A DNA stretch of 64,000 nt. Origin: Paracoccaceae bacterium. GTDB lineage: Bacteria; Pseudomonadota; Alphaproteobacteria; Rhodobacterales; Rhodobacteraceae. Under the pieces are notes generated by a model. The model was not told the DNA's origin, made no database searches, and was given only the letters and a program-made list of their open reading frames with translations. Shown in pieces: positions 1 to 64,000 of the stretch; positions within the stretch are counted from its first letter, which is position 1, and each line of letters begins with the position of its first letter. Location: positions 1 through 64,000 of the forward strand of contig WKFK01000005.1 of the NCBI GenBank assembly GCA_014872815.1, in the 5' to 3' direction. The translations under genes and the position numbers were made by a program.

Positions 1-99
1 GGTGATCGCAGCGGTCAGCGTGGTTTTACCGTGGTCAACGTGACCAATGGTGCCGATGTTGCAGTGCGGTTTACTGCGCTCAAACTTTTCCTTAGCCAT
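1..99 (-). CDS. tuf: Elongation factor Tu, N-terminal fragment (cut by window edge)
   Basis: EF-Tu carries aminoacyl-tRNA to the ribosome as a GTP complex. Only the first 33 codons lie in the window; the gene continues past base 1. They encode the typical EF-Tu start [20 protein letters not shown] followed by the P-loop GHVDHGKTT, which identifies it without ambiguity. The ATG is at 99-97, preceded by an AAGGAGG-type ribosome binding site near 105-111. It follows fusA on the same strand after 54 bp, the usual end of the str operon. The product beyond the GTPase start cannot be judged here. Confidence 0.95.
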
Positions 100-122
100 G
101 ATGGCCTCCTTAATGTTGAGGT

Positions 123-145
123 GGGAAGCGGGCAGCCCGCTTCCC
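123..145 (-). other. Intercistronic hairpin between fusA and tuf
   Basis: The arms GGGAAGCGGG (123-132) and CCCGCTTCCC (136-145) pair perfectly over 10 bp around a three-base loop. In the direction of transcription (minus) no T-run follows, so it does not look like a normal terminator. It lies between the fusA stop and the tuf ribosome binding site, so it may be an mRNA stability or processing element; that role is inference. Confidence 0.5.
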
Positions 146-153
146 AAATTTTG

Positions 154-2271
154 TTATGCGTATTTCGCTTGGATCTCGTCGGAGATGTTCTGCGGAACTG
201 GATCGTAGTGGTCGAACTGCATGGTAAACTGCGCGCGGCCCGAAGACATGGAGCGCAGGTTGTTGATGTAGCCGAACATGTTGGCCAGAGGCACAAATGC
301 GTCGATGGCTACAGCGTTACCACGTGGTTCCTGACCGGACACCTGACCACGACGGGAGGTGAGGTCGCCAATGATGCCACCGGTGTATTCTTCCGGTGTG
401 ATCACTTCCACTTTCATGATTGGCTCAAGCAGTTTCGCGCCGGCCAGTTTCATGCCTTCACGCATTGCCATACGAGCTGCGATTTCAAAGGCCAGAACGC
501 TGGAGTCCACATCGTGGAACTTACCGTCGATCAGAGCAACTTTGAAGTCGATCACAGGGAAGCCTGCCAGAGGACCGGAGTCCATGACAGATTGGATACC
601 CTTTTCAACGCCTGGGATGTATTCCTTCGGAACAGCACCACCAACGATGCGGCTTTCGAAGGAGTAACCTTCACCAGCTTCAGTCGGCATGATTTCCATT
701 TTGACTTCAGCGTACTGACCGGAACCACCAGACTGTTTCTTGTGGGTGTAGGTGTGCTCGATGCCTTTGGAGATGGTCTCACGATAAGCCACCTGTGGCG
801 CACCGATGTTGGCCTCAACCTTGAACTCACGCTTCAGACGATCCACGAGGATGTCCAGGTGAAGTTCGCCCATACCCTTCATGATGGTCTGACCGGATTC
901 CAGATCAGTTTCCACGCGGAAGGATGGGTCTTCGGCTGCCAGACGCTGCAGACCCTGAGACATTTTCTCTTGGTCAGCTTTGGTCTTAGGCTCAACAGCA
1001 ATCTCGATCACCGGATCCGGGAAGGTCATGGTTTCCAGAACAACCGGGTCGTTGGTGGCGCAGAGTGTGTCACCAGTGGTTGTGTCTTTCAGACCTGCCA
1101 GCGCGATGATGTCACCCGCGAATGCTTCGGTGATTTCCTCACGGTTGTTGGAGTGCATCATCATCATACGACCGATGCGCTCTTTACGACCTTTGGTGGA
1201 GTTCAAGAGCGTGTCGCCCTTGTTCAGCACACCGGAGTAGATCCGGGTAAAGGTCAGGGAGCCAACAAACGGGTCGTTCATGATTTTGAACGCCAGGCCG
1301 GAGAACGCCATGTCGTCGTCTGCACGACGGGCAATGTTACGCTCTTCGGTTTCATCACCTGGTGCGAAGCCCATGTAATCAACAACGTCCAGTGGGGACG
1401 GCAGGTAGTCGATCACAGCGTTGAGCAGAGGCTGAACGCCTTTGTTCTTAAACGCGGAACCACCGAGAACAGGAACGAAGGACAGAGACAGGGTACCTTT
1501 GCGCAGCAGTTTGCGCAGGGTTGGCACATCAGGCTCTTCGCCTTCCAGGTAGGCTTCCATGGCGTCGTCGTCTTGCTCGACGGCGTTCTCAATCATCTTG
1601 GCGCGCCATTCGTCGGCCAGATCTTTGAGTTCGTCACGGATCGGGGCTTTCACCCAGCTTGCGCCGAGGTCTTCCCCCTGCCACAGCCACTCTTCCATGG
1701 TGACCAGGTCAACCAGGCCTTCCAGCTCGGTTTCTGCACCGATTGGGAATGCCACTGGAACAGCGGTTGCACCGGTACGGTCTTCAATCATGCGTACACA
1801 GTTGAAGAAGTCCGCGCCAATTTTGTCCATCTTGTTGACGAACACCATGCGTGGAACCTTGTAGCGGTCAGCCTGACGCCACACGGTTTCGGTCTGTGGT
1901 TCAACACCAGCGTTGGCGTCCAGAACACAAACGGCACCATCGAGAACCGCCAGGGAACGTTCAACTTCAATGGTGAAGTCAACGTGGCCTGGGGTGTCGA
2001 TGATGTTCAGACGGTGCTTTGGCGTGTCAGCGGTTTTGCCGTCCTCGGTGCGCTCCCAGAAGGTGGTCGTCGCAGCGGAAGTGATGGTGATACCACGTTC
2101 CTGTTCCTGCTCCATCCAGTCCATGGTGGCTGCACCATCGTGCACCTCACCGATGTTGTGGGATTTGCCGGTGTAGTACAGGATGCGCTCGGAGCAGGTG
2201 GTTTTACCTGCATCGATGTGCGCCATGATACCGAAGTTGCGGTAATGTTCGAGCGTATATTCGCGTGCCAT
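154..2271 (-). CDS. fusA: Translation elongation factor G
   Basis: A 705-residue GTPase that drives ribosomal translocation and, with RRF, ribosome recycling in the cytoplasm. The N-terminal G domain shows AHIDAGKTT at residues 17-25, DTPGHVDF at 92-99 and NKMDK at 146-150, followed by the EF-G-specific domains II to V and a length normal for bacterial EF-G (about 700). It lies 21 bp downstream of rpsG and upstream of tuf, the standard str operon order. The ATG start is directly followed by the conserved [20 protein letters not shown] segment. No anomalies seen. Confidence 0.98.
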
Positions 2272-2292
2272 TGGTCTAATGTCCTCTGGGCT

Positions 2293-2778
<486 letters not shown>

Positions 2779-3150
2779 TTACTTAGGACGCTTCGCGCCG
2801 TACTTGGAACGACGTTGCTTACGGTCTTTGACGCCTTGGGTATCCAGAACACCACGCAGGATGTGGTAACGAACACCCGGAAGGTCTTTTACACGACCGC
2901 CACGGATCAGAACCACGGAGTGTTCCTGAAGGTTGTGGGATTCACCTGGGATGTAGGAGATCACTTCGTAACCGTTGGTCAGGCGCACCTTCGCAACTTT
3001 ACGCATCGCGGAGTTAGGTTTCTTCGGCGTGGTGGTGTACACACGTGTACATACGCCACGCTTCTGAGGGCACTGCTCCAGGTGCTGCGACTTGGAGCGC
3101 TTGATTTTAGGCTGACGCGGTTTGCGGATCAGCTGCTGAATCGTTGGCAT
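2779..3150 (-). CDS. rpsL: 30S ribosomal protein S12
   Basis: Decoding-centre protein of the 30S subunit, 123 residues. The conserved PNSA loop ([18 protein letters not shown], near residues 40-57) and the second loop [13 protein letters not shown] are intact and match the ordinary form of the family. It is the first gene of the rpsL-rpsG-fusA-tuf unit; the nearest upstream gene is on the other strand, so the operon promoter must lie in 3151-3477. The ATG is preceded by an AAGAGACCC-like weak ribosome binding stretch. Confidence 0.98.
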
Positions 3151-3477
3151 AGGGTCTCTTTCCTATTGCTTCCATTTATACGCCGGGCCGAGGCCCAACG
3201 CGGTTATCTGTTTTTTCGCAACTTGTGCGAACACAAGCGCAAAAACCGCAATCGTTTCCATTCCGAGGCAAACGACGCGGTGGGGTCTCAGAGGTTGCGG
3301 TCTTCAAAGTAGACCGGAACTTGACCACTACAGGTGTGAAACGGCTCAGGGTACACTTCTCCCATTGCCGGATGATCGCGCGTATATGGGGAGTCGCAGC
3401 CCTTGTCAACAGCTGCCCCTGTTGCGCTGCCCCGCGTCCCCTGCCAAGGTGCGGCCAACGATAAGAAAGGCAAAATC
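3151..3477. promoter_or_regulatory. Divergent intergenic region, str operon promoter region
   Basis: This 327-bp gap separates rpsL (minus) from the glycosyltransferase gene (plus), so it must hold both promoters. I see no convincing small gene. AT-rich patches occur near 3205-3245, a plausible place for the strong str promoter, but I cannot name -35 and -10 boxes with confidence. Confidence 0.35.
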
Positions 3478-4293
3478 ATGATCGACAGCAGGGACATGCA
3501 GATGATTGGCCTGTGCCGCTTTTCCTACCCGGCTCTGGGGGGATTTCAAGTGGAACATGAGACCATCGAGGACCGCATTGCCTTCCTTTATGCCGAGGAC
3601 CGGCTGGAGGAGCGGTTTCAGTTGATGGAAACTGTGGCCCTGCCCTGTCTGCGTGAGCAAACCGATCAGAATTTTGAGATGATCATCGTGATTGGGGACA
3701 CTTTGCCAAAGCATCATGTGGACCGTCTGCATGACATCACCGCCGACATTCCGCAAATCTCGATTGTGGCCCATGAGCCCAAACCACACCGCCCGCTGAT
3801 GAAGGAACTGATCAACGGCGCGCGCAAGGATCCCAAGGCCCCCTGCCTGCAGTTCCGCCATGATGACGACGATGCCATTTCGGTGGATTTCTTCGAAAAG
3901 TTCCGCGCGGCGGTGAACGCTGTGCCCGGCCTGCTGGACAACCGGTCCGTTGCCTTTGACTGGAACCGTGGGCTGATTGCAGAGATGAGTGGCGACGGCA
4001 TTGCCGCCACCGACACCGTGCGCAATCTCTATGTGGCCTCATTGGGCATGTATGTGCGCGGGGGCTGTCCGCTGACCATCATGAACTTCCGACATGGCAT
4101 CATGAACCAATTCATGCCCACCGTGTCTTTCACCGACACGCCGATGTGGGTGCGCACCCACAATGGCTACAACGACAGCCGTCAGAAGAAGGTCAAACCA
4201 GTGCCGGTGGAGCCTTTGACAGCAGAGCAAGAAGCGGAGTTCAAAGCCCGCTTTGCCATCGACGTGGATCAGGTGCGCGCCACTTTTTCCTGA
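3478..4293 (+). CDS. Putative rhamnosyltransferase-type glycosyltransferase
   Basis: A 271-residue cytoplasmic protein resembling the 'putative rhamnosyl transferase' family of GT-A-like enzymes (PF11316 by memory of the pattern). Seen: an N-terminal GLCRFSYPALGGFQVEH, PCLREQTDQNFEMIIVIGD (glycosyltransferase-type strand and loop), an acidic HDDDDAIS stretch near residue 140 that fits a metal/nucleotide-sugar DxD-like site, and FRHGIMNQFMP. The ATG at 3478 is preferred over an upstream in-frame start because AAGAAAGG lies just upstream and similarity begins there. It stands alone on the plus strand between rpsL and rpoC; its 3' end overlaps the DMT transporter gene by 25 bp. Acceptor and sugar are unknown. 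Confidence 0.75.
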   Translation: MIDSRDMQMIGLCRFSYPALGGFQVEHETIEDRIAFLYAEDRLEERFQLMETVALPCLREQTDQNFEMIIVIGDTLPKHHVDRLHDITADIPQISIVAHEPKPHRPLMKELINGARKDPKAPCLQFRHDDDDAISVDFFEKFRAAVNAVPGLLDNRSVAFDWNRGLIAEMSGDGIAATDTVRNLYVASLGMYVRGGCPLTIMNFRHGIMNQFMPTVSFTDTPMWVRTHNGYNDSRQKKVKPVPVEPLTAEQEAEFKARFAIDVDQVRATFS

Positions 4294-5159
4294 GACAGCT
4301 TGCGCCCGCGCAGCAAGGTGAACACGCCTGCCCCGACAACAATCGCCGCACCGGTGAGCGTGATGGGGTCAGGCCAGTCGCCAAACACCACAAAGCCGAG
4401 GATCAGCGCCCAGAGCAGCCCGCTATAACGGAACGGCGCGATAAAGCTGACCTCACCCACGCGCATGACCAGAACCGAAAACAGATAGCCGCCCAAAATG
4501 AAAAGCGCGGCGCCGCTGAGCAGCATCCATTGGCGGCCATCTAGGATGACCCAGTCGCCACCCAGGCTGGCCACGCCGGCAAATACCATCACGCCAAGCG
4601 ACGCCACCAAAGTCACCGTCAATGACGGCACGTTTGGAGACATCTTGCGGGTGGACAGGTCGCGCAAAGTCACAAAGGCCACCGCCACCATGGCGTAGAT
4701 CGCATATTGGTCAAAACCGTCTGGTCCGGGTCGCACAATCAGCAACATCCCCACGAAACCCGCTGCAATTGCGGAGGCCCGCCGCCAACCCACTGACTCG
4801 CCAAAAAACAAGGCGCCGCCAAGCGTCACGGTCAAAGGCAGGATTTGCAGGATCGCCGTCACATTGGCCAAAGGCATATGGTAGAGTGCGGTGATAAAGA
4901 AATAGGCCGCGCCGATTTCGGCCACGGTGCGCACAATCACCAGCGCCCAGTCCTGACGTGACAGGCTCCAGCGCAGCTTGCCCAAAGATTTGGCTAAGCC
5001 CCAGATCAGGACCGAGGCCAGTGCTCCCCGCAGAAACAACATCTGAAACAGCGGCACATCTGTGCCCAGCGACTTCACCAACGTATCGTTGAACGTAAAC
5101 GCCGCCATAGAGAGCATCATCAGGAGTGCGCCCTTGGTGTTGTCTGACATCGCCGCCAT
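4269..5159 (-). CDS. DMT-superfamily (EamA) transporter
   Basis: A 296-residue integral inner-membrane protein with about ten hydrophobic segments arranged as two EamA repeats, the usual build of drug/metabolite exporters. Typical features are FTFNDTLVKSLG in the first helix region, LFLRGALASVLIW in helix 2, and a second repeat ending GAAIVVGAGVFTLLRGRK. The start at 5159 has AAAGGG about eight bases upstream; an ATG three codons later is also possible. It converges on the glycosyltransferase gene with a 25-bp overlap. The substrate cannot be predicted. Confidence 0.85.
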   Translation of the reverse strand: MAAMSDNTKGALLMMLSMAAFTFNDTLVKSLGTDVPLFQMLFLRGALASVLIWGLAKSLGKLRWSLSRQDWALVIVRTVAEIGAAYFFITALYHMPLANVTAILQILPLTVTLGGALFFGESVGWRRASAIAAGFVGMLLIVRPGPDGFDQYAIYAMVAVAFVTLRDLSTRKMSPNVPSLTVTLVASLGVMVFAGVASLGGDWVILDGRQWMLLSGAALFILGGYLFSVLVMRVGEVSFIAPFRYSGLLWALILGFVVFGDWPDPITLTGAAIVVGAGVFTLLRGRKLSQEKVART

Positions 5160-5259
5160 GTGCCGCCCTTTCCCGTATGCAACCGAGCGACCCTAGGACC
5201 ACCTCTGTGCTTTGCCAAGACCCCGACTTCTCATTCCCCAAATATCCTCGCCGAAGGCA

Positions 5260-5293
5260 AAAAGGCCCCCGGCGAGTTGCCGAGGGCCTTTTC
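5260..5293 (-). terminator. Rho-independent terminator after rpoC
   Basis: On the minus strand a GGCCCTCGGC/GCCGGGGGCC stem with an AACTC loop is followed by TTTTT. It lies 22 bp beyond the rpoC stop. The plus-strand side also has TTTT after the stem, but no plus-strand gene ends here. Confidence 0.85.
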
Positions 5294-5314
5294 AAATTTC
5301 GTTAGGTCGATGGT

Positions 5315-8300
5315 TTAGTCGAACTCGCGGCTTTCCGGTGTTTCCGCCAGACCGCTGTCAAACACATCGTCCGCGGTTACATCTTCAACCGGAGCGGCCA
5401 GACGAGCGGCGGCTTCCGCCTCCTCACGACGCGCTTCCACAACCACGTTGTCCCGCTCAGACGCAATGCGACGTACTTTCTGTGTCGCACCACCGGTACC
5501 AGCTGGGATCAGGCGGCCCACGATGACGTTCTCCTTGAGGCCAACCAGCTTGTCTTTCTTACCTTGAACAGATGCCTCGGTAAGCACGCGGGTGGTCTCC
5601 TGGAACGAGGCCGCGGAGATGAAGGACCGGGTCTGAAGCGACGCTTTGGTGATACCAAGCAGGATCGGCTCACCCTGAGCAGGGCGGCGACCTTCGGCCA
5701 GCGCCTTCTCGTTGGCGGCGTCAAACTCAGCCTTCTCGACGTGTTCGCCCTTGAGCAGCGTGGTTTCACCAGAGTCCTGGATTTCCCACTTCTGCAACAT
5801 CTGGCGTACGATCACTTCGATGTGCTTGTCGTTGATCTTCACACCTTGCAGTCGATACACGTCCTGCACTTCGTCGATCATGTAGTCCGCCAGCGCTTCA
5901 ACACCCATGATGGAGAGGATGTCGTGCGGTGCCGGGTTACCGTCCATGATGTAGTCCCCCTTCTGCACGAAGTCGCCTTCCTGCACTGGGATGTGTTTGC
6001 CCTTCGGCACCATGTATTCCACGGTCTCCAGGCTCTCATCAGACGGCTCGATCGCGATGCGACGCTTGTTCTTGTAGTCGCGGCCAAAGCGCACGTAACC
6101 ATCGATTTCGGCGATGATCGCGTGATCTTTTGGACGACGGGCTTCGAACAGTTCGGCCACACGTGGCAGACCACCGGTAATGTCTTTGGTTTTCGCACCT
6201 TCGCGTGGGATACGCGCGATAACGTCACCCGCTTTCACCTCCTGCTGATCTTCAACAGACAGGATCGCGTCCACAGACATTGGGTAGTGAACCGGGTTGC
6301 CCGCATCGTTGCGTACAGGCTCTCCATCCGCATCCACCAAGATCACTTCCGGCTTCAGCTCGTTGCCTTTTGGCGCCGCACGCCAGTCAGACACGATCTT
6401 CTGTGTCATACCGGTTGCGTCATCGGTCTCGTCACGAACGGAGATCCCCACGGTCAGATCAACAAACTTCGCCTTACCGTCTTTCTCCGCCAGGATTGGC
6501 AGGGTGTACGGATCCCATTCAAACAGCTTGTCGCCAAAGCTGACCGCCTGGCCGTCTTTGACAAACAGCTTGGAACCGTAGCCAACCTTGTGGCTGGCAC
6601 GCTCGTCGCCGTCTTCGCCCTGAATGATCAGCTTCATGTTGCGGCCCATCACCAGAGCTTCGCCATTGGCGTTCTCCAGGATGTTAGCGTTTTCAAAGAC
6701 GATCTTACCTTCCTGGCTTGCTTCCAGGAACGACTGTTGACCACCCTGCGCAACACCACCGATGTGGAAGGTCCGCATCGTCAGCTGTGTACCAGGTTCA
6801 CCAATCGACTGTGCCGCAATGATGCCCACGGCTTCGCCAGTGTTCACCAGCGTACCGCGTGCAAGGTCACGACCGTAGCACATGGCACAGACACCTTCTT
6901 CGGCGTCACAGGTCAGCGGGCTGCGGATGCGAGCATTGGCCACACCAGCTTCGTCAATCGCGTCCGCCATGCGTTCGTCGATCAGCTGACCATGTGCAAC
7001 CAGAACCTCATCGGTGCCCGGCTTCATGATGTCCTCAGCCGCAACACGGCCCAAGATACGCTCTGCCAGAGAGGCCACAACCTCACCGTCGTTCACAGCC
7101 GCTTCAGCGTTGATGGCGTTGTCAGTACCACAGTCGTGCATGCGCACGATGCAGTCCTGCGCCACGTCCACAAGACGACGTGTCAGGTAACCGGAGTTCG
7201 CCGTCTTAAGCGCGGTATCAGACAGACCCTTACGGGCACCGTGGGTGGAGTTAAAGTACTCCAGAACGGTCAGACCCTCTTTAAAGTTCGAGATAATCGG
7301 GGTCTCGATGATGTCGCCGTTTGGCTTTGCCATCAGGCCGCGCATCCCGCCCAGCTGTTTCATCTGAGTGACCGAGCCACGCGCACCGGAGTGGGCCATC
7401 ATGTAAACGGAGTTTGGTTCCGCTTCAGCACCGGCATCGTCCGTTTTCGCCGCGGAGATGGTGTTCATCATGGCGTCGGTGACTTTGTCGTTACACTTGG
7501 ACCAGGCGTCGACAACTTTGTTGTACTTTTCGCCCTGAGTGATCAGGCCGTCCATGTACTGCTGTTCGAAGTCTTTCACCTGATCACGGGTGTCATCCAC
7601 GATGGTCCACTTGTTGTCCGGGATCACCATGTCGTCTTTACCAAACGAGATGCCCGCCTTGAACGCTTCGCGGAAGCCCATGGTCATGATCTGGTCACAG
7701 AAGATCACGGACTCTTTCTGACCACAGTAGCGGTAGACGGTGTCAATCACGTTCTGAACGTCTTTCTTCCGCAGCAGCTTGTTCACAAGGCTGAATGGCG
7801 CCTTGTTGTTCTGCGGCAGAAGCGCGCCAAGGCGCACACGACCAGGTGTGGTTTCAACACGTTCCATAACTTCCAGACCGTTCTCGTCGATCTGTGGGAT
7901 ACGGGCGTGGATTTTGGCGTGCAGGTGCACTTCGCCAGCGTCCAGCGCGTACTGAACTTCCTCGATGGAAGAGAAGACCATGCCTTCACCCTTCATGCCT
8001 TCACGCATGATGGTGGTGTAGTACAGACCCAAGATCATATCCTGCGACGGAACGATGATAGGCGCACCGTTGGCCGGAGACAGAACGTTGTTGGTGGACA
8101 TCATCAGAACACGCGCTTCCAGCTGGGCCTCAAGGCTCAGAGGAACGTGAACCGCCATCTGGTCCCCGTCGAAGTCCGCGTTAAACGCAGAACACACAAG
8201 CGGGTGCAGCTGGATTGCCTTACCTTCGATCAGAACCGGCTCAAACGCCTGAATGCCAAGACGGTGCAGAGTAGGCGCACGGTTCAGCATCACTGGGTGT

Positions 8301-9562
8301 TCGCGGATCACCTCATCGAGGATGTCCCAAACTTCGGGACGCTCTTTTTCCACCAACTTCTTGGCCTGTTTCACAGTGGAGGACAGACCTTTGGCTTCCA
8401 GACGCGAATAGATGAACGGCTTGAACAGCTCGAGCGCCATCTTCTTGGGAAGACCACACTGATGCAATTTCAGTTCCGGACCGGTCACAATCACCGAACG
8501 GCCAGAGAAGTCGACGCGCTTACCCAAAAGGTTCTGACGGAAACGACCCTGCTTACCTTTCAGCATGTCAGACAGCGATTTCAGCGGACGCTTATTGGCG
8601 CCGGTGATCACGCGGCCACGACGGCCGTTGTCAAACAGAGCATCCACAGATTCCTGCAGCATCCGCTTTTCGTTGCGGACGATGATGTCGGGGGCGCGCA
8701 GCTCAATCAGACGCTTCAGACGGTTGTTCCGGTTGATCACACGACGATAGAGGTCGTTGAGGTCGGAGGTCGCGAAACGGCCACCATCCAGCGGCACCAG
8801 CGGGCGCAGCTCTGGTGGGATCACTGGGATCACGGTCAGGATCATCCACTCCGGACGGTTGCCGGACTCGATGAAGCTCTCAACCACTTTCAGACGCTTG
8901 ATGATCTTCTTTGGCTTCAGTTCACCGGTGGCTTCGGCCAGGTCGGCGCGCAGCTGCTCGGCTTCAGATTCCAGATCGATCATGGACAGCATCTCACGGA
9001 TCGCTTCAGCACCGATGTTGGCGGTGAAGGCATCCATGCCATATGCGTCCTGCGCATCCATGTACTCTTCTTCGGTCATCATCTGGCCGTATTGCAGGTC
9101 GGTCAGACCCGGCTCGATGACAACGTAGTTTTCAAAGTACAGCACACGTTCCAGATCACGCAGGGTCATGTCCAGCATCAGGCCGATGCGGGATGGCAGC
9201 GATTTCAGGAACCAGATGTGTGCTACTGGCGCGGCCAGTTCGATGTGGCCCATGCGCTCACGGCGCACTTTCTGAAGGGTAACTTCAACACCACATTTTT
9301 CGCAGACAACGCCGCGATATTTCATGCGCTTATATTTGCCGCAGAGACATTCGTAGTCTTTGATTGGGCCAAAGATACGCGCACAGAACAGACCGTCACG
9401 CTCTGGCTTGAACGTACGGTAGTTGATGGTTTCCGGCTTTTTGATCTCACCGTAGGACCACGACAGGATCCGCTCTGGCGACGCGAGCGAGACTTTGATC
9501 TCGTCAAACGCCTTTGGTGCGGCGAGCGGGTTAAACGGGTTGTTCGTCAGTTCCTGGTTCAT
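5315..9562 (-). CDS. rpoC: DNA-directed RNA polymerase subunit beta'
   Basis: Largest catalytic subunit of RNA polymerase, 1415 residues, as expected for alphaproteobacteria. The N-terminal zinc site uses C72, C74, C87 and C90 (ECLCGKYKR ... CEKC). The active-site magnesium loop NADFDGDQ is at residues 461-468. The second zinc region ([16 protein letters not shown]) lies around residue 890, followed by the bridge/trigger helix segment [20 protein letters not shown]. It follows rpoB by 55 bp in the same unit and ends in a strong terminator. No truncation or missing key residue was seen. Confidence 0.98.
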
Positions 9563-9617
9563 TTTGATACCTCAAATTTGGTTGGGAGGAGAGTGGATGG
9601 GATGAGGGCTAACGCCC

Positions 9618-12600
9618 TCACTCACCTTCCTCCGTATCCAGGAGTTCCATATTCAGGCCGAGGCCACGGACTTCTTTCACCAGAACGTTGAACGATTCTG
9701 GGACGCCCGCTTCGAAGTTGTCCTCGCCCTTGACGATGCTTTCATAGACCTTGGTCCGGCCTGCCACGTCATCCGACTTCACGGTCAGCATTTCCTGCAG
9801 GGTGTAGGCGGCGCCGTAAGCTTCCAGAGCCCAGACTTCCATCTCACCGAAGCGCTGACCACCGAACTGTGCCTTACCACCCAGCGGCTGCTGTGTGACC
9901 AAGGAGTACGGACCAGTGGAACGCGCGTGGATTTTGTCATCCACCAGGTGGTGCAATTTCAGCAGGTACTTGATGCCCACGGTCACAGGGCGGGCAAACT
10001 GCTCACCTGTGCGGCCATCAAACAGCTGAGACTGACCGGATTCAGAAAAGCCAGCCCGCACCAGCGCGTTGTTCACGTCGCTTTCTTTGGCGCCGTCAAA
10101 CACTGGGGTCGCGATTGGCACACCGTTGGTGACGTTGCCTGCCGCTTCCAGAAGCTGACCTTCGTCCATGCCGGTGATGCCTTCTTCGTAAACATCGTCG
10201 CCATAGGCCAAACGCATCGCTTCACGCACAGGGGTCAGATCGCCGGAGCGACGGTATTCCTGCAGCGCTTCGTCCACGTTCACACCCAGACCGCGTGCGG
10301 CCCAACCCATGTGGGTTTCAAGGATCTGACCAACGTTCATACGCGAAGGCACACCCAGTGGGTTCAGACAGAAGTCAACCGGCGTACCGTCTGCGAGGAA
10401 CGGCATGTCTTCCATAGGCACAACCTTGGAAATAACACCTTTGTTCCCGTGACGACCGGCCATTTTATCGCCCGGCTGAAGCTTACGCTTCACAGCGATG
10501 AAGACTTTGACCATCTTCATCACGCCTGGTGGCAGGTCGTCGCCGCGACGGACTTTCTCGACCTTATCCTCAAAGCGATGCTCAAGCGCACGTTTCTGGA
10601 TCTCGTACTGCTCGTTCAGAGCCTCAACGATCTGGGCGTCTTTCTCATCTTCCAGAGCAAGCTGCCACCATTGACCACGGCTCAGGGAGTTCAGCAGTTC
10701 CTCGGAGATTTCCGAGTTTGCTTTCACGCCTTTTGGACCTTTTACAGCCACTTTGCCGAGGATCATGTCTTTCAGACGGGCGTAGATGTTGCGGTCCAGG
10801 ATCGCCAGTTCGTCGTCACGGTCCCGTGCCAGACGTTCGATCTCTTCCCGCTCGATCTGCAGCGCACGTTCGTCTTTTTCCACACCGTGGCGGTTAAAGA
10901 CGCGTACTTCCACAACCGTACCAAAGTCACCTGGCTTCACGCGCAGCGAGGTGTCGCGCACGTCGGACGCTTTCTCACCAAAGATGGCGCGCAGAAGCTT
11001 TTCTTCTGGCGTCATTGGGCTTTCGCCTTTTGGTGTGATCTTACCAACCAGAATGTCGCCCGGCTCCACGTCCGCGCCGATGTACACGATGCCGGCCTCG
11101 TCGAGGTTGCGCAGCGCTTCTTCACCGACGTTTGGAATGTCGCGGGTGATTTCCTCTGGACCCAGCTTGGTGTCACGTGCGGCAACTTCGAATTCTTCGA
11201 TGTGAACCGAAGTAAACACGTCGTCACGCGCGATGCGCTCGGAGATCAAGATGGAGTCTTCGTAGTTGTAGCCGTTCCAAGGCATAAACGCGACGACCAC
11301 GTTTTTACCCAGAGCCAGTTCACCGATGTCGGTGGATGGACCGTCGGCAATCACTTCGCCCTTGGCAACCGTGTCACCCACTTTCACCAGCGGACGCTGG
11401 TTGATGCAGGTGTTCTGGTTGGAACGCTGGAACTTGCGCAGACGGTAGATGTCAACACCCGCGTCGCCCAGCTCCAGATCGGAGGTGGCGCGGATCACGA
11501 TACGCTGTGCATCCACTTGGTCGATGATACCTGCACGCTTCGCCTGAATGGCCGCGCCGGAGTCGATCGCCACTTTTTCCTCGATACCAGTACCCACCAG
11601 CGGTGCTTCCGCGCGCAGCAGTGGCACCGCCTGACGTTGCATGTTCGAGCCCATAAGAGCGCGGTTGGCGTCGTCGTTTTCAAGGAATGGGATCAGAGAG
11701 GCCGCAACAGACACCAGCTGTTTCGGGCTCACATCGATCAGGTCCACGTTTTCAGAAGCCGCCAGCGTGTATTCGCCGGACTGACGGGTGTTCACAAACT
11801 CATTTGTGAATTTGCCGTTTTCGTCCAGAGACGCGTTGGCCTGCGCCACGGTGTGACGCTGCTCTTCGGTTGCGGACATATAGTTCACCTCATCGGTGAC
11901 CACGCCGTTCTCAACCTTGCGATATGGAGTTTCGATGAAGCCGTATTTGTTCACGCGGGCAAAGGTCGCCAGCGAGTTGATCAGACCAATGTTTGGACCT
12001 TCCGGCGTCTCAATCGGGCACATACGACCGTAGTGGGTCGCGTGCACGTCGCGCACCTCAAAGCCGGCACGCTCACGGGTCAGACCGCCTGGGCCCAACG
12101 CGGAGAGGCGACGCTTGTGCGTCACTTCAGACAGCGGGTTGGTTTGGTCCATGAACTGCGACAGCTGCGAGGAGCCGAAGAATTCACGTACCGCCGCTGC
12201 TGCTGGCTTCGCGTTGATCAGATCCTGCGGCATGACCGTGTCGATCTCAACAGAGCTCATACGCTCTTTGATCGCACGTTCCATACGCAGCAGACCCACG
12301 CGGTACTGGTTCTCCATCAGTTCACCAACGGAGCGCACACGACGGTTGCCGAGGTGGTCGATGTCGTCCACGTCGCCTTTGCCGTCACGCAGTTCCACCA
12401 GCGCCTTGATGCAGGAGATGATGTCTTCTTTGCGCAGGGTACGTTGAGTGTCTTCTGCATCCAGAGCCAGACGCATGTTCATCTTCACGCGGCCCACCGC
12501 GGAGAGGTCATAACGCTCAGAATCGAAGAACAGGGTGTCAAACAGTGCGGAGGCTGCTTCAACGGTGGGTGGCTCACCCGGACGCATCACGCGATAGATG

Positions 12601-13754
12601 TCCATAAGCGCAGTTTCGCGGCTCATGTTCTTGTCCACCGCCATGGTGTTGCGCATGTATGGACCAACGTTGACGTTGTCGATGTCCAGAACCGGAATGT
12701 CGGTGAAACCTGCGTCGATCAGGTCTTTCACGGTACCGCCGATCAGGTCGCCGTCTTTGTCGTATTCCAGTGTCAGCTCGTCGCCGGCCTCCACATAGAT
12801 CGCACCGGTTTCCTCGTTGATGAGGTCTTGCGCCACGAATTTGCCAACGATGTTCTCAAACGGAACCAGCAGATCGGTGATCTTGCCTTCGTCGATGATC
12901 TTCTTAACCGCGCGCGGGGTGACTTTTTTGCCCGCTTCGGCAATGACTTCGCCGGTGGCGGCGTCGATCAGATCCTGAGCCGGGCGGGTGCCACGTACAC
13001 GCTCTGGGAAGAACTTGGTGACCCAACCTTTGCTCTTGTCCAGCTTGTAGTTCACGGTGTCGTAGTAGGCATTCATGATGCCTTCCTGGTCCAGACCCAG
13101 CGCATACAGCAGGGTGGTCACAGGCAACTTACGACGACGGTCGATGCGGGCGTAAACGATGTCCTTGGCGTCAAACTCGAAGTCCAGCCAGGAGCCGCGG
13201 TATGGGATGATGCGGCAGGCGAACAGCAGTTTGCCCGAAGAGTGGGTTTTGCCTTTGTCGTGGTCAAAGAACACACCAGGGGACCGGTGCATCTGAGACA
13301 CGATCACGCGCTCGGTGCCGTTCACCACAAAGGTGCCGTTCTGGGTCATCAGAGGCATGTCGCCCATGAAGACGTCTTGCTCTTTGATGTCCTTAACCGA
13401 CTTGGCGCCGGTGTCTTCGTCCACATCAAACACGATCAGACGCAGGGTAACCTTCAGCGGCGCGCTGTAGGTCATGTCACGCTGCTGACATTCCTCAACG
13501 TCATACTTCGGCTTTTCCAGCTCGTAGTTGACGAATTCCAGCACGGAAGTTTCGTTGAAATCCTTGATCGGGAAGACCGACTGGAACACACCTTTGATGC
13601 CTTCGCCGTCAGTTGGCTGTGGCGCATCACCGGATTTCAGGAACAGATCATAAGAAGACTTCTGAACCTCAATCAGGTTCGGCATCTCCAGAACTTCACG
13701 GATTTTACCGTAGTATTTACGTAGACGTTTCTGGCCAAGGAAGCTTTGAGCCAT
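9618..13754 (-). CDS. rpoB: DNA-directed RNA polymerase subunit beta
   Basis: Catalytic core subunit of RNA polymerase, 1378 residues. Typical sequences include [17 protein letters not shown] at the N-terminus, [20 protein letters not shown] in the fork region, the [23 protein letters not shown] segment, and the C-terminal clamp sequence [20 protein letters not shown]. The ATG at 13754 has AAAGGTGA about nine bases upstream; an in-frame extension 18 codons longer lacks support. Unusually, the upstream rplL is 3.9 kb away with three plus-strand genes between, so rpoBC must have its own promoter in the 13755-14259 leader. Confidence 0.98.
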
Positions 13755-14259
13755 GGTCAATGTCACCTTTCGATTCATCATCAACAACATACCGTCGGGC
13801 CCCGGCACGTCGCGTCAGTGACGGCGTGGATCAGATCCATTCTCGACCCCGTCCCACCGGGGTCTCTCGATCAAAATCCTGCCTTGGAAAACCTCTTGCT
13901 GCGTGCATTGCAGACCCCAAGAGGCTTTCCAAGCCGGGGTTTTCACCTGTATTTCAAGGTCATGTCTTGTTTGTGTCGTCTTTTGAAAGTGTGGGGAGAG
14001 TGCCCCAGATCAGCGCCGCCTTATCCAATAAATCCGCAAAGGACAAAAGCGGCCCCGAATCGCTCGAAACCGCAAGAGATTACCGAATATTGAATCAAGC
14101 GTGTCTTTGCAACCCCTTGGGGCTTGACATTCGCAAAATCAGCCAGCGCCTCGTTCTGAAAGCATCGCCTTGGTCGGGCATAGTATCATTTGCGCCGCCG
14201 AGGAATTTTCACAATACTCCACGTCATAACAACGAACAACAAGAGACTGAAATTTTACG
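13755..14259. promoter_or_regulatory. rpoB leader and divergent promoter region
   Basis: A 505-bp gene-free region between rpoB (minus) and the PhzS-like monooxygenase (plus). It must contain the rpoBC promoter. A weak minus-strand candidate is TTGCAA, 17 bp, TATTCG (around 14080-14115). Several hairpins lie between that and rpoB, described separately. A TTGACA at 14124-14129 on the plus strand has no good -10 at standard spacing. Confidence 0.4.
13845..13933 (-). other. Hairpins in the rpoB 5' leader
   Basis: Two stems lie 90-180 bases upstream of rpoB. The larger pairs 13883-13898 (CTTGGAAAACCTCTTG) with 13918-13933; 15 pairs are Watson-Crick and the remaining one is a G-U wobble only if read as the rpoB transcript (an A-C mismatch on the other strand), and the loop holds a nested CTGC/GCAG pair. 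The smaller stem is GACCCCG (13845-13851) with CGGGGTC (13858-13864). The strand preference of the wobble fits an RNA element of rpoBC; function is unknown. Confidence 0.5.
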
Positions 14260-15510
14260 ATGACTGTTATTATTGCTGGCGGGGGTATCGCCGGACTGAC
14301 CATGGGCCTCACCCTACATGAGATTGGCGTGCCGTTTCACATCCTTGAAAGCGTAACAGACCCAAAGCCTCTGGGCGTGGGTATCAATCTGCAGCCGCCC
14401 TGTGTGCGTGAATTGTTTGCTCTGGGACTGGAAGACATGCTGGACCAGGTTGGAGTGAAGACCCGCGATTATGGGTTCTATACCAAGACCGGCGTCGAGA
14501 TCTGGACCGAGCCACGCGGGCGTCATGCGGGATACAACTGGCCGCAATATTCAGTGCATCGGGGGGAGTTGCAGATGGGGCTCCTCAAAGCCCTGCTGGA
14601 CCGCTGTGGCGCAGACAGCATCACTTTTGGCTGTCGCGTGACCCAATACACCAACACCGATCAAGGTGTGGCTGTCATCTATCAGGAAGGCGAAACCATC
14701 AAATCCATGTCGGGCCAAATGCTGGTTGCAGCGGACGGCGTGCATTCCGCTATTCGCGCCCAGATGTACCCGGACGAAGGTGCGCCGGTCTGGGGCGGCG
14801 CCATCATGTGGCGCGGCACCACCACGGCGCCAGCTTTTCTGAGCGGCACGTCGATGATCCTCGCAGGCCACGACACCCAGCGCTTTGTGACCTACCCGAT
14901 TTCCGCGCCTGATCCGGAAACCGGCGCCACACTGATCAACTGGATTGCGGAGGCCAAGGTGAACCCCCACGACCACATCGAGAAAAGCGACTGGAACCGC
15001 AAAGTGGACGCCTCCCGCTTTGCCTCTGATTTCGCCGCGTGGGATTTTGGCTGGATCGACATTCCCGCACTGATCGCCAACGCCAACGAGGTATTTGAAT
15101 ACCCGATGGTGGACCGCGAACCGGTGGAAAGCTGGACAGATGGCGCGGTGACGCTGATTGGCGACGCGGCGCATGCCACCTACCCTGTGGGTTCCAGCGG
15201 CGCGAGCCAGGCCATTATCGACGCCCGCCTGTTGGGCGCAGCCATCAAGGCGCAAGGCACCGGACATGCCGCCGCCAAAACCTATGAAGATCAGGTGCGC
15301 CCCATGGCCAACGCCGTGACCCTGGCCAACCGCGGCAACGGTGGACCAGACGCCATCATGCAGATGGCCGAGGACCGCTGCGCCGGTGACTTCGCCCGGC
15401 TGGATGACGTTCTGCCAATGCAGGAACGCCGCGATCACGCCGAAAGCTTCAAAAAACTGGCCCGCATTCGCGTGGAAGACACCAACACGCAAGCGCCGAT
15501 CATTGCTTAG
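14260..15510 (+). CDS. PhzS-like FAD-dependent monooxygenase
   Basis: A 416-residue group A flavoprotein monooxygenase. Seen: the FAD-binding GGGIAG at residues 7-12, PLGVGINLQPPCVREL near 45, QYSVHRGELQMGLLKAL, the DG-type motif ADGVHSAIR around residue 160, and GDAAHATYPVGSSGASQA from residue 301 (second FAD motif). The pattern of PLGVGIN, SEPRG-like TEPRGRHAG and YPMVDREP closely follows PhzS, the phenazine hydroxylase, and other salicylate-hydroxylase-like enzymes. No phenazine genes are in the window, so the substrate is unknown; an aromatic hydroxylation is likely. It is a single plus-strand gene inserted between rpoB and rplL. Confidence 0.85.
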   Translation: MTVIIAGGGIAGLTMGLTLHEIGVPFHILESVTDPKPLGVGINLQPPCVRELFALGLEDMLDQVGVKTRDYGFYTKTGVEIWTEPRGRHAGYNWPQYSVHRGELQMGLLKALLDRCGADSITFGCRVTQYTNTDQGVAVIYQEGETIKSMSGQMLVAADGVHSAIRAQMYPDEGAPVWGGAIMWRGTTTAPAFLSGTSMILAGHDTQRFVTYPISAPDPETGATLINWIAEAKVNPHDHIEKSDWNRKVDASRFASDFAAWDFGWIDIPALIANANEVFEYPMVDREPVESWTDGAVTLIGDAAHATYPVGSSGASQAIIDARLLGAAIKAQGTGHAAAKTYEDQVRPMANAVTLANRGNGGPDAIMQMAEDRCAGDFARLDDVLPMQERRDHAESFKKLARIRVEDTNTQAPIIA

Positions 15511-15656
15511 GCGACAGCTTTCACTTTCGTTCAAGATCGGCCTGCGCACACTCAGCAAGCCGAGCGCTATAACGCGACAGGACCACATTTTTAAGTTGTC
15601 ATTGGGTACCACTCTCTGAAAGAGTCCCACGACGGCATGACCTTAGGACGAACACG

Positions 15657-16439
15657 ATGACCGGCCAACGCTCCCTTCAACACATCCGCGCCTTTGGCTT
15701 GAAGACCTACATCGCAAAAAAAGTATTTGGCATCTCGCCAGCGATTTATCACAAAGTCTTCCGCCCGCAGACGTCCGAGTTCATTCAAACGGCCTACGGC
15801 GTAGACTTGGCAGCAAACTGGGACGATGGCACGTTCCAACTGTGCGTTTTCGGCCAACATGGCAGGAAATTGGCCGACTTGCTAGCGAGCCAAACAGCCC
15901 CGTTTGTGTTTCTCGATATTGGCGCAAACCAAGGCCTATTCACGCTCCTCGCCACACGAAACCCCGCCTGTGTACATTGCATCGCCTTTGAGCCCGTCAC
16001 AGACACATTTGAGCTGCTGAAACGGAATGCAACGCACTCACCAAACGCCGACCGCATAACCTGCATTCAGGCCGCAGTATCCTCTGAGGCAGGTACAGCG
16101 CAGATTACCATTAACGAAGGGCACAGCGGATCCGCTTCGCTCGCCAGCCAAAAAGGCAAATCATTCGAGATAAAGACTGTGTCATCAACAGAAATCGAAG
16201 CCCTTCTTCCGAAGGAAGCCAATCTTTTTGTCAAAATTGATGTTGAAGGGTTTGAAGGTACAGTTATTCCAGAGGTCCTAAAGCTACCCTCTGCATCTCG
16301 AATTTCACATCTGTTTTCGGAAATTGACCGAAGATGGGTCGACTTTGATACAATCTCAAGCGCGCTGGCAGATGCGGGTCTAACCAAACAAGAGACAGAG
16401 AATACTCAGCATTTCGATTTGCTGGCTGAACGTGGCTGA
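15657..16439 (+). CDS. FkbM-family methyltransferase
   Basis: A 260-residue SAM-dependent methyltransferase. The SAM-binding motif I is FLDIGANQGLF (around 86-95), followed by IAFEPVTDTFELLKRN (motif II region) and the FkbM signature VKIDVEGFEG at about 192-201. FkbM enzymes O-methylate sugars, macrolides or lipids; the acceptor here is unknown. The gene lies 146 bp after the monooxygenase on the same strand and 156 bp before the transpeptidase-like gene, so it may be a separate unit. The start ATG at 15657 has only a weak GGACGAAC ribosome binding site upstream. Confidence 0.88.
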   Translation: MTGQRSLQHIRAFGLKTYIAKKVFGISPAIYHKVFRPQTSEFIQTAYGVDLAANWDDGTFQLCVFGQHGRKLADLLASQTAPFVFLDIGANQGLFTLLATRNPACVHCIAFEPVTDTFELLKRNATHSPNADRITCIQAAVSSEAGTAQITINEGHSGSASLASQKGKSFEIKTVSSTEIEALLPKEANLFVKIDVEGFEGTVIPEVLKLPSASRISHLFSEIDRRWVDFDTISSALADAGLTKQETENTQHFDLLAERG

Positions 16440-16595
16440 CGAAATGGAGACGAGAACTCCGGCGTTCTCTGTTCTCGTTGAGGTAAAACCTGTGCAGTGT
16501 GGTGCGCCTTGTGATACCCCCACTAGACCCGCAGCCCCCTTTTCGGGCAGGCTGGACGCAGTTCGTTTTCCTCGTCACCTGTGGGAGTATGTATT

Positions 16596-17576
16596 GTGCT
16601 TTTACCCTCTTCCCTGCGCGCCATCGGTTTGGCGACCTTGATCTGCTCCGGACTTGCCGCGCCATCTTTGGCATCGAAGGCCTCCCAAGACATTCCAAGA
16701 TGGTTACAACAACATGTCGGCACGGGAACGAGCCAAATTGCGCCCATCGTGCTGGACCGCGCCCGCGCGCTCTATCTGGAGAAACGCAACAACGGTACGG
16801 TCAAAAACCCCTGCTACTTCGCCATGGACGCCACCCGCCCCAGCACAGCTGACGACGGCAGCGCCCTGCCCCGGTTTTATGTGATCTGCGAAAACAAAAA
16901 GACCTTCAAAGCGGTCTCCTCGGGCTACGGCAACGGCCGCAAACTGGCCAAAGCCAACTTTGCCAATGGCCGCCAATGCGCCCGCAACTTCAGCAATGCC
17001 GAAGGCTCCAAACTCACCGCCGGTGGCGCCTATGTCACCGCCGAATCCCGCACCTCTTTCAAGGGCTATTACCAAAGCAACGCAGGCGCCAAACCGTTCC
17101 TGCGCACCTTCCTGTTATTTGACGGCGAGGGCGAAACCAGCAACGCCCGTGAACGTGCCATCGGCGGCCACCGCGCCATGTTCCTGCGCTGGCAATGCCG
17201 CATGGAACGGCCCCAAAGCACCCACGCAGATGCGGACGGCTTTGTGCCCTTTGGCAAACTGGTCGATTACACCTCCGGGCGCAGCAACGGCTGCACGACC
17301 TGGTCCAAACCCGCCACCGAACAAATCCTCAAGATTGCGGACGGCAAGCCGACAACCCTCTACATCTACCCGTCCTCAAAAGACATCAACGCCGTGGCCA
17401 AGGCGATCCAACGTGGAAAATCCCCGCAGCAATCCGGCCTCTACTGGCACGCCGCTTGCCTGAAAACGATTGGCATACCGAAGTTCTGGCCCAAGAAGAC
17501 TCTGCAGCCGATCATCAACGAATGGCGCGCCTCGTTGCCGAAACAGCCGCCGCTGGAGTTGCCACTTTGTGAGTAG
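16596..17576 (+). CDS. Murein L,D-transpeptidase catalytic-domain family protein (YkuD_2-like), secreted
   Basis: A protein of about 326 residues with an N-terminal signal peptide (SLRAIGLATLICSGLAAPSLA). The body resembles the YkuD_2 family: ARNFSNAEGSKLTAGGAYVT (family pattern FSN-x-GS-x-G-x-Y-x-T), a histidine at about 192 in RAIGGHRAMF, and SGRSNGCTTW with Cys at about 233, matching the catalytic His and SxGC Cys of L,D-transpeptidases. These enzymes crosslink or trim periplasmic peptidoglycan. I chose GTG at 16596 because TGGGAG lies about nine bases upstream; GTG at 16581 is the alternative. The similarity is by motif only, and the family's HG pair is GH here. Confidence 0.7.
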   Translation: MLLPSSLRAIGLATLICSGLAAPSLASKASQDIPRWLQQHVGTGTSQIAPIVLDRARALYLEKRNNGTVKNPCYFAMDATRPSTADDGSALPRFYVICENKKTFKAVSSGYGNGRKLAKANFANGRQCARNFSNAEGSKLTAGGAYVTAESRTSFKGYYQSNAGAKPFLRTFLLFDGEGETSNARERAIGGHRAMFLRWQCRMERPQSTHADADGFVPFGKLVDYTSGRSNGCTTWSKPATEQILKIADGKPTTLYIYPSSKDINAVAKAIQRGKSPQQSGLYWHAACLKTIGIPKFWPKKTLQPIINEWRASLPKQPPLELPLCE

Positions 17577-17586
17577 TCCCCACAAA

Positions 17587-17617
17587 CAAAAACAGGCGCC
17601 CCCGAAGGGACGCCTGC
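17587..17617 (-). terminator. Rho-independent terminator after rplL
   Basis: On the minus strand CAGGCGTCCC pairs with GGGGCGCCTG around a TTCG loop, followed by TTTTTG. It lies 22 bp beyond the rplL stop and separates rplJL from rpoBC transcription. Confidence 0.88.
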
Positions 17618-17639
17618 AATAACTCGGTGAAAAACCGAA

Positions 17640-18017
17640 TTACTTAACTTCGACCTCAGCGCCAGCTGCTTCCAGCTTGCCTTTGATCTCTTCCGCTTCG
17701 TCCTTGGAAACGCCTTCTTTGACAGCTTTGCCGCCGGCTTCAACCAGCTCTTTAGCTTCTTTCAGGCCCAGGCCGGTGATGCCGCGGACTTCTTTGATGA
17801 CGTTGATTTTGGACGCGCCTGCAGATTTCAGGATTACGTCAAATTCAGTCTTTTCCTCGCCAGCGTCGGCTGCGCCGTCTGCTGGGCCAGCCATGACAAC
17901 AGCGCCGCCTGCGGCAGGCTCGATGCCATACTCGTCTTTGAGGATGGTTTTCAGTTCTTGTGCTTCCAGCAGGGTAAGACCCACGATGCTTTCTGCGAGT
18001 GCTTTCAGATCAGCCAT
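17640..18017 (-). CDS. rplL: 50S ribosomal protein L7/L12
   Basis: Stalk protein of the large subunit that recruits translational GTPases; 125 residues. N-terminal dimerisation domain ([26 protein letters not shown]), an Ala/Gly-rich hinge ([20 protein letters not shown]) and the C-terminal domain with [20 protein letters not shown] and [14 protein letters not shown] are all intact. It lies 71 bp after rplJ and is followed by a terminator rather than by rpoB, unlike the classical arrangement. Confidence 0.98.
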
Positions 18018-18088
18018 TTTAGACTCTTTCCGTTCTTAGGTATGTGTTCCAACGTTGGGCATTCACCCTACGCGGCTCAAAAAGTTGC

Positions 18089-18607
18089 TTACGCAGCCTC
18101 TGCCTTTTCCTCGATGGTAGACAGGATGGATGCGATGTTCGAAGCAGGTGCGCCAATGGCACCGGCGATGTTGGAAGCAGGCGCACCGAGCATGCCAGCG
18201 ATGGTAGCAATAAGCTCCTCGCGGGAAGGCATTTTCGACACGGCTGTAACACCGGCACGGTCCAGAGCGTTCTCGCCCATTGCACCGCCAAGGATCTCAA
18301 ATTTCTTGTGATCTTTGGCGAAGTCCTCGGCCACTTTGGCAGCTGCCACAGGGTCCTCGGAATAGGTCAGAACGGTCATACCCGACAGAAGGCCACCGAT
18401 GCTTTCGCATGGTTTGCCGTCCAGGGCGATCTTGGCGAGCCTGTTCTTGGCGACACGTACTGCACCACCTGCTTCACGCGCACGCGCACGCAGGTCTTGC
18501 ATGTCAGCAACCGTGAGACCCGCGTAGTGGGCAACCACTACAACGCCAGAGCTTTCAAAGATCTGGCCGAGCTCTTCGACCAACTTCTCTTTTTGTGCTC
18601 TATCCAC
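18089..18607 (-). CDS. rplJ: 50S ribosomal protein L10
   Basis: Anchors L7/L12 dimers on 23S rRNA at the stalk base; 172 residues, the normal size. Typical segments are [39 protein letters not shown] and the C-terminal helix [13 protein letters not shown] that binds L7/L12. The start is GTG at 18607 (MDRAQKEKL...), because TTGGAG lies seven bases upstream; a 17-codon in-frame extension does not look like L10. The tandem Ala-rich repeat [19 protein letters not shown] near the C-terminus is a short internal duplication. Confidence 0.97.
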
Positions 18608-18988
18608 AGTTTTACTCCAAATATGGGACTTACGCCCCGGCTCAGTTTTGCGCACCACAGATGCGGCACGCGTTTAGGTCCATACTTTGGGTTGGGAACC
18701 AAGATCGCCAGACGGCCCAATGGGGCCTTCTAAGAATTCTTGTCTCTTACCCCATCTCAGAAAGGAATTATTCAGATCGAGATCCGAACCCTTCGTCTTG
18801 GACAGGCCATTTCAATAGAGAATCGACAAGCGACTCCGTTTTGGAATGGGCACGGGCCGTTTACCGCCCAGACAACCACTTTGCAAGCACAGAAATCCGC
18901 AGCCACCAAAGATGGCGGTGTCCTTCCCCACACCGATCGCTAGAGTACGGTCGAATTCAACCGAGGCATTCTTAACAAAGGTTTTGAC
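18608..18988. promoter_or_regulatory. rplJ leader / divergent promoter region
   Basis: A 381-bp gene-free gap between rplJ (minus) and the epimerase gene (plus). By position the first ~150 bases upstream of rplJ should hold the L10 leader, the mRNA site that L10 or L10-L12 binds to repress rplJL. A small stem GGCCC (18714-18718)/GGGCC (18723-18727) is visible there, but I cannot fold a confident L10 leader by eye. No small gene is evident. Confidence 0.35.
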
Positions 18989-19858
18989 ATGACGTCTGAC
19001 TGCATTCTCTCCAACACTCATCTCAGCCTGTCCGTGGCCGAACTGGGCGCCGAAATGCAATACCTGCGCACCCATGCCGGTGTGGATTTGTTGTGGGACG
19101 GTGATCCGGCCTTTTGGACGGGCCGCGCGCCTGTGCTCTTCCCCATCGTGGGGCGCGCCGTGGACGACAGGATTGCGGTTGGCGGGCATACTTCTGACAT
19201 GGCGCAGCATGGCTTCGCACGGCGACGCACCTTTACTTTGGAAGAGCACAGCCCGACGCAGTGCCGCCACGTCTTGCGCGCCGACCCTGAAACGCGGGCG
19301 CAATACCCCTTCAACTTCGCACTGCACCTCACCCACGCCTTGGTGGACGCAACCCTGACCGTCACCGCACGGGTTGAGAACCATTCCGACACCGAAATGC
19401 CTTTTGGCTTTGGCTTTCACCCGGCCTTTAACTGGCCCCTGCCCGGAGCGGAGACACAACGCCATGTCGTCCAGTTAAAGACAGCCAACAATCCCGCCCG
19501 CCAACCGCTGCATCCGGATGGGCTTCTGGAACCCACATGCGTGGAAGGCCCGTTTGCAAACGGGGTGCTGGAGATTGAAGAAAGCCTGTTTAAAGACGGC
19601 GCTTTAGTTTTCCCAAATGGCACCGAAGCGCTGCGCTACGGCCCTCAGAACGGCCCAGGATTGGCTTTCACCTTCCACAACCTACCTGACCTAGCGCTTT
19701 GGAAGCCGGTCGACGCGCCATTCCTATGTGTGGAGCCCTGGCACGGCACCGCGTCTCTGGTTGGGGATGGACCACAGATTTCTCAACGGCCCAACAGCCT
19801 GTCTCTGCCCGCCGGTGAGGTGGTGGAATTTGGCTTCAGCGTCACCGTAGAAGCCTAG
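18989..19858 (+). CDS. Aldose 1-epimerase family protein (LacX-like)
   Basis: A 289-residue cytosolic galactose-mutarotase-fold protein. Landmarks are VGRAVDDRIAVGG and MAQHGFARRRTF near the N-terminal third, GFGFHPAFNWPLPG with the catalytic-type His near residue 142, and FLCVEPWHG near the end with the catalytic-type Glu. These match the 'aldose 1-epimerase family' (LacX-like) rather than true GalM, which is encoded elsewhere in this window at 37109-38128. It probably interconverts anomers of a sugar or sugar phosphate. It stands alone and converges on the desaturase gene over a shared terminator. Confidence 0.85.
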   Translation: MTSDCILSNTHLSLSVAELGAEMQYLRTHAGVDLLWDGDPAFWTGRAPVLFPIVGRAVDDRIAVGGHTSDMAQHGFARRRTFTLEEHSPTQCRHVLRADPETRAQYPFNFALHLTHALVDATLTVTARVENHSDTEMPFGFGFHPAFNWPLPGAETQRHVVQLKTANNPARQPLHPDGLLEPTCVEGPFANGVLEIEESLFKDGALVFPNGTEALRYGPQNGPGLAFTFHNLPDLALWKPVDAPFLCVEPWHGTASLVGDGPQISQRPNSLSLPAGEVVEFGFSVTVEA

Positions 19859-19895
19859 GCGACGCCTCCAGCGCGCACACAAGCCCACCGTACAA

Positions 19896-19925
19896 AGAAA
19901 CGCCACCAAATTGGTGGCGTTTTCT
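19896..19925. terminator. Bidirectional terminator between epimerase and desaturase
   Basis: ACGCCACCAA (19900-19909) pairs with TTGGTGGCGT (19911-19920). TTTC follows on the plus strand and TTTCTTTG on the minus strand, so it can serve both convergent genes. It overlaps the desaturase stop codon by one base. Confidence 0.8.
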
Positions 19926-20959
19926 TATCCGTAGATTGCTTTAACTTCACGGAACGACAGCAGCCGCCGTGTCTTCTCATCCCAAAGGTGCAACCGTGCA
20001 CTGGCCAGACTTTCGCGCACGCTCATCTGGTTGTTTTCGGCCAGCTCCCCATGTTCCTTGAGCACTTCCGGCAAGCGATAGAACGGGATGCGGCTATAAA
20101 GGTGGTGCACATGGTGGATGCCGATGTTGGCACTGAACCATTGCAGCACGGCAGGCAAACGGTAGTAAGAGCTGCCCTTCAAAGCCGCCTCGTGCAGGTC
20201 CCACTCTTCGTGCTGGTCGTACTGGGTGTTCTCAAACTGGTGCTGCACGTAGAACAGCCAGACACCGGCCGTTGCCGCAATCAAGGTAGTGGGCAGGAAG
20301 ATCAGCAGCAAGGGCGCCAGACCACCGAAGTAGTAGATACCCCCCAGAACCCCAACCAACACCAGATTGGTTGCCATCGCACTTAGCCAATATTTCCGGC
20401 TGTCCATCAATCCCAGTGGCACCCGGTTTTGCAGGAAGAACAAGTAAAACGGACCCAAGCCAAACATGGTCAGCGGATGACGAACCAGACGGTACTGCAA
20501 ACGCCGCAAAGGATGCGCCGCCTGATATTCCGCCACGGTCATGGTGTAGACATCGCCGATACCACGTTTGTCGAGGTTACCCGCCGCACTGTGGTGAATC
20601 GCATGGGTGCGCCGCCAGACGTCATAAGGCGTCAACGTGAGAACCCCAAGCGCGCGCCCCAGCCAATCGCTGACTTCGCGGCTTTGGAAAAACGCCCCGT
20701 GGCCACAATCATGCTGGATTGTGAACAATCGCACCAAGAACAAAGCGTTCAGCATAGAAATGGCCAAAGTCAGCCAGAGGCTGATCGACATACTCCACCA
20801 CGCCAGAGCCCAGAGCGCCACAAAGGGCACCACGGTGACAGCCAACTCAAAGGCACTGCGCGCCGTTGTGGGCTCACGATACTGAGCGAGGATTTTGACC
20901 CATTCGCGCGCAGAACGCTCGACAGGCTGATCAGGTTGCGGAACGGAGTGGATTACCAT
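19925..20959 (-). CDS. Membrane fatty acid desaturase
   Basis: A 344-residue di-iron desaturase of the inner membrane. The three histidine boxes are present: HDCGH at 83-87, HAIHH at 119-123 (after PYDVWRRT) and HHVHH at 282-286, which together ligate the iron pair. Four to six hydrophobic spans surround them. The HDCGHGAFF and NIGIHHVHHLYSRIPFYRL context is typical of omega-6/delta-12-like acyl-lipid desaturases of bacteria and plastids; the exact double bond position and acyl carrier cannot be told. Redox partner genes are not adjacent. The ATG start at 20959 is supported by GGCACATGGT-type spacing only weakly. Confidence 0.9.
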   Translation of the reverse strand: MVIHSVPQPDQPVERSAREWVKILAQYREPTTARSAFELAVTVVPFVALWALAWWSMSISLWLTLAISMLNALFLVRLFTIQHDCGHGAFFQSREVSDWLGRALGVLTLTPYDVWRRTHAIHHSAAGNLDKRGIGDVYTMTVAEYQAAHPLRRLQYRLVRHPLTMFGLGPFYLFFLQNRVPLGLMDSRKYWLSAMATNLVLVGVLGGIYYFGGLAPLLLIFLPTTLIAATAGVWLFYVQHQFENTQYDQHEEWDLHEAALKGSSYYRLPAVLQWFSANIGIHHVHHLYSRIPFYRLPEVLKEHGELAENNQMSVRESLASARLHLWDEKTRRLLSFREVKAIYG

Positions 20960-21179
20960 GTGCCTGCCAATGATGTGTTCGTTGCGCCGTGGATAGACGA
21001 AAGCACGCGGCTGGCAATTGGTTTTTGATCACATTCCTGCCGTTGCGTCAGTTTTTCGCGTTTAATCTCCTGTCGGAGCCAATTTAAGTGCCGCCAGCTG
21101 GCACCCCAACCGGCGGCACAGCTTATCCGAGCTGGAAGCAGCGCCCGCATGCCAACAGGCGCGCCCCCAAACCGAACCA

Positions 21180-23546
21180 TCAGAAGTCCTGCCACAGGTC
21201 CATGTCGACTGCCGCATTGCCATGTGCGGCCATTGGCGGCGCAGGGCGTTTCGGCGCTGGTTTCGGCTCGTCCTGAGCGGGTGCGACCTGTGGCTCTGGC
21301 GCCGGGCTGCTTGGCGCGGAGGCCACCTCCGGCGTTTCATCAACCAACGTGGCATCGGTTTTAAAGCTGGACACCATTGCCATCAGCTCCGAGGCATCTT
21401 TGGCCAACATTTGCCCGGCGGCAGTGGCCTCTTCAACCATGGCCGCGTTCGCCTGCGTCACCTGATCCAACTGCACCACACTGGAGTTGATCTCCGCCAG
21501 ACCGGCAGATTGATCCGTAGCGCTCCGGGCGATTTCAGACACGAGTGACGAGATATTGTTTACCCGCTCAGTGATGCTGGTGAGCGCCTCTCCGGCTTTC
21601 CCAACAAGCACCACGCCGCTTTCAACCTGCTGCGTACTGGCGCTGATCAACTCTTTGATCTCACTGGCCGCGTCAGAAGACTTAAGCGCCAGCGCCCGCA
21701 CCTCCGAGGCCACAACCGCAAATCCACGTCCTGCGTCCCCCGCCCGCGCGGCTTCCACACCGGCGTTCAATGCCAACAAGTTGGTTTGGAAGGCGATGTC
21801 ATCAATCACGCCGATGATCTGCGAGATATGGCGCGAACCTTCCTCGATCTCGGTCATAGCCGACACTGCATCCCGCACAACTTCGCCACTGACTTCCGCT
21901 TCACTACGGGCTTCAGACACGACGCTCTCTACGTTCCGTGTCCCTTCCGCCGCGGCCTGCACATTGGAGGTCATTTCCTTCAACGCCGCAGCGGTTTCTT
22001 CCAGCGTTGCCGCCTGATTTTCTGTCCGTTGTGACAGATCTAGGGATGACTGGCTGATCTCCGCTGCCCCACTCTTGATGCTGTCAGCAGACTCCACCAC
22101 TTGCGACACGGTTGCGTTCAACTGGTGAACGGTCTTGTTGAAGTCCTGACGCAAGGCGTCATGTTCGGCACCAAACGGCTCCTCAATCGTGCGTGCAAAG
22201 TCACCTTGAGACAGCTGTCCCAGACCTGCGCTCAGCTTTTTAACCACACCTTCTTGCTCACGCGCGGCGATGGCCCGCTGCGCTTCGGCGTCTTTGGCTT
22301 TCTTTAGGTCGCCGCGCATCGCCACAAGGGTTTTGCCCAGATTGCCAATCTCGTCCCCGCGTTCGGCAGTGGCCACATCGGTGTCAAAGTCGCCGCCGGA
22401 GATTTGCTCCATATCGCCACAGATTTCATTCAACGGACGGGTGATGGAACGGGCAAACATCCAGCCAAAGACCGACAGAACCGCCGTCAACAGTACACTG
22501 ACAGCGATCAGGATTTGCCCCTGCGCCCACACAGGGCCCATGGTTTCAGTGACATCCTGCTCAGCCACAATGGCCCAGTTGGCGTAGTCCAGCTCAAGCG
22601 GCTTGGCATAAGTCACCACCTGCTGACCGTTCAAACCTTCATCCACTTCATACACGCTGTGCCCGGCAAGCGCCTCTTCGATGTGGTGGGTCATGGGCAG
22701 TTGATCGAGCACCTGAAAGTCGCCTTCAAAGCGCGACGACGTGCGCGCAAGCCCATCTTCGCCCACAATGAAAATCTGTGTGGTTTCGCCCAGCCCAAGG
22801 CTGCTGTTGGCAATTTCGCCCATCATTTCGACTGGGATTTGTAACGCAACAACCCCCAGAAGCGCATTGTCTGCGCCACGCACCGGCGAGGCAATAAACG
22901 CCGCCGCAGCGCCATTGCTTGGCGCATAGGGGGTCATGTCGTCAAAATGCATGCTCCGATCCGCTCCATTCAACGCGGATTTATACACGCGTGCCAGGCC
23001 ACTGTCCTTATAAGCTCCGGACGCCAGGTTGGTGGCATAGTCTACTTCCTTAAACACCGAATAGACGATGTCGCCTGCCGGGTTGATCAGGAAGGCGTCA
23101 TAATAGCCCTTGGTCTCAATCAAGGTGCGCAGGCCCGGGTGATACAGCGCATGATCCGAATGATAGGCCGCATCCCCCTGCGCCCGATCCAACAGATGTT
23201 TAGAGCCAACCGCATTTGGGTTGCCGTCAATATAAGCCTGCGTCAACTCAGACTGTGCGTCTCCGCCCAACGCGCCCCACGACTCTTCAAAGTCGGCCAA
23301 AGCGTTGGCCGTAGCCGAAGACACCGCCAAAGACTCCAGATCTGCTTCAACACCTTTCAACATCTGCCGCACGGCAAATCGCCGATCCGAGATCATAGAG
23401 AACATCTGGTTCTCGACCGCGGAGAAAGCATATTTCTGTAGCGCAAAAAGGCTGACGGTGATCAATCCAGCAGCAAGTAAGACGCTAAAACCGACAATAA
23501 AAATCGGCAGTTTTTTGGAGAGCGGAATAGAGTTGAGGCGTGGCAT
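21180..23546 (-). CDS. Methyl-accepting chemotaxis protein with periplasmic sensor and C-terminal CheR-type pentapeptide
   Basis: A 788-residue transmembrane chemoreceptor. TM1 spans about residues 13-35 ([15 protein letters not shown]...), a large periplasmic region of about 300 residues follows that looks like a double-Cache sensor ([35 protein letters not shown]), then TM2 ([20 protein letters not shown]), two HAMP-like segments, and the signalling hairpin with tip [16 protein letters not shown]. The tail is Pro/Ala-rich and ends LWQDF, fitting the x-W-x-x-F tether of CheR/CheB. AGGACC lies upstream of the ATG. No che genes are nearby, so it is an orphan receptor; the ligand is unknown. 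Confidence 0.93.
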
Positions 23547-23856
23547 TAGTGGTCCTATTGCTTGTCCTTAGGTCACTTCACAACTGGGCCAAAGGACTTA
23601 ACAAAGGCCAAAGGCAAGTTGCTAAGCACCAGTAATTGCGGAAAAACACCCGCTAAAGGAGAGCTTCCTCCTTCCCAGGGTCACGCTTAAGTTTTTCAAG
23701 AAAGCAAATTAAATCGCGAAGCGTCCGCGGAGCCAAAAAGCCCCCTGATTATTCTATAAGCGGTTTGCGAACGAGAATCGTACATCTATGAACCAATACA
23801 GTTCATAGGCAAACGGCCCACCGCTCAGAACGCCGTGTCGCGCGTAGTTACTGCGA
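23547..23856. other. Gene-free region upstream of the chemoreceptor
   Basis: This 310-bp stretch between the chemoreceptor start and the end of the next minus-strand gene holds no convincing coding sequence. It is more AT-rich than its surroundings in 23685-23790 and should contain the chemoreceptor promoter, but I cannot name boxes. Confidence 0.3.
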
Positions 23857-24093
23857 TCAATGCAAGCTCAGCAGAACTTCGATATCACGTGGAGCCAAAC
23901 CCTGCATCAAGTGGTGTTCCTCCTGCACCAACTTGGCATCGCCATCAATATAGGCCCGCATCAAGACTGCAATCTGACTGGTGGATTGGTAGTACAGGTT
24001 CGGGTCCAAACAGCTCAGCTCAGACAACAGACGCTGCAACAGCACCTTGCGCTTTTCCCCATCCAGGTCTTTCCTTTTCTCATGCAATGCCAT
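23857..24093 (-). CDS. Small uncharacterised protein (78 aa)
   Basis: A 78-residue soluble protein of unknown function: charged N-terminus (MALHEKRKDLDGEKRKVLLQ), then LLSELSCLDPNLYYQSTSQ and a C-terminal segment GLAPRDIEVLLSLH. The ATG at 24093 has AAGAGGT seven bases upstream, the main support for it being a real gene. The sequence is helix-rich with no membrane span or recognisable domain. It is divergent from the 206-aa unknown gene, with an inverted repeat between them. No function assigned. Confidence 0.55.
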   Translation of the reverse strand: MALHEKRKDLDGEKRKVLLQRLLSELSCLDPNLYYQSTSQIAVLMRAYIDGDAKLVQEEHHLMQGLAPRDIEVLLSLH

Positions 24094-24190
24094 TCCAGAC
24101 CTCTTTGATTTGCCACATCTCTTAACACCTACGCCGCGACCGCTCCCTTGGATGCAAAAGAACGATGAGTGAGCCAACGGCCTCAGGTGC

Positions 24191-24212
24191 CACGTATTCT
24201 GAGAGATACGTG
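24191..24212. promoter_or_regulatory. Inverted repeat between divergent unknown genes
   Basis: CACGTAT (24191-24197) and ATACGTG (24206-24212) form a 7-bp perfect inverted repeat with an 8-base spacer. It lies 22 bp before the start of the 206-aa gene and 97 bp before the 78-aa gene. It could be an operator for a dimeric regulator or an mRNA hairpin. Confidence 0.4.
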
Positions 24213-24234
24213 ATTCTTCGAAAGGCGCCCTTTT

Positions 24235-24855
24235 ATGCTCTGGAAACGCACTCGCCGTTCAAGGTCTCAAAGGTCAAATGGGCAGGATCGCGCAGCCCAA
24301 TCTGCGCACTTTGACCTCCACGACATCCTCACGACCATAGACAAGGACCCCTACCTGGCCGTGGTCGATGCCGAGCGCCAGATCCTCTCCGTCTTTGATG
24401 ATCTGCGCTTTGATCGATCAGACGCAGACATTATGGCTGGCCCCATGCGATCCCATATAGCGCTGCGCTTGGCCCCGTTTGGCTTCCGGCAAGTGTCCGG
24501 GCACGTGATTGAGAACACGGCACAGGACATACGGATGATCATCCCCAAGTTCCGCGCGCTTGGAGAATCCCCATTTGACGCTATCCGCTATGCCCCACGC
24601 CGCCCGCAGGATTTTCATATCCTGACCCCGACACAAGCCGCATGTCAGGTGATCGACACTTATCCCTTGGAAGAGGCGCAGGACCGTATTCTGAAATTGA
24701 TCCAGAAACACCCGATCAATATTTATCGCATCCTTGATTTCATGGACCGCTCCGACAGACACATGGCCTTCCGCCCGGTGCTCGGCCACCTGAAATTTGT
24801 GCAACGCACCGCCATTCGCTCAGAACCGCTCTGTCGCCGGCGTGCTTTGCGGTAA
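24235..24855 (+). CDS. Uncharacterised protein (206 aa)
   Basis: A 206-residue basic protein with no signal peptide, membrane span or motif that I recognise. It starts with an Arg/Ser-rich stretch (MLWKRTRRSRSQRSNGQDR), then a globular-looking region: DILTTIDKDPYLAVVDAERQ, an Arg-rich middle DAIRYAPRRPQDFHIL, and IQKHPINIYRILDFMDRSDR near the C-terminus. AAAGG lies about 11 bases upstream of the ATG. Codon use is like its neighbours. It is bounded downstream by the rplA terminator on the opposite strand. Function unknown. Confidence 0.7.
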   Translation: MLWKRTRRSRSQRSNGQDRAAQSAHFDLHDILTTIDKDPYLAVVDAERQILSVFDDLRFDRSDADIMAGPMRSHIALRLAPFGFRQVSGHVIENTAQDIRMIIPKFRALGESPFDAIRYAPRRPQDFHILTPTQAACQVIDTYPLEEAQDRILKLIQKHPINIYRILDFMDRSDRHMAFRPVLGHLKFVQRTAIRSEPLCRRRALR

Positions 24856-24867
24856 ACGTTGCCGCAA

Positions 24868-24898
24868 AGAAAAAGGGCGCCCCGCCGGGACGCCCTCA
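24868..24898 (-). terminator. Rho-independent terminator after rplA
   Basis: Minus strand: AGGGCGTCCC pairs with GGGCGCCCT around a GCC(G) loop, then TTTTTC. It is 22 bp beyond the rplA stop, so rplKA ends here and is not continuous with rplJL. Confidence 0.88.
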
Positions 24899-24920
24899 AA
24901 TCTCTCAAGATCCGATGATC

Positions 24921-25619
24921 TTACTGTGCGGATGCGTTGTCCACGTTGATGGTCACGCCTGGGCCCATGGTGGAGCTCAGAGCGATCTTCTTCACGTAGG
25001 CACCTTTTGCGCCAGCAGGCTTGGCTTTCAGAACCGCGTCCATGAAGGCACGTACGTTCTCAACCAGCTTGTCCTCACCGAAAGAGGCTTTGCCAACGCC
25101 AGCGTGCACAACACCGGCTTTTTCGACTTTAAACTGAACTTCGCCACCTTTGGCGTTTTTCACAGCGTCAGCCACATCCATGGTCACGGTGCCAACTTTT
25201 GGGTTTGGCATCAGGTTGCGTGGGCCAAGAACTTTACCCAGACGACCAACAACCGGCATCATGTCAGGAGTCGCGATGCAGCGATCAAAGTCGATGGTGC
25301 CGCCCTGAACGGTTTCCATCAGGTCTTCTGCACCAACGATGTCCGCGCCAGCTGCCTGTGCTTCTTCGGCTTTTGGGCCACGTGCGAAAACCGCAACGCG
25401 CACGGTTTTACCGGTGCCGTTAGGCAGACCAACAACGCCGCGCACCATCTGGTCTGCGTGACGTGGGTCAACACCCAGCTGAACGGCGATTTCAACGGTT
25501 TCGTCGAATTTCGCTTTGGCGTTGCCTTTGACCAGAGCAACAGCTTCTTCAACGGTCAGGTTGGATTTGCCAGCGAACGCTTCGCGCGCTGCGGCAGTAC
25601 GTTTACCAAGCTTAGCCAT
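24921..25619 (-). CDS. rplA: 50S ribosomal protein L1
   Basis: L1-stalk protein that binds 23S rRNA and helps E-site tRNA release; 232 residues. Landmarks are [54 protein letters not shown] and the C-terminal [13 protein letters not shown]. Its ATG overlaps the rplK stop by one base (TAATG), giving translational coupling. In E. coli L1 represses translation of its own rplKA mRNA; that is family knowledge, not seen here. Confidence 0.98.
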
Positions 25620-26044
25620 TACTTCACCTCGATGCCCATGGAACGCGCGGAACCAAGGATGATCTGCATAGCAGCATCGATGTCGTTTGCGTTCAGGTCT
25701 TTCATTTTCGCTTCGGCGATTTCTTTCACCTGAGCGGCAGTCACGGAACCTACGGTCTCACGACCTGGCAGGTTTGCACCGGATTTCAGCTTGGCAGCCT
25801 TCTTCAGGTAGTAAGACGCAGGTGGCGTCTTGATGTCCATGGTGAAGGACTTGTCCTGATAGTAGGTGATCACGGTTGGGCAAGGCGCACCTGGCTCCAT
25901 GTCCTGTGTCTTGGCGTTGAACGCCTTACAGAATTCCATGATGTTGATGCCGCGCTGACCCAGCGCCGGACCGACGGGAGGGGAAGGGTTGGCTTGACCT
26001 GCAGGAACCTGCAGCTTCATTGTACCAGCAAGCTTCTTAGCCAT
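25619..26044 (-). CDS. rplK: 50S ribosomal protein L11
   Basis: Component of the GTPase-associated centre of the 50S subunit; 141 residues, the standard length. Typical sequence includes [37 protein letters not shown] and the C-terminal RNA-binding domain ending [20 protein letters not shown]. It is first of the rplK-rplA pair, with a TTTCCT-complement (AGGAAAACC) ribosome binding site upstream of the ATG. nusG, normally directly upstream, is 2.8 kb away. Confidence 0.98.
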
Positions 26045-26205
26045 TTGGTTTTCCTTTCAACATAGGCGAAACGCGTTCCGCCCGGTTTGTGTTGCGTGGT
26101 CCGATCCGGCATCGCGATGCCTAAGACCTCCCACGAGAGAATCTCGCCCGAAGACGATAGAGGGGCGTTTAGGCTTGTTTTGATGGCTTGGCAAGGGGGA
26201 GGAAG

Positions 26206-26667
26206 TTATTCCACTTCAAAACACTTCCGCACCTTTGCGTCATCCTGCGCAAAGGTCTCAAACCCCATCGAGTCATAGTAGGCCAAAGCGTCCGGGCTCT
26301 TTGCGCCGATGCTGGCCTCAATCTTCTGTAGCCCCGCCTTCTCGGCCGCAGCGCGCGTGGCAACAAACAAGTTCCGCCCCACCCCGCGCCGCGCGGCCTT
26401 TGGGTTTACATGCGTACCAATGATCCCCCAGCCCGGTTCTACACCGTAGGGATTGCCCTCCGTGGCCCGCAGTAAAATCTGGATACCCAGCAAGCTACCG
26501 TCTGCATCTTCAGCCACCGAACAGGCAATGTTGTCTGCATGACCAATGTAGACATCACGTACAAAATCCTCATCAGCTGGCAACCGACGCTTTCCCAGTG
26601 CCACCAATGCCCGAAGGAACGCACTCACCTCAGCGGCATCCGCCGCTCTAGCCTCCCGGATTATCAT
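26206..26667 (-). CDS. GNAT-family N-acetyltransferase
   Basis: A 153-residue acetyl-CoA-dependent acyltransferase. The fold runs from MIIREARAADAAEVSAFLRA through GWGIIGTHVNPKAARRGVGR, whose RRGVGRNLF is the acetyl-CoA pyrophosphate-binding loop (Q/R-x-x-G-x-G/A), to SPDALAYYDSMGFETF, the usual C-terminal GNAT pattern. The start at 26667 is set by a near-perfect GAAGGAGG six to seven bases upstream. It is isolated between rplK and the AhpD-like gene. Substrate unknown. Confidence 0.88.
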   Translation of the reverse strand: MIIREARAADAAEVSAFLRALVALGKRRLPADEDFVRDVYIGHADNIACSVAEDADGSLLGIQILLRATEGNPYGVEPGWGIIGTHVNPKAARRGVGRNLFVATRAAAEKAGLQKIEASIGAKSPDALAYYDSMGFETFAQDDAKVRKCFEVE

Positions 26668-26743
26668 CTGTGCCCCTCCTTCGTTTACTCCCCCCAAACC
26701 ATCCCCACCTCAACCGGAAGATGCAAGCGGTGATACACACACA

Positions 26744-26778
26744 AAAGCCCCCGCAGTTACCTGCGAGGGCCTCTTTTG
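26744..26778 (-). terminator. Rho-independent terminator after the AhpD-like gene
   Basis: Minus strand: GCCCTCGCAG pairs with CTGCGGGGGC around GTAA, followed by TTTTG. It lies 12 bp beyond the stop codon at 26790. Confidence 0.85.
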
Positions 26779-26789
26779 ATTAGATCCGC

Positions 26790-27353
26790 TTAGGCCGCCT
26801 TATCCGTCCGGCTCCAGGCAAACTGCTGGAACGCCGGATCCACAGCGGTTTGCGCTACGTGGTTGGTGTAATTGCTCAGCACTTTCTGAGACAGGCCCAG
26901 AATGATCTCCAACACCTGCTGCGAGCCATACCCCACCGCATAGAACGCCTCAAATTCCGCTGGCGTCGCGTTGCCACGCCCACGCGTCAGCGCCAGTGTA
27001 AAGGTCCGCAGCGCTTCCAGCTTTGGATCGGCCAAAGGGGTCTCGTCCCGCAGCGCGTCGATCACATCCTGAGCAACGCCCATGGAGTGCGCGATGCCGG
27101 TGTGGGCGGGCACACAGTAGTGGCACTCATGCTCCACATTGATCGATTGCCACACCACCGTCAGCTCGGTGTTGTCAAAACTGGTGCTGACAAATGCCTC
27201 ATGGGTGCGCTGGTAAGTCTCCAGCAACTGCGGCGCATCGGCCATCACCTGATAGAGACCCGGCAGGAAACCATAGGCCTTCTCTGAAGCAATCAAACGC
27301 TCCTTAGCTGCTTCAGGTGCTGTCTCTGCGGTGTGGCGGGGAAAATTGGTCAT
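26790..27353 (-). CDS. Carboxymuconolactone decarboxylase/AhpD-like protein
   Basis: A 187-residue alpha-helical protein of the AhpD-like/CMD superfamily. The redox motif is NVEHECHYCVPAH, with the paired cysteines of a CxxC and a histidine four residues on, as in AhpD-type alkylhydroperoxidases, followed by TGIAHSMGVAQDVIDALRD. Such proteins reduce peroxides or partner with peroxiredoxins. The ATG at 27353 has AAAGGA nine bases upstream. It is divergent from a TetR-family gene, with two palindromic operators between, so it is very probably the target of that repressor. Its substrate is unknown. Confidence 0.85.
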   Translation of the reverse strand: MTNFPRHTAETAPEAAKERLIASEKAYGFLPGLYQVMADAPQLLETYQRTHEAFVSTSFDNTELTVVWQSINVEHECHYCVPAHTGIAHSMGVAQDVIDALRDETPLADPKLEALRTFTLALTRGRGNATPAEFEAFYAVGYGSQQVLEIILGLSQKVLSNYTNHVAQTAVDPAFQQFAWSRTDKAA

Positions 27354-27400
27354 CGTCGTGTCCTTTGTAAAATCATCAACGTGACTGTCATATGGGCAAC

Positions 27401-27440
27401 TTGAGTGATCACTCAAGAAGGGTTTTGAGCGATCACTCAA
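27401..27440. promoter_or_regulatory. Tandem palindromic operators of the TetR-type regulator
   Basis: Two 16-bp palindromes lie in the divergent promoter region: TTGAGTGATCACTCAA (27401-27416, perfect) and TTGAGCGATCACTCAA (27425-27440, one mismatched pair). Their centres are 24 bp apart. They are 48 bp from the AhpD-like start and 45 bp from the TetR start, ideal for dual repression by one regulator binding as two dimers. Confidence 0.85.
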
Positions 27441-27484
27441 GTGTGACCTTGGCTTTACCCCGCACCGTGGTTACATAAAGCGCT

Positions 27485-28069
27485 ATGAATGTGAGCCACG
27501 ATAAAAATGCGGCGCTTGATCAGGCGCTGGAATTGTTCTGGACCAAGGGCTACGCCTCCACGTCGCTCAAGGACCTGGAGCGCGCCACTGGCATGCATCC
27601 CGGCTCGCTCTATGCCGCCTTTGGCAGCAAAGCGAAGCTCTACTGTCTCAGCCTGGAACGCTACGCCACACGTCTGAATCACTTGCGCGCCGAGCTGCAG
27701 GCGCAGGCAGGGTCGCCTTTGGAAGGGTTGGCACAGTTCATCCTGCGCGCACACCCGCTGTCGGATGCCAACGCCCCGCTGCCGGTTTGCTATCTGGTGA
27801 AAGCGACGCTGGAGACCAGTCAGGGCAATCAGGCAATCGAAGACAAGCTTTCAGAGCTGCTCACCCAGAATGACGCCATCTTTGCCGATGTGTTTCAACA
27901 GGCCATCGACGCCGGTGAACTGCCCGCGCACAGCGATGCGGCAAAGCTGGCCCGGCAGTTGAGCGCGGATCTGGCGGGGTTGTGCTTCTACGCGTTGCGG
28001 GAAAAGGATGCTGAGGTGATCAAGGACATGGTCGGCGATCTGGCGACGCGTGTTCGCACGCAGCACTGA
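27485..28069 (+). CDS. TetR/AcrR-family transcriptional regulator
   Basis: A 194-residue repressor. The N-terminal helix-turn-helix reads ALDQALELFWTKGYASTSLK (TetR helix 1-2) and DLERATGMHPGSLYAAFGSK, the classical TetR recognition-helix pattern ending in the Y-x-x-F-x-x-K motif. The C-terminal ligand domain contains CYLVKATLETSQGNQ and fits the YezE/NemR-like subfamily that senses electrophiles or aromatic compounds, but this is inference. It is divergent from the AhpD-like gene, with the operators in the 131-bp gap, and is likely autoregulated. Ligand unknown. Confidence 0.92.
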   Translation: MNVSHDKNAALDQALELFWTKGYASTSLKDLERATGMHPGSLYAAFGSKAKLYCLSLERYATRLNHLRAELQAQAGSPLEGLAQFILRAHPLSDANAPLPVCYLVKATLETSQGNQAIEDKLSELLTQNDAIFADVFQQAIDAGELPAHSDAAKLARQLSADLAGLCFYALREKDAEVIKDMVGDLATRVRTQH

Positions 28070-28102
28070 CTGCGCCGCAATCTCATAAAACCACCTGAAG
28101 CG

Positions 28103-28720
28103 CTACACCCACCGCCGCACACGTTGTGAATAGTCCGCATAGCGCGCGCCAAACCTTGCTACCATGTGCCGCTCTTCCAGCAGCATTTGATGATAGACCG
28201 CGATCAGGCCCACGATCAGGCACGAAGCCGAAAAACAACTTGGCAAGGCCAGCCAAAACCCAAATTGCGCAAGCATCACGCCAAGAAAGGCAGGATTGCG
28301 CGAAAACCGATACGGCCCGGTCTCCAAAAGCGTCTCGGGCACAGCGCCGTCAAATCCTGACCGCCAATGCCGCCCCAAGGAAAAATGGCTGACCAAAGCC
28401 AGCGCAAACCCAAAGGTCAGCAACCCCGCGCCGGTCAGAACCACCGCCGGGCGTTGCCATGCCTCCCAAAGCCCAAGGTAGGCATCAAGCCTAGGATCAA
28501 TTGCCCGCGCGAGACAAACACCCCAGATCGTGACACGGAAAGCACGAAACACCATGTGGTTCCACCAGGACGCGCAAAATCGGGTGCCGGGCAGCACAAA
28601 CTCCGCCCCCTCACGCGACTTCAAAAACGCGATCCGCGTTGTATAGAACACCGCCACAAAGGTGAAAAACCCCGCCAAATAAAAGCGGAGCGCGTCAGAA
28701 AGGGCAGCAGGAAGATCCAT
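28103..28720 (-). CDS. Isoprenylcysteine carboxyl methyltransferase (ICMT/PEMT)-like membrane protein
   Basis: A protein of about 205 residues with four to five hydrophobic spans. The C-terminal half has the family's SAM-binding pattern: HFSLGRHWRSG, then ETGPYRFSRNPAFLGVMLAQ, and EERHMVARFGARYADYSQRV near the end (the G-P-Y-x-x-x-R-N-P and E-E-x-x-x-x-x-F-G-x-x-Y motifs). Such proteins methylate lipids or prenylated groups at the membrane. The ATG at 28720 is chosen because similarity starts there; the ribosome binding site is weak, so another start is possible. Upstream extension would run into the nusG terminator. Single gene between nusG and the TetR gene. Confidence 0.75.
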   Translation of the reverse strand: MDLPAALSDALRFYLAGFFTFVAVFYTTRIAFLKSREGAEFVLPGTRFCASWWNHMVFRAFRVTIWGVCLARAIDPRLDAYLGLWEAWQRPAVVLTGAGLLTFGFALALVSHFSLGRHWRSGFDGAVPETLLETGPYRFSRNPAFLGVMLAQFGFWLALPSCFSASCLIVGLIAVYHQMLLEERHMVARFGARYADYSQRVRRWV

Positions 28721-28841
28721 AAAGCAGTCAGCGTTGTGTCTACGCCCGTCATACAACAGGCTGATGAGGTCCGAAGCCCACTGTAGATGCACCAGAGCTG
28801 GTGACAAGCCGTCCTTGCCTTGCAAGCTGCTCTTACCAAAA

Positions 28842-28869
28842 GAAAACGCCGCCCCAACGGGACGGCGCT
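28842..28869 (-). terminator. Rho-independent terminator after nusG
   Basis: Minus strand: CGCCGTCCC pairs with GGGGCGGCG around GTT, then TTTTCTTTT. It lies 24 bp beyond the nusG stop, ending secE-nusG before the downstream methyltransferase-like gene. Confidence 0.87.
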
Positions 28870-28892
28870 CGCAAATCTTCAAGTGACGCGGC

Positions 28893-29429
28893 TTACGCCT
28901 GCTTGGTCACCTGTGTGTATTCCAGCTCGACCGGAGTTTCGCGGCCAAAGATCGATACAGTCACCTTCAAGCGCTGGTTCTCTTCGTCCACTTCCTCAAC
29001 CATACCATCGAAGTCTTCGAACGGACCTTCGTTGACCTTAACCTTCTCGCCCACCTCAAAGCTGATGAGCAGCTTCGGTGTTGCGATCTCGCCTTCTTCC
29101 ACGCGGCCCAGGATGCCTTGCACCTCTGCGTCACGCATCGGCATTGGGCGGCCCTGCGGACCAAGGAAGCCGGTGACGCGGTTGATGGAGTTGATCAGGT
29201 GATAGCCCTGGTCGCTCATTTCCATGTGCACCAGCACGTAGCCCGGCATGAAGCGGCGCTCGGAGGTCACTTTCTTGCCGCGACGCACCTCGATCACTTC
29301 TTCGGTGGGCACCAGCACTTCGTCAATCTGGTCCTCAAGCCCCTGCTCTTCGACCGATGTGCGAATTGTCTCGGCGACCTTCTTTTCGAAGTTCGAAAGG
29401 ACGCTAACCGAATACCACCGTTTCGCCAT
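28893..29429 (-). CDS. nusG: Transcription termination/antitermination factor NusG
   Basis: Binds RNA polymerase, suppresses pausing, and links it to Rho or ribosomal S10; 178 residues. The NGN domain begins MAKRWYSVSVLSNFEKKVAE and includes RRFMPGYVLVHMEM; the C-terminal KOW domain has GEKVKVNEGPFEDFDGMVEE. It follows secE by 182 bp and ends in its own terminator rather than reading into rplK. No anomalies. Confidence 0.97.
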   Translation of the reverse strand: MAKRWYSVSVLSNFEKKVAETIRTSVEEQGLEDQIDEVLVPTEEVIEVRRGKKVTSERRFMPGYVLVHMEMSDQGYHLINSINRVTGFLGPQGRPMPMRDAEVQGILGRVEEGEIATPKLLISFEVGEKVKVNEGPFEDFDGMVEEVDEENQRLKVTVSIFGRETPVELEYTQVTKQA

Positions 29430-29611
29430 GTGTTCGTCTTCCCGTCATTGCCGGCCATGTGCCGGAGTGTCGTTTATCTTAGCAGTCTTCAAACAGACCA
29501 TCAGAAACAAAAAATCGGCGTGCAACTCGATTCGCCACACGCCCCGTATCTTCTAAAGCAGTGCCTAACGCCGTTGCCCCTTGATTTCAAGAGACAACCG
29601 CCGCGTGCAGC

Positions 29612-29809
29612 TTAGCCAAACAGCGACAGAATGCCCTGCAAGCCGGAGCGGATCAGGATATCCACCAGCGAGAAGAACGCAGCCGTCAGCGCCGCCATGA
29701 TGAACACCATCACGGTGGTCAGCAAAACTTCACGACGGGTCGGCCAGACCACTTTGGATACTTCCGCGCGGACCTGCTGAATGAATGTGATCGGATTGGT
29801 TTTCGCCAT
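29612..29809 (-). CDS. secE: Preprotein translocase subunit SecE
   Basis: A 65-residue single-span SecE of the short alphaproteobacterial type. The amphipathic segment NPITFIQQVRAEVSKVVWPT with the VVWPTRREVLLTT signature precedes one transmembrane helix (VMVFIMAALTAAFFSLVDIL). SecE clamps SecY in the inner-membrane translocon. It is upstream of nusG, the standard pairing. The tRNA-Trp gene often found upstream in alphaproteobacteria is not seen; instead two membrane proteins of unknown function lie there. Confidence 0.96.
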   Translation of the reverse strand: MAKTNPITFIQQVRAEVSKVVWPTRREVLLTTVMVFIMAALTAAFFSLVDILIRSGLQGILSLFG

Positions 29810-29845
29810 GACGCTTCTTCTCTGCCTTGATCAGAGGTCGACATA

Positions 29846-29876
29846 CTTGGGCCTTGCGCCGAATTCAAGGCCCAAG
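29846..29876 (-). repeat. Perfect 11-bp inverted repeat upstream of secE
   Basis: CTTGGGCCTTG (29846-29856) pairs perfectly with CAAGGCCCAAG (29866-29876) around a nine-base loop. It sits in the 97-bp gap between the 231-aa gene and secE. No T-run follows on either strand, so it is not a classical terminator; it may be a weak Rho-linked end or a leader structure. Confidence 0.5.
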
Positions 29877-29906
29877 ACCAAAGCAATCATACCTATGTTG
29901 GAGTCG

Positions 29907-30602
29907 TTAGGACTTAAGACGCGCCAGTCGGGCCTCAAAACTCGGGTCAATCGGACCGTCAAAGGGCGCGTCATTGTCAATTGGCCGGTACAAAACCGGA
30001 TGCCAGCGACGCGGCAGAATGCGCTGCATCACGCGGCCCAAAGACGGATCGGCCCAGACAAAGCGTTTCAACATGAAAAGCACAATCCGCGCCATGCGGT
30101 CTTGCCCGATCAAAGCTCCAATCAACAGCAGAGACGACACAATCATCAAGGCCAGCATCGGAATGAACCAGGGCTGCCAGGCCACCACACCGGCCAAAAA
30201 GATCACAGAGACCATGCGCGGCGACATGAGAAAGCGGCGCACGTTGCGTCCGGCGCTGCCTTCGGTCACTTCGATCTGACGCCAAGAGCGCTCGGCCTCG
30301 AAAGGCTCTTCTTCTGGCGGGGCCAATTCCGGAAATGGCGATGAATCCGGCGTCTCGCTGACGGACGCCTCGCGGTAAATTTCAGGCTGTGTGGTGTCGC
30401 GGTGGTGTTCACGCCGCTTGCGTTGCCGGGCAAACAGCACGGTCTCTTCAAGCGGCTTTGGCTGTGGCACCGGATCAGATTCGGCGAGAAGGCCACGGAT
30501 CGTGTCCAGCGTCGCGTCGGTGAATGGCTCACCCGGTTCAATGATGTCTTGGCCGTATTGTGGCGGCTTAAGCCGCTCCGGCGCTGTGGCAGTCTCTTGC
30601 AT
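29907..30602 (-). CDS. Uncharacterised two-span membrane protein (231 aa)
   Basis: A 231-residue protein of unknown function. The first 130 residues are hydrophilic, Pro/Glu-rich and probably cytoplasmic. Two adjacent hydrophobic helices follow (MVSVIFLAGVVAWQPWFIPM and LALMIVSSLLLIGALIG), then a basic amphipathic segment (RMARIVLFMLKRFVWADPSL, VMQRILPRRWH) and a hydrophilic tail. The layout matches the next gene upstream (30731-31234): long hydrophilic N-terminus, helix pair, then an R-x-R/A-rich amphipathic helix with W and R-x-L-x-R. They may be diverged paralogues. It precedes secE on the same strand. Confidence 0.75.
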   Translation of the reverse strand: MQETATAPERLKPPQYGQDIIEPGEPFTDATLDTIRGLLAESDPVPQPKPLEETVLFARQRKRREHHRDTTQPEIYREASVSETPDSSPFPELAPPEEEPFEAERSWRQIEVTEGSAGRNVRRFLMSPRMVSVIFLAGVVAWQPWFIPMLALMIVSSLLLIGALIGQDRMARIVLFMLKRFVWADPSLGRVMQRILPRRWHPVLYRPIDNDAPFDGPIDPSFEARLARLKS

Positions 30603-30730
30603 ATCTCAACCCGATTTAACCCAAACACCCCTGTCGCAACATGCGACGTAACTCAGAAGCCTTGCAGGGCAGCATGGCTTTCCTTTGATCAAACTGTGGA
30701 AAAACTGTGGCAGACCGCCGCACTGGGGCG

Positions 30731-31234
30731 CTAAGGCGCCATCCGATCCAGCAAGCGGCGCATAAAGCCAATCTCGCGCCCCCACAGACGCGACAGATGA
30801 AGCGCCATTGCATATAAGCCATCCCGCGCACGCTCTGGCCCCAACATCACGGCCGTCATCAACAAGAGCACCACCATCCAGACCAGCAACCGCATGGTCA
30901 GAGACGGCACAACCGCCGCCAGCGTAATGACAACAATCAGCGCCAAGGCACGCGGACGCGGCCATGCTCTATCCTCTTGCGCACGCGCCTTCTGCCCCTC
31001 GCCCTCACACTCAGAAACCGACAGCTCCGGAAGGTCCATCCGCGCTCTTGCATCATCTTCTGCCTGATCTTTGACTGCTTCGTTTTTTGCCGCCAACCGC
31101 GCCATGCGCAGTTTGGCTTCCCGCATCAAACGCCGGTTTTCAACGTGGACGTCCGGCGCAGCTTCTGGCTGACCCTCCTGATCCGCACGCGGCGGAACCG
31201 GTTCAAACTCTCCAAGGCGAAACGCGTGCCTCAT
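30731..31234 (-). CDS. Uncharacterised two-span membrane protein (167 aa)
   Basis: A 167-residue protein of unknown function. An acidic, Ala/Glu/Arg-rich N-terminal half with coiled-coil character (ENRRLMREAKLRMARLAAKN) leads to two hydrophobic helices (ALALIVVITLAAVVPSL and LLVWMVVLLLMTAVMLG) and a short amphipathic end (ERARDGLYAMALHLSRLWGR ... RRLLDRMAP). The ATG at 31234 has GAGGA eight bases upstream; the longer open frame upstream is not supported. It lies 128 bp before the similarly built 231-aa gene, same strand. Confidence 0.7.
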   Translation of the reverse strand: MRHAFRLGEFEPVPPRADQEGQPEAAPDVHVENRRLMREAKLRMARLAAKNEAVKDQAEDDARARMDLPELSVSECEGEGQKARAQEDRAWPRPRALALIVVITLAAVVPSLTMRLLVWMVVLLLMTAVMLGPERARDGLYAMALHLSRLWGREIGFMRRLLDRMAP

Positions 31235-31496
31235 AGCTCTATCCTCACACTGCCCCGCTTTCACGGGCCACGCGGCCCAAAGCCCGCATGTCATCGGCTT
31301 GGTTAATGAAAGGTAAATGGGGCAAGAGCGCGGCTGAGATTGGGACGAAACGAGGTCCTTTCTCGACAACAATAAGTTTGCGTTTTCACTGCCATTTATT
31401 CTTTTGATGGGAAACGCCCATGACGCACGGTCAGTCGGATTGCCGTGTGCGCGAGACAAGTGCTACGCAAGGGCAGCACCATCATGGGAGGCACAG

Positions 31497-33680
31497 ATGG
31501 ACAGAGCAGACGTGGTAGACAGCGCCTTTCGCGCACGCATTGCATCCGGGGACTTTCCACCGGGCACTGCACCCAATGACACTCTACCCGCAGACCTGGC
31601 GAAACAGATTTTTGAGGCCCAGTGTCTGAGCCGAAACCTCGACCGCCGCTCGCGCAAAATGCAATCGGAGGGCAACGGCTACTATACCATCGGCTCTTCT
31701 GGTCATGAAGGCATGGCCGCAGTTGCCGCCGCCCTGCGCCCCGATGACATGGCCTTCCTGCATTACCGCGACGGCGCGTTTCAAACCATGCGCTCCTCCC
31801 AAGTCGAAGGTGTGGACGCCGCTTGGGACATGCTTCTGAGTTTCTGTACGGCAAAAGACGATCCCATGTCCGGTGGCCGCCACAAGGTGCTTGGCTCCAA
31901 GGCGCTGAACATCCCGCCACAAACCTCCACCATTGCCTCTCACCTGCCCAAAGCGGTCGGCGCGGCCTACTCGCTGGGCCTCGGCAAACGCCGCGCGCCG
32001 GAACACAAATGCCTGGCCGACGACAGCATCATCATGTGCTCCTTTGGCGACGCCTCTGCCAACCACTCCACCGCTCAAGGCGCGATCAACACCGCCTGCT
32101 GGACGGCCTACCAATCCGCGCCCATGCCGCTCCTGTTTGTTTGCGAAGACAACGGCATCGGCATTTCCACACGCACCCCCGGAGGCTGGATCAAAGCCGG
32201 TTTCGCCAACCGCCCTGGCCTGAAATACTTTTCCACAGATGGGCTGAACCTCTACGACGCTTACAAAGTCGCCCAGGAAGCCGCTCACTATGTGCGCACA
32301 CAGCGCAAACCGGCCTTCCTGCACATTTCCGTCGTGCGTCTCTACGGCCATGCCGGATCAGACATGCAACAAGCCTACCTGCCCAAGGCCACCTTTGAAG
32401 CCTGGGAAGCAGATGACCCGTTGTTGCATTCCGCGCGCCTAATGGATCAGGCAGGCGTGATGTCCCCGGATCAGGCGCTGGCCCTATATCAAAGCAGCGA
32501 AGACCGCTGCGCCGCATTGGCTGCAAAAGCAGTGACCCACCCGCGTTTGAAAACCGCAGAAGAGGTCATGGCCTCGCTGATCCCGGCCCCGCGAGACTGC
32601 ACGCCCACCAATGGCCCCAGCGACGAGGTCCGCGCCAAGGCGTTTGGCTCTGACCTCAAACAAATGACCAATCCGCAGCCCATGTCGCGCCTGATCAACT
32701 GGGCGCTCACCGATCTGATGCTGGAACACGGCGAGATCGTCATGATGGGCGAAGACATTGGCACCAAGGGCGGCGTCTACGGCGTCACCCAAAAACTCAA
32801 GGATCGCTTTGGCGCCGACCGGATGATCGACACGCTGCTGGATGAGCAATCCATTCTGGGGCTGGCCATCGGCATGGGGCACAACGGCTTTGTCCCGATG
32901 CCGGAAATCCAGTTCCTGGCCTATCTACACAACGCCGAGGACCAGTTGCGCGGCGAGGCCGCCACGCTGTCGTTCTTCTCCAACGGTCAGTTCACCAACC
33001 CAATGGTGCTGCGCATTGCTGGGCTGGGCTATCAGAAGGGCTTTGGTGGGCATTTCCATAATGACAACTCGCTGGCCGTGCTGCGCGACATTCCCGGCGT
33101 GATCATCGCCTGCCCTTCGCGCGGTGATGATGCCGCCAAGATGATGCGCGAATGTGTGCGTCTGGCGCGCGAAGAACAACGCGTGGTGGTCATGGTGGAA
33201 CCCATCGCGCTCTACCCGATGCGCGACCTTCTGGAAGACAAAGACAGCGGCTGGATGGCGACCTATCCGTCGCCCGACCAATCCATTCCCTTAGGCGAGG
33301 TTGGCGTAGAAGGCGACGGCCCGCTGGCCATCCTGACCTACGGCAACGGCCGCTACCTCAGCACACAGGCCGCCGCCGACCTGAAGGCGCAGGGCATCGC
33401 CACCCGCGTGATCGACATGCGCTGGCTGGCGCCTCTGCCAACCGACGGCATCCTCGCCGCTCTGAAAGGTGCCGAAAAGGTCCTGATCGTCGATGAATGC
33501 CGCACCACCGGCAGCCAGTCAGAGGCGCTGATGGCACTACTGCAGGAACAGACCAGCCTGCCCCACGCTCGCATCGCGGCGCACGACAGCTTTATTGCCA
33601 CTGGCCCGGCCTATGCGGCCACCATGCCGTCGCGCGAAAGCATCGCGGAGGCCGCCAAACAACTCTGGCACGCCAAGTAA
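31497..33680 (+). CDS. Fused E1 alpha/beta 2-oxoacid dehydrogenase (TPP-dependent)
   Basis: A 727-residue protein joining the two E1 subunits of branched-chain/pyruvate-type dehydrogenases. The alpha half (about 1-370) has the TPP-binding start GDASANHSTAQGAINTA and end CEDNGIGIST, plus GSSGHEGMAA and YGHAGSD. The beta half (about 400-727) has LINWALTDLMLEHGEIVMMG, GEDIGTKGGVYGVTQ, LLDEQSILGLAIGMG and the C-terminal transketolase domain VIDMRWLAPLPTDGI. It would decarboxylate a 2-oxoacid and acylate an E2 lipoyl group. GGGAGG lies six bases before the ATG at 31497. No E2 or E3 gene is adjacent, so its complex and substrate are unknown. Confidence 0.9.
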   Translation: MDRADVVDSAFRARIASGDFPPGTAPNDTLPADLAKQIFEAQCLSRNLDRRSRKMQSEGNGYYTIGSSGHEGMAAVAAALRPDDMAFLHYRDGAFQTMRSSQVEGVDAAWDMLLSFCTAKDDPMSGGRHKVLGSKALNIPPQTSTIASHLPKAVGAAYSLGLGKRRAPEHKCLADDSIIMCSFGDASANHSTAQGAINTACWTAYQSAPMPLLFVCEDNGIGISTRTPGGWIKAGFANRPGLKYFSTDGLNLYDAYKVAQEAAHYVRTQRKPAFLHISVVRLYGHAGSDMQQAYLPKATFEAWEADDPLLHSARLMDQAGVMSPDQALALYQSSEDRCAALAAKAVTHPRLKTAEEVMASLIPAPRDCTPTNGPSDEVRAKAFGSDLKQMTNPQPMSRLINWALTDLMLEHGEIVMMGEDIGTKGGVYGVTQKLKDRFGADRMIDTLLDEQSILGLAIGMGHNGFVPMPEIQFLAYLHNAEDQLRGEAATLSFFSNGQFTNPMVLRIAGLGYQKGFGGHFHNDNSLAVLRDIPGVIIACPSRGDDAAKMMRECVRLAREEQRVVVMVEPIALYPMRDLLEDKDSGWMATYPSPDQSIPLGEVGVEGDGPLAILTYGNGRYLSTQAAADLKAQGIATRVIDMRWLAPLPTDGILAALKGAEKVLIVDECRTTGSQSEALMALLQEQTSLPHARIAAHDSFIATGPAYAATMPSRESIAEAAKQLWHAK

Positions 33681-33701
33681 GCCGCAGCTCAAAACCAAAC
33701 A

Positions 33702-33742
33702 AAAAAGCCCCCGCAGTCTCTCAACTGCGGGGGCAATTTTTA
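33702..33742. terminator. Bidirectional terminator between E1 and the binding-protein gene
   Basis: GCCCCCGCAG (33707-33716) and CTGCGGGGGC (33725-33734) form a 10-bp GC stem. AATTTTT follows on the plus strand and TTTTTT on the minus strand, serving both convergent genes. Confidence 0.92.
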
Positions 33743-33756
33743 GAAACCCGAGAGGC

Positions 33757-35337
33757 TTACTTCATGGTGAAGTATTTGAACTTCGGGGAATCTTCTGGCT
33801 CTACAACGGTGCCAACATTGGTCTTCATACCCCAGTTCAGCACCTGGTGGTGGATTGGGATGTAGAGCTGCTCGTCCTGAACAACTTTCCAAATATCGTT
33901 GATCATACCGTTACGCTTTTCCAGATCGGTTTCACCGGCCAGCGCTTCGATTTTCACGTCCAGATCCGCATCGCCAAAGCGGGTTGCGTTCCAGGAACCG
34001 TACTTCTCGCCTTTGGTGTGTGCCAGGAAGTTGAAGATGTACTCGGAGTCATAAGTCGGAACACCCCAACCCAGCATGTAGAAATCTGTTTCCAGATTGC
34101 TCAGCAGTGGGAAGTGCTGCGCCTTAGGCTTCGCGTCTAGGTTCACCTTCACGCCGATTTTTGCCAGCATGCCAACGGCCGCCTGACAGATTTTCTCGTC
34201 GTTGACATAGCGGTCGTTCGGGCAGTTCAGCGTGATGCCAAATCCGTCTGCATAACCCGCTTCCGCCATCAGCGCCTTCGCCGCATCAATGTCAGTCTTG
34301 GAAGAGCTGTCCATCGCTTCGTTCCAACCGTTCACAAACGGAGGCGCGATCATGCCCGCTGGCGCAGACTGGCCGCGCATAACCACTTTCATGATCGCGT
34401 CACGGTCAATCGCCATGGACATCGCTTTACGCACACGCACGTCAGACATCGGGTTGATGCCGTCCACGTCGTCGTTAGCGATGTCTTCTGCCGCTTGGTT
34501 CATACCAAAGAAGATAACACGGTTCTGCGGTGCGGTGCGCACTTCCAGACCATCGGTGCTGTCAACGCGGCTCAAGTCCTGAACCGGCACGTCCTGAATG
34601 AAGTCCACTTCGCCAGACAGAAGCGCGGCAACACGGGTCGCGGCGTTCTGGATTGGGGTATAGACAATCTCGGTCACTTCCAGAGGGAACTCGTCCTTAC
34701 CCCAGTAGTTTTCGTTGATTGTCAGAACTGTCTTCACGTCAGGCTCACGGGAAACCAGCTTATAGGCACCGGTGCCGTTTGCGTTTTTCGCAGCAAAGGT
34801 GTTCTCGCCACCTTCATAGTCCTGCACCTTCACGGCGTTGTTCGCCTCGGCCCAATCCTTGTCCATGATGAACATGTTGGTGAGGTTGTTGGCCATGATC
34901 GGGTTTGGACCGTTGGTCTCAATCTCGATCTCATACTCGCCAGTGGCGCGCACTTCTTTCACGGAGGCCAGCAGCTCTTTGTAGTCAGAGTCTTCGGTCA
35001 TCGCGCGATCGAGCGAGAATTTCACATCCTCGGAATCAAACTTCGCACCATCGTGGAAGGTCACACCTTCACGCAGTTTGAACACCCAAACATTTGGGTT
35101 GTCTGCGGAAGGGCCCCACTCGGTGGCCAGCGATGGAACCATCGCGCCGGAATGGTCGCGCATCACCAGCGTTTCCATGATCTGGTGCGCAAGCGCCGAG
35201 GTTGGCCCCTCGTTCTGTGCATGCGGATCCAGAGTCAACGCATCGCCGGCACGCGCCCAATGAAGGGTTTCGGCCTGCGCCAGCATCGGCATCGCCGCTG
35301 CGGCAGCAGTTGCCAGCATCATTGCTTTGAATTTCAT
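33757..35337 (-). CDS. ABC transporter substrate-binding protein, oligopeptide/dipeptide (SBP_bac_5) type
   Basis: A 526-residue periplasmic binding protein with a signal peptide (MKFKAMMLATAAAAAMPMLA, cleaved near AQA-ET). The mature protein begins LHWARAGDALTLDPHAQNEG, the usual cluster C (peptide/nickel/opine) opening, and contains LREGVTFHDGAKFDSEDVKF and RVRKAMSMAIDRDAIMKVVM, the family's signature stretches. GGGGAG lies eight bases before the ATG at 35337; an upstream GTG start is less likely. No permease or ATPase gene is adjacent, so it is an orphan here or pairs with a distant transporter. Ligand unknown, probably a peptide or amino compound. Confidence 0.92.
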   Translation of the reverse strand: MKFKAMMLATAAAAAMPMLAQAETLHWARAGDALTLDPHAQNEGPTSALAHQIMETLVMRDHSGAMVPSLATEWGPSADNPNVWVFKLREGVTFHDGAKFDSEDVKFSLDRAMTEDSDYKELLASVKEVRATGEYEIEIETNGPNPIMANNLTNMFIMDKDWAEANNAVKVQDYEGGENTFAAKNANGTGAYKLVSREPDVKTVLTINENYWGKDEFPLEVTEIVYTPIQNAATRVAALLSGEVDFIQDVPVQDLSRVDSTDGLEVRTAPQNRVIFFGMNQAAEDIANDDVDGINPMSDVRVRKAMSMAIDRDAIMKVVMRGQSAPAGMIAPPFVNGWNEAMDSSSKTDIDAAKALMAEAGYADGFGITLNCPNDRYVNDEKICQAAVGMLAKIGVKVNLDAKPKAQHFPLLSNLETDFYMLGWGVPTYDSEYIFNFLAHTKGEKYGSWNATRFGDADLDVKIEALAGETDLEKRNGMINDIWKVVQDEQLYIPIHHQVLNWGMKTNVGTVVEPEDSPKFKYFTMK

Positions 35338-35663
35338 CAATTTCACTCCCCTGAAATGTTGGTGAATAGATGTTCACCGCCAAGGCGGCGCTTGGCAAGC
35401 CTCATTTTAGGGGTTTGCCGTCTTTTTGTTCACATCAAAGGCCACAGCCGCCACGTAAGCCGGCTGTGCGCCTCCCATTTTTGCGCTGGCTCAGCGGCGC
35501 ACTTCTTCCATAAAGCGTTCCCGGATCACGATCGGATTGGTCTTGATCACGGGCTCCTTCACATTGCCGCTTTCACACTTGCTGACGCCAGTTTTCAAGG
35601 AAAAGGCCCAAGCGATCCACATCGCTCAGGCCCTCTCGGTTCTCCTGTTAATTCTATCGCGGC
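35338..35663. other. Gene-free region upstream of the binding-protein gene
   Basis: This 326-bp region contains no convincing coding sequence. Its left part must hold the promoter of the binding-protein gene; its right part holds the gabD terminator described next. Confidence 0.35.
35600..35633 (-). terminator. Probable terminator after gabD
   Basis: Minus strand: GGCCTGAGCGAT pairs with ATCGCTTGGGCC (one mismatch) around GTGG, then TTTTCC. It is 30 bp beyond the gabD stop. Confidence 0.75.
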
Positions 35664-37112
35664 TTACAGCCCCGCGACACAGGTGTATTTGGTGATCATA
35701 TAATCATCCAAGCCTTGGCTGCCGCCCTCTTTGCCCATGCCACTTTCTTTCACCCCACCAAAGGGCGCTTCCACGGTGGTGATCAGGCCGGAGTTGATGC
35801 CAACCATCCCGTATTCCAAGCCTTCGTTCATGCGGAACGCCCGCGCGAGGTCTCTGGTGTAGGCATAGGCCGCCAAACCGTAATCCGTGGCATTGGCCGC
35901 CGCCACCGCGTCTGCCTCGTCCTCAAACTTGTAGATCGCCGCCAGCGGGCCAAAAATTTCATCGGTGGAGAACGACATCTCCGACGTCGCACCGGTGATC
36001 AATGTCGGCTCAAAGAAGGTCTGGCCCAGCGCATGGCGGTTTCCGCCCAGCACAACCTCGCCGCCTTTGGCTTTGGCGTCGGCGATCATGCCTTCTACCT
36101 TTTCCACCGCGCGCGCGTCGATCAATGGTCCCTGAACCACGCCGTCCTCTGTGCCGTCCCCCACTTTCATCGCCGCAATCGCGTCTTTCAACTTGGCAAC
36201 AAAGGCATCATGGATGCCGGCCTGCACATAGAAGCGGTTGGTACAGACACAGGTCTGCCCCATGTTGCGGAACTTCGCGATCATTGCCCCGTCCACGGCA
36301 GCATCCAGATCGGCATCGTCAAATACGATAAACGGCGCGTTGCCGCCCAGCTCCATAGAGACCTTCTTCACCTGATCCGCCGCCTGACGCAGCAACAGTT
36401 TGCCCACGCCTGTGGAGCCGGTGAAAGTCACCTTGCGCACTTCCTTGCTTTCCATGATTGCCCCGCCAATCGCTGGCGCGTCCCCGGTCACGATGTTCAC
36501 CACCCCATCGGGGAAGCCCACATCCTGACATAACTTGCCCCACACGAGCCCGCTATACGGCGTCTGCGGCGCAGGTTTCGCCACAACGGTACAACCCGCC
36601 GCCAGCGCAGGTGCAATCTTGCGTGCCAGCATCGAGGACGGGAAGTTCCACGGCGTGATCATGCCCACAACGCCCACGGGATGATGCGTGACCATCAGCC
36701 GTTTGTCATTGGAAGGTGCCGGAATGATCTCGCCTTTGCTGCGGCGGATTTCTTCTGCAAACCAGCGCACATAGGCCGCGCCAATCGCAATCTCACCGCG
36801 CGCTTCAAACAGCGGTTTGCCCTGCTCCGCGGTGAGCAACTGCGCCAGGTCTTCCTGATTGTCCATCAAGGCGTCATGCAGCTTGTGCAGCAGGCTCACG
36901 CGCTCCATCAGATTGGTCTTGGACCAAGACTTGAAAGCTTCGCTCGCCGCCGCTATCGCCCGCTGCGTCTCGGCCCCACCGGCCTCGGGCACCGTGCCCA
37001 AAACCGCACCTGTCGCGGGGTTAGTGATTTCTGTTGTCGCGCCATTGTCGGCCCCGACCCACTGGCCGCCAATCAAATTGGTTTCCAGCAGCAGTCCATT
37101 GAAGTTGCTCAT
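35664..37112 (-). CDS. gabD: NAD(P)-dependent succinate-semialdehyde dehydrogenase
   Basis: A 482-residue aldehyde dehydrogenase that oxidises succinate semialdehyde to succinate in the GABA pathway. The catalytic cysteine is C288 with a second Cys at 290 (GQTCVCTNR), and the general base is E254 in SMELGGNAPF; these numbers coincide with E. coli GabD. The N-terminal ALDH fold, TPWNFPSSMLARKIAPALAA and KPAPQTPYS are typical. AAAGGT precedes the ATG. Its ATG overlaps the galM stop by four bases (ATGA), so the two are co-translated. The redox cofactor cannot be told from NADP to NAD by eye. Confidence 0.9.
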   Translation of the reverse strand: MSNFNGLLLETNLIGGQWVGADNGATTEITNPATGAVLGTVPEAGGAETQRAIAAASEAFKSWSKTNLMERVSLLHKLHDALMDNQEDLAQLLTAEQGKPLFEARGEIAIGAAYVRWFAEEIRRSKGEIIPAPSNDKRLMVTHHPVGVVGMITPWNFPSSMLARKIAPALAAGCTVVAKPAPQTPYSGLVWGKLCQDVGFPDGVVNIVTGDAPAIGGAIMESKEVRKVTFTGSTGVGKLLLRQAADQVKKVSMELGGNAPFIVFDDADLDAAVDGAMIAKFRNMGQTCVCTNRFYVQAGIHDAFVAKLKDAIAAMKVGDGTEDGVVQGPLIDARAVEKVEGMIADAKAKGGEVVLGGNRHALGQTFFEPTLITGATSEMSFSTDEIFGPLAAIYKFEDEADAVAAANATDYGLAAYAYTRDLARAFRMNEGLEYGMVGINSGLITTVEAPFGGVKESGMGKEGGSQGLDDYMITKYTCVAGL

Positions 37113-38128
37113 GTCTGACCTTTCGAAAAGACAAATTGTGTGTGTTGGTGATAGGTCTCGCCCGGCCGCAACACGGCCTGCGGAAAGTCATTGTGATGAT
37201 GTGCGTCCGGCCAAACCTGTGGCTCCATCGCCAGCCCGGCACAGCCGCCCATTTTCTGCCCGCGCAAGCCGGGGGCCTCTATAGAAATGCCCGACCCGTC
37301 ATAGACCTGCAGCCCCGGCTCTGTGGTCAAACAGTCCATCCGAACCCCGGATACGGCACTCTGCAAACACGCCACCTGTCGCAACGTTTGCCGCGCGCTG
37401 GACAGACAGAAGTTGTGATCCACCGGATGGGCCTGGCCCAGCGGCGCGGTTTCGCGAAAATCAAACCGCGTTCCCGCCACCGGTGCGACCTCCCCCGTCG
37501 GGATCAAGGTGTCATCCACCGGCGTGTAGCTCGTGGCGGCAATCTGCAAGTGATGCTCCGAAACAGTGCCCGTATCATCAAGCGTGAAATAGCTGTGATG
37601 CGCCAGACTACACAGGGTGGTCTTGTCCGTTTCCGCCCGCATCTGAATGTCCAGCGTGCCGCCCTCCATGAGCGCAAAGGTCACGGAACACTTAAGCGTG
37701 CCGGGAAACCCCATATGTCCATCTGGTAGTACGGCTTTGAGCGTCACACAGTCGCTGGCAGCGTCTTCAACCTCCCACAGTTGGCCACTCAATCCGTCGC
37801 CCCCGCCATGCAACGTGTGCCGACCGCCATCATTGGTATCCAACTGATAGCTCTGCTCGTCCAGCTCCAGATGCCCGTCGCGGATACGGTTGGCAAACCG
37901 CCCCACCGTAGTTCCGAAGTAAGGCGAGTCCGTCAGATAAGGCGCAAACTCCGGGAACCCCAGCACCAAAGGCGCGCCATGTCCTTCCAGACGCAAATCC
38001 TGAAGCACCGCGCCATAGGTCAGCACATGTGCAGTCAGCCCGCCGCCCGTGAGCGTCACGCGATGCACCGCGCGGCCATCCGGCATATGCCCCCAGATCT
38101 CTGTCACCCAAGTCCCCTTGTCGTTCAT
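37109..38128 (-). CDS. galM: Aldose 1-epimerase (galactose mutarotase)
   Basis: A 339-residue mutarotase. Landmarks: TYGAVLQDLRLEGHGAPLVL, FGTTVGRFANRIRDGHLELD, the catalytic-type His in CSLAHHSYFTLDD near 178, VDHNFCL, and GLQVYDGSGISIEAPGLRGQ and LAMEPQVWPDAHHH near the end with the catalytic-type Glu. It interconverts alpha and beta anomers of aldoses. It is upstream of and overlapping gabD (ATGA). The pairing of a sugar mutarotase with a succinate-semialdehyde-type dehydrogenase suggests that the dehydrogenase may act on a sugar-derived semialdehyde such as 2-oxoglutarate semialdehyde; that is inference. Confidence 0.88.
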   Translation of the reverse strand: MNDKGTWVTEIWGHMPDGRAVHRVTLTGGGLTAHVLTYGAVLQDLRLEGHGAPLVLGFPEFAPYLTDSPYFGTTVGRFANRIRDGHLELDEQSYQLDTNDGGRHTLHGGGDGLSGQLWEVEDAASDCVTLKAVLPDGHMGFPGTLKCSVTFALMEGGTLDIQMRAETDKTTLCSLAHHSYFTLDDTGTVSEHHLQIAATSYTPVDDTLIPTGEVAPVAGTRFDFRETAPLGQAHPVDHNFCLSSARQTLRQVACLQSAVSGVRMDCLTTEPGLQVYDGSGISIEAPGLRGQKMGGCAGLAMEPQVWPDAHHHNDFPQAVLRPGETYHQHTQFVFSKGQT

Positions 38129-38304
38129 GCCGTGATGTCTCTCCCATCATCGGCAGCCCCAGTGCAGGGCCAATGCGCAACGATGCTGACGCCAGATGCA
38201 ACCACGTGCGACGACGACCTGCAAGGTTTTCTAGAATAATATGATCAAATTTTTTGCGCACGGCAGGCACATTGCGGCCTCTTTGACCTGTGCAAGAGGC
38301 AAAC

Positions 38305-39162
38305 CTACTGCGACTGCGGTGTCAACGTAACCTCCGCGACAAATCCCAAATGGTCGGAGGCCTCAGAATGCACACCTTCAATCACCCGCACATCTGAAAC
38401 CGCAAAATCGCCTTTGGACAGAAACACATAGTCGATCCGACGGTGCGGCTTACTGCCTGCAATCACAGGGTACGTGCCACGCGTCCCTACATAGTCTGCG
38501 CCAGATTGCGCCACGTGCACGCTGTCGTCATAGGTGCCGGACACCACCCCATGCCGCTTGTCATTGGGCGTGAAGTTGAAATCCCCCATCAACACCACAG
38601 GCGCGATTTCAGACTGCAACGCACTCAAAACCCGCGCAACCTGCGCACCGCTGTTGTCATCCCGATCACGATGCAAAGAGGTCACGATCACGTCCTGCCC
38701 CGCCACTTCCACTTGCGCCAACACCATGGCTTTGCCGTTGCCTTTGCCCCGGCTGATCACCTCGCGGCGCACCTCAGAGAGCTTGCACCGGCTCAAAACA
38801 GCGGTCCCCCACCACGGCAGCGGGCTTGGATGAAACACAAAGGCACTGTCCATCTCCAGCGCCCGGGCGATCCGCCGCGTTTGCCCCCAGCCCAACACCT
38901 CTTGCAAAGCCACAACATCTGCATCCGCCGCCGCAATGGCCGCCGCCACGGGCGCAATGTCATGCGGCTCAAACAGCTGATGCAAAGGGTTCTTACCGGG
39001 ATTTTTGGTGCCCAGCGCCGTTCGGATGTTATAGGTCATCACCTGCAGCGCTCCATCGGCCCCGCCACACTGCGCCGCCGCGCGATCTGCAGCGCCCCCC
39101 GAAACCAACAAGACGCCCAGCACAGCCGCCAACACCCCGGAGGCCAAGCCCCATCGCTGCAT
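38305..39162 (-). CDS. Secreted endonuclease/exonuclease/phosphatase-fold protein, coupled to kpsT
   Basis: A 285-residue protein with an N-terminal signal peptide or anchor (GLASGVLAAVLGVLLVSGGA). The EEP fold is shown by LQVMTYNIR, VVALQEV (metal-binding Glu), VVLMGDFNFTPND (catalytic Asp/Asn) and ASDHLGFVAEV (catalytic His at the end). Members cut nucleic acids or hydrolyse phosphodiesters such as sphingomyelin or phosphoinositides. Its ATG at 39162 overlaps the kpsT stop by one base (TGATG), so it is translated with the capsule transporter genes. Placement after a capsule exporter suggests a periplasmic phosphodiesterase linked to capsule handling, which is inference. Confidence 0.85.
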   Translation of the reverse strand: MQRWGLASGVLAAVLGVLLVSGGAADRAAAQCGGADGALQVMTYNIRTALGTKNPGKNPLHQLFEPHDIAPVAAAIAAADADVVALQEVLGWGQTRRIARALEMDSAFVFHPSPLPWWGTAVLSRCKLSEVRREVISRGKGNGKAMVLAQVEVAGQDVIVTSLHRDRDDNSGAQVARVLSALQSEIAPVVLMGDFNFTPNDKRHGVVSGTYDDSVHVAQSGADYVGTRGTYPVIAGSKPHRRIDYVFLSKGDFAVSDVRVIEGVHSEASDHLGFVAEVTLTPQSQ

Positions 39163-39812
39163 CAACAGAACTTCCTGTAATCTTTCAGCAATTCGTTGAC
39201 GTCGTCATAGTGATAGAGTTTGCTACCATAGGCGAAAACGCCGCAATCACAGTAGTCTTTGATGGTCTTTTCAGAGTGCGAAATCATCACCACACGGGCG
39301 TTTTTGATTTTGTCTTTGAGCGCCTGCTCACTCTTTTTCTTAAACCGCCGATCACCCACCGCGGTGATCTCATCAATCAGATAACATTCAAAGCTGATCG
39401 CCAGGGACAGGCCAAAGGCCAAACGTGCTTTCATCCCACTGGAATACGTCTGAATGGGCAGCGCCAGTGATTTGCCAAGCTCTGCAAACTCCTGCACCTG
39501 CTCCAACACAGACTCCGTGTGACAGCCATAGACGCGCGACACGAACCGCACGTTTTCCACGCCTGTCATCAAGCCATTGAAACCACGGGCAAAGCCCATC
39601 GGCCAGCTAACCTTTTCTGTACGCCGCACCCGCCCGGAAGTTGGCAGCTCAATACCCGCGACCATGCGCATCATGGTGGATTTCCCGGCGCCATTGTGGC
39701 CCATCAAGGCGACGTTTTTCTTATCGGCAAAGCGATAAGAGGCGTCATCCAGAATAACCTTTTTCACGCCTTTGACGTTGTAGATCTTGGTCACATTCTC
39801 AAATGCAATCAT
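39162..39812 (-). CDS. kpsT: Capsular polysaccharide export ATPase KpsT-like
   Basis: A 216-residue ABC ATPase. Walker A GHNGAGKST is at 38-46, the ABC signature-like YSSGMKARLAF at 123-133 and Walker B CYLIDEI at 143-149. The short length, the opening MIAFENVTKIY and FKKKSEQALKDK are typical of KpsT/polysaccharide exporters. It powers export of capsule through KpsM. The start at 39812 lies two bases after the kpsM stop; a longer in-frame reading overlaps kpsM and has no ribosome binding support. Confidence 0.93.
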   Translation of the reverse strand: MIAFENVTKIYNVKGVKKVILDDASYRFADKKNVALMGHNGAGKSTMMRMVAGIELPTSGRVRRTEKVSWPMGFARGFNGLMTGVENVRFVSRVYGCHTESVLEQVQEFAELGKSLALPIQTYSSGMKARLAFGLSLAISFECYLIDEITAVGDRRFKKKSEQALKDKIKNARVVMISHSEKTIKDYCDCGVFAYGSKLYHYDDVNELLKDYRKFC

Positions 39813-39814
39813 GC

Positions 39815-40582
39815 TTACACCCTCTGCTTTCGGGTGATGCGTTCGGCAAACATCGCGATGATCACCAAGGCGGCCCCCAGCCCCAAAGGATAGGCAATGT
39901 TGAGTACGTCGCTGCGGTAGTTGGAATAAAACCCTTCGCGTGTCCATTCCACCACATGCAGAAGCGGGTTCCACTTCAGCACCGCAATCGCCTCCGGCGG
40001 CATGGTCGACGGGATGTAAAACACCCCGGACAGGAAAAAGAGCGGCCGGGCGAAAATCTTCTCAATATGCTGCCAGGCCTGATTTTTTTGATAGAGGATC
40101 GCATTGATTGAGCCGACCCCAAACCCCAGCAGGCAGGTGGTCAGAAACGCATAGATCAACCGCTCCGGATGGGCTGGAAGCTGCCCAAGCCCAACGACCA
40201 GCAATCCGCTGTAAAAGATCACATTGATCACAATGAACGTACAGGCGATCAAGGACAGTCGCGCGAACAGCGTGTCGGGCTCTTTGATCATCGGATAAGA
40301 CAACAGCGATTTGTTGGTGGTAAACGCCCGCATCAGGGACACGGAGAGTTTATTGTAGAGCTCCAACGTCAGCACCGCCGTGGCGAAAAACAACGCCAAC
40401 GACGTGCCAAACGGGGACTGCCGCCCGATCAGGTAAAACAGCGTCATCAGGAACGACACGGAAAAGATCGGCTGAAACACGGCCCAGAAATACCCCGAGT
40501 GCGAGGTGCCAAAGGTCATGCGCGTTTCGCGCAGGGTCAATGCAGCGATGACCCGGATTTGTAGCCAAATGGAATAGAACAT
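39815..40582 (-). CDS. kpsM: Capsular polysaccharide export permease KpsM-like
   Basis: A 255-residue ABC-2 type permease with about six hydrophobic spans. It opens with VIAALTLRETRMTFGTSHSG and contains the motif FLSGVFYIPSTMPPEAIAVL near 190, seen in KpsM/Wzm proteins. It forms the inner-membrane channel with KpsT. It starts 10 bp after kpsE with TGAGGT as ribosome binding site, and kpsT starts two bases after it, so E-M-T form one translation unit. Confidence 0.92.
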   Translation of the reverse strand: MFYSIWLQIRVIAALTLRETRMTFGTSHSGYFWAVFQPIFSVSFLMTLFYLIGRQSPFGTSLALFFATAVLTLELYNKLSVSLMRAFTTNKSLLSYPMIKEPDTLFARLSLIACTFIVINVIFYSGLLVVGLGQLPAHPERLIYAFLTTCLLGFGVGSINAILYQKNQAWQHIEKIFARPLFFLSGVFYIPSTMPPEAIAVLKWNPLLHVVEWTREGFYSNYRSDVLNIAYPLGLGAALVIIAMFAERITRKQRV

Positions 40583-40592
40583 CAGCCAGACC

Positions 40593-41786
40593 TCAGCGCA
40601 TGTGATCCCGGATCGTGTAGGCGATCAGCGTGGAAATCGCCCAAAGGGCAAAGGCCGCAATCATCACCAGGAAGAAATCACGTACCCGCACCGGATAGGC
40701 TGGCTCATTTGGTACAAAGGGGCGTGCAAATACGCCAAGATAGCGTTGCTGGCGATCCGCATCCATGCGCGCGGTTTCCAAAGACACCATGGCAGAGGCG
40801 TAGCTTTGCTGGGCAAAGTTCTGTTCAATCAGTAGACCTTCGTAGGCTGCCAGTGCCTCTGCCGTGTTCTCCGGACTGTCCTGTCCGCCTTGTTGGCCAA
40901 TCAACGCACGTCGCTGTTGGATCTGATCTTCCAGGGCACGCGCCTGCCGGTTGAGCTGAGTCAGCATCGGCGAGTCCGCATCCACGGACCCGGCGAGCGC
41001 GTTGATCCGCGCCTGAATGTCCACCAGCTTGGTTTCCAGAGAGGCCATCAGTTCCGCATCCAGCTGCGCATTGACCATCGGGTCTACCGCGCCACGTTCA
41101 GCGCGGAAATTCACCAACTGCAGGCGAATATTGCGCACCCGCTCCTCAGCCCGCTCCACCTCTTTGGCGGCAAACTGCACCGAATCTCGGCGCGCCTTCT
41201 CGGATAATTCGTTCACAAGTCGATCGGCCGCCGCCAACGCCAGCTGCGCCAGGCGCTCTGCCATCTCGGCATCAAAAGCCTGCACCTCAAAGGTCACAAT
41301 GCCCGTGGTGCTGTCATAGGTCGTGTTGATCCGCCACTGCCAATACTCCACCAGCTCCTCAAAGGTGCTGTCCGGGCGGAATCGGGCTATTGGGTCGATA
41401 TGCTCTTGGGAATAGTGGCCGCGCAGGTCCAACTCGGCATCAAGCTGACGCAGCAGGTCCGCACTCTCAAGGAAATTCCGCACCACATAGCTGTCCGATG
41501 TGGTGCTGCCACTGGGTGACAGGCCGGTAAAAGAAGTAACAAAGTCAGGGGTGCCGCCGCCTTCAAGGCCGCGTATCACAAAACTGGCGCCTGCGGCGTA
41601 GCGATCAGAGGCCAGCACCCCAAAATAGGCACCACCCAGCCCAACCGGGATCAAAAACAGGCACAGAAACGACAAAATCAGCCCCCATCGCTTGTTCTTG
41701 AGCGGGGAGGTTTTCGGAGGCTCTTGCATCACTCCGGAGGGACCACCTTCGGGTTCAACCGCCTTCAGGGCTTGGACTTCTGCCAT
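40593..41786 (-). CDS. kpsE: Capsule export inner-membrane protein KpsE-like (polysaccharide co-polymerase family)
   Basis: A 397-residue protein with one TM near residues 35-57 (WGLILSFLCLFLIPVGLGGA), a long periplasmic coiled-coil region (about 170-320, e.g. RRDSVQFAAKEVERAEERVR) and a second TM at the C-terminus (DFFLVMIAAFALWAISTLIA). This is the Wzz/KpsE layout, bridging the ABC exporter and the outer-membrane channel. AAAGGT lies before the ATG. A 184-bp gap separates it from the transferase gene upstream, so an internal promoter is possible. Confidence 0.9.
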   Translation of the reverse strand: MAEVQALKAVEPEGGPSGVMQEPPKTSPLKNKRWGLILSFLCLFLIPVGLGGAYFGVLASDRYAAGASFVIRGLEGGGTPDFVTSFTGLSPSGSTTSDSYVVRNFLESADLLRQLDAELDLRGHYSQEHIDPIARFRPDSTFEELVEYWQWRINTTYDSTTGIVTFEVQAFDAEMAERLAQLALAAADRLVNELSEKARRDSVQFAAKEVERAEERVRNIRLQLVNFRAERGAVDPMVNAQLDAELMASLETKLVDIQARINALAGSVDADSPMLTQLNRQARALEDQIQQRRALIGQQGGQDSPENTAEALAAYEGLLIEQNFAQQSYASAMVSLETARMDADRQQRYLGVFARPFVPNEPAYPVRVRDFFLVMIAAFALWAISTLIAYTIRDHMR

Positions 41787-41970
41787 GTTTTACCTTTCAT
41801 ACGCCTTCTGGCGCGGACGTCTTTGTGTGTTTCACACGAAAGCTCTGCATTCTGGCGGAGCTGAGCGGCGCAATAGGTGCTGGGCACAACAGGCCGGATA
41901 CGTCAAAAATTAGATCAAAAAAGTTTACGAAGTGTCAGCGGCCACCAAGTTTCTTAACGGGCAAGACCGA

Positions 41971-43257
41971 TCAAATCGCCTGCGCCTGCGACCAAAACGG
42001 ATCGTTGCGCACATAGTCGATCAACCACCGCCGTGCGGAACTGGCCGACATGCCCTCAAGCTCAGGATTGCGCCAGCCAAACACCATTTTGCGATGCGCC
42101 GTGTCGGTCTCATCCGCGTCACCCAGATAGTCCGTCAAGGCCGTCTCCGGATCCTGATGCGGCATGATGCATTTGCGAGCGTAAATCGCTTCCATCCCTT
42201 TAGGCACGGCATCCTCGCGCGCTAGAACCATGTGGCGAATGCGCTGCTTCAGGAAAATTGCCTCCATACCGGAGATGTCACATAGGGCCAGCGCCACGGC
42301 CATCGGCGCGCTGTCATCTTCCACAATGGTGTTGAGACGGCTCAACTGAGTGAAGCAGCCGAATTTCAACTGTATGCTGGCATGGCGCATCATCACCGAC
42401 ACCTGCAAACCAGACCGGCGCAGCAGCCGAATGCCGGAAATAAATTCCCGCACCATCGCGGGACGCAGCATCCCCAAATATGGGTGCGGCTTGACCACGA
42501 CACGATGCAAATCCAAGGCACGCGCCGCTTTCAAAACCGCCATGAATCCGCGCAGTCCCACTACAGAGCTGTAGTTGTCTGCGTCACTGCCATAACCTTC
42601 CCAGGTCGGGGAATAGAATATCACCGGGGCCGTGTCGGTAATCCGCGCGGGTTTGATCCAAGGCATGGACTGCACAAAGGTGTCGCCCATCATTACCAAA
42701 CGCCCCTGATCCACATCCGCAGAGGTGAAAATTCCGGCGTCTAAGTACCGATCCCGCGCCAGCGGACCAGCGATCGAGACATAGTCATACATGCGCGACG
42801 CAGGGCGCACAGAGGCGCCCTTGTTGCTTTCGCCATGTAACGTCAGCACGTGGCGGAACCCACGATTGGTGACGGTTTGCAGGTTGGACTGCGAGTTAAA
42901 CGGGTAAAACAGCACGCCGCCTTTGCGCAGCGGAAACTGCGTCGCGCCTCCGCCCTTCACCGGCCGCACATCCAGATCCGAGGGCAACCGGCTGAACAGC
43001 CGTTGCATCCGGATCAACGCGCGATGGCGTAGCAGCAGCGGCGTATCGGATTTCCCGTAGGCGCCGCTCTCAAAGAAGGGTCGGATTTGATTGACCGCAG
43101 AGAGCACCGGGCTGTCCAGGTAGACAGCCTGATCCGGCACCGCCTCCACATCCCGCAGCGCAATATGGGCGCTGCGGTCTTCAGACACGGCTTCCGGAAG
43201 ATCGCCCTCAGGCGCCTGTTGCGTTTGCACTTTATTTGTGTCCCGCACGTCCAACAT
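41971..43257 (-). CDS. TagB/TagF-like polyol-phosphate transferase of the capsule locus
   Basis: A 428-residue cytosolic or membrane-associated protein. From about residue 115 it follows the pattern of CDP-glycerol/CDP-ribitol phosphotransferases: TLHGES (139-144), MYDYVSIAG (156-164), IFYSPTWEG (213-221) and KPHP (256-259), then a CDISGM segment in place of DYSS. By family knowledge such enzymes build polyol-phosphate chains. It lies 4 bp after the SDR gene and shares the operon with a cytidylyltransferase, which supports a CDP-polyol donor. The match is motif-level; a KpsS-like or other GT-B function is an alternative. Confidence 0.65.
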   Translation of the reverse strand: MLDVRDTNKVQTQQAPEGDLPEAVSEDRSAHIALRDVEAVPDQAVYLDSPVLSAVNQIRPFFESGAYGKSDTPLLLRHRALIRMQRLFSRLPSDLDVRPVKGGGATQFPLRKGGVLFYPFNSQSNLQTVTNRGFRHVLTLHGESNKGASVRPASRMYDYVSIAGPLARDRYLDAGIFTSADVDQGRLVMMGDTFVQSMPWIKPARITDTAPVIFYSPTWEGYGSDADNYSSVVGLRGFMAVLKAARALDLHRVVVKPHPYLGMLRPAMVREFISGIRLLRRSGLQVSVMMRHASIQLKFGCFTQLSRLNTIVEDDSAPMAVALALCDISGMEAIFLKQRIRHMVLAREDAVPKGMEAIYARKCIMPHQDPETALTDYLGDADETDTAHRKMVFGWRNPELEGMSASSARRWLIDYVRNDPFWSQAQAI

Positions 43258-43261
43258 TGAC

Positions 43262-43966
43262 TTAGGTGCGCACCACCAGGTTTTCGCTCAACAGCATCTT
43301 GCCGGTAGGCGAAGACATCATGGCGATCACATCGGCAACTTGCTCAGGCTGCATGATGGTGCTTGGATCTTCGTCCGGCGCCAGCGTTTTGCGCAGATCT
43401 GTGGCACAACGGCCCGGGGACAGACACACAACATCCACACCATAAGGGGCCAACTCGTCACGCATCACTTCGGACATGTTGATCACGGCCGCCTTGGAGG
43501 TGGAATAGGACATCCAGCCGGACCGGCCATTGATGCCAGCGGTGGAAGCGATGTTGATCACCTTGTCCAGCGGATGGTTGCGCAGCAACGCTTCCTGCAC
43601 AAAGCGGAATGGGGAGTAGACATTCACCTGCATGGTCAGCTCAAAGTCTGCCATGTTGGTTTCGTTGATCGACGCTGGCTTGGTGAAACCGGCATTGTTG
43701 ACGATGGATGTCACAGCAACATTTTCCGCTTCCAGACGGTCAAAGACCTCTTTCACCGCGTCAGGCTTGGACAGATCCGCCTCGATCTGGAAAATCTGAC
43801 GGTTGCCTGCAATCGCGCGGACTTCTGCAACAGCATTGTCAAAAGTGTCGGACTTGCGCGCCACCATGACAATGCAATTTACGTCATCCATTCCACGCGC
43901 AAAACGGCGGGCGGTTGCGAGACCGATGCCTTTGGAGGCACCACTAATCAAAACAGTCTTAGACAT
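43262..43966 (-). CDS. Short-chain dehydrogenase/reductase of the capsule locus
   Basis: A 234-residue NAD(P)-dependent SDR. The cofactor motif SGASKGIG is at 8-15, NNAG at 90-93 and the catalytic S141, Y154 and K158 (YSTSK) are all present. The C-terminus has LSPGRCATDLRKTLAPDEDP, resembling the reductase half of Bcs1/Acs1 (CDP-ribitol synthesis), where it reduces ribulose 5-phosphate. It overlaps the cytidylyltransferase stop by 8 bp (same order as in the fused Bcs1). The substrate is inferred from context. Confidence 0.8.
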   Translation of the reverse strand: MSKTVLISGASKGIGLATARRFARGMDDVNCIVMVARKSDTFDNAVAEVRAIAGNRQIFQIEADLSKPDAVKEVFDRLEAENVAVTSIVNNAGFTKPASINETNMADFELTMQVNVYSPFRFVQEALLRNHPLDKVINIASTAGINGRSGWMSYSTSKAAVINMSEVMRDELAPYGVDVVCLSPGRCATDLRKTLAPDEDPSTIMQPEQVADVIAMMSSPTGKMLLSENLVVRT

Positions 43967-44702
43967 AGGCAGTCACTTTTCCTTTGCTGTGGAAATCCTT
44001 CATCATGCCTTCGGCGATAATGAAATCTTCTGGGGTGGTTACTTTTCTGTTGCGGCTGGTGCCCTCCAGGGACAGCACCGGCTTTTTGGTCATCTCTACG
44101 ACCATGACCGAATCCTCGTTGTAGACTTTTGCCTCTTCTCGGGCTTTGGCGTGCGCATCCGTCAAAGTCGCGCGCGCAAATTTCTGGGGCAGTTGAATGT
44201 CAAACACCTTGTCGCGTGAGACACCGCGCATCACCTGGCGGGTTTCTGGATCAATCCGGCACATGGAGAAGGCGATGGCATGGCAATAGCCCGCATTCTC
44301 AGCGTCACAGGTGATCAGATCCGTCAGCATGTCCACGCTGATGAACGGACGGGCCGCTTCATGCAGAACCACCACATCCTTTTGGGCAGCGGCCAGAAGC
44401 GTTTCACAGCTCTCCTGACGTGTCTCGCCCGCTGGCAGGATTTTGTAGGGAAGACCGGCGCAGTAGGCGTCCATGATCTCTCGTGTGCGCTCCTCAAACC
44501 CCGCCGGCGCGTTCACAATGATCTCCGCCACATGTGGGGTGCGTACCGCCGCAATGATCGAATGGGCAATCATCGGATGACCCGCCAACTTGTAGAACTG
44601 CTTGGGTTCGTGGTGGTTGGACCGTGATCCCACACCGCCGGACAGCAACAGGAACGAGACCTGCGGTTCGGGTTGTGGACGTGTCAGTCTATGTAAACTC
44701 AT
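43959..44702 (-). CDS. IspD/Bcs1-type cytidylyltransferase of the capsule locus
   Basis: A 247-residue CTP-dependent cytidylyltransferase. The CTP-binding loop is LLLSGGVGSR (18-27) followed by PKQFYKLAG (33-41), then HEAARPFI (114-121) and the C-terminal KVTTPEDFIIAEG. IspD proteins have the same plan, but this gene sits in a capsule operon with an SDR and a TagB-like transferase, which suggests a ribitol- or other polyol-phosphate cytidylyltransferase as in Bcs1/TarI. It starts 4 bp after the kpsD-like gene. A role as the cell's only IspD cannot be excluded. Confidence 0.82.
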   Translation of the reverse strand: MSLHRLTRPQPEPQVSFLLLSGGVGSRSNHHEPKQFYKLAGHPMIAHSIIAAVRTPHVAEIIVNAPAGFEERTREIMDAYCAGLPYKILPAGETRQESCETLLAAAQKDVVVLHEAARPFISVDMLTDLITCDAENAGYCHAIAFSMCRIDPETRQVMRGVSRDKVFDIQLPQKFARATLTDAHAKAREEAKVYNEDSVMVVEMTKKPVLSLEGTSRNRKVTTPEDFIIAEGMMKDFHSKGKVTAYV

Positions 44703-44706
44703 GTGG

Positions 44707-45855
44707 TCAGCTCGCTATCGCTAATGTTGCCAGCACAAGGGCCGTGAATTTTGCAAGATCGGTGGACGGCGCGTTTGCGACAAACAGCACGTCCTTGTCC
44801 CGCATGGTGAAAGCTTGGGTCATGAAAATCGCCTCAGGTGTGCTCATGTCGATCCAGTAGATCGTGGGCACCCCTTGGGAATATGTACGGTCAGGCAAGG
44901 TCGCACCGGTGCTTTTCACACGCTCCCGGTGTTCAAACCGGAACAGGAACACACCGCTATCATCGGCGAGCTTGTCATCAAGGCCGCCCACTTGGCTGAT
45001 GGCTTCCGCCAGAGTCACCTGCTCGGTATTAAACGCATGCTGAGACGGTTTCTTTACAGCCCCCATCGCCGAGAAGGACCTTGGGTTGTGCAGAAGTTGC
45101 ACAGTGTCCCGCGGCTGTAGCCAAACGTTCGCACTGCCGGTGGAAATCACTTCATCAAGGCGCGCACGAGCAACTGAACTGCCGCGCACAAGGCTAACCT
45201 CCATATCGTGGGTTGCCTGTGTTGCCCCCTTCGCCAAAGCCACCGCATCCAAGAGACGCAGACCGCTGGCGGGAATGTCAAACCGACCGGGCGACCGGGC
45301 GTCCCCCACAACGGTCACACTTTGTGCGCCGCCCTTTTCAAGTATCACGGAGACCTCAGGATCAACCGCCTTACCACGCAACCCATCTGCGATATGGGTG
45401 CGCACCTGATCCACTGTCATGCCAGCGACCTGCAGGTTTCCCACATAGGGAATGTTGATGTTGCCATCGTTGCTCACGATCACAGGGATCGCTGAAGATT
45501 TTTGCTCAGAAGTTGAAAACAAACCTTCGGCAGAGCTTTCCCAGATCCGCACGGTCAACCGGTCACCCACACGAATGTTGGTCCCAGCCGTTGACGAGCT
45601 GCGAGAGCTCAGGCTGCCTGCAAAACCGGCCTTTATAGGGGCTCCCACTTTGCCGATCACCGCGGGGGTCACCGGAACCAGTGCAAAATCACGGGACACG
45701 TGCTCCTGTTTGGCGGCCTGATCTGACATGGTGATCGTCGCCTTGCTGGTGCCTTGCCCCGGCAAGGTTGTACAGCCCGCAAGAGCCAACGCAGCAACCC
45801 CGAGGACCATCGCCCCGCGCCACTGCACTCTTCTTCGCTTCGCTTCCACAACCAT
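44707..45855 (-). CDS. Polysaccharide export outer-membrane lipoprotein KpsD/Wza-like
   Basis: A 382-residue lipoprotein; the signal peptide ends in the lipobox LALAGC with the lipidated Cys at 28. The poly-export domain follows (IRVGDRLTVRIWESSAEGLF, VSNDGNINIPYVGNLQVAGM) and then SLBB-like repeats (VTVVGDARSPGRFDIPASGL; FSAMGAVKKPSQHAFN). It would form the outer-membrane exit of the capsule exporter. The start ATG at 45855 is uncertain; a TTG four codons earlier is also open. It is first in the capsule operon, so the promoter lies in the gap upstream. Confidence 0.9.
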   Translation of the reverse strand: MVVEAKRRRVQWRGAMVLGVAALALAGCTTLPGQGTSKATITMSDQAAKQEHVSRDFALVPVTPAVIGKVGAPIKAGFAGSLSSRSSSTAGTNIRVGDRLTVRIWESSAEGLFSTSEQKSSAIPVIVSNDGNINIPYVGNLQVAGMTVDQVRTHIADGLRGKAVDPEVSVILEKGGAQSVTVVGDARSPGRFDIPASGLRLLDAVALAKGATQATHDMEVSLVRGSSVARARLDEVISTGSANVWLQPRDTVQLLHNPRSFSAMGAVKKPSQHAFNTEQVTLAEAISQVGGLDDKLADDSGVFLFRFEHRERVKSTGATLPDRTYSQGVPTIYWIDMSTPEAIFMTQAFTMRDKDVLFVANAPSTDLAKFTALVLATLAIAS

Positions 45856-46583
45856 TTTGGTTTTCAACTTTCTGTTTACAGCGCGTCACAGCCTTTGAGC
45901 CGCAACACAATTGGAGTTCTTCCAGTCTCCACCCGCCTTACCGTGGCTAAGATGGATCAAGCGTCCGTTCTGGAGGCCCGTGACCTGACTGTATTTGCGA
46001 AAGTGGTTACCGTTCTGATAATGACCGCGCGCCTGCTACGGCCGGCGTAGGCAGAGGTTGCCGCGCCAAAGCAGAGATCGCAGTGCACAGCTCAACCAAA
46101 AGCTTCGTCCGCCGCGATCCCATCCGGCGAAACACAAGAAGAACACTTAATCGATTTTAAACCTTGGTTACCCAAAGCATCGTGGGGCAGAAAAAAACGT
46201 TCAACAATTCAGCCACTTAAATCTGTGGCAGCAAATTTGTCTTAAGATTGGCGTGTCAGTCGACGGACACCGTGTGGCGGCGCAAGGGGGCGGAAAACCT
46301 TAAAGCTCGGTTACTGCCTTATGGAGAGTTTTATCTAAACTTGTTGAAATTGTTGTCTCTCAAAACCGCTCTACCCACACAACAAAGGCATGTGCGCCAT
46401 CCCAGTTGCCAATCAACAGAATCAATTCTTCCCACATCGGTCGAACCATTGCCCGCGCTCTTCACGCTTGGGCAGCGCAACTCCAGAAAGAACTCCAAAA
46501 GCTGAAAGGCGGAACGACAAACGCCCGCACCCTTTTCGGCTGCGGACGCTTACGCGACAGAAAGAGGGCAACGTTGGCGGGAG
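45856..46583. promoter_or_regulatory. Long gene-free region upstream of the capsule operon
   Basis: A 728-bp gap between kpsD and uxaC (both minus). The part 46130-46380 is clearly AT-richer than the surrounding genes. No open frame on either strand has a convincing start or protein character. It should hold the capsule operon promoter and possibly regulator sites or a small RNA; I cannot identify any by eye. Confidence 0.4.
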
Positions 46584-48002
46584 TTACACAACCTTGCCCA
46601 GCTTATAGGCATCAATGGTCAGATCTCTGCACAACAGGCGCGCGATTTCATCCACATCGCTGCGGCCTAGAATGCCTCGACCACGCTGTTGTGCGAGGTG
46701 CAGACTGACACCACGTCGCCACATGTCGTGGCGCGCTGGGATCGACATCAACGCCCGCGTGTCGTCGTTAAATCCGGCAAGGTTCCAATAGCCTGCAGTC
46801 TCAACCACCTGATCCAGATAGCGCGCAATTCCATTGGCGCTGTCATGGAACCACCACGGAGGCCCTAGCCTCAAGGCAGGCCAATGCCCCGCCATCGGGG
46901 CCAGTTCTCGGGCGTAGGCGCTTTCATCCAACGTGAACAAAATAATGTTCATGTCGCGCTCATTGCCTACCCGATTGAGCAGGGCATCCATACCATCCAC
47001 CCAATCCACCCGCACAGGCATATCCGCCCCCATATGGGGCCCAAACTTCTCATGAAGCGCCTTATTGGTATTACGGCGGCTGCCTGCGTGGATTTGCATG
47101 ACCAACCCGTCTTCCGCAGACATCTGCGCCATCTCGGTCAGCATGTGACCGTAAAACACTTGCGCTTCCTTTGGGGTGATCTTGCCGCTGCGCGCTTTCG
47201 CATAAAGCGCCGACGCCCGCTTTTCCGTCAGGTAGCAGGTCATCAAATCGCTTACCGCATGATCCGTCGCCGTGGCCCCATAGGCCATGAAATAGGCGCG
47301 CCGATCCCGCAACGCCTCCAAATACCCGGCAAAGCTCTCAGTGTCCTGACCGGTCATCTCAGCAAGTTGCTTGATGTCTTTTTTGAAATCCGGATGCTTT
47401 GGGTCCAGAATACTATCTGGCCGGAAAGTCGGAATAATCTTCCCGCTCAATTTCTGTTTCCGAGCGGCCTTATGGTGGTTCAGATCGGACAGCGCATTGT
47501 CACTGGTGGCCAGAACCTCAATGTTGAACTCTTCCAGAAGCGCCTGCGGACGCAGCCGTGCCGCTTTGAGTTCCGCATCGATTTTGTCATAGAACACATC
47601 GGCGTTTTCTGCATTGAGCGTCGCCGTAATGCCAAAAGTCCGCGCCATTGTGGTCGCAAACCAAGCGTCACTCGGCGTGCCACGGAACTTGTGCCAATGG
47701 CCGGCAAAGATGCGAAAGATCGCCCTTGCATCGCGCTTCTCCGGCGGCACGCCAATGCCAAGGTCTTCCATTCCAACGCCTTGGCTATACAACATACGGA
47801 AAATGTAGTGATCCGGCACAATCAGCAATTCCGTCGGATCAGCAAAAGCTTTGTTCTCCGCAAACCAACTCGGATCGCAATGACCGAGGGGCGAAATGAT
47901 TGGCATATCACGCACGCCGTCATAGATGTCCTGTGCCGCATCCGGCAGGGTCAGAATTGGCGTGGTGTGCCCGGTGAGGGAATGCAAGGGCTGGCTCATC
48001 AC
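46584..48002 (-). CDS. uxaC: Glucuronate (uronate) isomerase
   Basis: A 472-residue TIM-barrel enzyme of hexuronate catabolism, turning D-glucuronate into D-fructuronate and D-galacturonate into D-tagaturonate. Landmarks are PIISPLGHCDPSWFAENKAF (metal-binding His region; family HCHL is GHCD here), DHYIFRMLYSQGVGMEDLGI, IHAGSRRNTNKALHEKFG and the C-terminal LAGFNDDTRALMSIPARHDM. Length matches the family (about 470). It is divergent from uxuA, the next enzyme of the pathway, across a 642-bp gap. No regulator or transporter for hexuronates is in the window. Confidence 0.93.
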   Translation of the reverse strand: MMSQPLHSLTGHTTPILTLPDAAQDIYDGVRDMPIISPLGHCDPSWFAENKAFADPTELLIVPDHYIFRMLYSQGVGMEDLGIGVPPEKRDARAIFRIFAGHWHKFRGTPSDAWFATTMARTFGITATLNAENADVFYDKIDAELKAARLRPQALLEEFNIEVLATSDNALSDLNHHKAARKQKLSGKIIPTFRPDSILDPKHPDFKKDIKQLAEMTGQDTESFAGYLEALRDRRAYFMAYGATATDHAVSDLMTCYLTEKRASALYAKARSGKITPKEAQVFYGHMLTEMAQMSAEDGLVMQIHAGSRRNTNKALHEKFGPHMGADMPVRVDWVDGMDALLNRVGNERDMNIILFTLDESAYARELAPMAGHWPALRLGPPWWFHDSANGIARYLDQVVETAGYWNLAGFNDDTRALMSIPARHDMWRRGVSLHLAQQRGRGILGRSDVDEIARLLCRDLTIDAYKLGKVV

Positions 48003-48644
48003 TCAAAGTCTCTCTGTGCAGGCGGCGCAACATGAACGGCACCGCAAATGAACCGACCGGACAAGGCGAAGGGAGGCCTAACCTGCCCAGGTCGGATCGA
48101 TACAAAGGCACGACAGAGCTTTAGGATCCCCTAACACCGGTCTGCACATAGCAAGTGTAAAACCCCATTCACACAACAACCCTTGAGCGTATTCCCCTTT
48201 AAAACTTGCTGCAAAAGCAGATTTCACCTTTGATTTCCCACCCGTGTGATCATCGCTACAAGCCTCTGAAAAAGCGACATTTCCTCTCCGCGACGGCGGG
48301 TCAATCTGTCGCGATCAACTGGCACTCAAAGGCGCCACACCGGAAGCCACGGATCGCCCACCCCACAAAACATGCCTCAAATCTTAGCTAAAAAGCGACA
48401 GAGGACGCTTCTACCACGGCTGTTGAAAGACGCTGCCCCTTCAAATCATCCACCAATCACACATCGCCGTATTCTCTTGAAAGACGGCAGATCAGCCCCC
48501 CAAGTGACGCTAGGGAAGCAATTGCGGGGAAATGGGTCAAGTATTTGCAATTGCGCCAAAAACACCCTTGCTCAAAACGCCTCTAGGTTGCACGTTACCC
48601 ACGGATTTGACTGCCTACATGCCGTCACTGGGAGGACACTACTT
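48003..48644. promoter_or_regulatory. Divergent promoter region of uxaC and uxuA
   Basis: A 642-bp gap with no convincing gene; an in-frame extension of uxuA runs through it but lacks similarity to the family. It must contain both promoters and probably the operator of a GntR-type hexuronate regulator, which I could not locate. A GGAGG at 48631-48635 is the uxuA ribosome binding site. Confidence 0.4.
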
Positions 48645-49850
48645 TTGAAACAAACGTGGCGCTGGTTTGGTCCGGCAGATCCGGTTGATATTTATGACCT
48701 GCCCCAAATCGGTGTCCAGGGCGTCGTCACCTCGCTCGATCATATCCCCCCCGGCGCGCCTTGGTCCAAAAGTGACATTCGCCAACGTCAGGCGGACATC
48801 TCCAAACCGACCCCACACCCCACCGGGCTCAACTGGGATGTGGTCGAAAACCTACCTGTCTCAGACGTCATCAAGACCAAAGCCACCGGCTATGCCGCCC
48901 ATATCGCAGCCTACAAAGAAAGCCTGCACAATCTCGCAGGCTGCGGCATTCAAACCGTCTGTTACAACTTTATGCCCGTGCTGGATTGGACCCGCACCAG
49001 TTTTGCCGCCCGCATGCCGCACGGCGGCACCGCCATGGCCTTCGACATCGTGGACTTTGCACTGTTCGATCTTCACCTACTGGCCCGCCCCGCCGCGGAA
49101 GACGACTACAGCGCCACCATCAAACAAGCGGCGGAAGCCCGCTTTAACACACGCGATGACTCAGCCAAAACGCGCCTGATCAACACCATTCTCGCCGGGG
49201 TCCCTGGCGCGAACAATCGCTGGACCCTCTCCGATGTGTCCGACCTGCTTGCCCTTTACAGCGACATCAACACAGCCCAGCTGCGCACCAACTTGATTGA
49301 TTTCCTCTCCGAAGTGGTCCCGGTGGCCGAAGAACATGGCATGCGCCTGTGCTGCCAACCCGATGATCCTCCCTTCCCGCTTATGGGCCTACCACGTGTC
49401 CTGTCCTCCACGGCGGATTATGAGACCATTTTGTCCGCCATCGATACACCCGCGAACGGTGCGGCTCTGTGCACAGGCTCTCTCGGCGTCGCGCCCGGCT
49501 TTGACGTCGCAGATTTTGTGTCCCGCCTTGGACCGCGCATCCAATTTGCCCAGTTGAGCAACACACGGCGCAAAGGTGCCTCTGATGGTCCGCGGGTCAG
49601 CTTTCATGAATCCATGCATCTGGACGGCGACACAGATATGGTGATTGCCATCCGTGCCCTGCTCAAGGAAGAAGCCCGGCGCAAGGCCGAGGGCCGCAGC
49701 GATTGGGAAATCCCCATGCGTCCGGATCACGGACAACACATCCTCTATGATTTGCACAGCGGCTCTCTGCCCGGCTATCCGCTCATCGGCCGCGCCAAGG
49801 GGCTGGCAGAACTGCGCGGCGTGATGGCTGCACTCAGCGCGGATTTATAA
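48645..49850 (+). CDS. uxuA: Mannonate dehydratase
   Basis: A 401-residue enzyme dehydrating D-mannonate to 2-keto-3-deoxygluconate. The N-terminus KQTWRWFGPADPVDIYDLPQ and GVQGVVTSLDHIPPG match UxuA closely, and the later HESMHLDGDTDM and MRPDHGQHILYDLHSGSLPG carry the metal/catalytic residues of the family. The start is TTG at 48645: GGAGG lies nine bases upstream, the next residues are exactly the family N-terminus (LKQTWRW), and no ATG is near. It overlaps the mdeR gene on the other strand by 6 bp. Confidence 0.92.
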   Translation: MKQTWRWFGPADPVDIYDLPQIGVQGVVTSLDHIPPGAPWSKSDIRQRQADISKPTPHPTGLNWDVVENLPVSDVIKTKATGYAAHIAAYKESLHNLAGCGIQTVCYNFMPVLDWTRTSFAARMPHGGTAMAFDIVDFALFDLHLLARPAAEDDYSATIKQAAEARFNTRDDSAKTRLINTILAGVPGANNRWTLSDVSDLLALYSDINTAQLRTNLIDFLSEVVPVAEEHGMRLCCQPDDPPFPLMGLPRVLSSTADYETILSAIDTPANGAALCTGSLGVAPGFDVADFVSRLGPRIQFAQLSNTRRKGASDGPRVSFHESMHLDGDTDMVIAIRALLKEEARRKAEGRSDWEIPMRPDHGQHILYDLHSGSLPGYPLIGRAKGLAELRGVMAALSADL

Positions 49851-50300
49851 AGCTGGAAACACCGCCGTCTTTTTCACGGTGCCGTAGGCAAAGGTGGTGT
49901 CGATACTGGCAATTCCACCAATCGGATGAATGCGCAGGCGGATGAATTCCTCATAGGCCTCCAGATCGCTCACCACCACGCGCAGCTGATAGTCCGTTGC
50001 CCCCGTCAAAACGTGGCATTCCAGCACCTCGTCAATCAGCATCACAGCGCGCTCAAACCGCTGCACGTCCTCTTCATTGTGCCGCTCCAGCTTGACGCGC
50101 ACAAACACCGTCACCGGCAGGCCATAAGCCTTGGCGTCCACTTCCGCGCCATAGCCAGTGATCGCGCCGGAACTTTCCAGATTGCGCAGCCGCCGCAAAC
50201 AGGGGCTTGGCGACAGGTTCACCGCCTCCGCCAAATCCTGATTGGTCATGCGCCCATTGGCCTGTAAAGCCCGAATGATCTGACGATCCTTGGCATCCAT
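49845..50300 (-). CDS. mdeR: Lrp/AsnC-family regulator (MdeR-like)
   Basis: A 151-residue feast/famine regulator. The winged helix-turn-helix is at the N-terminus (DAKDRQIIRALQANGRMTNQ, DLAEAVNLSPSPCLRRLRNL) and the C-terminal RAM ligand domain includes CHVLTGATDYQLRVVVSDLE and the IASIDTTFAYGTVKKT end. It is divergent from methionine gamma-lyase with a 118-bp gap, the same arrangement as mdeR-mdeA-mdeB of Pseudomonas putida, where MdeR activates in response to methionine. AAGGAG lies just before the ATG at 50300. The name is by context and family. Confidence 0.85.
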   Translation of the reverse strand: MDAKDRQIIRALQANGRMTNQDLAEAVNLSPSPCLRRLRNLESSGAITGYGAEVDAKAYGLPVTVFVRVKLERHNEEDVQRFERAVMLIDEVLECHVLTGATDYQLRVVVSDLEAYEEFIRLRIHPIGGIASIDTTFAYGTVKKTAVFPAL

Positions 50301-50311
50301 TCCACGACTCC

Positions 50312-50328
50312 TTGGCAGATTCTGCTAA
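50312..50328. promoter_or_regulatory. Candidate MdeR operator
   Basis: TTGGCAGATTCTGCTAA is a 17-bp palindrome with a single mismatched pair around a central T. It lies 12 bp before the mdeR start, overlapping its ribosome binding site, and about 90 bp before mdeA. Position and symmetry suit an Lrp-family dimer site. Confidence 0.6.
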
Positions 50329-50418
50329 CATTCTATTCATTGGCGCTATTTTTCGCAATCACCTGCCCCACCCTCTCCCTCAAACTGACCCCAACAGTTT
50401 CACGCGAGGACCCTTCCC

Positions 50419-51633
50419 ATGACCAAACGCAACGCGCCGCAAGGCTTCGCCACCCGTGCCATCCACCACGCCTATGACCCACAGGACAACGAAGGCGCGC
50501 TGACACCACCGCTGCACCTCACCTCCACCTTCACCTTTGAAACCGCGCAAGCAGGCGGCGAAATGTTTGCCGGCGACCGCGTGGGCCACATCTATTCGCG
50601 CATCTCCAACCCAACCTGCGATCTGCTGGAACAGCGCATTGCCACGCTGGAAGGGGCCGAAGCCGGTCTGGCTCTGGCCTCCGGCATGGGCGGCATCACC
50701 GCCACGCTCTGGACCTTGCTCTCCCCCGGCGACGAACTCATTGTCGACAAAACGCTCTATGGCTGCACCTTTGCGTTCATGCAGCACGGTCTGGCGAAAT
50801 GGGGCGTGACCATCACCCACGTCGACATGACAGACATCGACAACCTGCGCGACGCCGTCTCTGACAAAACCCGCGTGGTCTACTTTGAAACCCCGGCCAA
50901 CCCCAACATGCGTCTGGTCGATATCGCCGCCGCCTCCGAAATCGCCCACAGCGTCGACGCCACCGTGGTAGTCGACAACACCTACGCAACGCCCTACCTG
51001 ACCCGCCCTATCGAGCTGGGCGCGGACATCGTTCTGCACTCCGCCACCAAATACCTCGGAGGCCACGGCGACGTCGTAGCGGGCCTCGTGGTCGGCTCCG
51101 CAGAGCAGATCGCCGACATCCGTCTAGTGGGCATGAAAGACATGACCGGCGCGGTCATGGCACCGTTCAACGCCATGCTGATCTTGCGCGGCCTCAAAAC
51201 CCTCGCCCTGCGTCTGGACCGACACGTGCAATCTGCGATCACTGTTGCGGAATGGCTCGAAAGCCATCCAGCCATTGAATCCGTCTATTTTCCGGGCCTG
51301 AAGAGCTTCCCACAGCATGAGCTGGCAGAGCGTCAGATGGACAAGCCCGGCGCGATGATTGCCTTTGAACTGGTCGAAGGCCACGACGCAGGCATCGCGC
51401 TGATGAACAACCTCAACCTCATCCAGCGGGCGGTGTCCTTGGGCGACGCCGAAAGCCTGATCCAGCACCCGGCCTCCATGACCCACTCCACCTACACGCC
51501 GGAAGAGCGTGCCGCGCACAACATCACCGAAGGCCTCGTGCGCCTGTCTGTGGGCCTTGAGGAAGTCGAGGACATCCTCGCCGACCTCGCGCAAGCGCTT
51601 GACGCCCTGCCCACCCGCATCGCGGCTGAGTAA
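50419..51633 (+). CDS. mdeA: Methionine gamma-lyase
   Basis: A 404-residue PLP enzyme splitting L-methionine to methanethiol, 2-oxobutyrate and ammonia. The PLP lysine is K211 (LHSATKYLGGHGDVV). Cys116 in KTLYGCTFAF, which marks methionine gamma-lyases off from cystathionine gamma-lyase or gamma-synthase, is at exactly the P. putida position. The Tyr/Arg pair IYSRISNPT at 59-67 contacts the PLP phosphate. It is followed after 69 bp by mdeB on the same strand, so the 2-oxobutyrate product can be consumed by the paired E1. Divergent from mdeR. Confidence 0.93.
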   Translation: MTKRNAPQGFATRAIHHAYDPQDNEGALTPPLHLTSTFTFETAQAGGEMFAGDRVGHIYSRISNPTCDLLEQRIATLEGAEAGLALASGMGGITATLWTLLSPGDELIVDKTLYGCTFAFMQHGLAKWGVTITHVDMTDIDNLRDAVSDKTRVVYFETPANPNMRLVDIAAASEIAHSVDATVVVDNTYATPYLTRPIELGADIVLHSATKYLGGHGDVVAGLVVGSAEQIADIRLVGMKDMTGAVMAPFNAMLILRGLKTLALRLDRHVQSAITVAEWLESHPAIESVYFPGLKSFPQHELAERQMDKPGAMIAFELVEGHDAGIALMNNLNLIQRAVSLGDAESLIQHPASMTHSTYTPEERAAHNITEGLVRLSVGLEEVEDILADLAQALDALPTRIAAE

Positions 51634-51702
51634 GCCCCTCCGTCTTGGCGTGCTACACTCATGCCAAGGCCCCTCTCCCCGATTGCCCACCGGAGCCAGA
51701 CA

Positions 51703-54075
51703 ATGACCGACACCCAGCACCTTAAGACCATCGAACAACGCCTGCTGTGGCTGTCCCATTGGATGATCCACAACGCCAACCACATCCGCGCCAAGGAAGA
51801 CGGCATCAAGATTGGCGGCCATCAGGCCAGCTCGGCCTCCATGGTCTCGATCATGACCGCGCTCTATTTTGCCACGCTCAAGCCCGAAGACCGGGTTGCC
51901 GTGAAACCCCACGCCTCGCCGATCTTCCACGCCATGCAATATCTGATGGGCAATCAGACCCGCGAGAAGATGGAAAACTTCCGTGGCTTTGGCGGCGTGC
52001 AAAGCTACCCGAGCCGCACCAAGGACATCGACGATGTAGACTTCTCCACCGGCTCCGTGGGCCTTGGCGTGGCAATCACCTCCTTTGCCTCGCTGATCCA
52101 AGACTACATCACCGCCAAAGACTGGGGCGCGGACGCGCCGCAAGGCCGCATGGTCGCGCTGGTTGGGGACGCAGAACTGGACGAAGGCAACGTCTATGAG
52201 GCCCTGCAAGAAGGCTGGAAAAACGACCTGCGCAACACCTGGTGGATCATCGACTACAACCGCCAGTCCTTGGACGGCATCGTGCGCGAGGGCCTGTTTG
52301 AGCGCGTGGAAAAAATCTTTGACGCCTTTAGCTGGGACGTGGTGCGGGTGAAATACGGCGCCCTGCAACGCGCCGCCTTTGCCGAGCCTGGCGGCGACAA
52401 GCTGCGCGACTGGATCGACACCTGCCCCAACCAAGACTATTCGGCGCTGACCTTCATGGGCGGCGCAGTCTGGCGCAAACACCTGATGGACGATCTCGGC
52501 GACCAGGGCGACGTCACCGCGCTCCTAGATCGGCGCAGCGACGAAGAACTGGCCGAACTGATGGAAAACCTAGGTGGCAACTGCGTGGAAACCATGGCGG
52601 AGACCTTCGCCGCCATCGACCACGACCGCCCCACTTGCTTCCTCGCCTACACCATCAAAGGCTGGGGCACGCCGATTGCAGGCCACAAAGACAACCACGG
52701 GGGTCTGATGAACAAAACGCAGATGGCGGCGTGGCAGAAACACATGGGGGTGGCCGAAGGCGACGAATGGGAGCCCATGGCCACCGTCGCCGACCCAACT
52801 GCGCTGCGCGATTTTCTCTCTGAAGTGCCCTTCTTCGCCCAAGGCCCACGCCGCTTCTCTGACGCCAAACTGCCTGTTCCGACTATCTCGCTCGACAGCG
52901 ATCACGAAACCTCCACGCAAATGGCCTTTGGCAAAATCCTCGACGATCTCTCCAAAGGCGACAGCGCACTGGCGTCCCGCATCGTGACCACCTCGCCTGA
53001 TGTGACCGGCACCACCAACCTTGGCCCCTGGGTCAACCGCCGCAAACTCTTCGCCCGCGAAGCCCAGGCCGATGCCTTCATCGAGCACCGCATCCCCTCA
53101 ACCGCCAAATGGGAGTTCACCCCCGAAGGCCAGCACATCGAGCTGGGCATTGCCGAAATGAACCTGATGTTGCTCTTGGGGGCCGCAGGGCTGTCTCACT
53201 CCCTTTTTGGCAAACGCCTGATCCCCATCGGCACCGTTTACGACCCTTTTGTCTCCCGCGGCCTCGATGCGCTGAACTACGCCTGCTATCAGGACGCCCG
53301 CTTCCTGTTGGTCGGCACCCCCTCCGGCGTGACGCTTGCGCCCGAAGGCGGCGCGCATCAATCCATTGCCTCCCCGCTGATCGGCATGTCCCAAGACGGC
53401 CTGGCCTCATTTGAACCGGCCTTTGCCGATGAGCTGGCGGTGATCATGGAGTGGGCCTTTGATTACCTGCAACGCGACGGCGAAGGCGACCCAGACGAGC
53501 GCACCTGGCTGCGCGATGAAACCGGCGGCTCCGTCTACTTGCGCCTGACCACAAATCCCATCGAGCAGCCGGGCAAACGCCACGACGACGCCTTCAAACA
53601 AGGTGCCATCGACGGCGCCTACTGGCTGCGTCAACCCGGCCCCAACTGCGAGGTGGTGATTGCCTATCAAGGCTCCGTCGCGCCTGAAGCGATCAAGGCC
53701 GCCGGACAGATTGCCAACGACCGACGGGATATTGGCGTTCTGGCGGTCACATCGGCAGACAGGCTGAACGCTGGCTGGACCGCCGCCCAGCGTGCACGCG
53801 CCCGCGGGCAGATGTCGGCCCAAAGCCACATCGAGCGGCTTTTGGCTGAGCTGCCGCCCCACTGTCGCTTGCTGACGGTGATCGACGGCCACCCCGCCAC
53901 CCTCAGCTGGCTCGGCGCAGTGCAGGGCCACCAAACCCTGCCGCTTGGCGTGGAGCACTTTGGCCAAACCGGCACCATCGGCGACCTATACCGCCACCAC
54001 GGGCTGGACGCCGCCACCATCGTCTCCCGCATCAACGCGCTCACTTTGGGACGCCAACTTCTGCCACAGACCTAA
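51703..54075 (+). CDS. mdeB: AceE-like E1 2-oxoacid dehydrogenase (MdeB-like, 2-oxobutyrate)
   Basis: A 790-residue homodimeric-type E1, resembling AceE but about 100 residues shorter. The TPP/metal motif is VGDAELDEGN (from about residue 154), with IIDYNRQSLDG completing it, GGHQASSASM at the N-terminus, and the transketolase Pyr domain (ELGIAEMNLMLLLGAAGLSH) and C-terminal domain later. By family knowledge MdeB of P. putida decarboxylates 2-oxobutyrate made by MdeA; the neighbourhood supports that role. GGAG precedes the ATG at 51703. It ends in a strong terminator. Acetyl/propionyl transfer would need an E2 encoded elsewhere. Confidence 0.88.
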   Translation: MTDTQHLKTIEQRLLWLSHWMIHNANHIRAKEDGIKIGGHQASSASMVSIMTALYFATLKPEDRVAVKPHASPIFHAMQYLMGNQTREKMENFRGFGGVQSYPSRTKDIDDVDFSTGSVGLGVAITSFASLIQDYITAKDWGADAPQGRMVALVGDAELDEGNVYEALQEGWKNDLRNTWWIIDYNRQSLDGIVREGLFERVEKIFDAFSWDVVRVKYGALQRAAFAEPGGDKLRDWIDTCPNQDYSALTFMGGAVWRKHLMDDLGDQGDVTALLDRRSDEELAELMENLGGNCVETMAETFAAIDHDRPTCFLAYTIKGWGTPIAGHKDNHGGLMNKTQMAAWQKHMGVAEGDEWEPMATVADPTALRDFLSEVPFFAQGPRRFSDAKLPVPTISLDSDHETSTQMAFGKILDDLSKGDSALASRIVTTSPDVTGTTNLGPWVNRRKLFAREAQADAFIEHRIPSTAKWEFTPEGQHIELGIAEMNLMLLLGAAGLSHSLFGKRLIPIGTVYDPFVSRGLDALNYACYQDARFLLVGTPSGVTLAPEGGAHQSIASPLIGMSQDGLASFEPAFADELAVIMEWAFDYLQRDGEGDPDERTWLRDETGGSVYLRLTTNPIEQPGKRHDDAFKQGAIDGAYWLRQPGPNCEVVIAYQGSVAPEAIKAAGQIANDRRDIGVLAVTSADRLNAGWTAAQRARARGQMSAQSHIERLLAELPPHCRLLTVIDGHPATLSWLGAVQGHQTLPLGVEHFGQTGTIGDLYRHHGLDAATIVSRINALTLGRQLLPQT

Positions 54076-54084
54076 CCAACACCG

Positions 54085-54110
54085 CGCGCGCCCAAAAGGC
54101 GCGCGTTTTT
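54085..54110 (+). terminator. Rho-independent terminator after mdeB
   Basis: CGCGCGCC (54085-54092) pairs with GGCGCGCG (54098-54105) around CAAAA, followed by TTTTT. It lies 10 bp beyond the mdeB stop and separates it from the tandem array. Confidence 0.9.
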
Positions 54111-54179
54111 CTTCTGACGGTTTTAGAACCGACCCCGCCTGTCGCCCCGCACTGAACGACCAAACCAAAAGACGACCAC

Positions 54180-54620
54180 TTGCCTGCGCGCGCCACTCTC
54201 CTGCCCCACGCCTCACTGCTGTACTTTGAACTTTATGACACCGTTCATCCCGGCGAGCTCTGGCAAACCCCAAACGCCACGTATCAAAGCCCCGAATACA
54301 CCCGAGGCATGACCGAAGTCGGGGATTTTCGCGGCGTCACCGACATGCAGGTCGGATATGACGACATGCTGACATTCACCAAGACCTATAACGCCTTTCA
54401 TTCTTCTGATCCGGCCCCCCTCACCCTGTTCTTGTTGGAACAAAATTGGCTCGGCTTCTGTATTGCCAAAATGCACATTGCCTTTTCGCGATCCATGTAA
54501 AGCCCCATAAAGATCAACGTCTTGCCCGCCTTTCCCGAGATTTTTGCAGCCCTTGAGCTGTCTAACACGCAAATCGCGGAGTTTCCTCAACACTGTCGTC
54601 AGGAAGCGCACCTGCTGTAA
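54180..54620 (+). pseudogene. Array copy 1, interrupted by an in-frame TAA
   Basis: This copy aligns with the others over the full 146 positions without a gap, from TTG at 54180 (LPARATLLPHASLLYFELYD) to the conserved end EFPQHCRQEAHLL at 54618. Codon 107 is TAA (54498-54500), where the other copies have Glu, Asp or Asn; a single substitution such as GAA to TAA explains it. The remaining sequence beyond the stop is still conserved (INVLPAFPEIFAALEL), so inactivation is recent, or the stop is read through, or it is a sequencing error. The initiator is TTG where two other copies have ATG. Upstream ribosome binding is weak. Confidence 0.75.
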
Positions 54621-54689
54621 CCAATTTTTCAGCGCGCAAGTCGCGCCTGCCGCTTGACCGATTGCCCTGTTCCCGCCATCGTCAAAACC

Positions 54690-55148
54690 ATGCCCATTGA
54701 AGTCGAAATCCTAACGCCAGCACCGCTTGTCTACAGCCGCTTCACCGGCAGCGTCACTTTGGAGGAATTTGCGATTTCCTCCCAAGCTCTGCATGGCAAT
54801 CCGGATTTCTACCCCGGCATGCACATGATTCTGGACATGCGCGCGCTGGAAGATTTTGATGTTGGTTTTGACGAAATGAAGGCCTTTACCGCCAATATCC
54901 AGAAACGTCACAAGGAACGGGGCGAAGCCGTTTTTATCTTCATCATCTGCAGCACCGAACAAAGCCACTGGCTGGCCGAAATGTTCCGGTCGCTTTCAGA
55001 CGTTGAAGATGGCTTGGCACAAGTTGAGATCCTTCATGGGTTCCCCGACATCCTCGCCATTCTGGACCTGCCGCAAGAAACACTCCAGTTTTTCCCCGAA
55101 GACTGCCGAAGCGAGGCGCACCTGCTCACCCGTTCGTCACCGCAATAA
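54690..55148 (+). CDS. Array copy 2, uncharacterised protein (152 aa)
   Basis: A soluble 152-residue protein. It starts MPIEVEILTPAPLVYSRFTG, has GFDEMKAFTANIQKRHKERG in the middle and ends LPQETLQFFPEDCRSEAHLL plus a unique six-residue tail (TRSSPQ). It is the most diverged copy, with V-F-I-F-I-I-C where the others have LVxVG. The alternating strand/helix pattern with a G-x-V-T turn and an acidic D49 resembles small STAS/SpoIIAA-like proteins, but I do not assign it. The ATG at 54690 is fixed by alignment with the other copies; there is no clear ribosome binding site. 69 bp after copy 1. Confidence 0.75.
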   Translation: MPIEVEILTPAPLVYSRFTGSVTLEEFAISSQALHGNPDFYPGMHMILDMRALEDFDVGFDEMKAFTANIQKRHKERGEAVFIFIICSTEQSHWLAEMFRSLSDVEDGLAQVEILHGFPDILAILDLPQETLQFFPEDCRSEAHLLTRSSPQ

Positions 55149-55253
55149 GTCCATTTCAGCTTGGCAGGCGTGGCACCTCAAGCTATGCCTTTGCATCTCA
55201 AAACACTCAAAACTGTATCCAATACCGAGCAGAGTGCTGAAAAGGAAAACAAA

Positions 55254-55694
55254 TTGCCACTCAGCGTCAACGTGATTCCGCAACTTGGCCTGCTGCACAA
55301 CGTCTACTTTGGGCGTGTGACCATACAAGATTTCGAGGATCAGAAAAAACAGCGCAGCAAAACCAGTGCCTTCAAAATGCCGATGCCACGGGTGAACGAC
55401 CTGTCGCAGGTGACTGAGGTGGACATCGGCTTCAACGAACTTCTGGTACATGCACAGGAAACCGGAAAAGCCCTTTCCAATATCTCAGAGCCCATTCAGC
55501 TTGTGATGGTGGGCGACAATCCGTTCACCTCTACCGCTGTGGCCATGTATGAAAACCTCTATGCGGCCTGTAACATTCCCTTCGAAATGCACGTCGTGCG
55601 CGGTTACCCGGAAGTTCTGGCAACGCTGAACCTGCCAGAAGACAGCCTTCAGTACTTCCCGGATTTTTGCCGTGACGAAAGCCATCTGCTCTAA
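55254..55694 (+). CDS. Array copy 3, uncharacterised protein (146 aa)
   Basis: A 146-residue paralogue. From its start it reads LPLSVNVIPQLGLLHNVYFG, with KMPMPRVNDLSQVTEVDIGF around residue 50 and the end LPEDSLQYFPDFCRDESHLL. It is closest to copy 4 (shared VNDLSQVT, MYENL, HVVRGYPEVLATLNLP). TTG at 55254 is taken as start because AAGG lies eight bases upstream and the length then equals the family core exactly; a 31-codon in-frame extension upstream exists but is not conserved. Function unknown; no signal peptide or membrane span. Confidence 0.78.
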   Translation: MPLSVNVIPQLGLLHNVYFGRVTIQDFEDQKKQRSKTSAFKMPMPRVNDLSQVTEVDIGFNELLVHAQETGKALSNISEPIQLVMVGDNPFTSTAVAMYENLYAACNIPFEMHVVRGYPEVLATLNLPEDSLQYFPDFCRDESHLL

Positions 55695-55766
55695 CGCAAT
55701 GTCATGACCTGTGCCCCTGCGACACGCGCCTCAATAACGCGGCCGTGCAAGGGAACACACAACCAT

Positions 55767-55824
55767 GGCAAGGGGCTTGCCCTGATAACCGATGCATCGC
55801 ACACTCTCCCTAAGGAGGAAAGCG
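55767..55824 (+). repeat. Duplicated leader of array copy 4
   Basis: The 58 bases before copy 4 (from GGCAAGGGGCTTGCCCTGAT to the start codon, including GATGCATCGCA and AAGGAGG) match the 56 bases before copy 5 (56297-56352) at most positions. The duplication unit therefore included promoter/leader sequence as well as the coding region. Confidence 0.7.
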
Positions 55825-56265
55825 ATGCCCGTCAGCGTCACAGTCATTCCTGAACTCAGCCTTGTGCACAATGTCTATTCCGGCGTTGTGACCATTCAGG
55901 ACCTGTATGACGAGCAAACCAAACGCGACAGCCACCCCGCTTTCAAAATGGGCATGCCCGGTGTGAACGACTTGTCTCAAGTCACCGATGTGGACATCGG
56001 CTTTGATGAAATGCTGGCCTACGCGAAACACACGATGAAGCTTTACCGCCACGTGACGGAACCCATTCATCTTGTTCTGGTGGGAGAAACACCGGCCACC
56101 GCCACAGCAATGGCCATGTATGAAAACCTCTCTGCTGCCACCGATGCCCCTTTCCTCGTGCATGTTGTACGAGGGTACCCGGAGGTACTGGCAACCTTGA
56201 ACCTACCACCGGACAGCCTGAAACACTTCCCGGATTTCTGCCATGACGAAAGCCACCTGCTCTAG
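55825..56265 (+). CDS. Array copy 4, uncharacterised protein (146 aa)
   Basis: A 146-residue paralogue with the best ribosome binding site of the array (AAGGAGG seven bases before the ATG at 55825). It reads MPVSVTVIPELSLVHNVYSG, VNDLSQVTDVDIGFDEMLAY around 48-67, LVLVGETPATATAMAMYENL, and ends HFPDFCHDESHLL; the usual Arg after Cys139 is His here. Predicted soluble alpha/beta. Upstream 58 bases resemble those before copy 5. It is probably expressed, but its role is unknown. Confidence 0.82.
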   Translation: MPVSVTVIPELSLVHNVYSGVVTIQDLYDEQTKRDSHPAFKMGMPGVNDLSQVTDVDIGFDEMLAYAKHTMKLYRHVTEPIHLVLVGETPATATAMAMYENLSAATDAPFLVHVVRGYPEVLATLNLPPDSLKHFPDFCHDESHLL

Positions 56266-56296
56266 CCCTCAGGCGCAAAAACTTCCTGCCCAAAAC

Positions 56297-56352
56297 GGCA
56301 ATGGGGTTGCCCTGACAAAAGATGCACCGCAAACTCATCAAAAAGGATAGCG
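56297..56352 (+). repeat. Duplicated leader of array copy 5
   Basis: Counterpart of 55767-55824: GGCAATGGGGTTGCCCTGAC, GATGCACCGCA and AAGGATAGCG precede the ATG at the same spacing. The ribosome binding site is weaker than that of copy 4. Confidence 0.7.
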
Positions 56353-56793
56353 ATGCCCGTCAGCCTTACAATTATTCCTGAACTCAACCTCGTCCACATC
56401 ATCTATTCGGGACGGGTTACACCGCAGGAACTCTTTGATGAGACCCAAGCCTGCTACCAGCGACCTGAATACCGGTCCGGCATGGCCGAAATCAGCGACT
56501 TTTTTCAGGTGACCTCGTTTGAGATTGGCTATGACGAAATGCATGATTTCACCACCCGCTCACAAAGCACTCATGGCGGCGTCGGCACAGGAATGGACAT
56601 TTGCTTGGTGGGCAGCACCAAAGTATCAGAACCGGCAATTCTCATGTACGAAGGCTTGATTGCCGCAAAGGAAATCCCAATTCGTCTGCATGTCGTGCCC
56701 GGTTACCCAGAGGCCTTGGCAATGCTCGACTTGCCAGAAGACAGCCTCAAGTACTTCCCTGAACGCTGCCGCAGCGAACGCCACCTGCTCTAA
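56353..56793 (+). CDS. Array copy 5, uncharacterised protein (146 aa)
   Basis: A 146-residue paralogue starting MPVSLTIIPELNLVHIIYSG (first 10 residues almost as in copy 4) with PEYRSGMAEISDFFQVTSFE around 38-57 and ending LPEDSLKYFPERCRSERHLL. In its centre it is nearer to copy 1 (shared YQxPEYxxGM, GYDxM) than to copies 3 and 4, so the array is a mix of at least two sublineages. AAGGATAG precedes the ATG at 56353. It converges on gshA, whose stop is 26 bp away. Function unknown. Confidence 0.82.
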   Translation: MPVSLTIIPELNLVHIIYSGRVTPQELFDETQACYQRPEYRSGMAEISDFFQVTSFEIGYDEMHDFTTRSQSTHGGVGTGMDICLVGSTKVSEPAILMYEGLIAAKEIPIRLHVVPGYPEALAMLDLPEDSLKYFPERCRSERHLL

Positions 56794-56819
56794 GCCGACG
56801 GCGTTCGCGTTGACCGATA

Positions 56820-58190
56820 TCAGTAGCTGTACGCGCCGTAGATCTGGCTCAGATCGCCATTCCAATCGCCGTGATAGCGCTCCAGCAACTCGTCCGCTGG
56901 CACCTTGCCGCTCTCTACGCTTTCTTTCAGCGCGTTCAGGAAATGGGTCTCATTGGGCACAAGTCCACCGGCCCCCGGCTTGGCCCGCGCCACCAGACCT
57001 GCTTCTGAAATCGCCAGCACTTCGCGCGCCAGATCGTGCATCTTGATTTTGCCGACCTGAGCTTGAAGCCCGTCTTCACTGGCCGCAACCCGCAGCGCCT
57101 CGCGCGTCTCCGCATCCCAGCCTTTCACCAAATCCCAGGCCGCATCCAGCGAGGACTGATCATACATCAGCCCCACCCAGAACGCGGGCAAAGCACAGAG
57201 CCGCCGCCATGGACCGCCATCCGCGCCGCGCATTTCCATGAATTTCTTGATCCGCGCCTCAGGGAAGGCGGTGGTCAGGTGATCCGCCCAATCGCTCAGG
57301 GTAGGCATCTCACCGGGCAGTGCCGGCAGCTCACCCTTCAGGAAGTCACGGAAGGACATGCCCAGCGCATCGATGTATTTCCCATCGCGATAGACAAAAT
57401 ACATCGGCACATCGAGCGCATATTGCACCCAGCGCTCAAAGCCAAAACCCTCTTCAAACACAAAGGGCAACATGCCGGTGCGGTCATCATCCAGATTGCG
57501 CCAGACCAACCCGCGGGTGGATTTCACCCCATTGGGTTTGCCATCCAGAAACGGCGAGTTGGCAAACAGAGCATTGGCCACCGGCTGCAAGGCCAGCGCC
57601 ACGCGCAGCTTCTGCACCATGTCCGCCTCAGAGGCAAAATCGAGGTTCACCTGCACGGTGCAGGTGCGATACATCATCACCTTACCCATGGTGCCCACGC
57701 GGTCCATGTAATCAGTCATCAGCTTATAACGCCCTTTGGGCATCACCGGCATCTGCTCATGGGACCAAATGGGCGCCGCGCCAAGCCCAATGAACCCAAC
57801 CCCAATCTTGTCCGCGATGTCTTTCACATCGGTCAGGTGTTGGTTCACCTCATCACAGGTCTGGTGGATGCTCTCCAATGGCGCGCCGGACAGTTCCAAC
57901 TGCCCACCGGGCTCAAGGCTCACATTGGCGCCGTCTTTTTCCAAGCCAATCAGCTTGCCGCCTTCTTCCAGCGGCGACCACCCGTGCCCATCACGCAAAC
58001 CTTCCAGCACCGCCAGAATGGAGCGCTTGCCCTCATAGGGCAGCGGCTTCAGCGTGTCTTTGCAATAGCCAAACTTCTCGTGTTCGGTGCCAATACGCCA
58101 GTCTTCTTTGGGTTTGCAGCCAGAGCTGAGGTATTCCGCCAGCTGGTCGTGATGCTCAATCGGCCCGCCGCCGGACTGTGGGATAGACAT
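56820..58190 (-). CDS. gshA: Glutamate-cysteine ligase, plant/alphaproteobacterial type
   Basis: A 456-residue ATP-dependent ligase making gamma-glutamylcysteine, the first step of glutathione synthesis. It belongs to the GCS2/plant-type family shown by IGTEHEKFGYCKDTLKPLPY near 40, EPGGQLELSGAPLESIHQTC near 95, MTDYMDRVGTMGKVMMYRTC and TCTVQVNLDFASEADMVQKL; length is typical. GGAG lies about eight bases before the ATG at 58190. It converges on the tandem array. Plant-type enzymes are redox-controlled by disulfides; several Cys are present, but I did not assign the pair. Confidence 0.93.
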   Translation of the reverse strand: MSIPQSGGGPIEHHDQLAEYLSSGCKPKEDWRIGTEHEKFGYCKDTLKPLPYEGKRSILAVLEGLRDGHGWSPLEEGGKLIGLEKDGANVSLEPGGQLELSGAPLESIHQTCDEVNQHLTDVKDIADKIGVGFIGLGAAPIWSHEQMPVMPKGRYKLMTDYMDRVGTMGKVMMYRTCTVQVNLDFASEADMVQKLRVALALQPVANALFANSPFLDGKPNGVKSTRGLVWRNLDDDRTGMLPFVFEEGFGFERWVQYALDVPMYFVYRDGKYIDALGMSFRDFLKGELPALPGEMPTLSDWADHLTTAFPEARIKKFMEMRGADGGPWRRLCALPAFWVGLMYDQSSLDAAWDLVKGWDAETREALRVAASEDGLQAQVGKIKMHDLAREVLAISEAGLVARAKPGAGGLVPNETHFLNALKESVESGKVPADELLERYHGDWNGDLSQIYGAYSY

Positions 58191-58253
58191 AGGCTTGCTC
58201 CGCTCCTGCAAACTCGCTTGGGAAATCAGTCGTGATCGGAAATCACTACGGTG

Positions 58254-58763
58254 TCAATGCAACCGCCGATCATCTTTCGCCCAAATCACAACCGGTTGAT
58301 CCGGCGTCGCCTTCAACTTAGCCAACATGTTTTCCGTGCGAATACCATCCAGCGACGCAAAGGCATCAAAAAGCGCATCTGAACCTTCGGCATTCACCGG
58401 AATATGCAAAGGCGCCTGCCCCGGTTGATAGAGTGCCCAGACCGGCGGCGTGCTGCGCCCGTCCAGCACCACGCGGCTCAGGCTGCGAATGGCGACACTG
58501 CCACCATTGAGCGGCCCAAAGTAAGCCACTTCGCCTTCGTCCACCTGCACCACACCCGGACCACCTTTGCCGATCCGAAAGCGCCCGCGCTGCAAACCGC
58601 TCACGATCAACACCGCGCCCACGGCGACAAGGCCAATGCCGAGCCATTTCATCACACCAAAGCCACTGGCCCACCAAACCCCAAGCAGCAGCACCGCGCC
58701 GCCCACTAGGGCTTCCCGCCACTGCGCCACCGCCGCGCGCGCCTCAGGTCGAATGAATGTCAT
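58254..58763 (-). CDS. Uncharacterised membrane protein (169 aa)
   Basis: A 169-residue protein of unknown function with two adjacent hydrophobic helices near the N-terminus (ALVGGAVLLLGVWWASGFGV and WLGIGLVAVGAVLIVSGL), then a soluble domain of about 100 residues beginning GRFRIGKGGPGVVQVDEGEV. This resembles the PH-like/YdbT-type membrane proteins only loosely. AGAGG lies nine bases before the ATG at 58763. It is upstream of gshA on the same strand with a 63-bp gap, so they may be co-transcribed. Confidence 0.75.
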   Translation of the reverse strand: MTFIRPEARAAVAQWREALVGGAVLLLGVWWASGFGVMKWLGIGLVAVGAVLIVSGLQRGRFRIGKGGPGVVQVDEGEVAYFGPLNGGSVAIRSLSRVVLDGRSTPPVWALYQPGQAPLHIPVNAEGSDALFDAFASLDGIRTENMLAKLKATPDQPVVIWAKDDRRLH

Positions 58764-58905
58764 GTCACTTACCTCTCTTGCTTCGCCCGGACGCCAGTTC
58801 GGGCAGCGCCCGACCGCCCCCATGGGCGGGCGCTATTGCACCCCCCCAGGGTCAAGCGCTGCCCTCTGTTCGATGCCAAAAACGCCAGACCAATCATGCT
58901 ATGTC

Positions 58906-59745
58906 TCACGTTTCGGCATCAAAAAACGCCATGGCAAATTGCCCACATGGCAGAAACCCAATGGATTGGTAGGCCTTAACTGCAGCTGCACTGGCCGCAA
59001 ACAAAATGGCCCGCATCGCGCCTTTGTCCCGTGCTTCCTTTAAATGCAGCGCCACCGCCCGCCGCGCGAGCCCCTGTCCGCGCAATTCCGGGGGGGTATA
59101 AACCCCGCCAATCTGCACCGTATCTGGCAGGGTCGCATTGAAGCCGGTCTTGCTCACCGGCACACCGTCTTTGAGCAGAATACGGTGCGTGTCTCGCTCA
59201 ATGCAGCGCGCAATATCCTGCGCTGCAATCTCGGCACATTTATGTGCCGGCGTGCCCAGAACCTCGCCGTGATAGGCTGTGCGCCACGTCACCGCCAACG
59301 CGCGGTGTTCCTCGCCAAGCGGCACCATGCTGAACCCGTCACAGTCTGGCATCTTGAGCCGCGCCAGCTCCAACCGATAACCCGGCTCATCTTCATTGAG
59401 CGACATCGGGCGGTCGCCCATGCCGGTGGCTTCAAAAAACGCCGCCACCTGCGCGCCGTCTCCCAAACACCCGATCAGCTCCCGCTCCGCCCAAAAGGCG
59501 CGTGTCGCCAGCCAATCGTCTTTTGTGGCATCCGGCGCCTGCATCAAGATCATGCCGCCATTAGACAGGGCAAACAGCCCTTTGCGATCATCATCCAACG
59601 CCCAAATGCGCATCGCGCGATCCGCGGTGCCATCTATTCCATGTTCATTGAGATTGCTCAAAAAGAACATTGAGCTCTGTACGTGCTCGCGCAGAAACGG
59701 CTCAATCCACGCAAGGTCCGCTTCCGTGACCGCGCGCCAGCTCAC
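58906..59745 (-). CDS. GNAT-family N-acetyltransferase (two-domain)
   Basis: A protein of about 279 residues with a C-terminal GNAT domain: KTGFNATLPDTVQIGGVYTP, then PPELRGQGLARRAVALHLKE, whose RGQGLAR is the acetyl-CoA loop, and AVKAYQSIGFLPCGQFAMAF. The N-terminal half is GNAT-like but lacks a clear loop, as in enzymes with a tandem fold. The likely start is GTG at 59745, overlapping the rsmE stop as GTGA with GGGGAC upstream; ATG at 59772 is the alternative. Substrate unknown. It would be translated with rsmE. Confidence 0.83.
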   Translation of the reverse strand: MSWRAVTEADLAWIEPFLREHVQSSMFFLSNLNEHGIDGTADRAMRIWALDDDRKGLFALSNGGMILMQAPDATKDDWLATRAFWAERELIGCLGDGAQVAAFFEATGMGDRPMSLNEDEPGYRLELARLKMPDCDGFSMVPLGEEHRALAVTWRTAYHGEVLGTPAHKCAEIAAQDIARCIERDTHRILLKDGVPVSKTGFNATLPDTVQIGGVYTPPELRGQGLARRAVALHLKEARDKGAMRAILFAASAAAVKAYQSIGFLPCGQFAMAFFDAET

Positions 59746-60467
59746 TGCCAGTCCCCGAGGCTCTGTTGCCATAGGGTCATCGCCGCCACCGCCGCCGTGT
59801 CCGCCCGCAAAATCCGCGGTCCCAGGCTCACCACATGCGCAAATGGCAAGGCCTTCAACCGGTCCCGCTCCGTCTCCGAAAACCCACCTTCCGGCCCAAT
59901 CAAAATCGCCCAGGGTCCCCCTTCAGACGCCGCCAACCGTTTGGCACTGCCCACCTCGGCCTCATCACAGAACATCAACTGACGCCCTTCGGGCCACTCC
60001 GCCAGCAATCGATCCAGCTTCACCAGATCACTGACCTCCGGCACATAGGTCCCGCCACATTGCTCCGCCGCTTCCACCGCATGCGCCTGCAAACGATCCT
60101 GCCGGATGCGCTCGCTGTTGGTGAAATCGGTGTTCACCGGCACAATCCGCGCCGCGCCCATTTCGGCCGCCTTCTCGACAATAAAATCCGTGCGCGCCTT
60201 CTTGATCGGCGCAAAGCACAGCCACAGGTCCGGTGGCATCTGCAACGGCTTGGTTTGCACCTCGCAAACCAGCTCCCCGTTGCGCTTATTCGCCACAGTC
60301 ACAGCACAGCGCCACTCGCCATCCCGCCCGTTAAACAACAGCACCGGATCACCCACCGCCATGCGCATCACGCCAAAAAGGTAATGCGCCTGCTCTTTGG
60401 TCAGAGGAATGGTTTGCCCTTCCCCCAAGCCCTGCTCTACATACAGTCTGACTTTTGCCTGTTTCAT
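59742..60467 (-). CDS. rsmE: 16S rRNA (uracil(1498)-N(3))-methyltransferase
   Basis: A 241-residue SPOUT methyltransferase that modifies U1498 of 16S rRNA. The N-terminal PUA-like domain includes QAHYLFGVMRMAVGDPVLLF, and the knotted C-terminal SAM site reads AILIGPEGGFSETERDRLKA and VSLGPRILRADTAAVAAM, the family signatures. The start is ATG at 60467; another ATG at 60479 is possible. It is divergent from ubiA with only 12 bp between the two start codons and overlaps the GNAT gene downstream. Confidence 0.93.
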   Translation of the reverse strand: MKQAKVRLYVEQGLGEGQTIPLTKEQAHYLFGVMRMAVGDPVLLFNGRDGEWRCAVTVANKRNGELVCEVQTKPLQMPPDLWLCFAPIKKARTDFIVEKAAEMGAARIVPVNTDFTNSERIRQDRLQAHAVEAAEQCGGTYVPEVSDLVKLDRLLAEWPEGRQLMFCDEAEVGSAKRLAASEGGPWAILIGPEGGFSETERDRLKALPFAHVVSLGPRILRADTAAVAAMTLWQQSLGDWQ

Positions 60468-60479
60468 GGGAACCGACAT

Positions 60480-61454
60480 ATGGCCGACACGCCCGCAAAG
60501 GAAGACCCCCAGACCACAGAGGGGCAAGTTTCTGACGCTGTGAAAGGCAATTGGGTCGACCATCTGGCTCCTGCCTGGTCTCGCCCCTACCTGCGCCTGT
60601 CGCGCGCGGACCGTCCCATTGGCACCTGGCTGCTGCTGTTGCCCTGCTGGATGAGCCTAGCCCTTGCGATGCTGAGCGATGGTCAGGCCACGCTGCATGA
60701 TCTATGGATCGCCGTCGGCTGCGCCATTGGCGCCTTCCTTATGCGGGGCGCAGGCTGCACATGGAACGACATCACAGACCGCGAGTTTGACGCGCAGGTC
60801 GCCCGCACACGCTCCCGTCCCATTCCATCGGGTCAAGTGACAGCCAAACAGGCCGCTGTCTGGATGGTCATTCAGGCGCTGATCTCTGCCGCCATCCTGT
60901 TTACGTTCAACGTTAACGCCATCCTGCTGGGCATCGCCTCTTTGCTGCCAGTGGCGGTCTACCCCTTTGCCAAGCGCTTCACCTGGTGGCCGCAGGTTTT
61001 CTTGGGCCTCGCCTTCAACTGGGGCGCGTTGCTGGCCTGGACCGCCCATACCGGCAGCCTCAATTGGCCCGCCGTGATCCTCTATGCCGCTGGCATCGCT
61101 TGGACCCTGTTCTACGACACCATCTATGCCCACCAAGACACAGAGGACGACGCCCTAATCGGTGTGAAATCCACCGCGCGGTTGTTTGGCAAAAACAGCC
61201 CGCAATGGCTGCAAGGCTTCCTGACCCTGACCATCATGCTCTTTGGCTTTGCCGTGCTGATGGTCACTATTGAGCGCAGCCCCGCCTCCATGGCCGTCGC
61301 CCTGCTGGGGCCGCTCACCATGGGCTGGCACATGCAATGGCAGTTGCGCCAACTCGACACCGAGGACTCTAACGTGCTCCTGCGCCTGTTTCGGTCCAAC
61401 CGCGACACCGGTCTCATCCCTCTGCTGTTTTTCGCCACTGCCTTTTTCCTTTGA
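60480..61454 (+). CDS. ubiA: 4-hydroxybenzoate octaprenyltransferase
   Basis: A 324-residue inner-membrane prenyltransferase of ubiquinone synthesis, attaching the polyprenyl chain to 4-hydroxybenzoate. The two Asp-rich magnesium/diphosphate motifs are present: NDITDREFD at 96-104 and YDTIYAHQDTEDD from 212. About eight hydrophobic spans surround them, and LRLSRADRPIGTWLLLLPC opens the fold. A hydrophilic N-terminal stretch of about 30 residues precedes it. GGGA lies about eight bases before the ATG at 60480. Divergent from rsmE. Confidence 0.95.
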   Translation: MADTPAKEDPQTTEGQVSDAVKGNWVDHLAPAWSRPYLRLSRADRPIGTWLLLLPCWMSLALAMLSDGQATLHDLWIAVGCAIGAFLMRGAGCTWNDITDREFDAQVARTRSRPIPSGQVTAKQAAVWMVIQALISAAILFTFNVNAILLGIASLLPVAVYPFAKRFTWWPQVFLGLAFNWGALLAWTAHTGSLNWPAVILYAAGIAWTLFYDTIYAHQDTEDDALIGVKSTARLFGKNSPQWLQGFLTLTIMLFGFAVLMVTIERSPASMAVALLGPLTMGWHMQWQLRQLDTEDSNVLLRLFRSNRDTGLIPLLFFATAFFL

Positions 61455-61515
61455 TTGCAAGCGGGGCCGTAACGCCGTATCAACCATGCAACACTGGACG
61501 GACCACACTTTCTGA

Positions 61516-63684
61516 ATGCGACTTTCTTCCCTCCTTATCCTGTTTGTGACCTTCGCCTCGGCGGGGCTCCTTAGTCTTGTCGCCGCGAGTCTCTCCGCTG
61601 ACCTAATTGAAGACACTTCCAAATCTTCGGTGGAGCACGAACTCTCCAAATCCGGCATGGATTGGGCCGAGGTGCACGCCGAAGGCTTGCAAATCTTCCT
61701 CGCGGGCGTGGCCCCTTCAGAGGCGGACCGGTTCAAAGCCATTTCCGCTGCGGGCCGCATCGTCGACGCCGCGCGGGTGATCGACAATATGGAAGTGCCG
61801 GCCACCGCCGCCATTGCACCGCCGCGGTTTTCCGTGGAAATCCTGCGCAACGACGCGGGCATCTCGCTGATTGGCCTGATCCCGGAAAGCGCCGCCCGCG
61901 ATCAACTGCTGCGCCAGCTCAAAGACATCTCCGATAACGGCGAAGTGGCTGACTTGCTGGAAACCGCCGACTACGCCGCCCCCGCTGGCTGGTCCGCCGC
62001 GTCCCGCTTTGCGGTTTCTGCCCTCAAAGACCTGCCGCGCTCCAAAATCTCGGTGCAGGCCGGTCGCGTCGACATCACCGCCATGGCCGACAGCCCCGAA
62101 CAACGCGCCGATCTGGAAATTGACCTCAACCGCCGCGCGCCTAATGGCGTCGAAGTGAACCTCAACATTTCCGCGCCGCGCCCGGTGATCACCCCCTTCA
62201 CCCTGCGTCTTGTCAAAGGCGGAGACATCACCCGCTTTGACGCCTGTTCCGCCGACACCGACAAAGCCCGCGCCCAAATCCTCACCGCCGCACGTGCTGC
62301 CGGTCTGGAAGGCGAGGTCGACTGTGTGATTGGCCTAGGTGTGCCCTCCACCAGCTGGGGTGACGCCGTCGCCACCGCCATTCGCGGCCTCAACGAATTG
62401 GGCGGCGGCACGCTGACCTTCTCGGATGCGGACGTGACATTGACCGCACTTATGGGCACAGATCAGGCTCTGTTTGACCGTGTTGTTGGCGAGCTTGAAG
62501 GCACCCTGCCCGAAGCCTTTGCCTTGCTGGCCACCCTTCCCCCGACACCGGAAGCCGAAGACGAGGCCGTGGTGCAAGAATTCACCGCAACGCTCAGCCC
62601 CGAAGGTCTTGTGCAACTGCGTGGCCGTCTGCCAAATGACATCGCGCGTGACACCACCGACAGCTACGCCCGCGCCCGTTTTGGCACCGAAACCGTGCAT
62701 ATGGCCACCCGCCTGGACGACACCTTGCCCCCAACTTGGCCCTTCCGCGTGATGGCGGGCCTGGACGCGCTCTCCTTGCTCAACAACGGCTCCCTGATCG
62801 TGACACCCGAGGCCGTCTCCGTGACCGGTAATACCGGCAACACCGAGGCCAACGCCCGTATCACCCAAATTCTGGCCGACAAGTTGAGCCAGACCGATCA
62901 CTTCGCGATCAACGTCACTTATCTTGAGGCACTTGATCCATTGGCGGGTCTGCCCACCGCCGAAGAATGCATGGCCAATATCCAGGCGCTTCAGGACGAG
63001 ACCAAAATTGCCTTTGAGCCCGGCAGTGGCACACTGGATGAAAGTGCCGCAGCGATCATCGATACACTCGCCGAAGAGCTCAACGCCTGTCCCGATCTGC
63101 AAATCGAAATCCAGGGCCACACTGACAGCCAGGGCCGCGAAAGCATGAACCAGGCCCTGTCGCAGACCCGCGCCTTAGCGGTTCTGACCGCCCTACAGGA
63201 ACGTCGCGTGCTAACCAAAGGCTTCCTCGCCCTTGGCTACGGCGAAAGCCAGCCCATCGCCGACAACGACACCGCCGAGGGCCGCGAAGCCAACCGCCGC
63301 ATCGAATTTGTCCGCATCGTGCCGGAAGCGGAACAGGTCGAAGCCACAGCAGAAGACGGCACCGAAGCCAGCGACGCTGAGGCAGAGACCACTGAAGCCG
63401 AGGCAGCAGCAAGCGAAAGCGAAGCAGACGCCACCGAGGCGGGCACCGCCGAAACCACGTCAGAGGTAGCCACCGAGGCAGCGCCAGAAGCCGCGACCGA
63501 GCCCGCCGACGTGGCAACCACCTCTGAAGCAGACGCAGCCACCGAAGGCACAGCCGCCGATGCCCCTGCCACCGAGGCAGAGGCCACAGCGGACACAGGC
63601 GCAGAAGCCACCTCTGACGAGACATCCACAGACAACGCCGCGCAGGAAGACGGCGAGGAGACCCAGACCAATGACACGAATTGA
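61516..63684 (+). CDS. OmpA-family peptidoglycan-binding protein with BON-like region and long acidic tail
   Basis: A 722-residue cell-envelope protein with an N-terminal signal/anchor (SLLILFVTFASAGLLSLVAA). Between about 40 and 480 it has repeated BON-like units (e.g. DVDITAM-type segments, GDITRFDACSADTDKARAQI). The C-terminal OmpA domain (about 495-610) contains FEPGSGTLDESAAAIIDTLA and IEIQGHTDSQGRESMNQALS with the peptidoglycan-binding NxxLSxxRA pattern. The last 110 residues are an E/A/T-rich low-complexity tail (e.g. EAETTEAEAAASESEADATE). It overlaps the next gene by 14 bp. It probably links outer membrane and cell wall. Confidence 0.85.
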   Translation: MRLSSLLILFVTFASAGLLSLVAASLSADLIEDTSKSSVEHELSKSGMDWAEVHAEGLQIFLAGVAPSEADRFKAISAAGRIVDAARVIDNMEVPATAAIAPPRFSVEILRNDAGISLIGLIPESAARDQLLRQLKDISDNGEVADLLETADYAAPAGWSAASRFAVSALKDLPRSKISVQAGRVDITAMADSPEQRADLEIDLNRRAPNGVEVNLNISAPRPVITPFTLRLVKGGDITRFDACSADTDKARAQILTAARAAGLEGEVDCVIGLGVPSTSWGDAVATAIRGLNELGGGTLTFSDADVTLTALMGTDQALFDRVVGELEGTLPEAFALLATLPPTPEAEDEAVVQEFTATLSPEGLVQLRGRLPNDIARDTTDSYARARFGTETVHMATRLDDTLPPTWPFRVMAGLDALSLLNNGSLIVTPEAVSVTGNTGNTEANARITQILADKLSQTDHFAINVTYLEALDPLAGLPTAEECMANIQALQDETKIAFEPGSGTLDESAAAIIDTLAEELNACPDLQIEIQGHTDSQGRESMNQALSQTRALAVLTALQERRVLTKGFLALGYGESQPIADNDTAEGREANRRIEFVRIVPEAEQVEATAEDGTEASDAEAETTEAEAAASESEADATEAGTAETTSEVATEAAPEAATEPADVATTSEADAATEGTAADAPATEAEATADTGAEATSDETSTDNAAQEDGEETQTNDTN

Positions 63685-63997
63685 GTTCATCCTGACCACC
63701 GCCGTCATTCTGTTTGTGGCCTTCTGCATGGGCTGGTTTGCCAATTGGCTGGTGCACCGCTTCACCCGCGTGGCGCAATCTGACGTCGACCAGCTGGAAC
63801 GCATGTCCCAGGAGCTGCACGAAGCCGAAGAGACCCGCGATCAGGCGATCACCTACCTGCAACAGCGCGAGGCCGAACTGACCAACCAGCTCACCCAGAC
63901 TGAGGCCGAACTCCGCGCCGCCATGGACGGCCTACGCGACGCCCGCCAAGAAGCCGAAGAACTGCGCATGCATGTGGAGCGTCTGGGCGGGGCGTAA
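63671..63997 (+). CDS. Small membrane protein with coiled coil (108 aa)
   Basis: A 108-residue protein with one TM near the N-terminus (EFILTTAVILFVAFCMGWFA) and a cytoplasmic or periplasmic coiled coil of about 75 residues (RMSQELHEAEETRDQAITYL, LTNQLTQTEAELRAAMDG). The ATG at 63671 lies 14 bp inside the end of the OmpA-family gene, so the two are co-translated. Its stop (63995-63997) is inside the window, so the gene is complete. Likely acts with the OmpA-family protein at the envelope; function unknown. Confidence 0.8.
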   Translation: MTRIEFILTTAVILFVAFCMGWFANWLVHRFTRVAQSDVDQLERMSQELHEAEETRDQAITYLQQREAELTNQLTQTEAELRAAMDGLRDARQEAEELRMHVERLGGA

Positions 63998-64000
63998 GGC

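Follow-up and report, generated by a model that had tools for sequence, protein, structure and literature searches.

A gshA-adjoining tandem array of small acidic proteins with a predicted SpoIIAA-like fold in a Paracoccaceae bacterium

Gene content of the locus

The window (the whole stretch of 64,000 nucleotides analysed), from a marine, Shimia-type bacterium, carries a row of five related plus-strand copies that follows a methionine gamma-lyase gene and an AceE/transketolase-like E1 gene and is met by gshA on the opposite strand, in agreement with the initial annotation, which had placed the family between methionine catabolism genes and gshA. The features are as follows.

50419..51633, plus strand: methionine gamma-lyase (NF005695 above cut-off)
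51661..54075, plus strand: transketolase / PDH-E1-like 2-oxoacid dehydrogenase component (AceE-like E1; aceE model below cut-off)
54084..54106, plus strand: hairpin resembling an intrinsic terminator, with a T tail, separating the E1-like gene from the array
54180..54620, plus strand: copy 1, type A, interrupted by an in-frame TAA
54690..55148, plus strand: copy 2, type C, 152 residues, of which 146 form the core and 6 a C-terminal extension
55254..55694, plus strand: copy 3, duplicate of type D, with TTG start and D-type leader
55767..55806, plus strand: leader of copy 4, homologous to the copy 5 leader at 56297-56336 (z 12.8) and not to type D leaders
55825..56265, plus strand: copy 4, type D, 146 residues
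56353..56793, plus strand: copy 5, type E, 146 residues, with a predicted SpoIIAA-like fold
56820..58211, minus strand: glutamate-cysteine ligase (gshA; TIGR01436 above cut-off), convergent with the array

The five plus-strand stretches, starting at 54180, 54690, 55254, 55825 and 56353, share one alignment of 146 codons (profile positions 1-146), as expected of the five-copy family first proposed. Homology among the five goes far beyond chance: copy 5 matches copy 4 with an E-value of 2.0e-38, copy 3 with 7.2e-33, copy 2 with 1.7e-24 and copy 1 with 2.1e-22, and the kinship is thus clear even for copy 2, which had been singled out for its low identity. Identity to copy 4 is 65% for copy 3, 47% for copy 5, 30% for copy 2 and 27% for copy 1. 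The description of five intact genes of exactly 146 residues has to be corrected. Copy 1, which starts with TTG, is broken by the TAA at 54498-54500 (codon 107), leaving a predicted product of 106 residues; copy 2 extends from an ATG at 54690 to a TAA at 55146-55148. Exact equal length is therefore limited to the shared core and to copies 3-5, on start sites that were chosen by homology (upstream-extended frames are open for copies 2, 3 and 4, with 164, 177 and 157 codons, respectively), and one copy in the relatives has 143 residues (L039:6917-7345). In the tree, the end branch of copy 1 measures 0.44, compared with 0.029-0.12 in the four other type A rows, and copy 1 is probably a decaying pseudogene. 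A simple scan found no Shine-Dalgarno-like motif before copy 1, and equally none before the intact copy 2.

The hairpin after the E1-like gene comprises 9 pairs, 8 of them G-C. The region holds 4 terminator-like sites for 3.1 expected, a count that is not significant by itself; we argue for a terminator here because of the position of the hairpin directly after the E1-like gene. Scanning the array for sigma-70 sites returned 1 site for 1.3 expected, and the CTTGAC/CTTGAA-like boxes, present in many leaders and absent from some, are therefore not claimed as promoters. Rfam gave no match at gathering scores across 49500-58500. The pattern of leaders at copies 3 and 4 suggests unequal crossing-over, with the copy 4 leader as its trace.

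Sequence searches and predicted fold

No Pfam or NCBIfam family was found above chance for the array proteins, the matches of family members being weak and scattered (best E 0.011). Neither the four intact copies nor the fragment of copy 1 matched PF01740 (STAS) in Pfam at E-values up to 10, and the array proteins had no match over cut-off to PF11964. With hhalign, the array profile scored 13.2 against PF01740, inside the shuffled controls, and 17.2 when combined with the mmsA-linked proteins described below (shuffles up to 15.8); against PF11964 the array profile reached a probability of 24%, weak yet above shuffles. Homology to the mmsA-linked proteins is detectable by profile (hhalign probability 99.4% over 133 columns). 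A sequence search of the PDB returned chance-level matches only (best E 0.19), and the label 'DUF4123 domain-containing', given in UniRef to one Shimia sagamensis relative, was unsupported among the Pfam matches listed at E-values up to 1. Our literature searches found nothing on tandem STAS-domain proteins in Shimia, on a STAS-domain partner switch in Rhodobacteraceae, or joining SpoIIAA-like proteins, STAS and diguanylate cyclase. The initial annotation had not recognised the family with confidence. No confident match to a well-characterised family emerged, and these comparisons show the array proteins to be a family without a name so far, absent from the curated families searched.

The fold is better defined, at the level of prediction. 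AlphaFold models of copy 5 (pLDDT 87.6) and of the 146-residue core of copy 2 (pLDDT 90.1) were compared with the PDB, and SpoIIAA and SpoIIAA-like structures matched both best, tied with CRAL-TRIO chains. The best Foldseek match was SpoIIAA, and in a second comparison it was the PF11964 structures 2ook and 2q3l. The earlier suggestion of a compact, STAS/SpoIIAA-like protein thus holds for the predicted fold. For 2ook and 2q3l, CRAL-TRIO/Sec14-like carriage of nonpolar ligands has been proposed (PMC2954212), and by analogy the array proteins might be membrane-surface carriers of small nonpolar ligands, with variants for different ligands. We consider this doubtful. Lid tryptophans on helices alpha2/alpha3 are described for the two proteins, several of them in 2q3l (PMC2954212), whereas no array row among the 43 contains more than one Trp, so that the 2q3l lid tryptophans cannot all have counterparts; moreover, the 25 rows of types A-E all carry a strongly negative net charge (-9 to -17).

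The best Foldseek match would also suit antagonists of a classical partner switch that an RsbW-type kinase phosphorylates. The array strand motif D49-xxx-V53 aligns with the STAS D-xxx-V motif, an RsbW-type HATPase is present in the genome, and Ser/Thr is common at array position 54 (34/43 rows). However, at the column aligned with the STAS phospho-acceptor (G59; columns equated via a weak hhalign register and by eye), none of the 43 array rows has Ser/Thr, compared with Ser in 25 of the 28 STAS rows used for comparison, and position 58 has Ser/Thr in a single array row. This absence speaks against a classical partner switch. A HATPase_c_2 search of the genome detected no cognate RsbW-type kinase gene near the array; the sole HATPase_c_2 gene above the cut-off lies on contig 14, where an ordinary STAS gene, 86 bases away, is its likely partner. 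Such a switch is in our judgement very improbable.

The C-terminal part (helix 118-125 and the tail motif FPxxCxxExHLL) is nearly invariant. G59 is also invariant, and the adjoining residues 57-58 are type-specific. A metal site formed by the conserved Cys139, Glu142 and His144 was discarded as a candidate: Cys139 is missing in some type E members, and it is therefore not strictly required.

The array in related genomes

A survey of copy number, proposed with the initial annotation, identified 5-6 copies beside gshA in six genomes of the genus (apparently Shimia). Orthologous types are common to several species in the tree, S. sagamensis among them with C, D and E orthologues of its own, and dN/dS is 0.04-0.16 (54 valued pairs, copy 1 left out), which shows purifying selection on these types. 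The idea that several variants are retained at one locus was thus well founded. Setting this against random duplication was nevertheless too strong a contrast, because the leaders of copies 3 and 4 suggest unequal crossing-over and broken copies occur both here (copy 1) and in genome G014. On this comparative evidence, the locus is a birth-and-death tandem array that grows and decays as copies are gained and lost, and the row itself is old, with most versions held by selection.

Tandem paralogues, copy turnover and one broken copy could also describe an array of variable immunity or defence proteins, a reading to which we give almost no credence. The types are conserved between species under strong purifying selection, and the family genes adjoin gshA in all ten complete cases. 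PADLOC and PHROG were negative for the four intact copies, as were plasmid and phage searches for copy 4, and a defence, phage or plasmid origin was rejected.

Relatives linked to mmsA

The unnamed family has matches in 111 of the 390 genomes of an order-level sample. A wider family follows mmsA: in the genus, all 22 of its 22 best loci have mmsA upstream on the same strand within 1.5 kb, and outside the genus 20 of the 28 family-level loci have mmsA no more than 1.5 kb away. In G014 the mmsA operon continues with an acyl-CoA dehydrogenase-like gene, a 3-hydroxyisobutyryl-CoA hydrolase and HIBADH, and the array in the window comes after methionine gamma-lyase and the E1-like gene. The array proteins might accordingly be accessory proteins in the CoA-linked degradation of amino acids (valine, methionine to propionyl-CoA), where they would stabilise or tune an enzyme. 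This reading is unlikely: the terminator-like hairpin stands between the E1 gene and the array, and four genomes (G006, G007, G011, G012) have family genes at gshA with no E1 relative found, the other flank in G007 being glucuronate isomerase. Dependence of the array on methionine genes was dropped because of these four genomes.

Downstream of the mmsA-linked relative, a 7TMR-DISM-GGDEF relative is found on the same strand in 12 of the 22 genus loci; the GGDEF domain itself was detected by Pfam in G005 and G010 and lies within the tblastn match in G021, G014 and G009, and in the other seven the available sequence ends before it. By analogy with SiaC and SiaD, the array proteins might bind and regulate diguanylate cyclases, with variants for different cyclases. 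The Foldseek matches include SiaC from its complex with SiaD (E 0.017), and the STAS proteins BgrV and HsbA, which control cyclases (PMC8457831), provide a precedent. Yet SiaC scores below SpoIIAA, no GGDEF gene is among the identified flanking genes of the array, and no 7TMR-GGDEF relative was found within 1.5 kb at any of the 28 family-level loci outside the genus. The genome of the window has mmsA and the GGDEF gene with no family relative between them, and the pairing is therefore not obligate. Regulation of cyclases by the array proteins is accordingly improbable.

Proposed interpretation and comparison with known systems

We favor, at a probability of roughly 0.4, an unnamed family of SpoIIAA-fold adaptors that work independently of phosphorylation and that local unequal crossing-over has expanded into versions with different partners. 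Each intact copy would encode a small, acidic adaptor in the cytosol and would control a partner protein through direct binding, the usual mode of action of SpoIIAA-fold proteins. The partner face would comprise the beta3-alpha2 loop and helices alpha2/alpha3, residues 57-58 beside G59 choosing the partner bound. The state of the adaptor would depend on its amount, the leaders being different from copy to copy, or on a ligand, and not on Ser/Thr phosphorylation in the beta3-alpha2 loop. Helix 118-125 and the tail may be a shared docking or dimerisation element, and the retained types would either differ in their partners or assemble together in a mixed complex. A more speculative extension, in which we place little confidence, is that the adaptors share the docking tail, differ in the switch loop and act either as exchangeable members of a mixed complex or as a set of regulators, each specific to its partner. 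Duplication and the swapping of 5' leaders between neighbouring copies would retune the composition of this set or complex.

These putative adaptors resemble SpoIIAA/STAS anti-sigma factor antagonists (PF01740) in predicted fold and topology and in the D-xxx-V motif, and differ from them in lacking a Pfam match and an acceptor Ser/Thr, in a profile score at shuffle level, and in their additional C-terminal helix and conserved tail. They share the structural match and the weak profile match with the SpoIIAA-like PF11964 (formerly DUF3478), but not a Pfam match, and have few Trp and a different tail; PF11964 members are found elsewhere in the genome of the window. Several diverged STAS-fold paralogues in one organism are also known from the RsbR proteins of the stressosome; these carry an N-terminal domain and a phospho-Thr, whereas the array proteins are single-domain. 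SiaC, the activator of the diguanylate cyclase SiaD, is a small SpoIIAA-type adaptor acting by binding, as the array proteins would, and the likeness extends to the cyclase-relative neighbours of the mmsA-linked relative (gene neighbourhood alone). SiaC is switched by phosphorylation at T68 (PMC8457831); the array proteins lack an acceptor at the aligned column, and no cyclase was seen adjoining the array. MlaB, the STAS subunit of the MlaFEDB transporter, is likewise a small STAS protein working by partner binding, for which no phosphorylation had been shown as of PMC7367683; unlike the array proteins, it retains Thr52 at the acceptor position and belongs to an ABC transporter complex.

By predicted fold, an unnamed family thus enters the SpoIIAA-like superfamily, apparently lacking the phosphorylation switch. 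With its related types of measured divergence, the array forms a natural series in which one can test what surface decides partner choice in SpoIIAA-fold proteins, and the conserved site after mmsA, in the genus often before a 7TMR-diguanylate-cyclase relative, names concrete candidate partners.

Array genes and their genomic setting

A profile of the four intact copies delineates five plus-strand stretches of 146 codons each at 54180-56793 of the window, and copy 5 as a query retrieves the remaining copies with E values from 2.0e-38 to 2.1e-22. Gene starts were chosen by homology; longer open frames are present upstream of copies 2, 3 and 4, and copy 2 exceeds the shared 146-residue core by six residues.

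From 54180, plus strand: copy 1, type A
From 54690, plus strand: copy 2, type C
From 55254, plus strand: copy 3, type D
From 55825, plus strand: copy 4, type D
From 56353, plus strand: copy 5, type E

Matches to the family occur in 16 of the 25 genomes of the genus and, at order level, in 111 of 390 in a survey that scored ten candidates per genome; among the matches listed at that level, there were no runs of more than two adjacent genes outside the genus. Six genus genomes, the window's own included, carry five or six copies in a row, broken copies counted (G000, G009, G014, G015, G019, G022). G007 and G012 have two copies each, G011 has one, G006 has two divergent copies, and G020 has a single type A copy truncated by a contig end. 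At the ten complete loci the family genes adjoin gshA (glutamate-cysteine ligase) on its 3' side, less than 60 bases away. Reading 5-9 kb on this side of gshA in 14 genomes (G013 and G020 left out) gave no family-profile match in 13 of them and two in G006. A relative of the E1-like (AceE/transketolase-like) flanking gene is found in 9 of the 25 genus genomes, among them G020 and the six long-array genomes. D-mannonate dehydratase (UxuA) lies near the array at 48372-49850 and glucuronate isomerase (UxaC) forms the other array flank in G007; insertion of the methionine genes may therefore have separated uronate genes from gshA.

Two arrays also encode an 84-residue membrane protein, apparently of two helices, that has no Pfam match. 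It is present in 3 of the 25 genus genomes and may be an old resident of the array/gshA site:

L039 (G009 locus): between types D and E
L038 (G019 locus): between types C and D
G023:C5:216086-216334: alone, adjoining gshA

Types, selection and copy turnover

In a 43-row tree that also takes in broken copies, the copies cluster mainly by type across species and not by genome. Types A, C and D are starred groups and type E falls just under the threshold (support 94/99); type B, with no copy in the window, does not resolve as a group, and the placement of several deep forks and of single-genome copies is poor. Within types, dN/dS is 0.04-0.16 in the 54 pairs without copy 1, rough values since many dS exceed 1 (Nei-Gojobori; 57 of 58 within-type pairs gave a value).

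Copy 1 has TAA at codon 107. Its end branch measures 0.44, compared with 0.029-0.12 in the four remaining type A rows; paired with three relatives it gives a dN/dS of 0.13-0.22, higher than the 0.06-0.12 that those relatives give among themselves. We read copy 1 as a probable young pseudogene; the stop may instead come from erroneous sequencing, or the 106-residue product may be functional. Such single-copy decay is not peculiar to the window, because a copy in the G014 array (L036:6901-7338) also has an in-frame TAG.

The copy 4 leader resembles that of copy 5 (z 12.8, 200 shuffles), scoring z 5.5-12.8 against five E leaders and no higher than 1.3 against four D leaders; the G022 E leader was excluded because just 23 bases separate its genes. 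The copy 3 leader is D-type (z 5.0-7.5 against three of the four D leaders, 1.0 against the G014 one, and no higher than 3.8 against E leaders), and the pattern is repeated in G015. Unequal crossing-over between D and E leaders would produce this arrangement, and would have moved a single D-type gene downstream of E-type control sequence. Taken together, these findings place the array under birth-and-death evolution, with long-lived types.

Conserved residues and possible function

The SpoIIAA-like fold of the array proteins is well supported by AlphaFold prediction. Where STAS proteins have the acceptor serine, the array column is glycine in 43 of 43 rows, in a register that rests on a weak alignment; on this alignment the array proteins lack the acceptor. 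Position 54, five residues before that glycine, is Ser/Thr in 34/43. Counts over the 43 rows, which overstate independence as close orthologues are included, show G20 (39), P38 (38), D49 (42) and M98 (42) nearly invariant, G117 and P119 at 43 each, and a conserved tail (P136 43, C139 41, E142 42, H144 40, L145 43). Types were compared over 25 rows of A-E, excluding single-genome copies, broken copies, and copy 3 together with its orthologue in G015. Within a type, loop 57-59 does not vary at all, and between types it differs at 57 and 58; the stretches that types share most include residues 118-128 and the tail.

SpoIIAA, SiaC and MlaB act mainly through protein binding, according to PMC8457831 and PMC7367683. 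As proteins of this fold mostly bind other proteins, we favour a reading in which the array products would be phosphorylation-independent adaptors with a common tail and a type-specific loop; their binding activity, the partners bound and the tail's role are inferred. They may instead be ligand carriers, the role proposed in PMC2954212 for other SpoIIAA-like proteins.

Relatives in the wider family bear on two further possibilities, that the array proteins control cyclases or that they are accessory to amino acid breakdown; either may hold. A relative linked to mmsA is present in 22 of the 25 genus genomes, with mmsA upstream on the same strand within 1.5 kb at the best locus of all 22; at 20 of 28 family-level loci outside the genus, mmsA is again no more than 1.5 kb away. 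A 7TMR-DISM-GGDEF relative follows downstream in 12 of the 22 genus loci (L187-L197, L199), its GGDEF part being seen in five (G005, G010, G021, G009, G014) and the remaining stretches ending before it; none occurs within 1.5 kb at the 28 outside loci. In G014 the operon next holds an acyl-CoA dehydrogenase-like gene, 3-hydroxyisobutyryl-CoA hydrolase and HIBADH, and is one of valine breakdown. In the 12 genus loci the 7TMR-DISM-GGDEF relative is placed, after mmsA and a SpoIIAA-like gene, within an apparent valine-breakdown operon. In the window's own genome (L218, contig 16) mmsA and the GGDEF gene are present and the relative was not detected between them; the search flagged one TAG in this mmsA match. 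This genome has two further relatives, one next to EcsC and a PEP-utilising (PtsP-like) gene, the other next to MarC and an acetate/propionate kinase.

Pfam and NCBIfam contain no family covering the array proteins, and a literature search found no published work on them. The SpoIIAA-like fold is already known; what is new is that this family lacks the usual phospho-site and forms an array of five to six copies.
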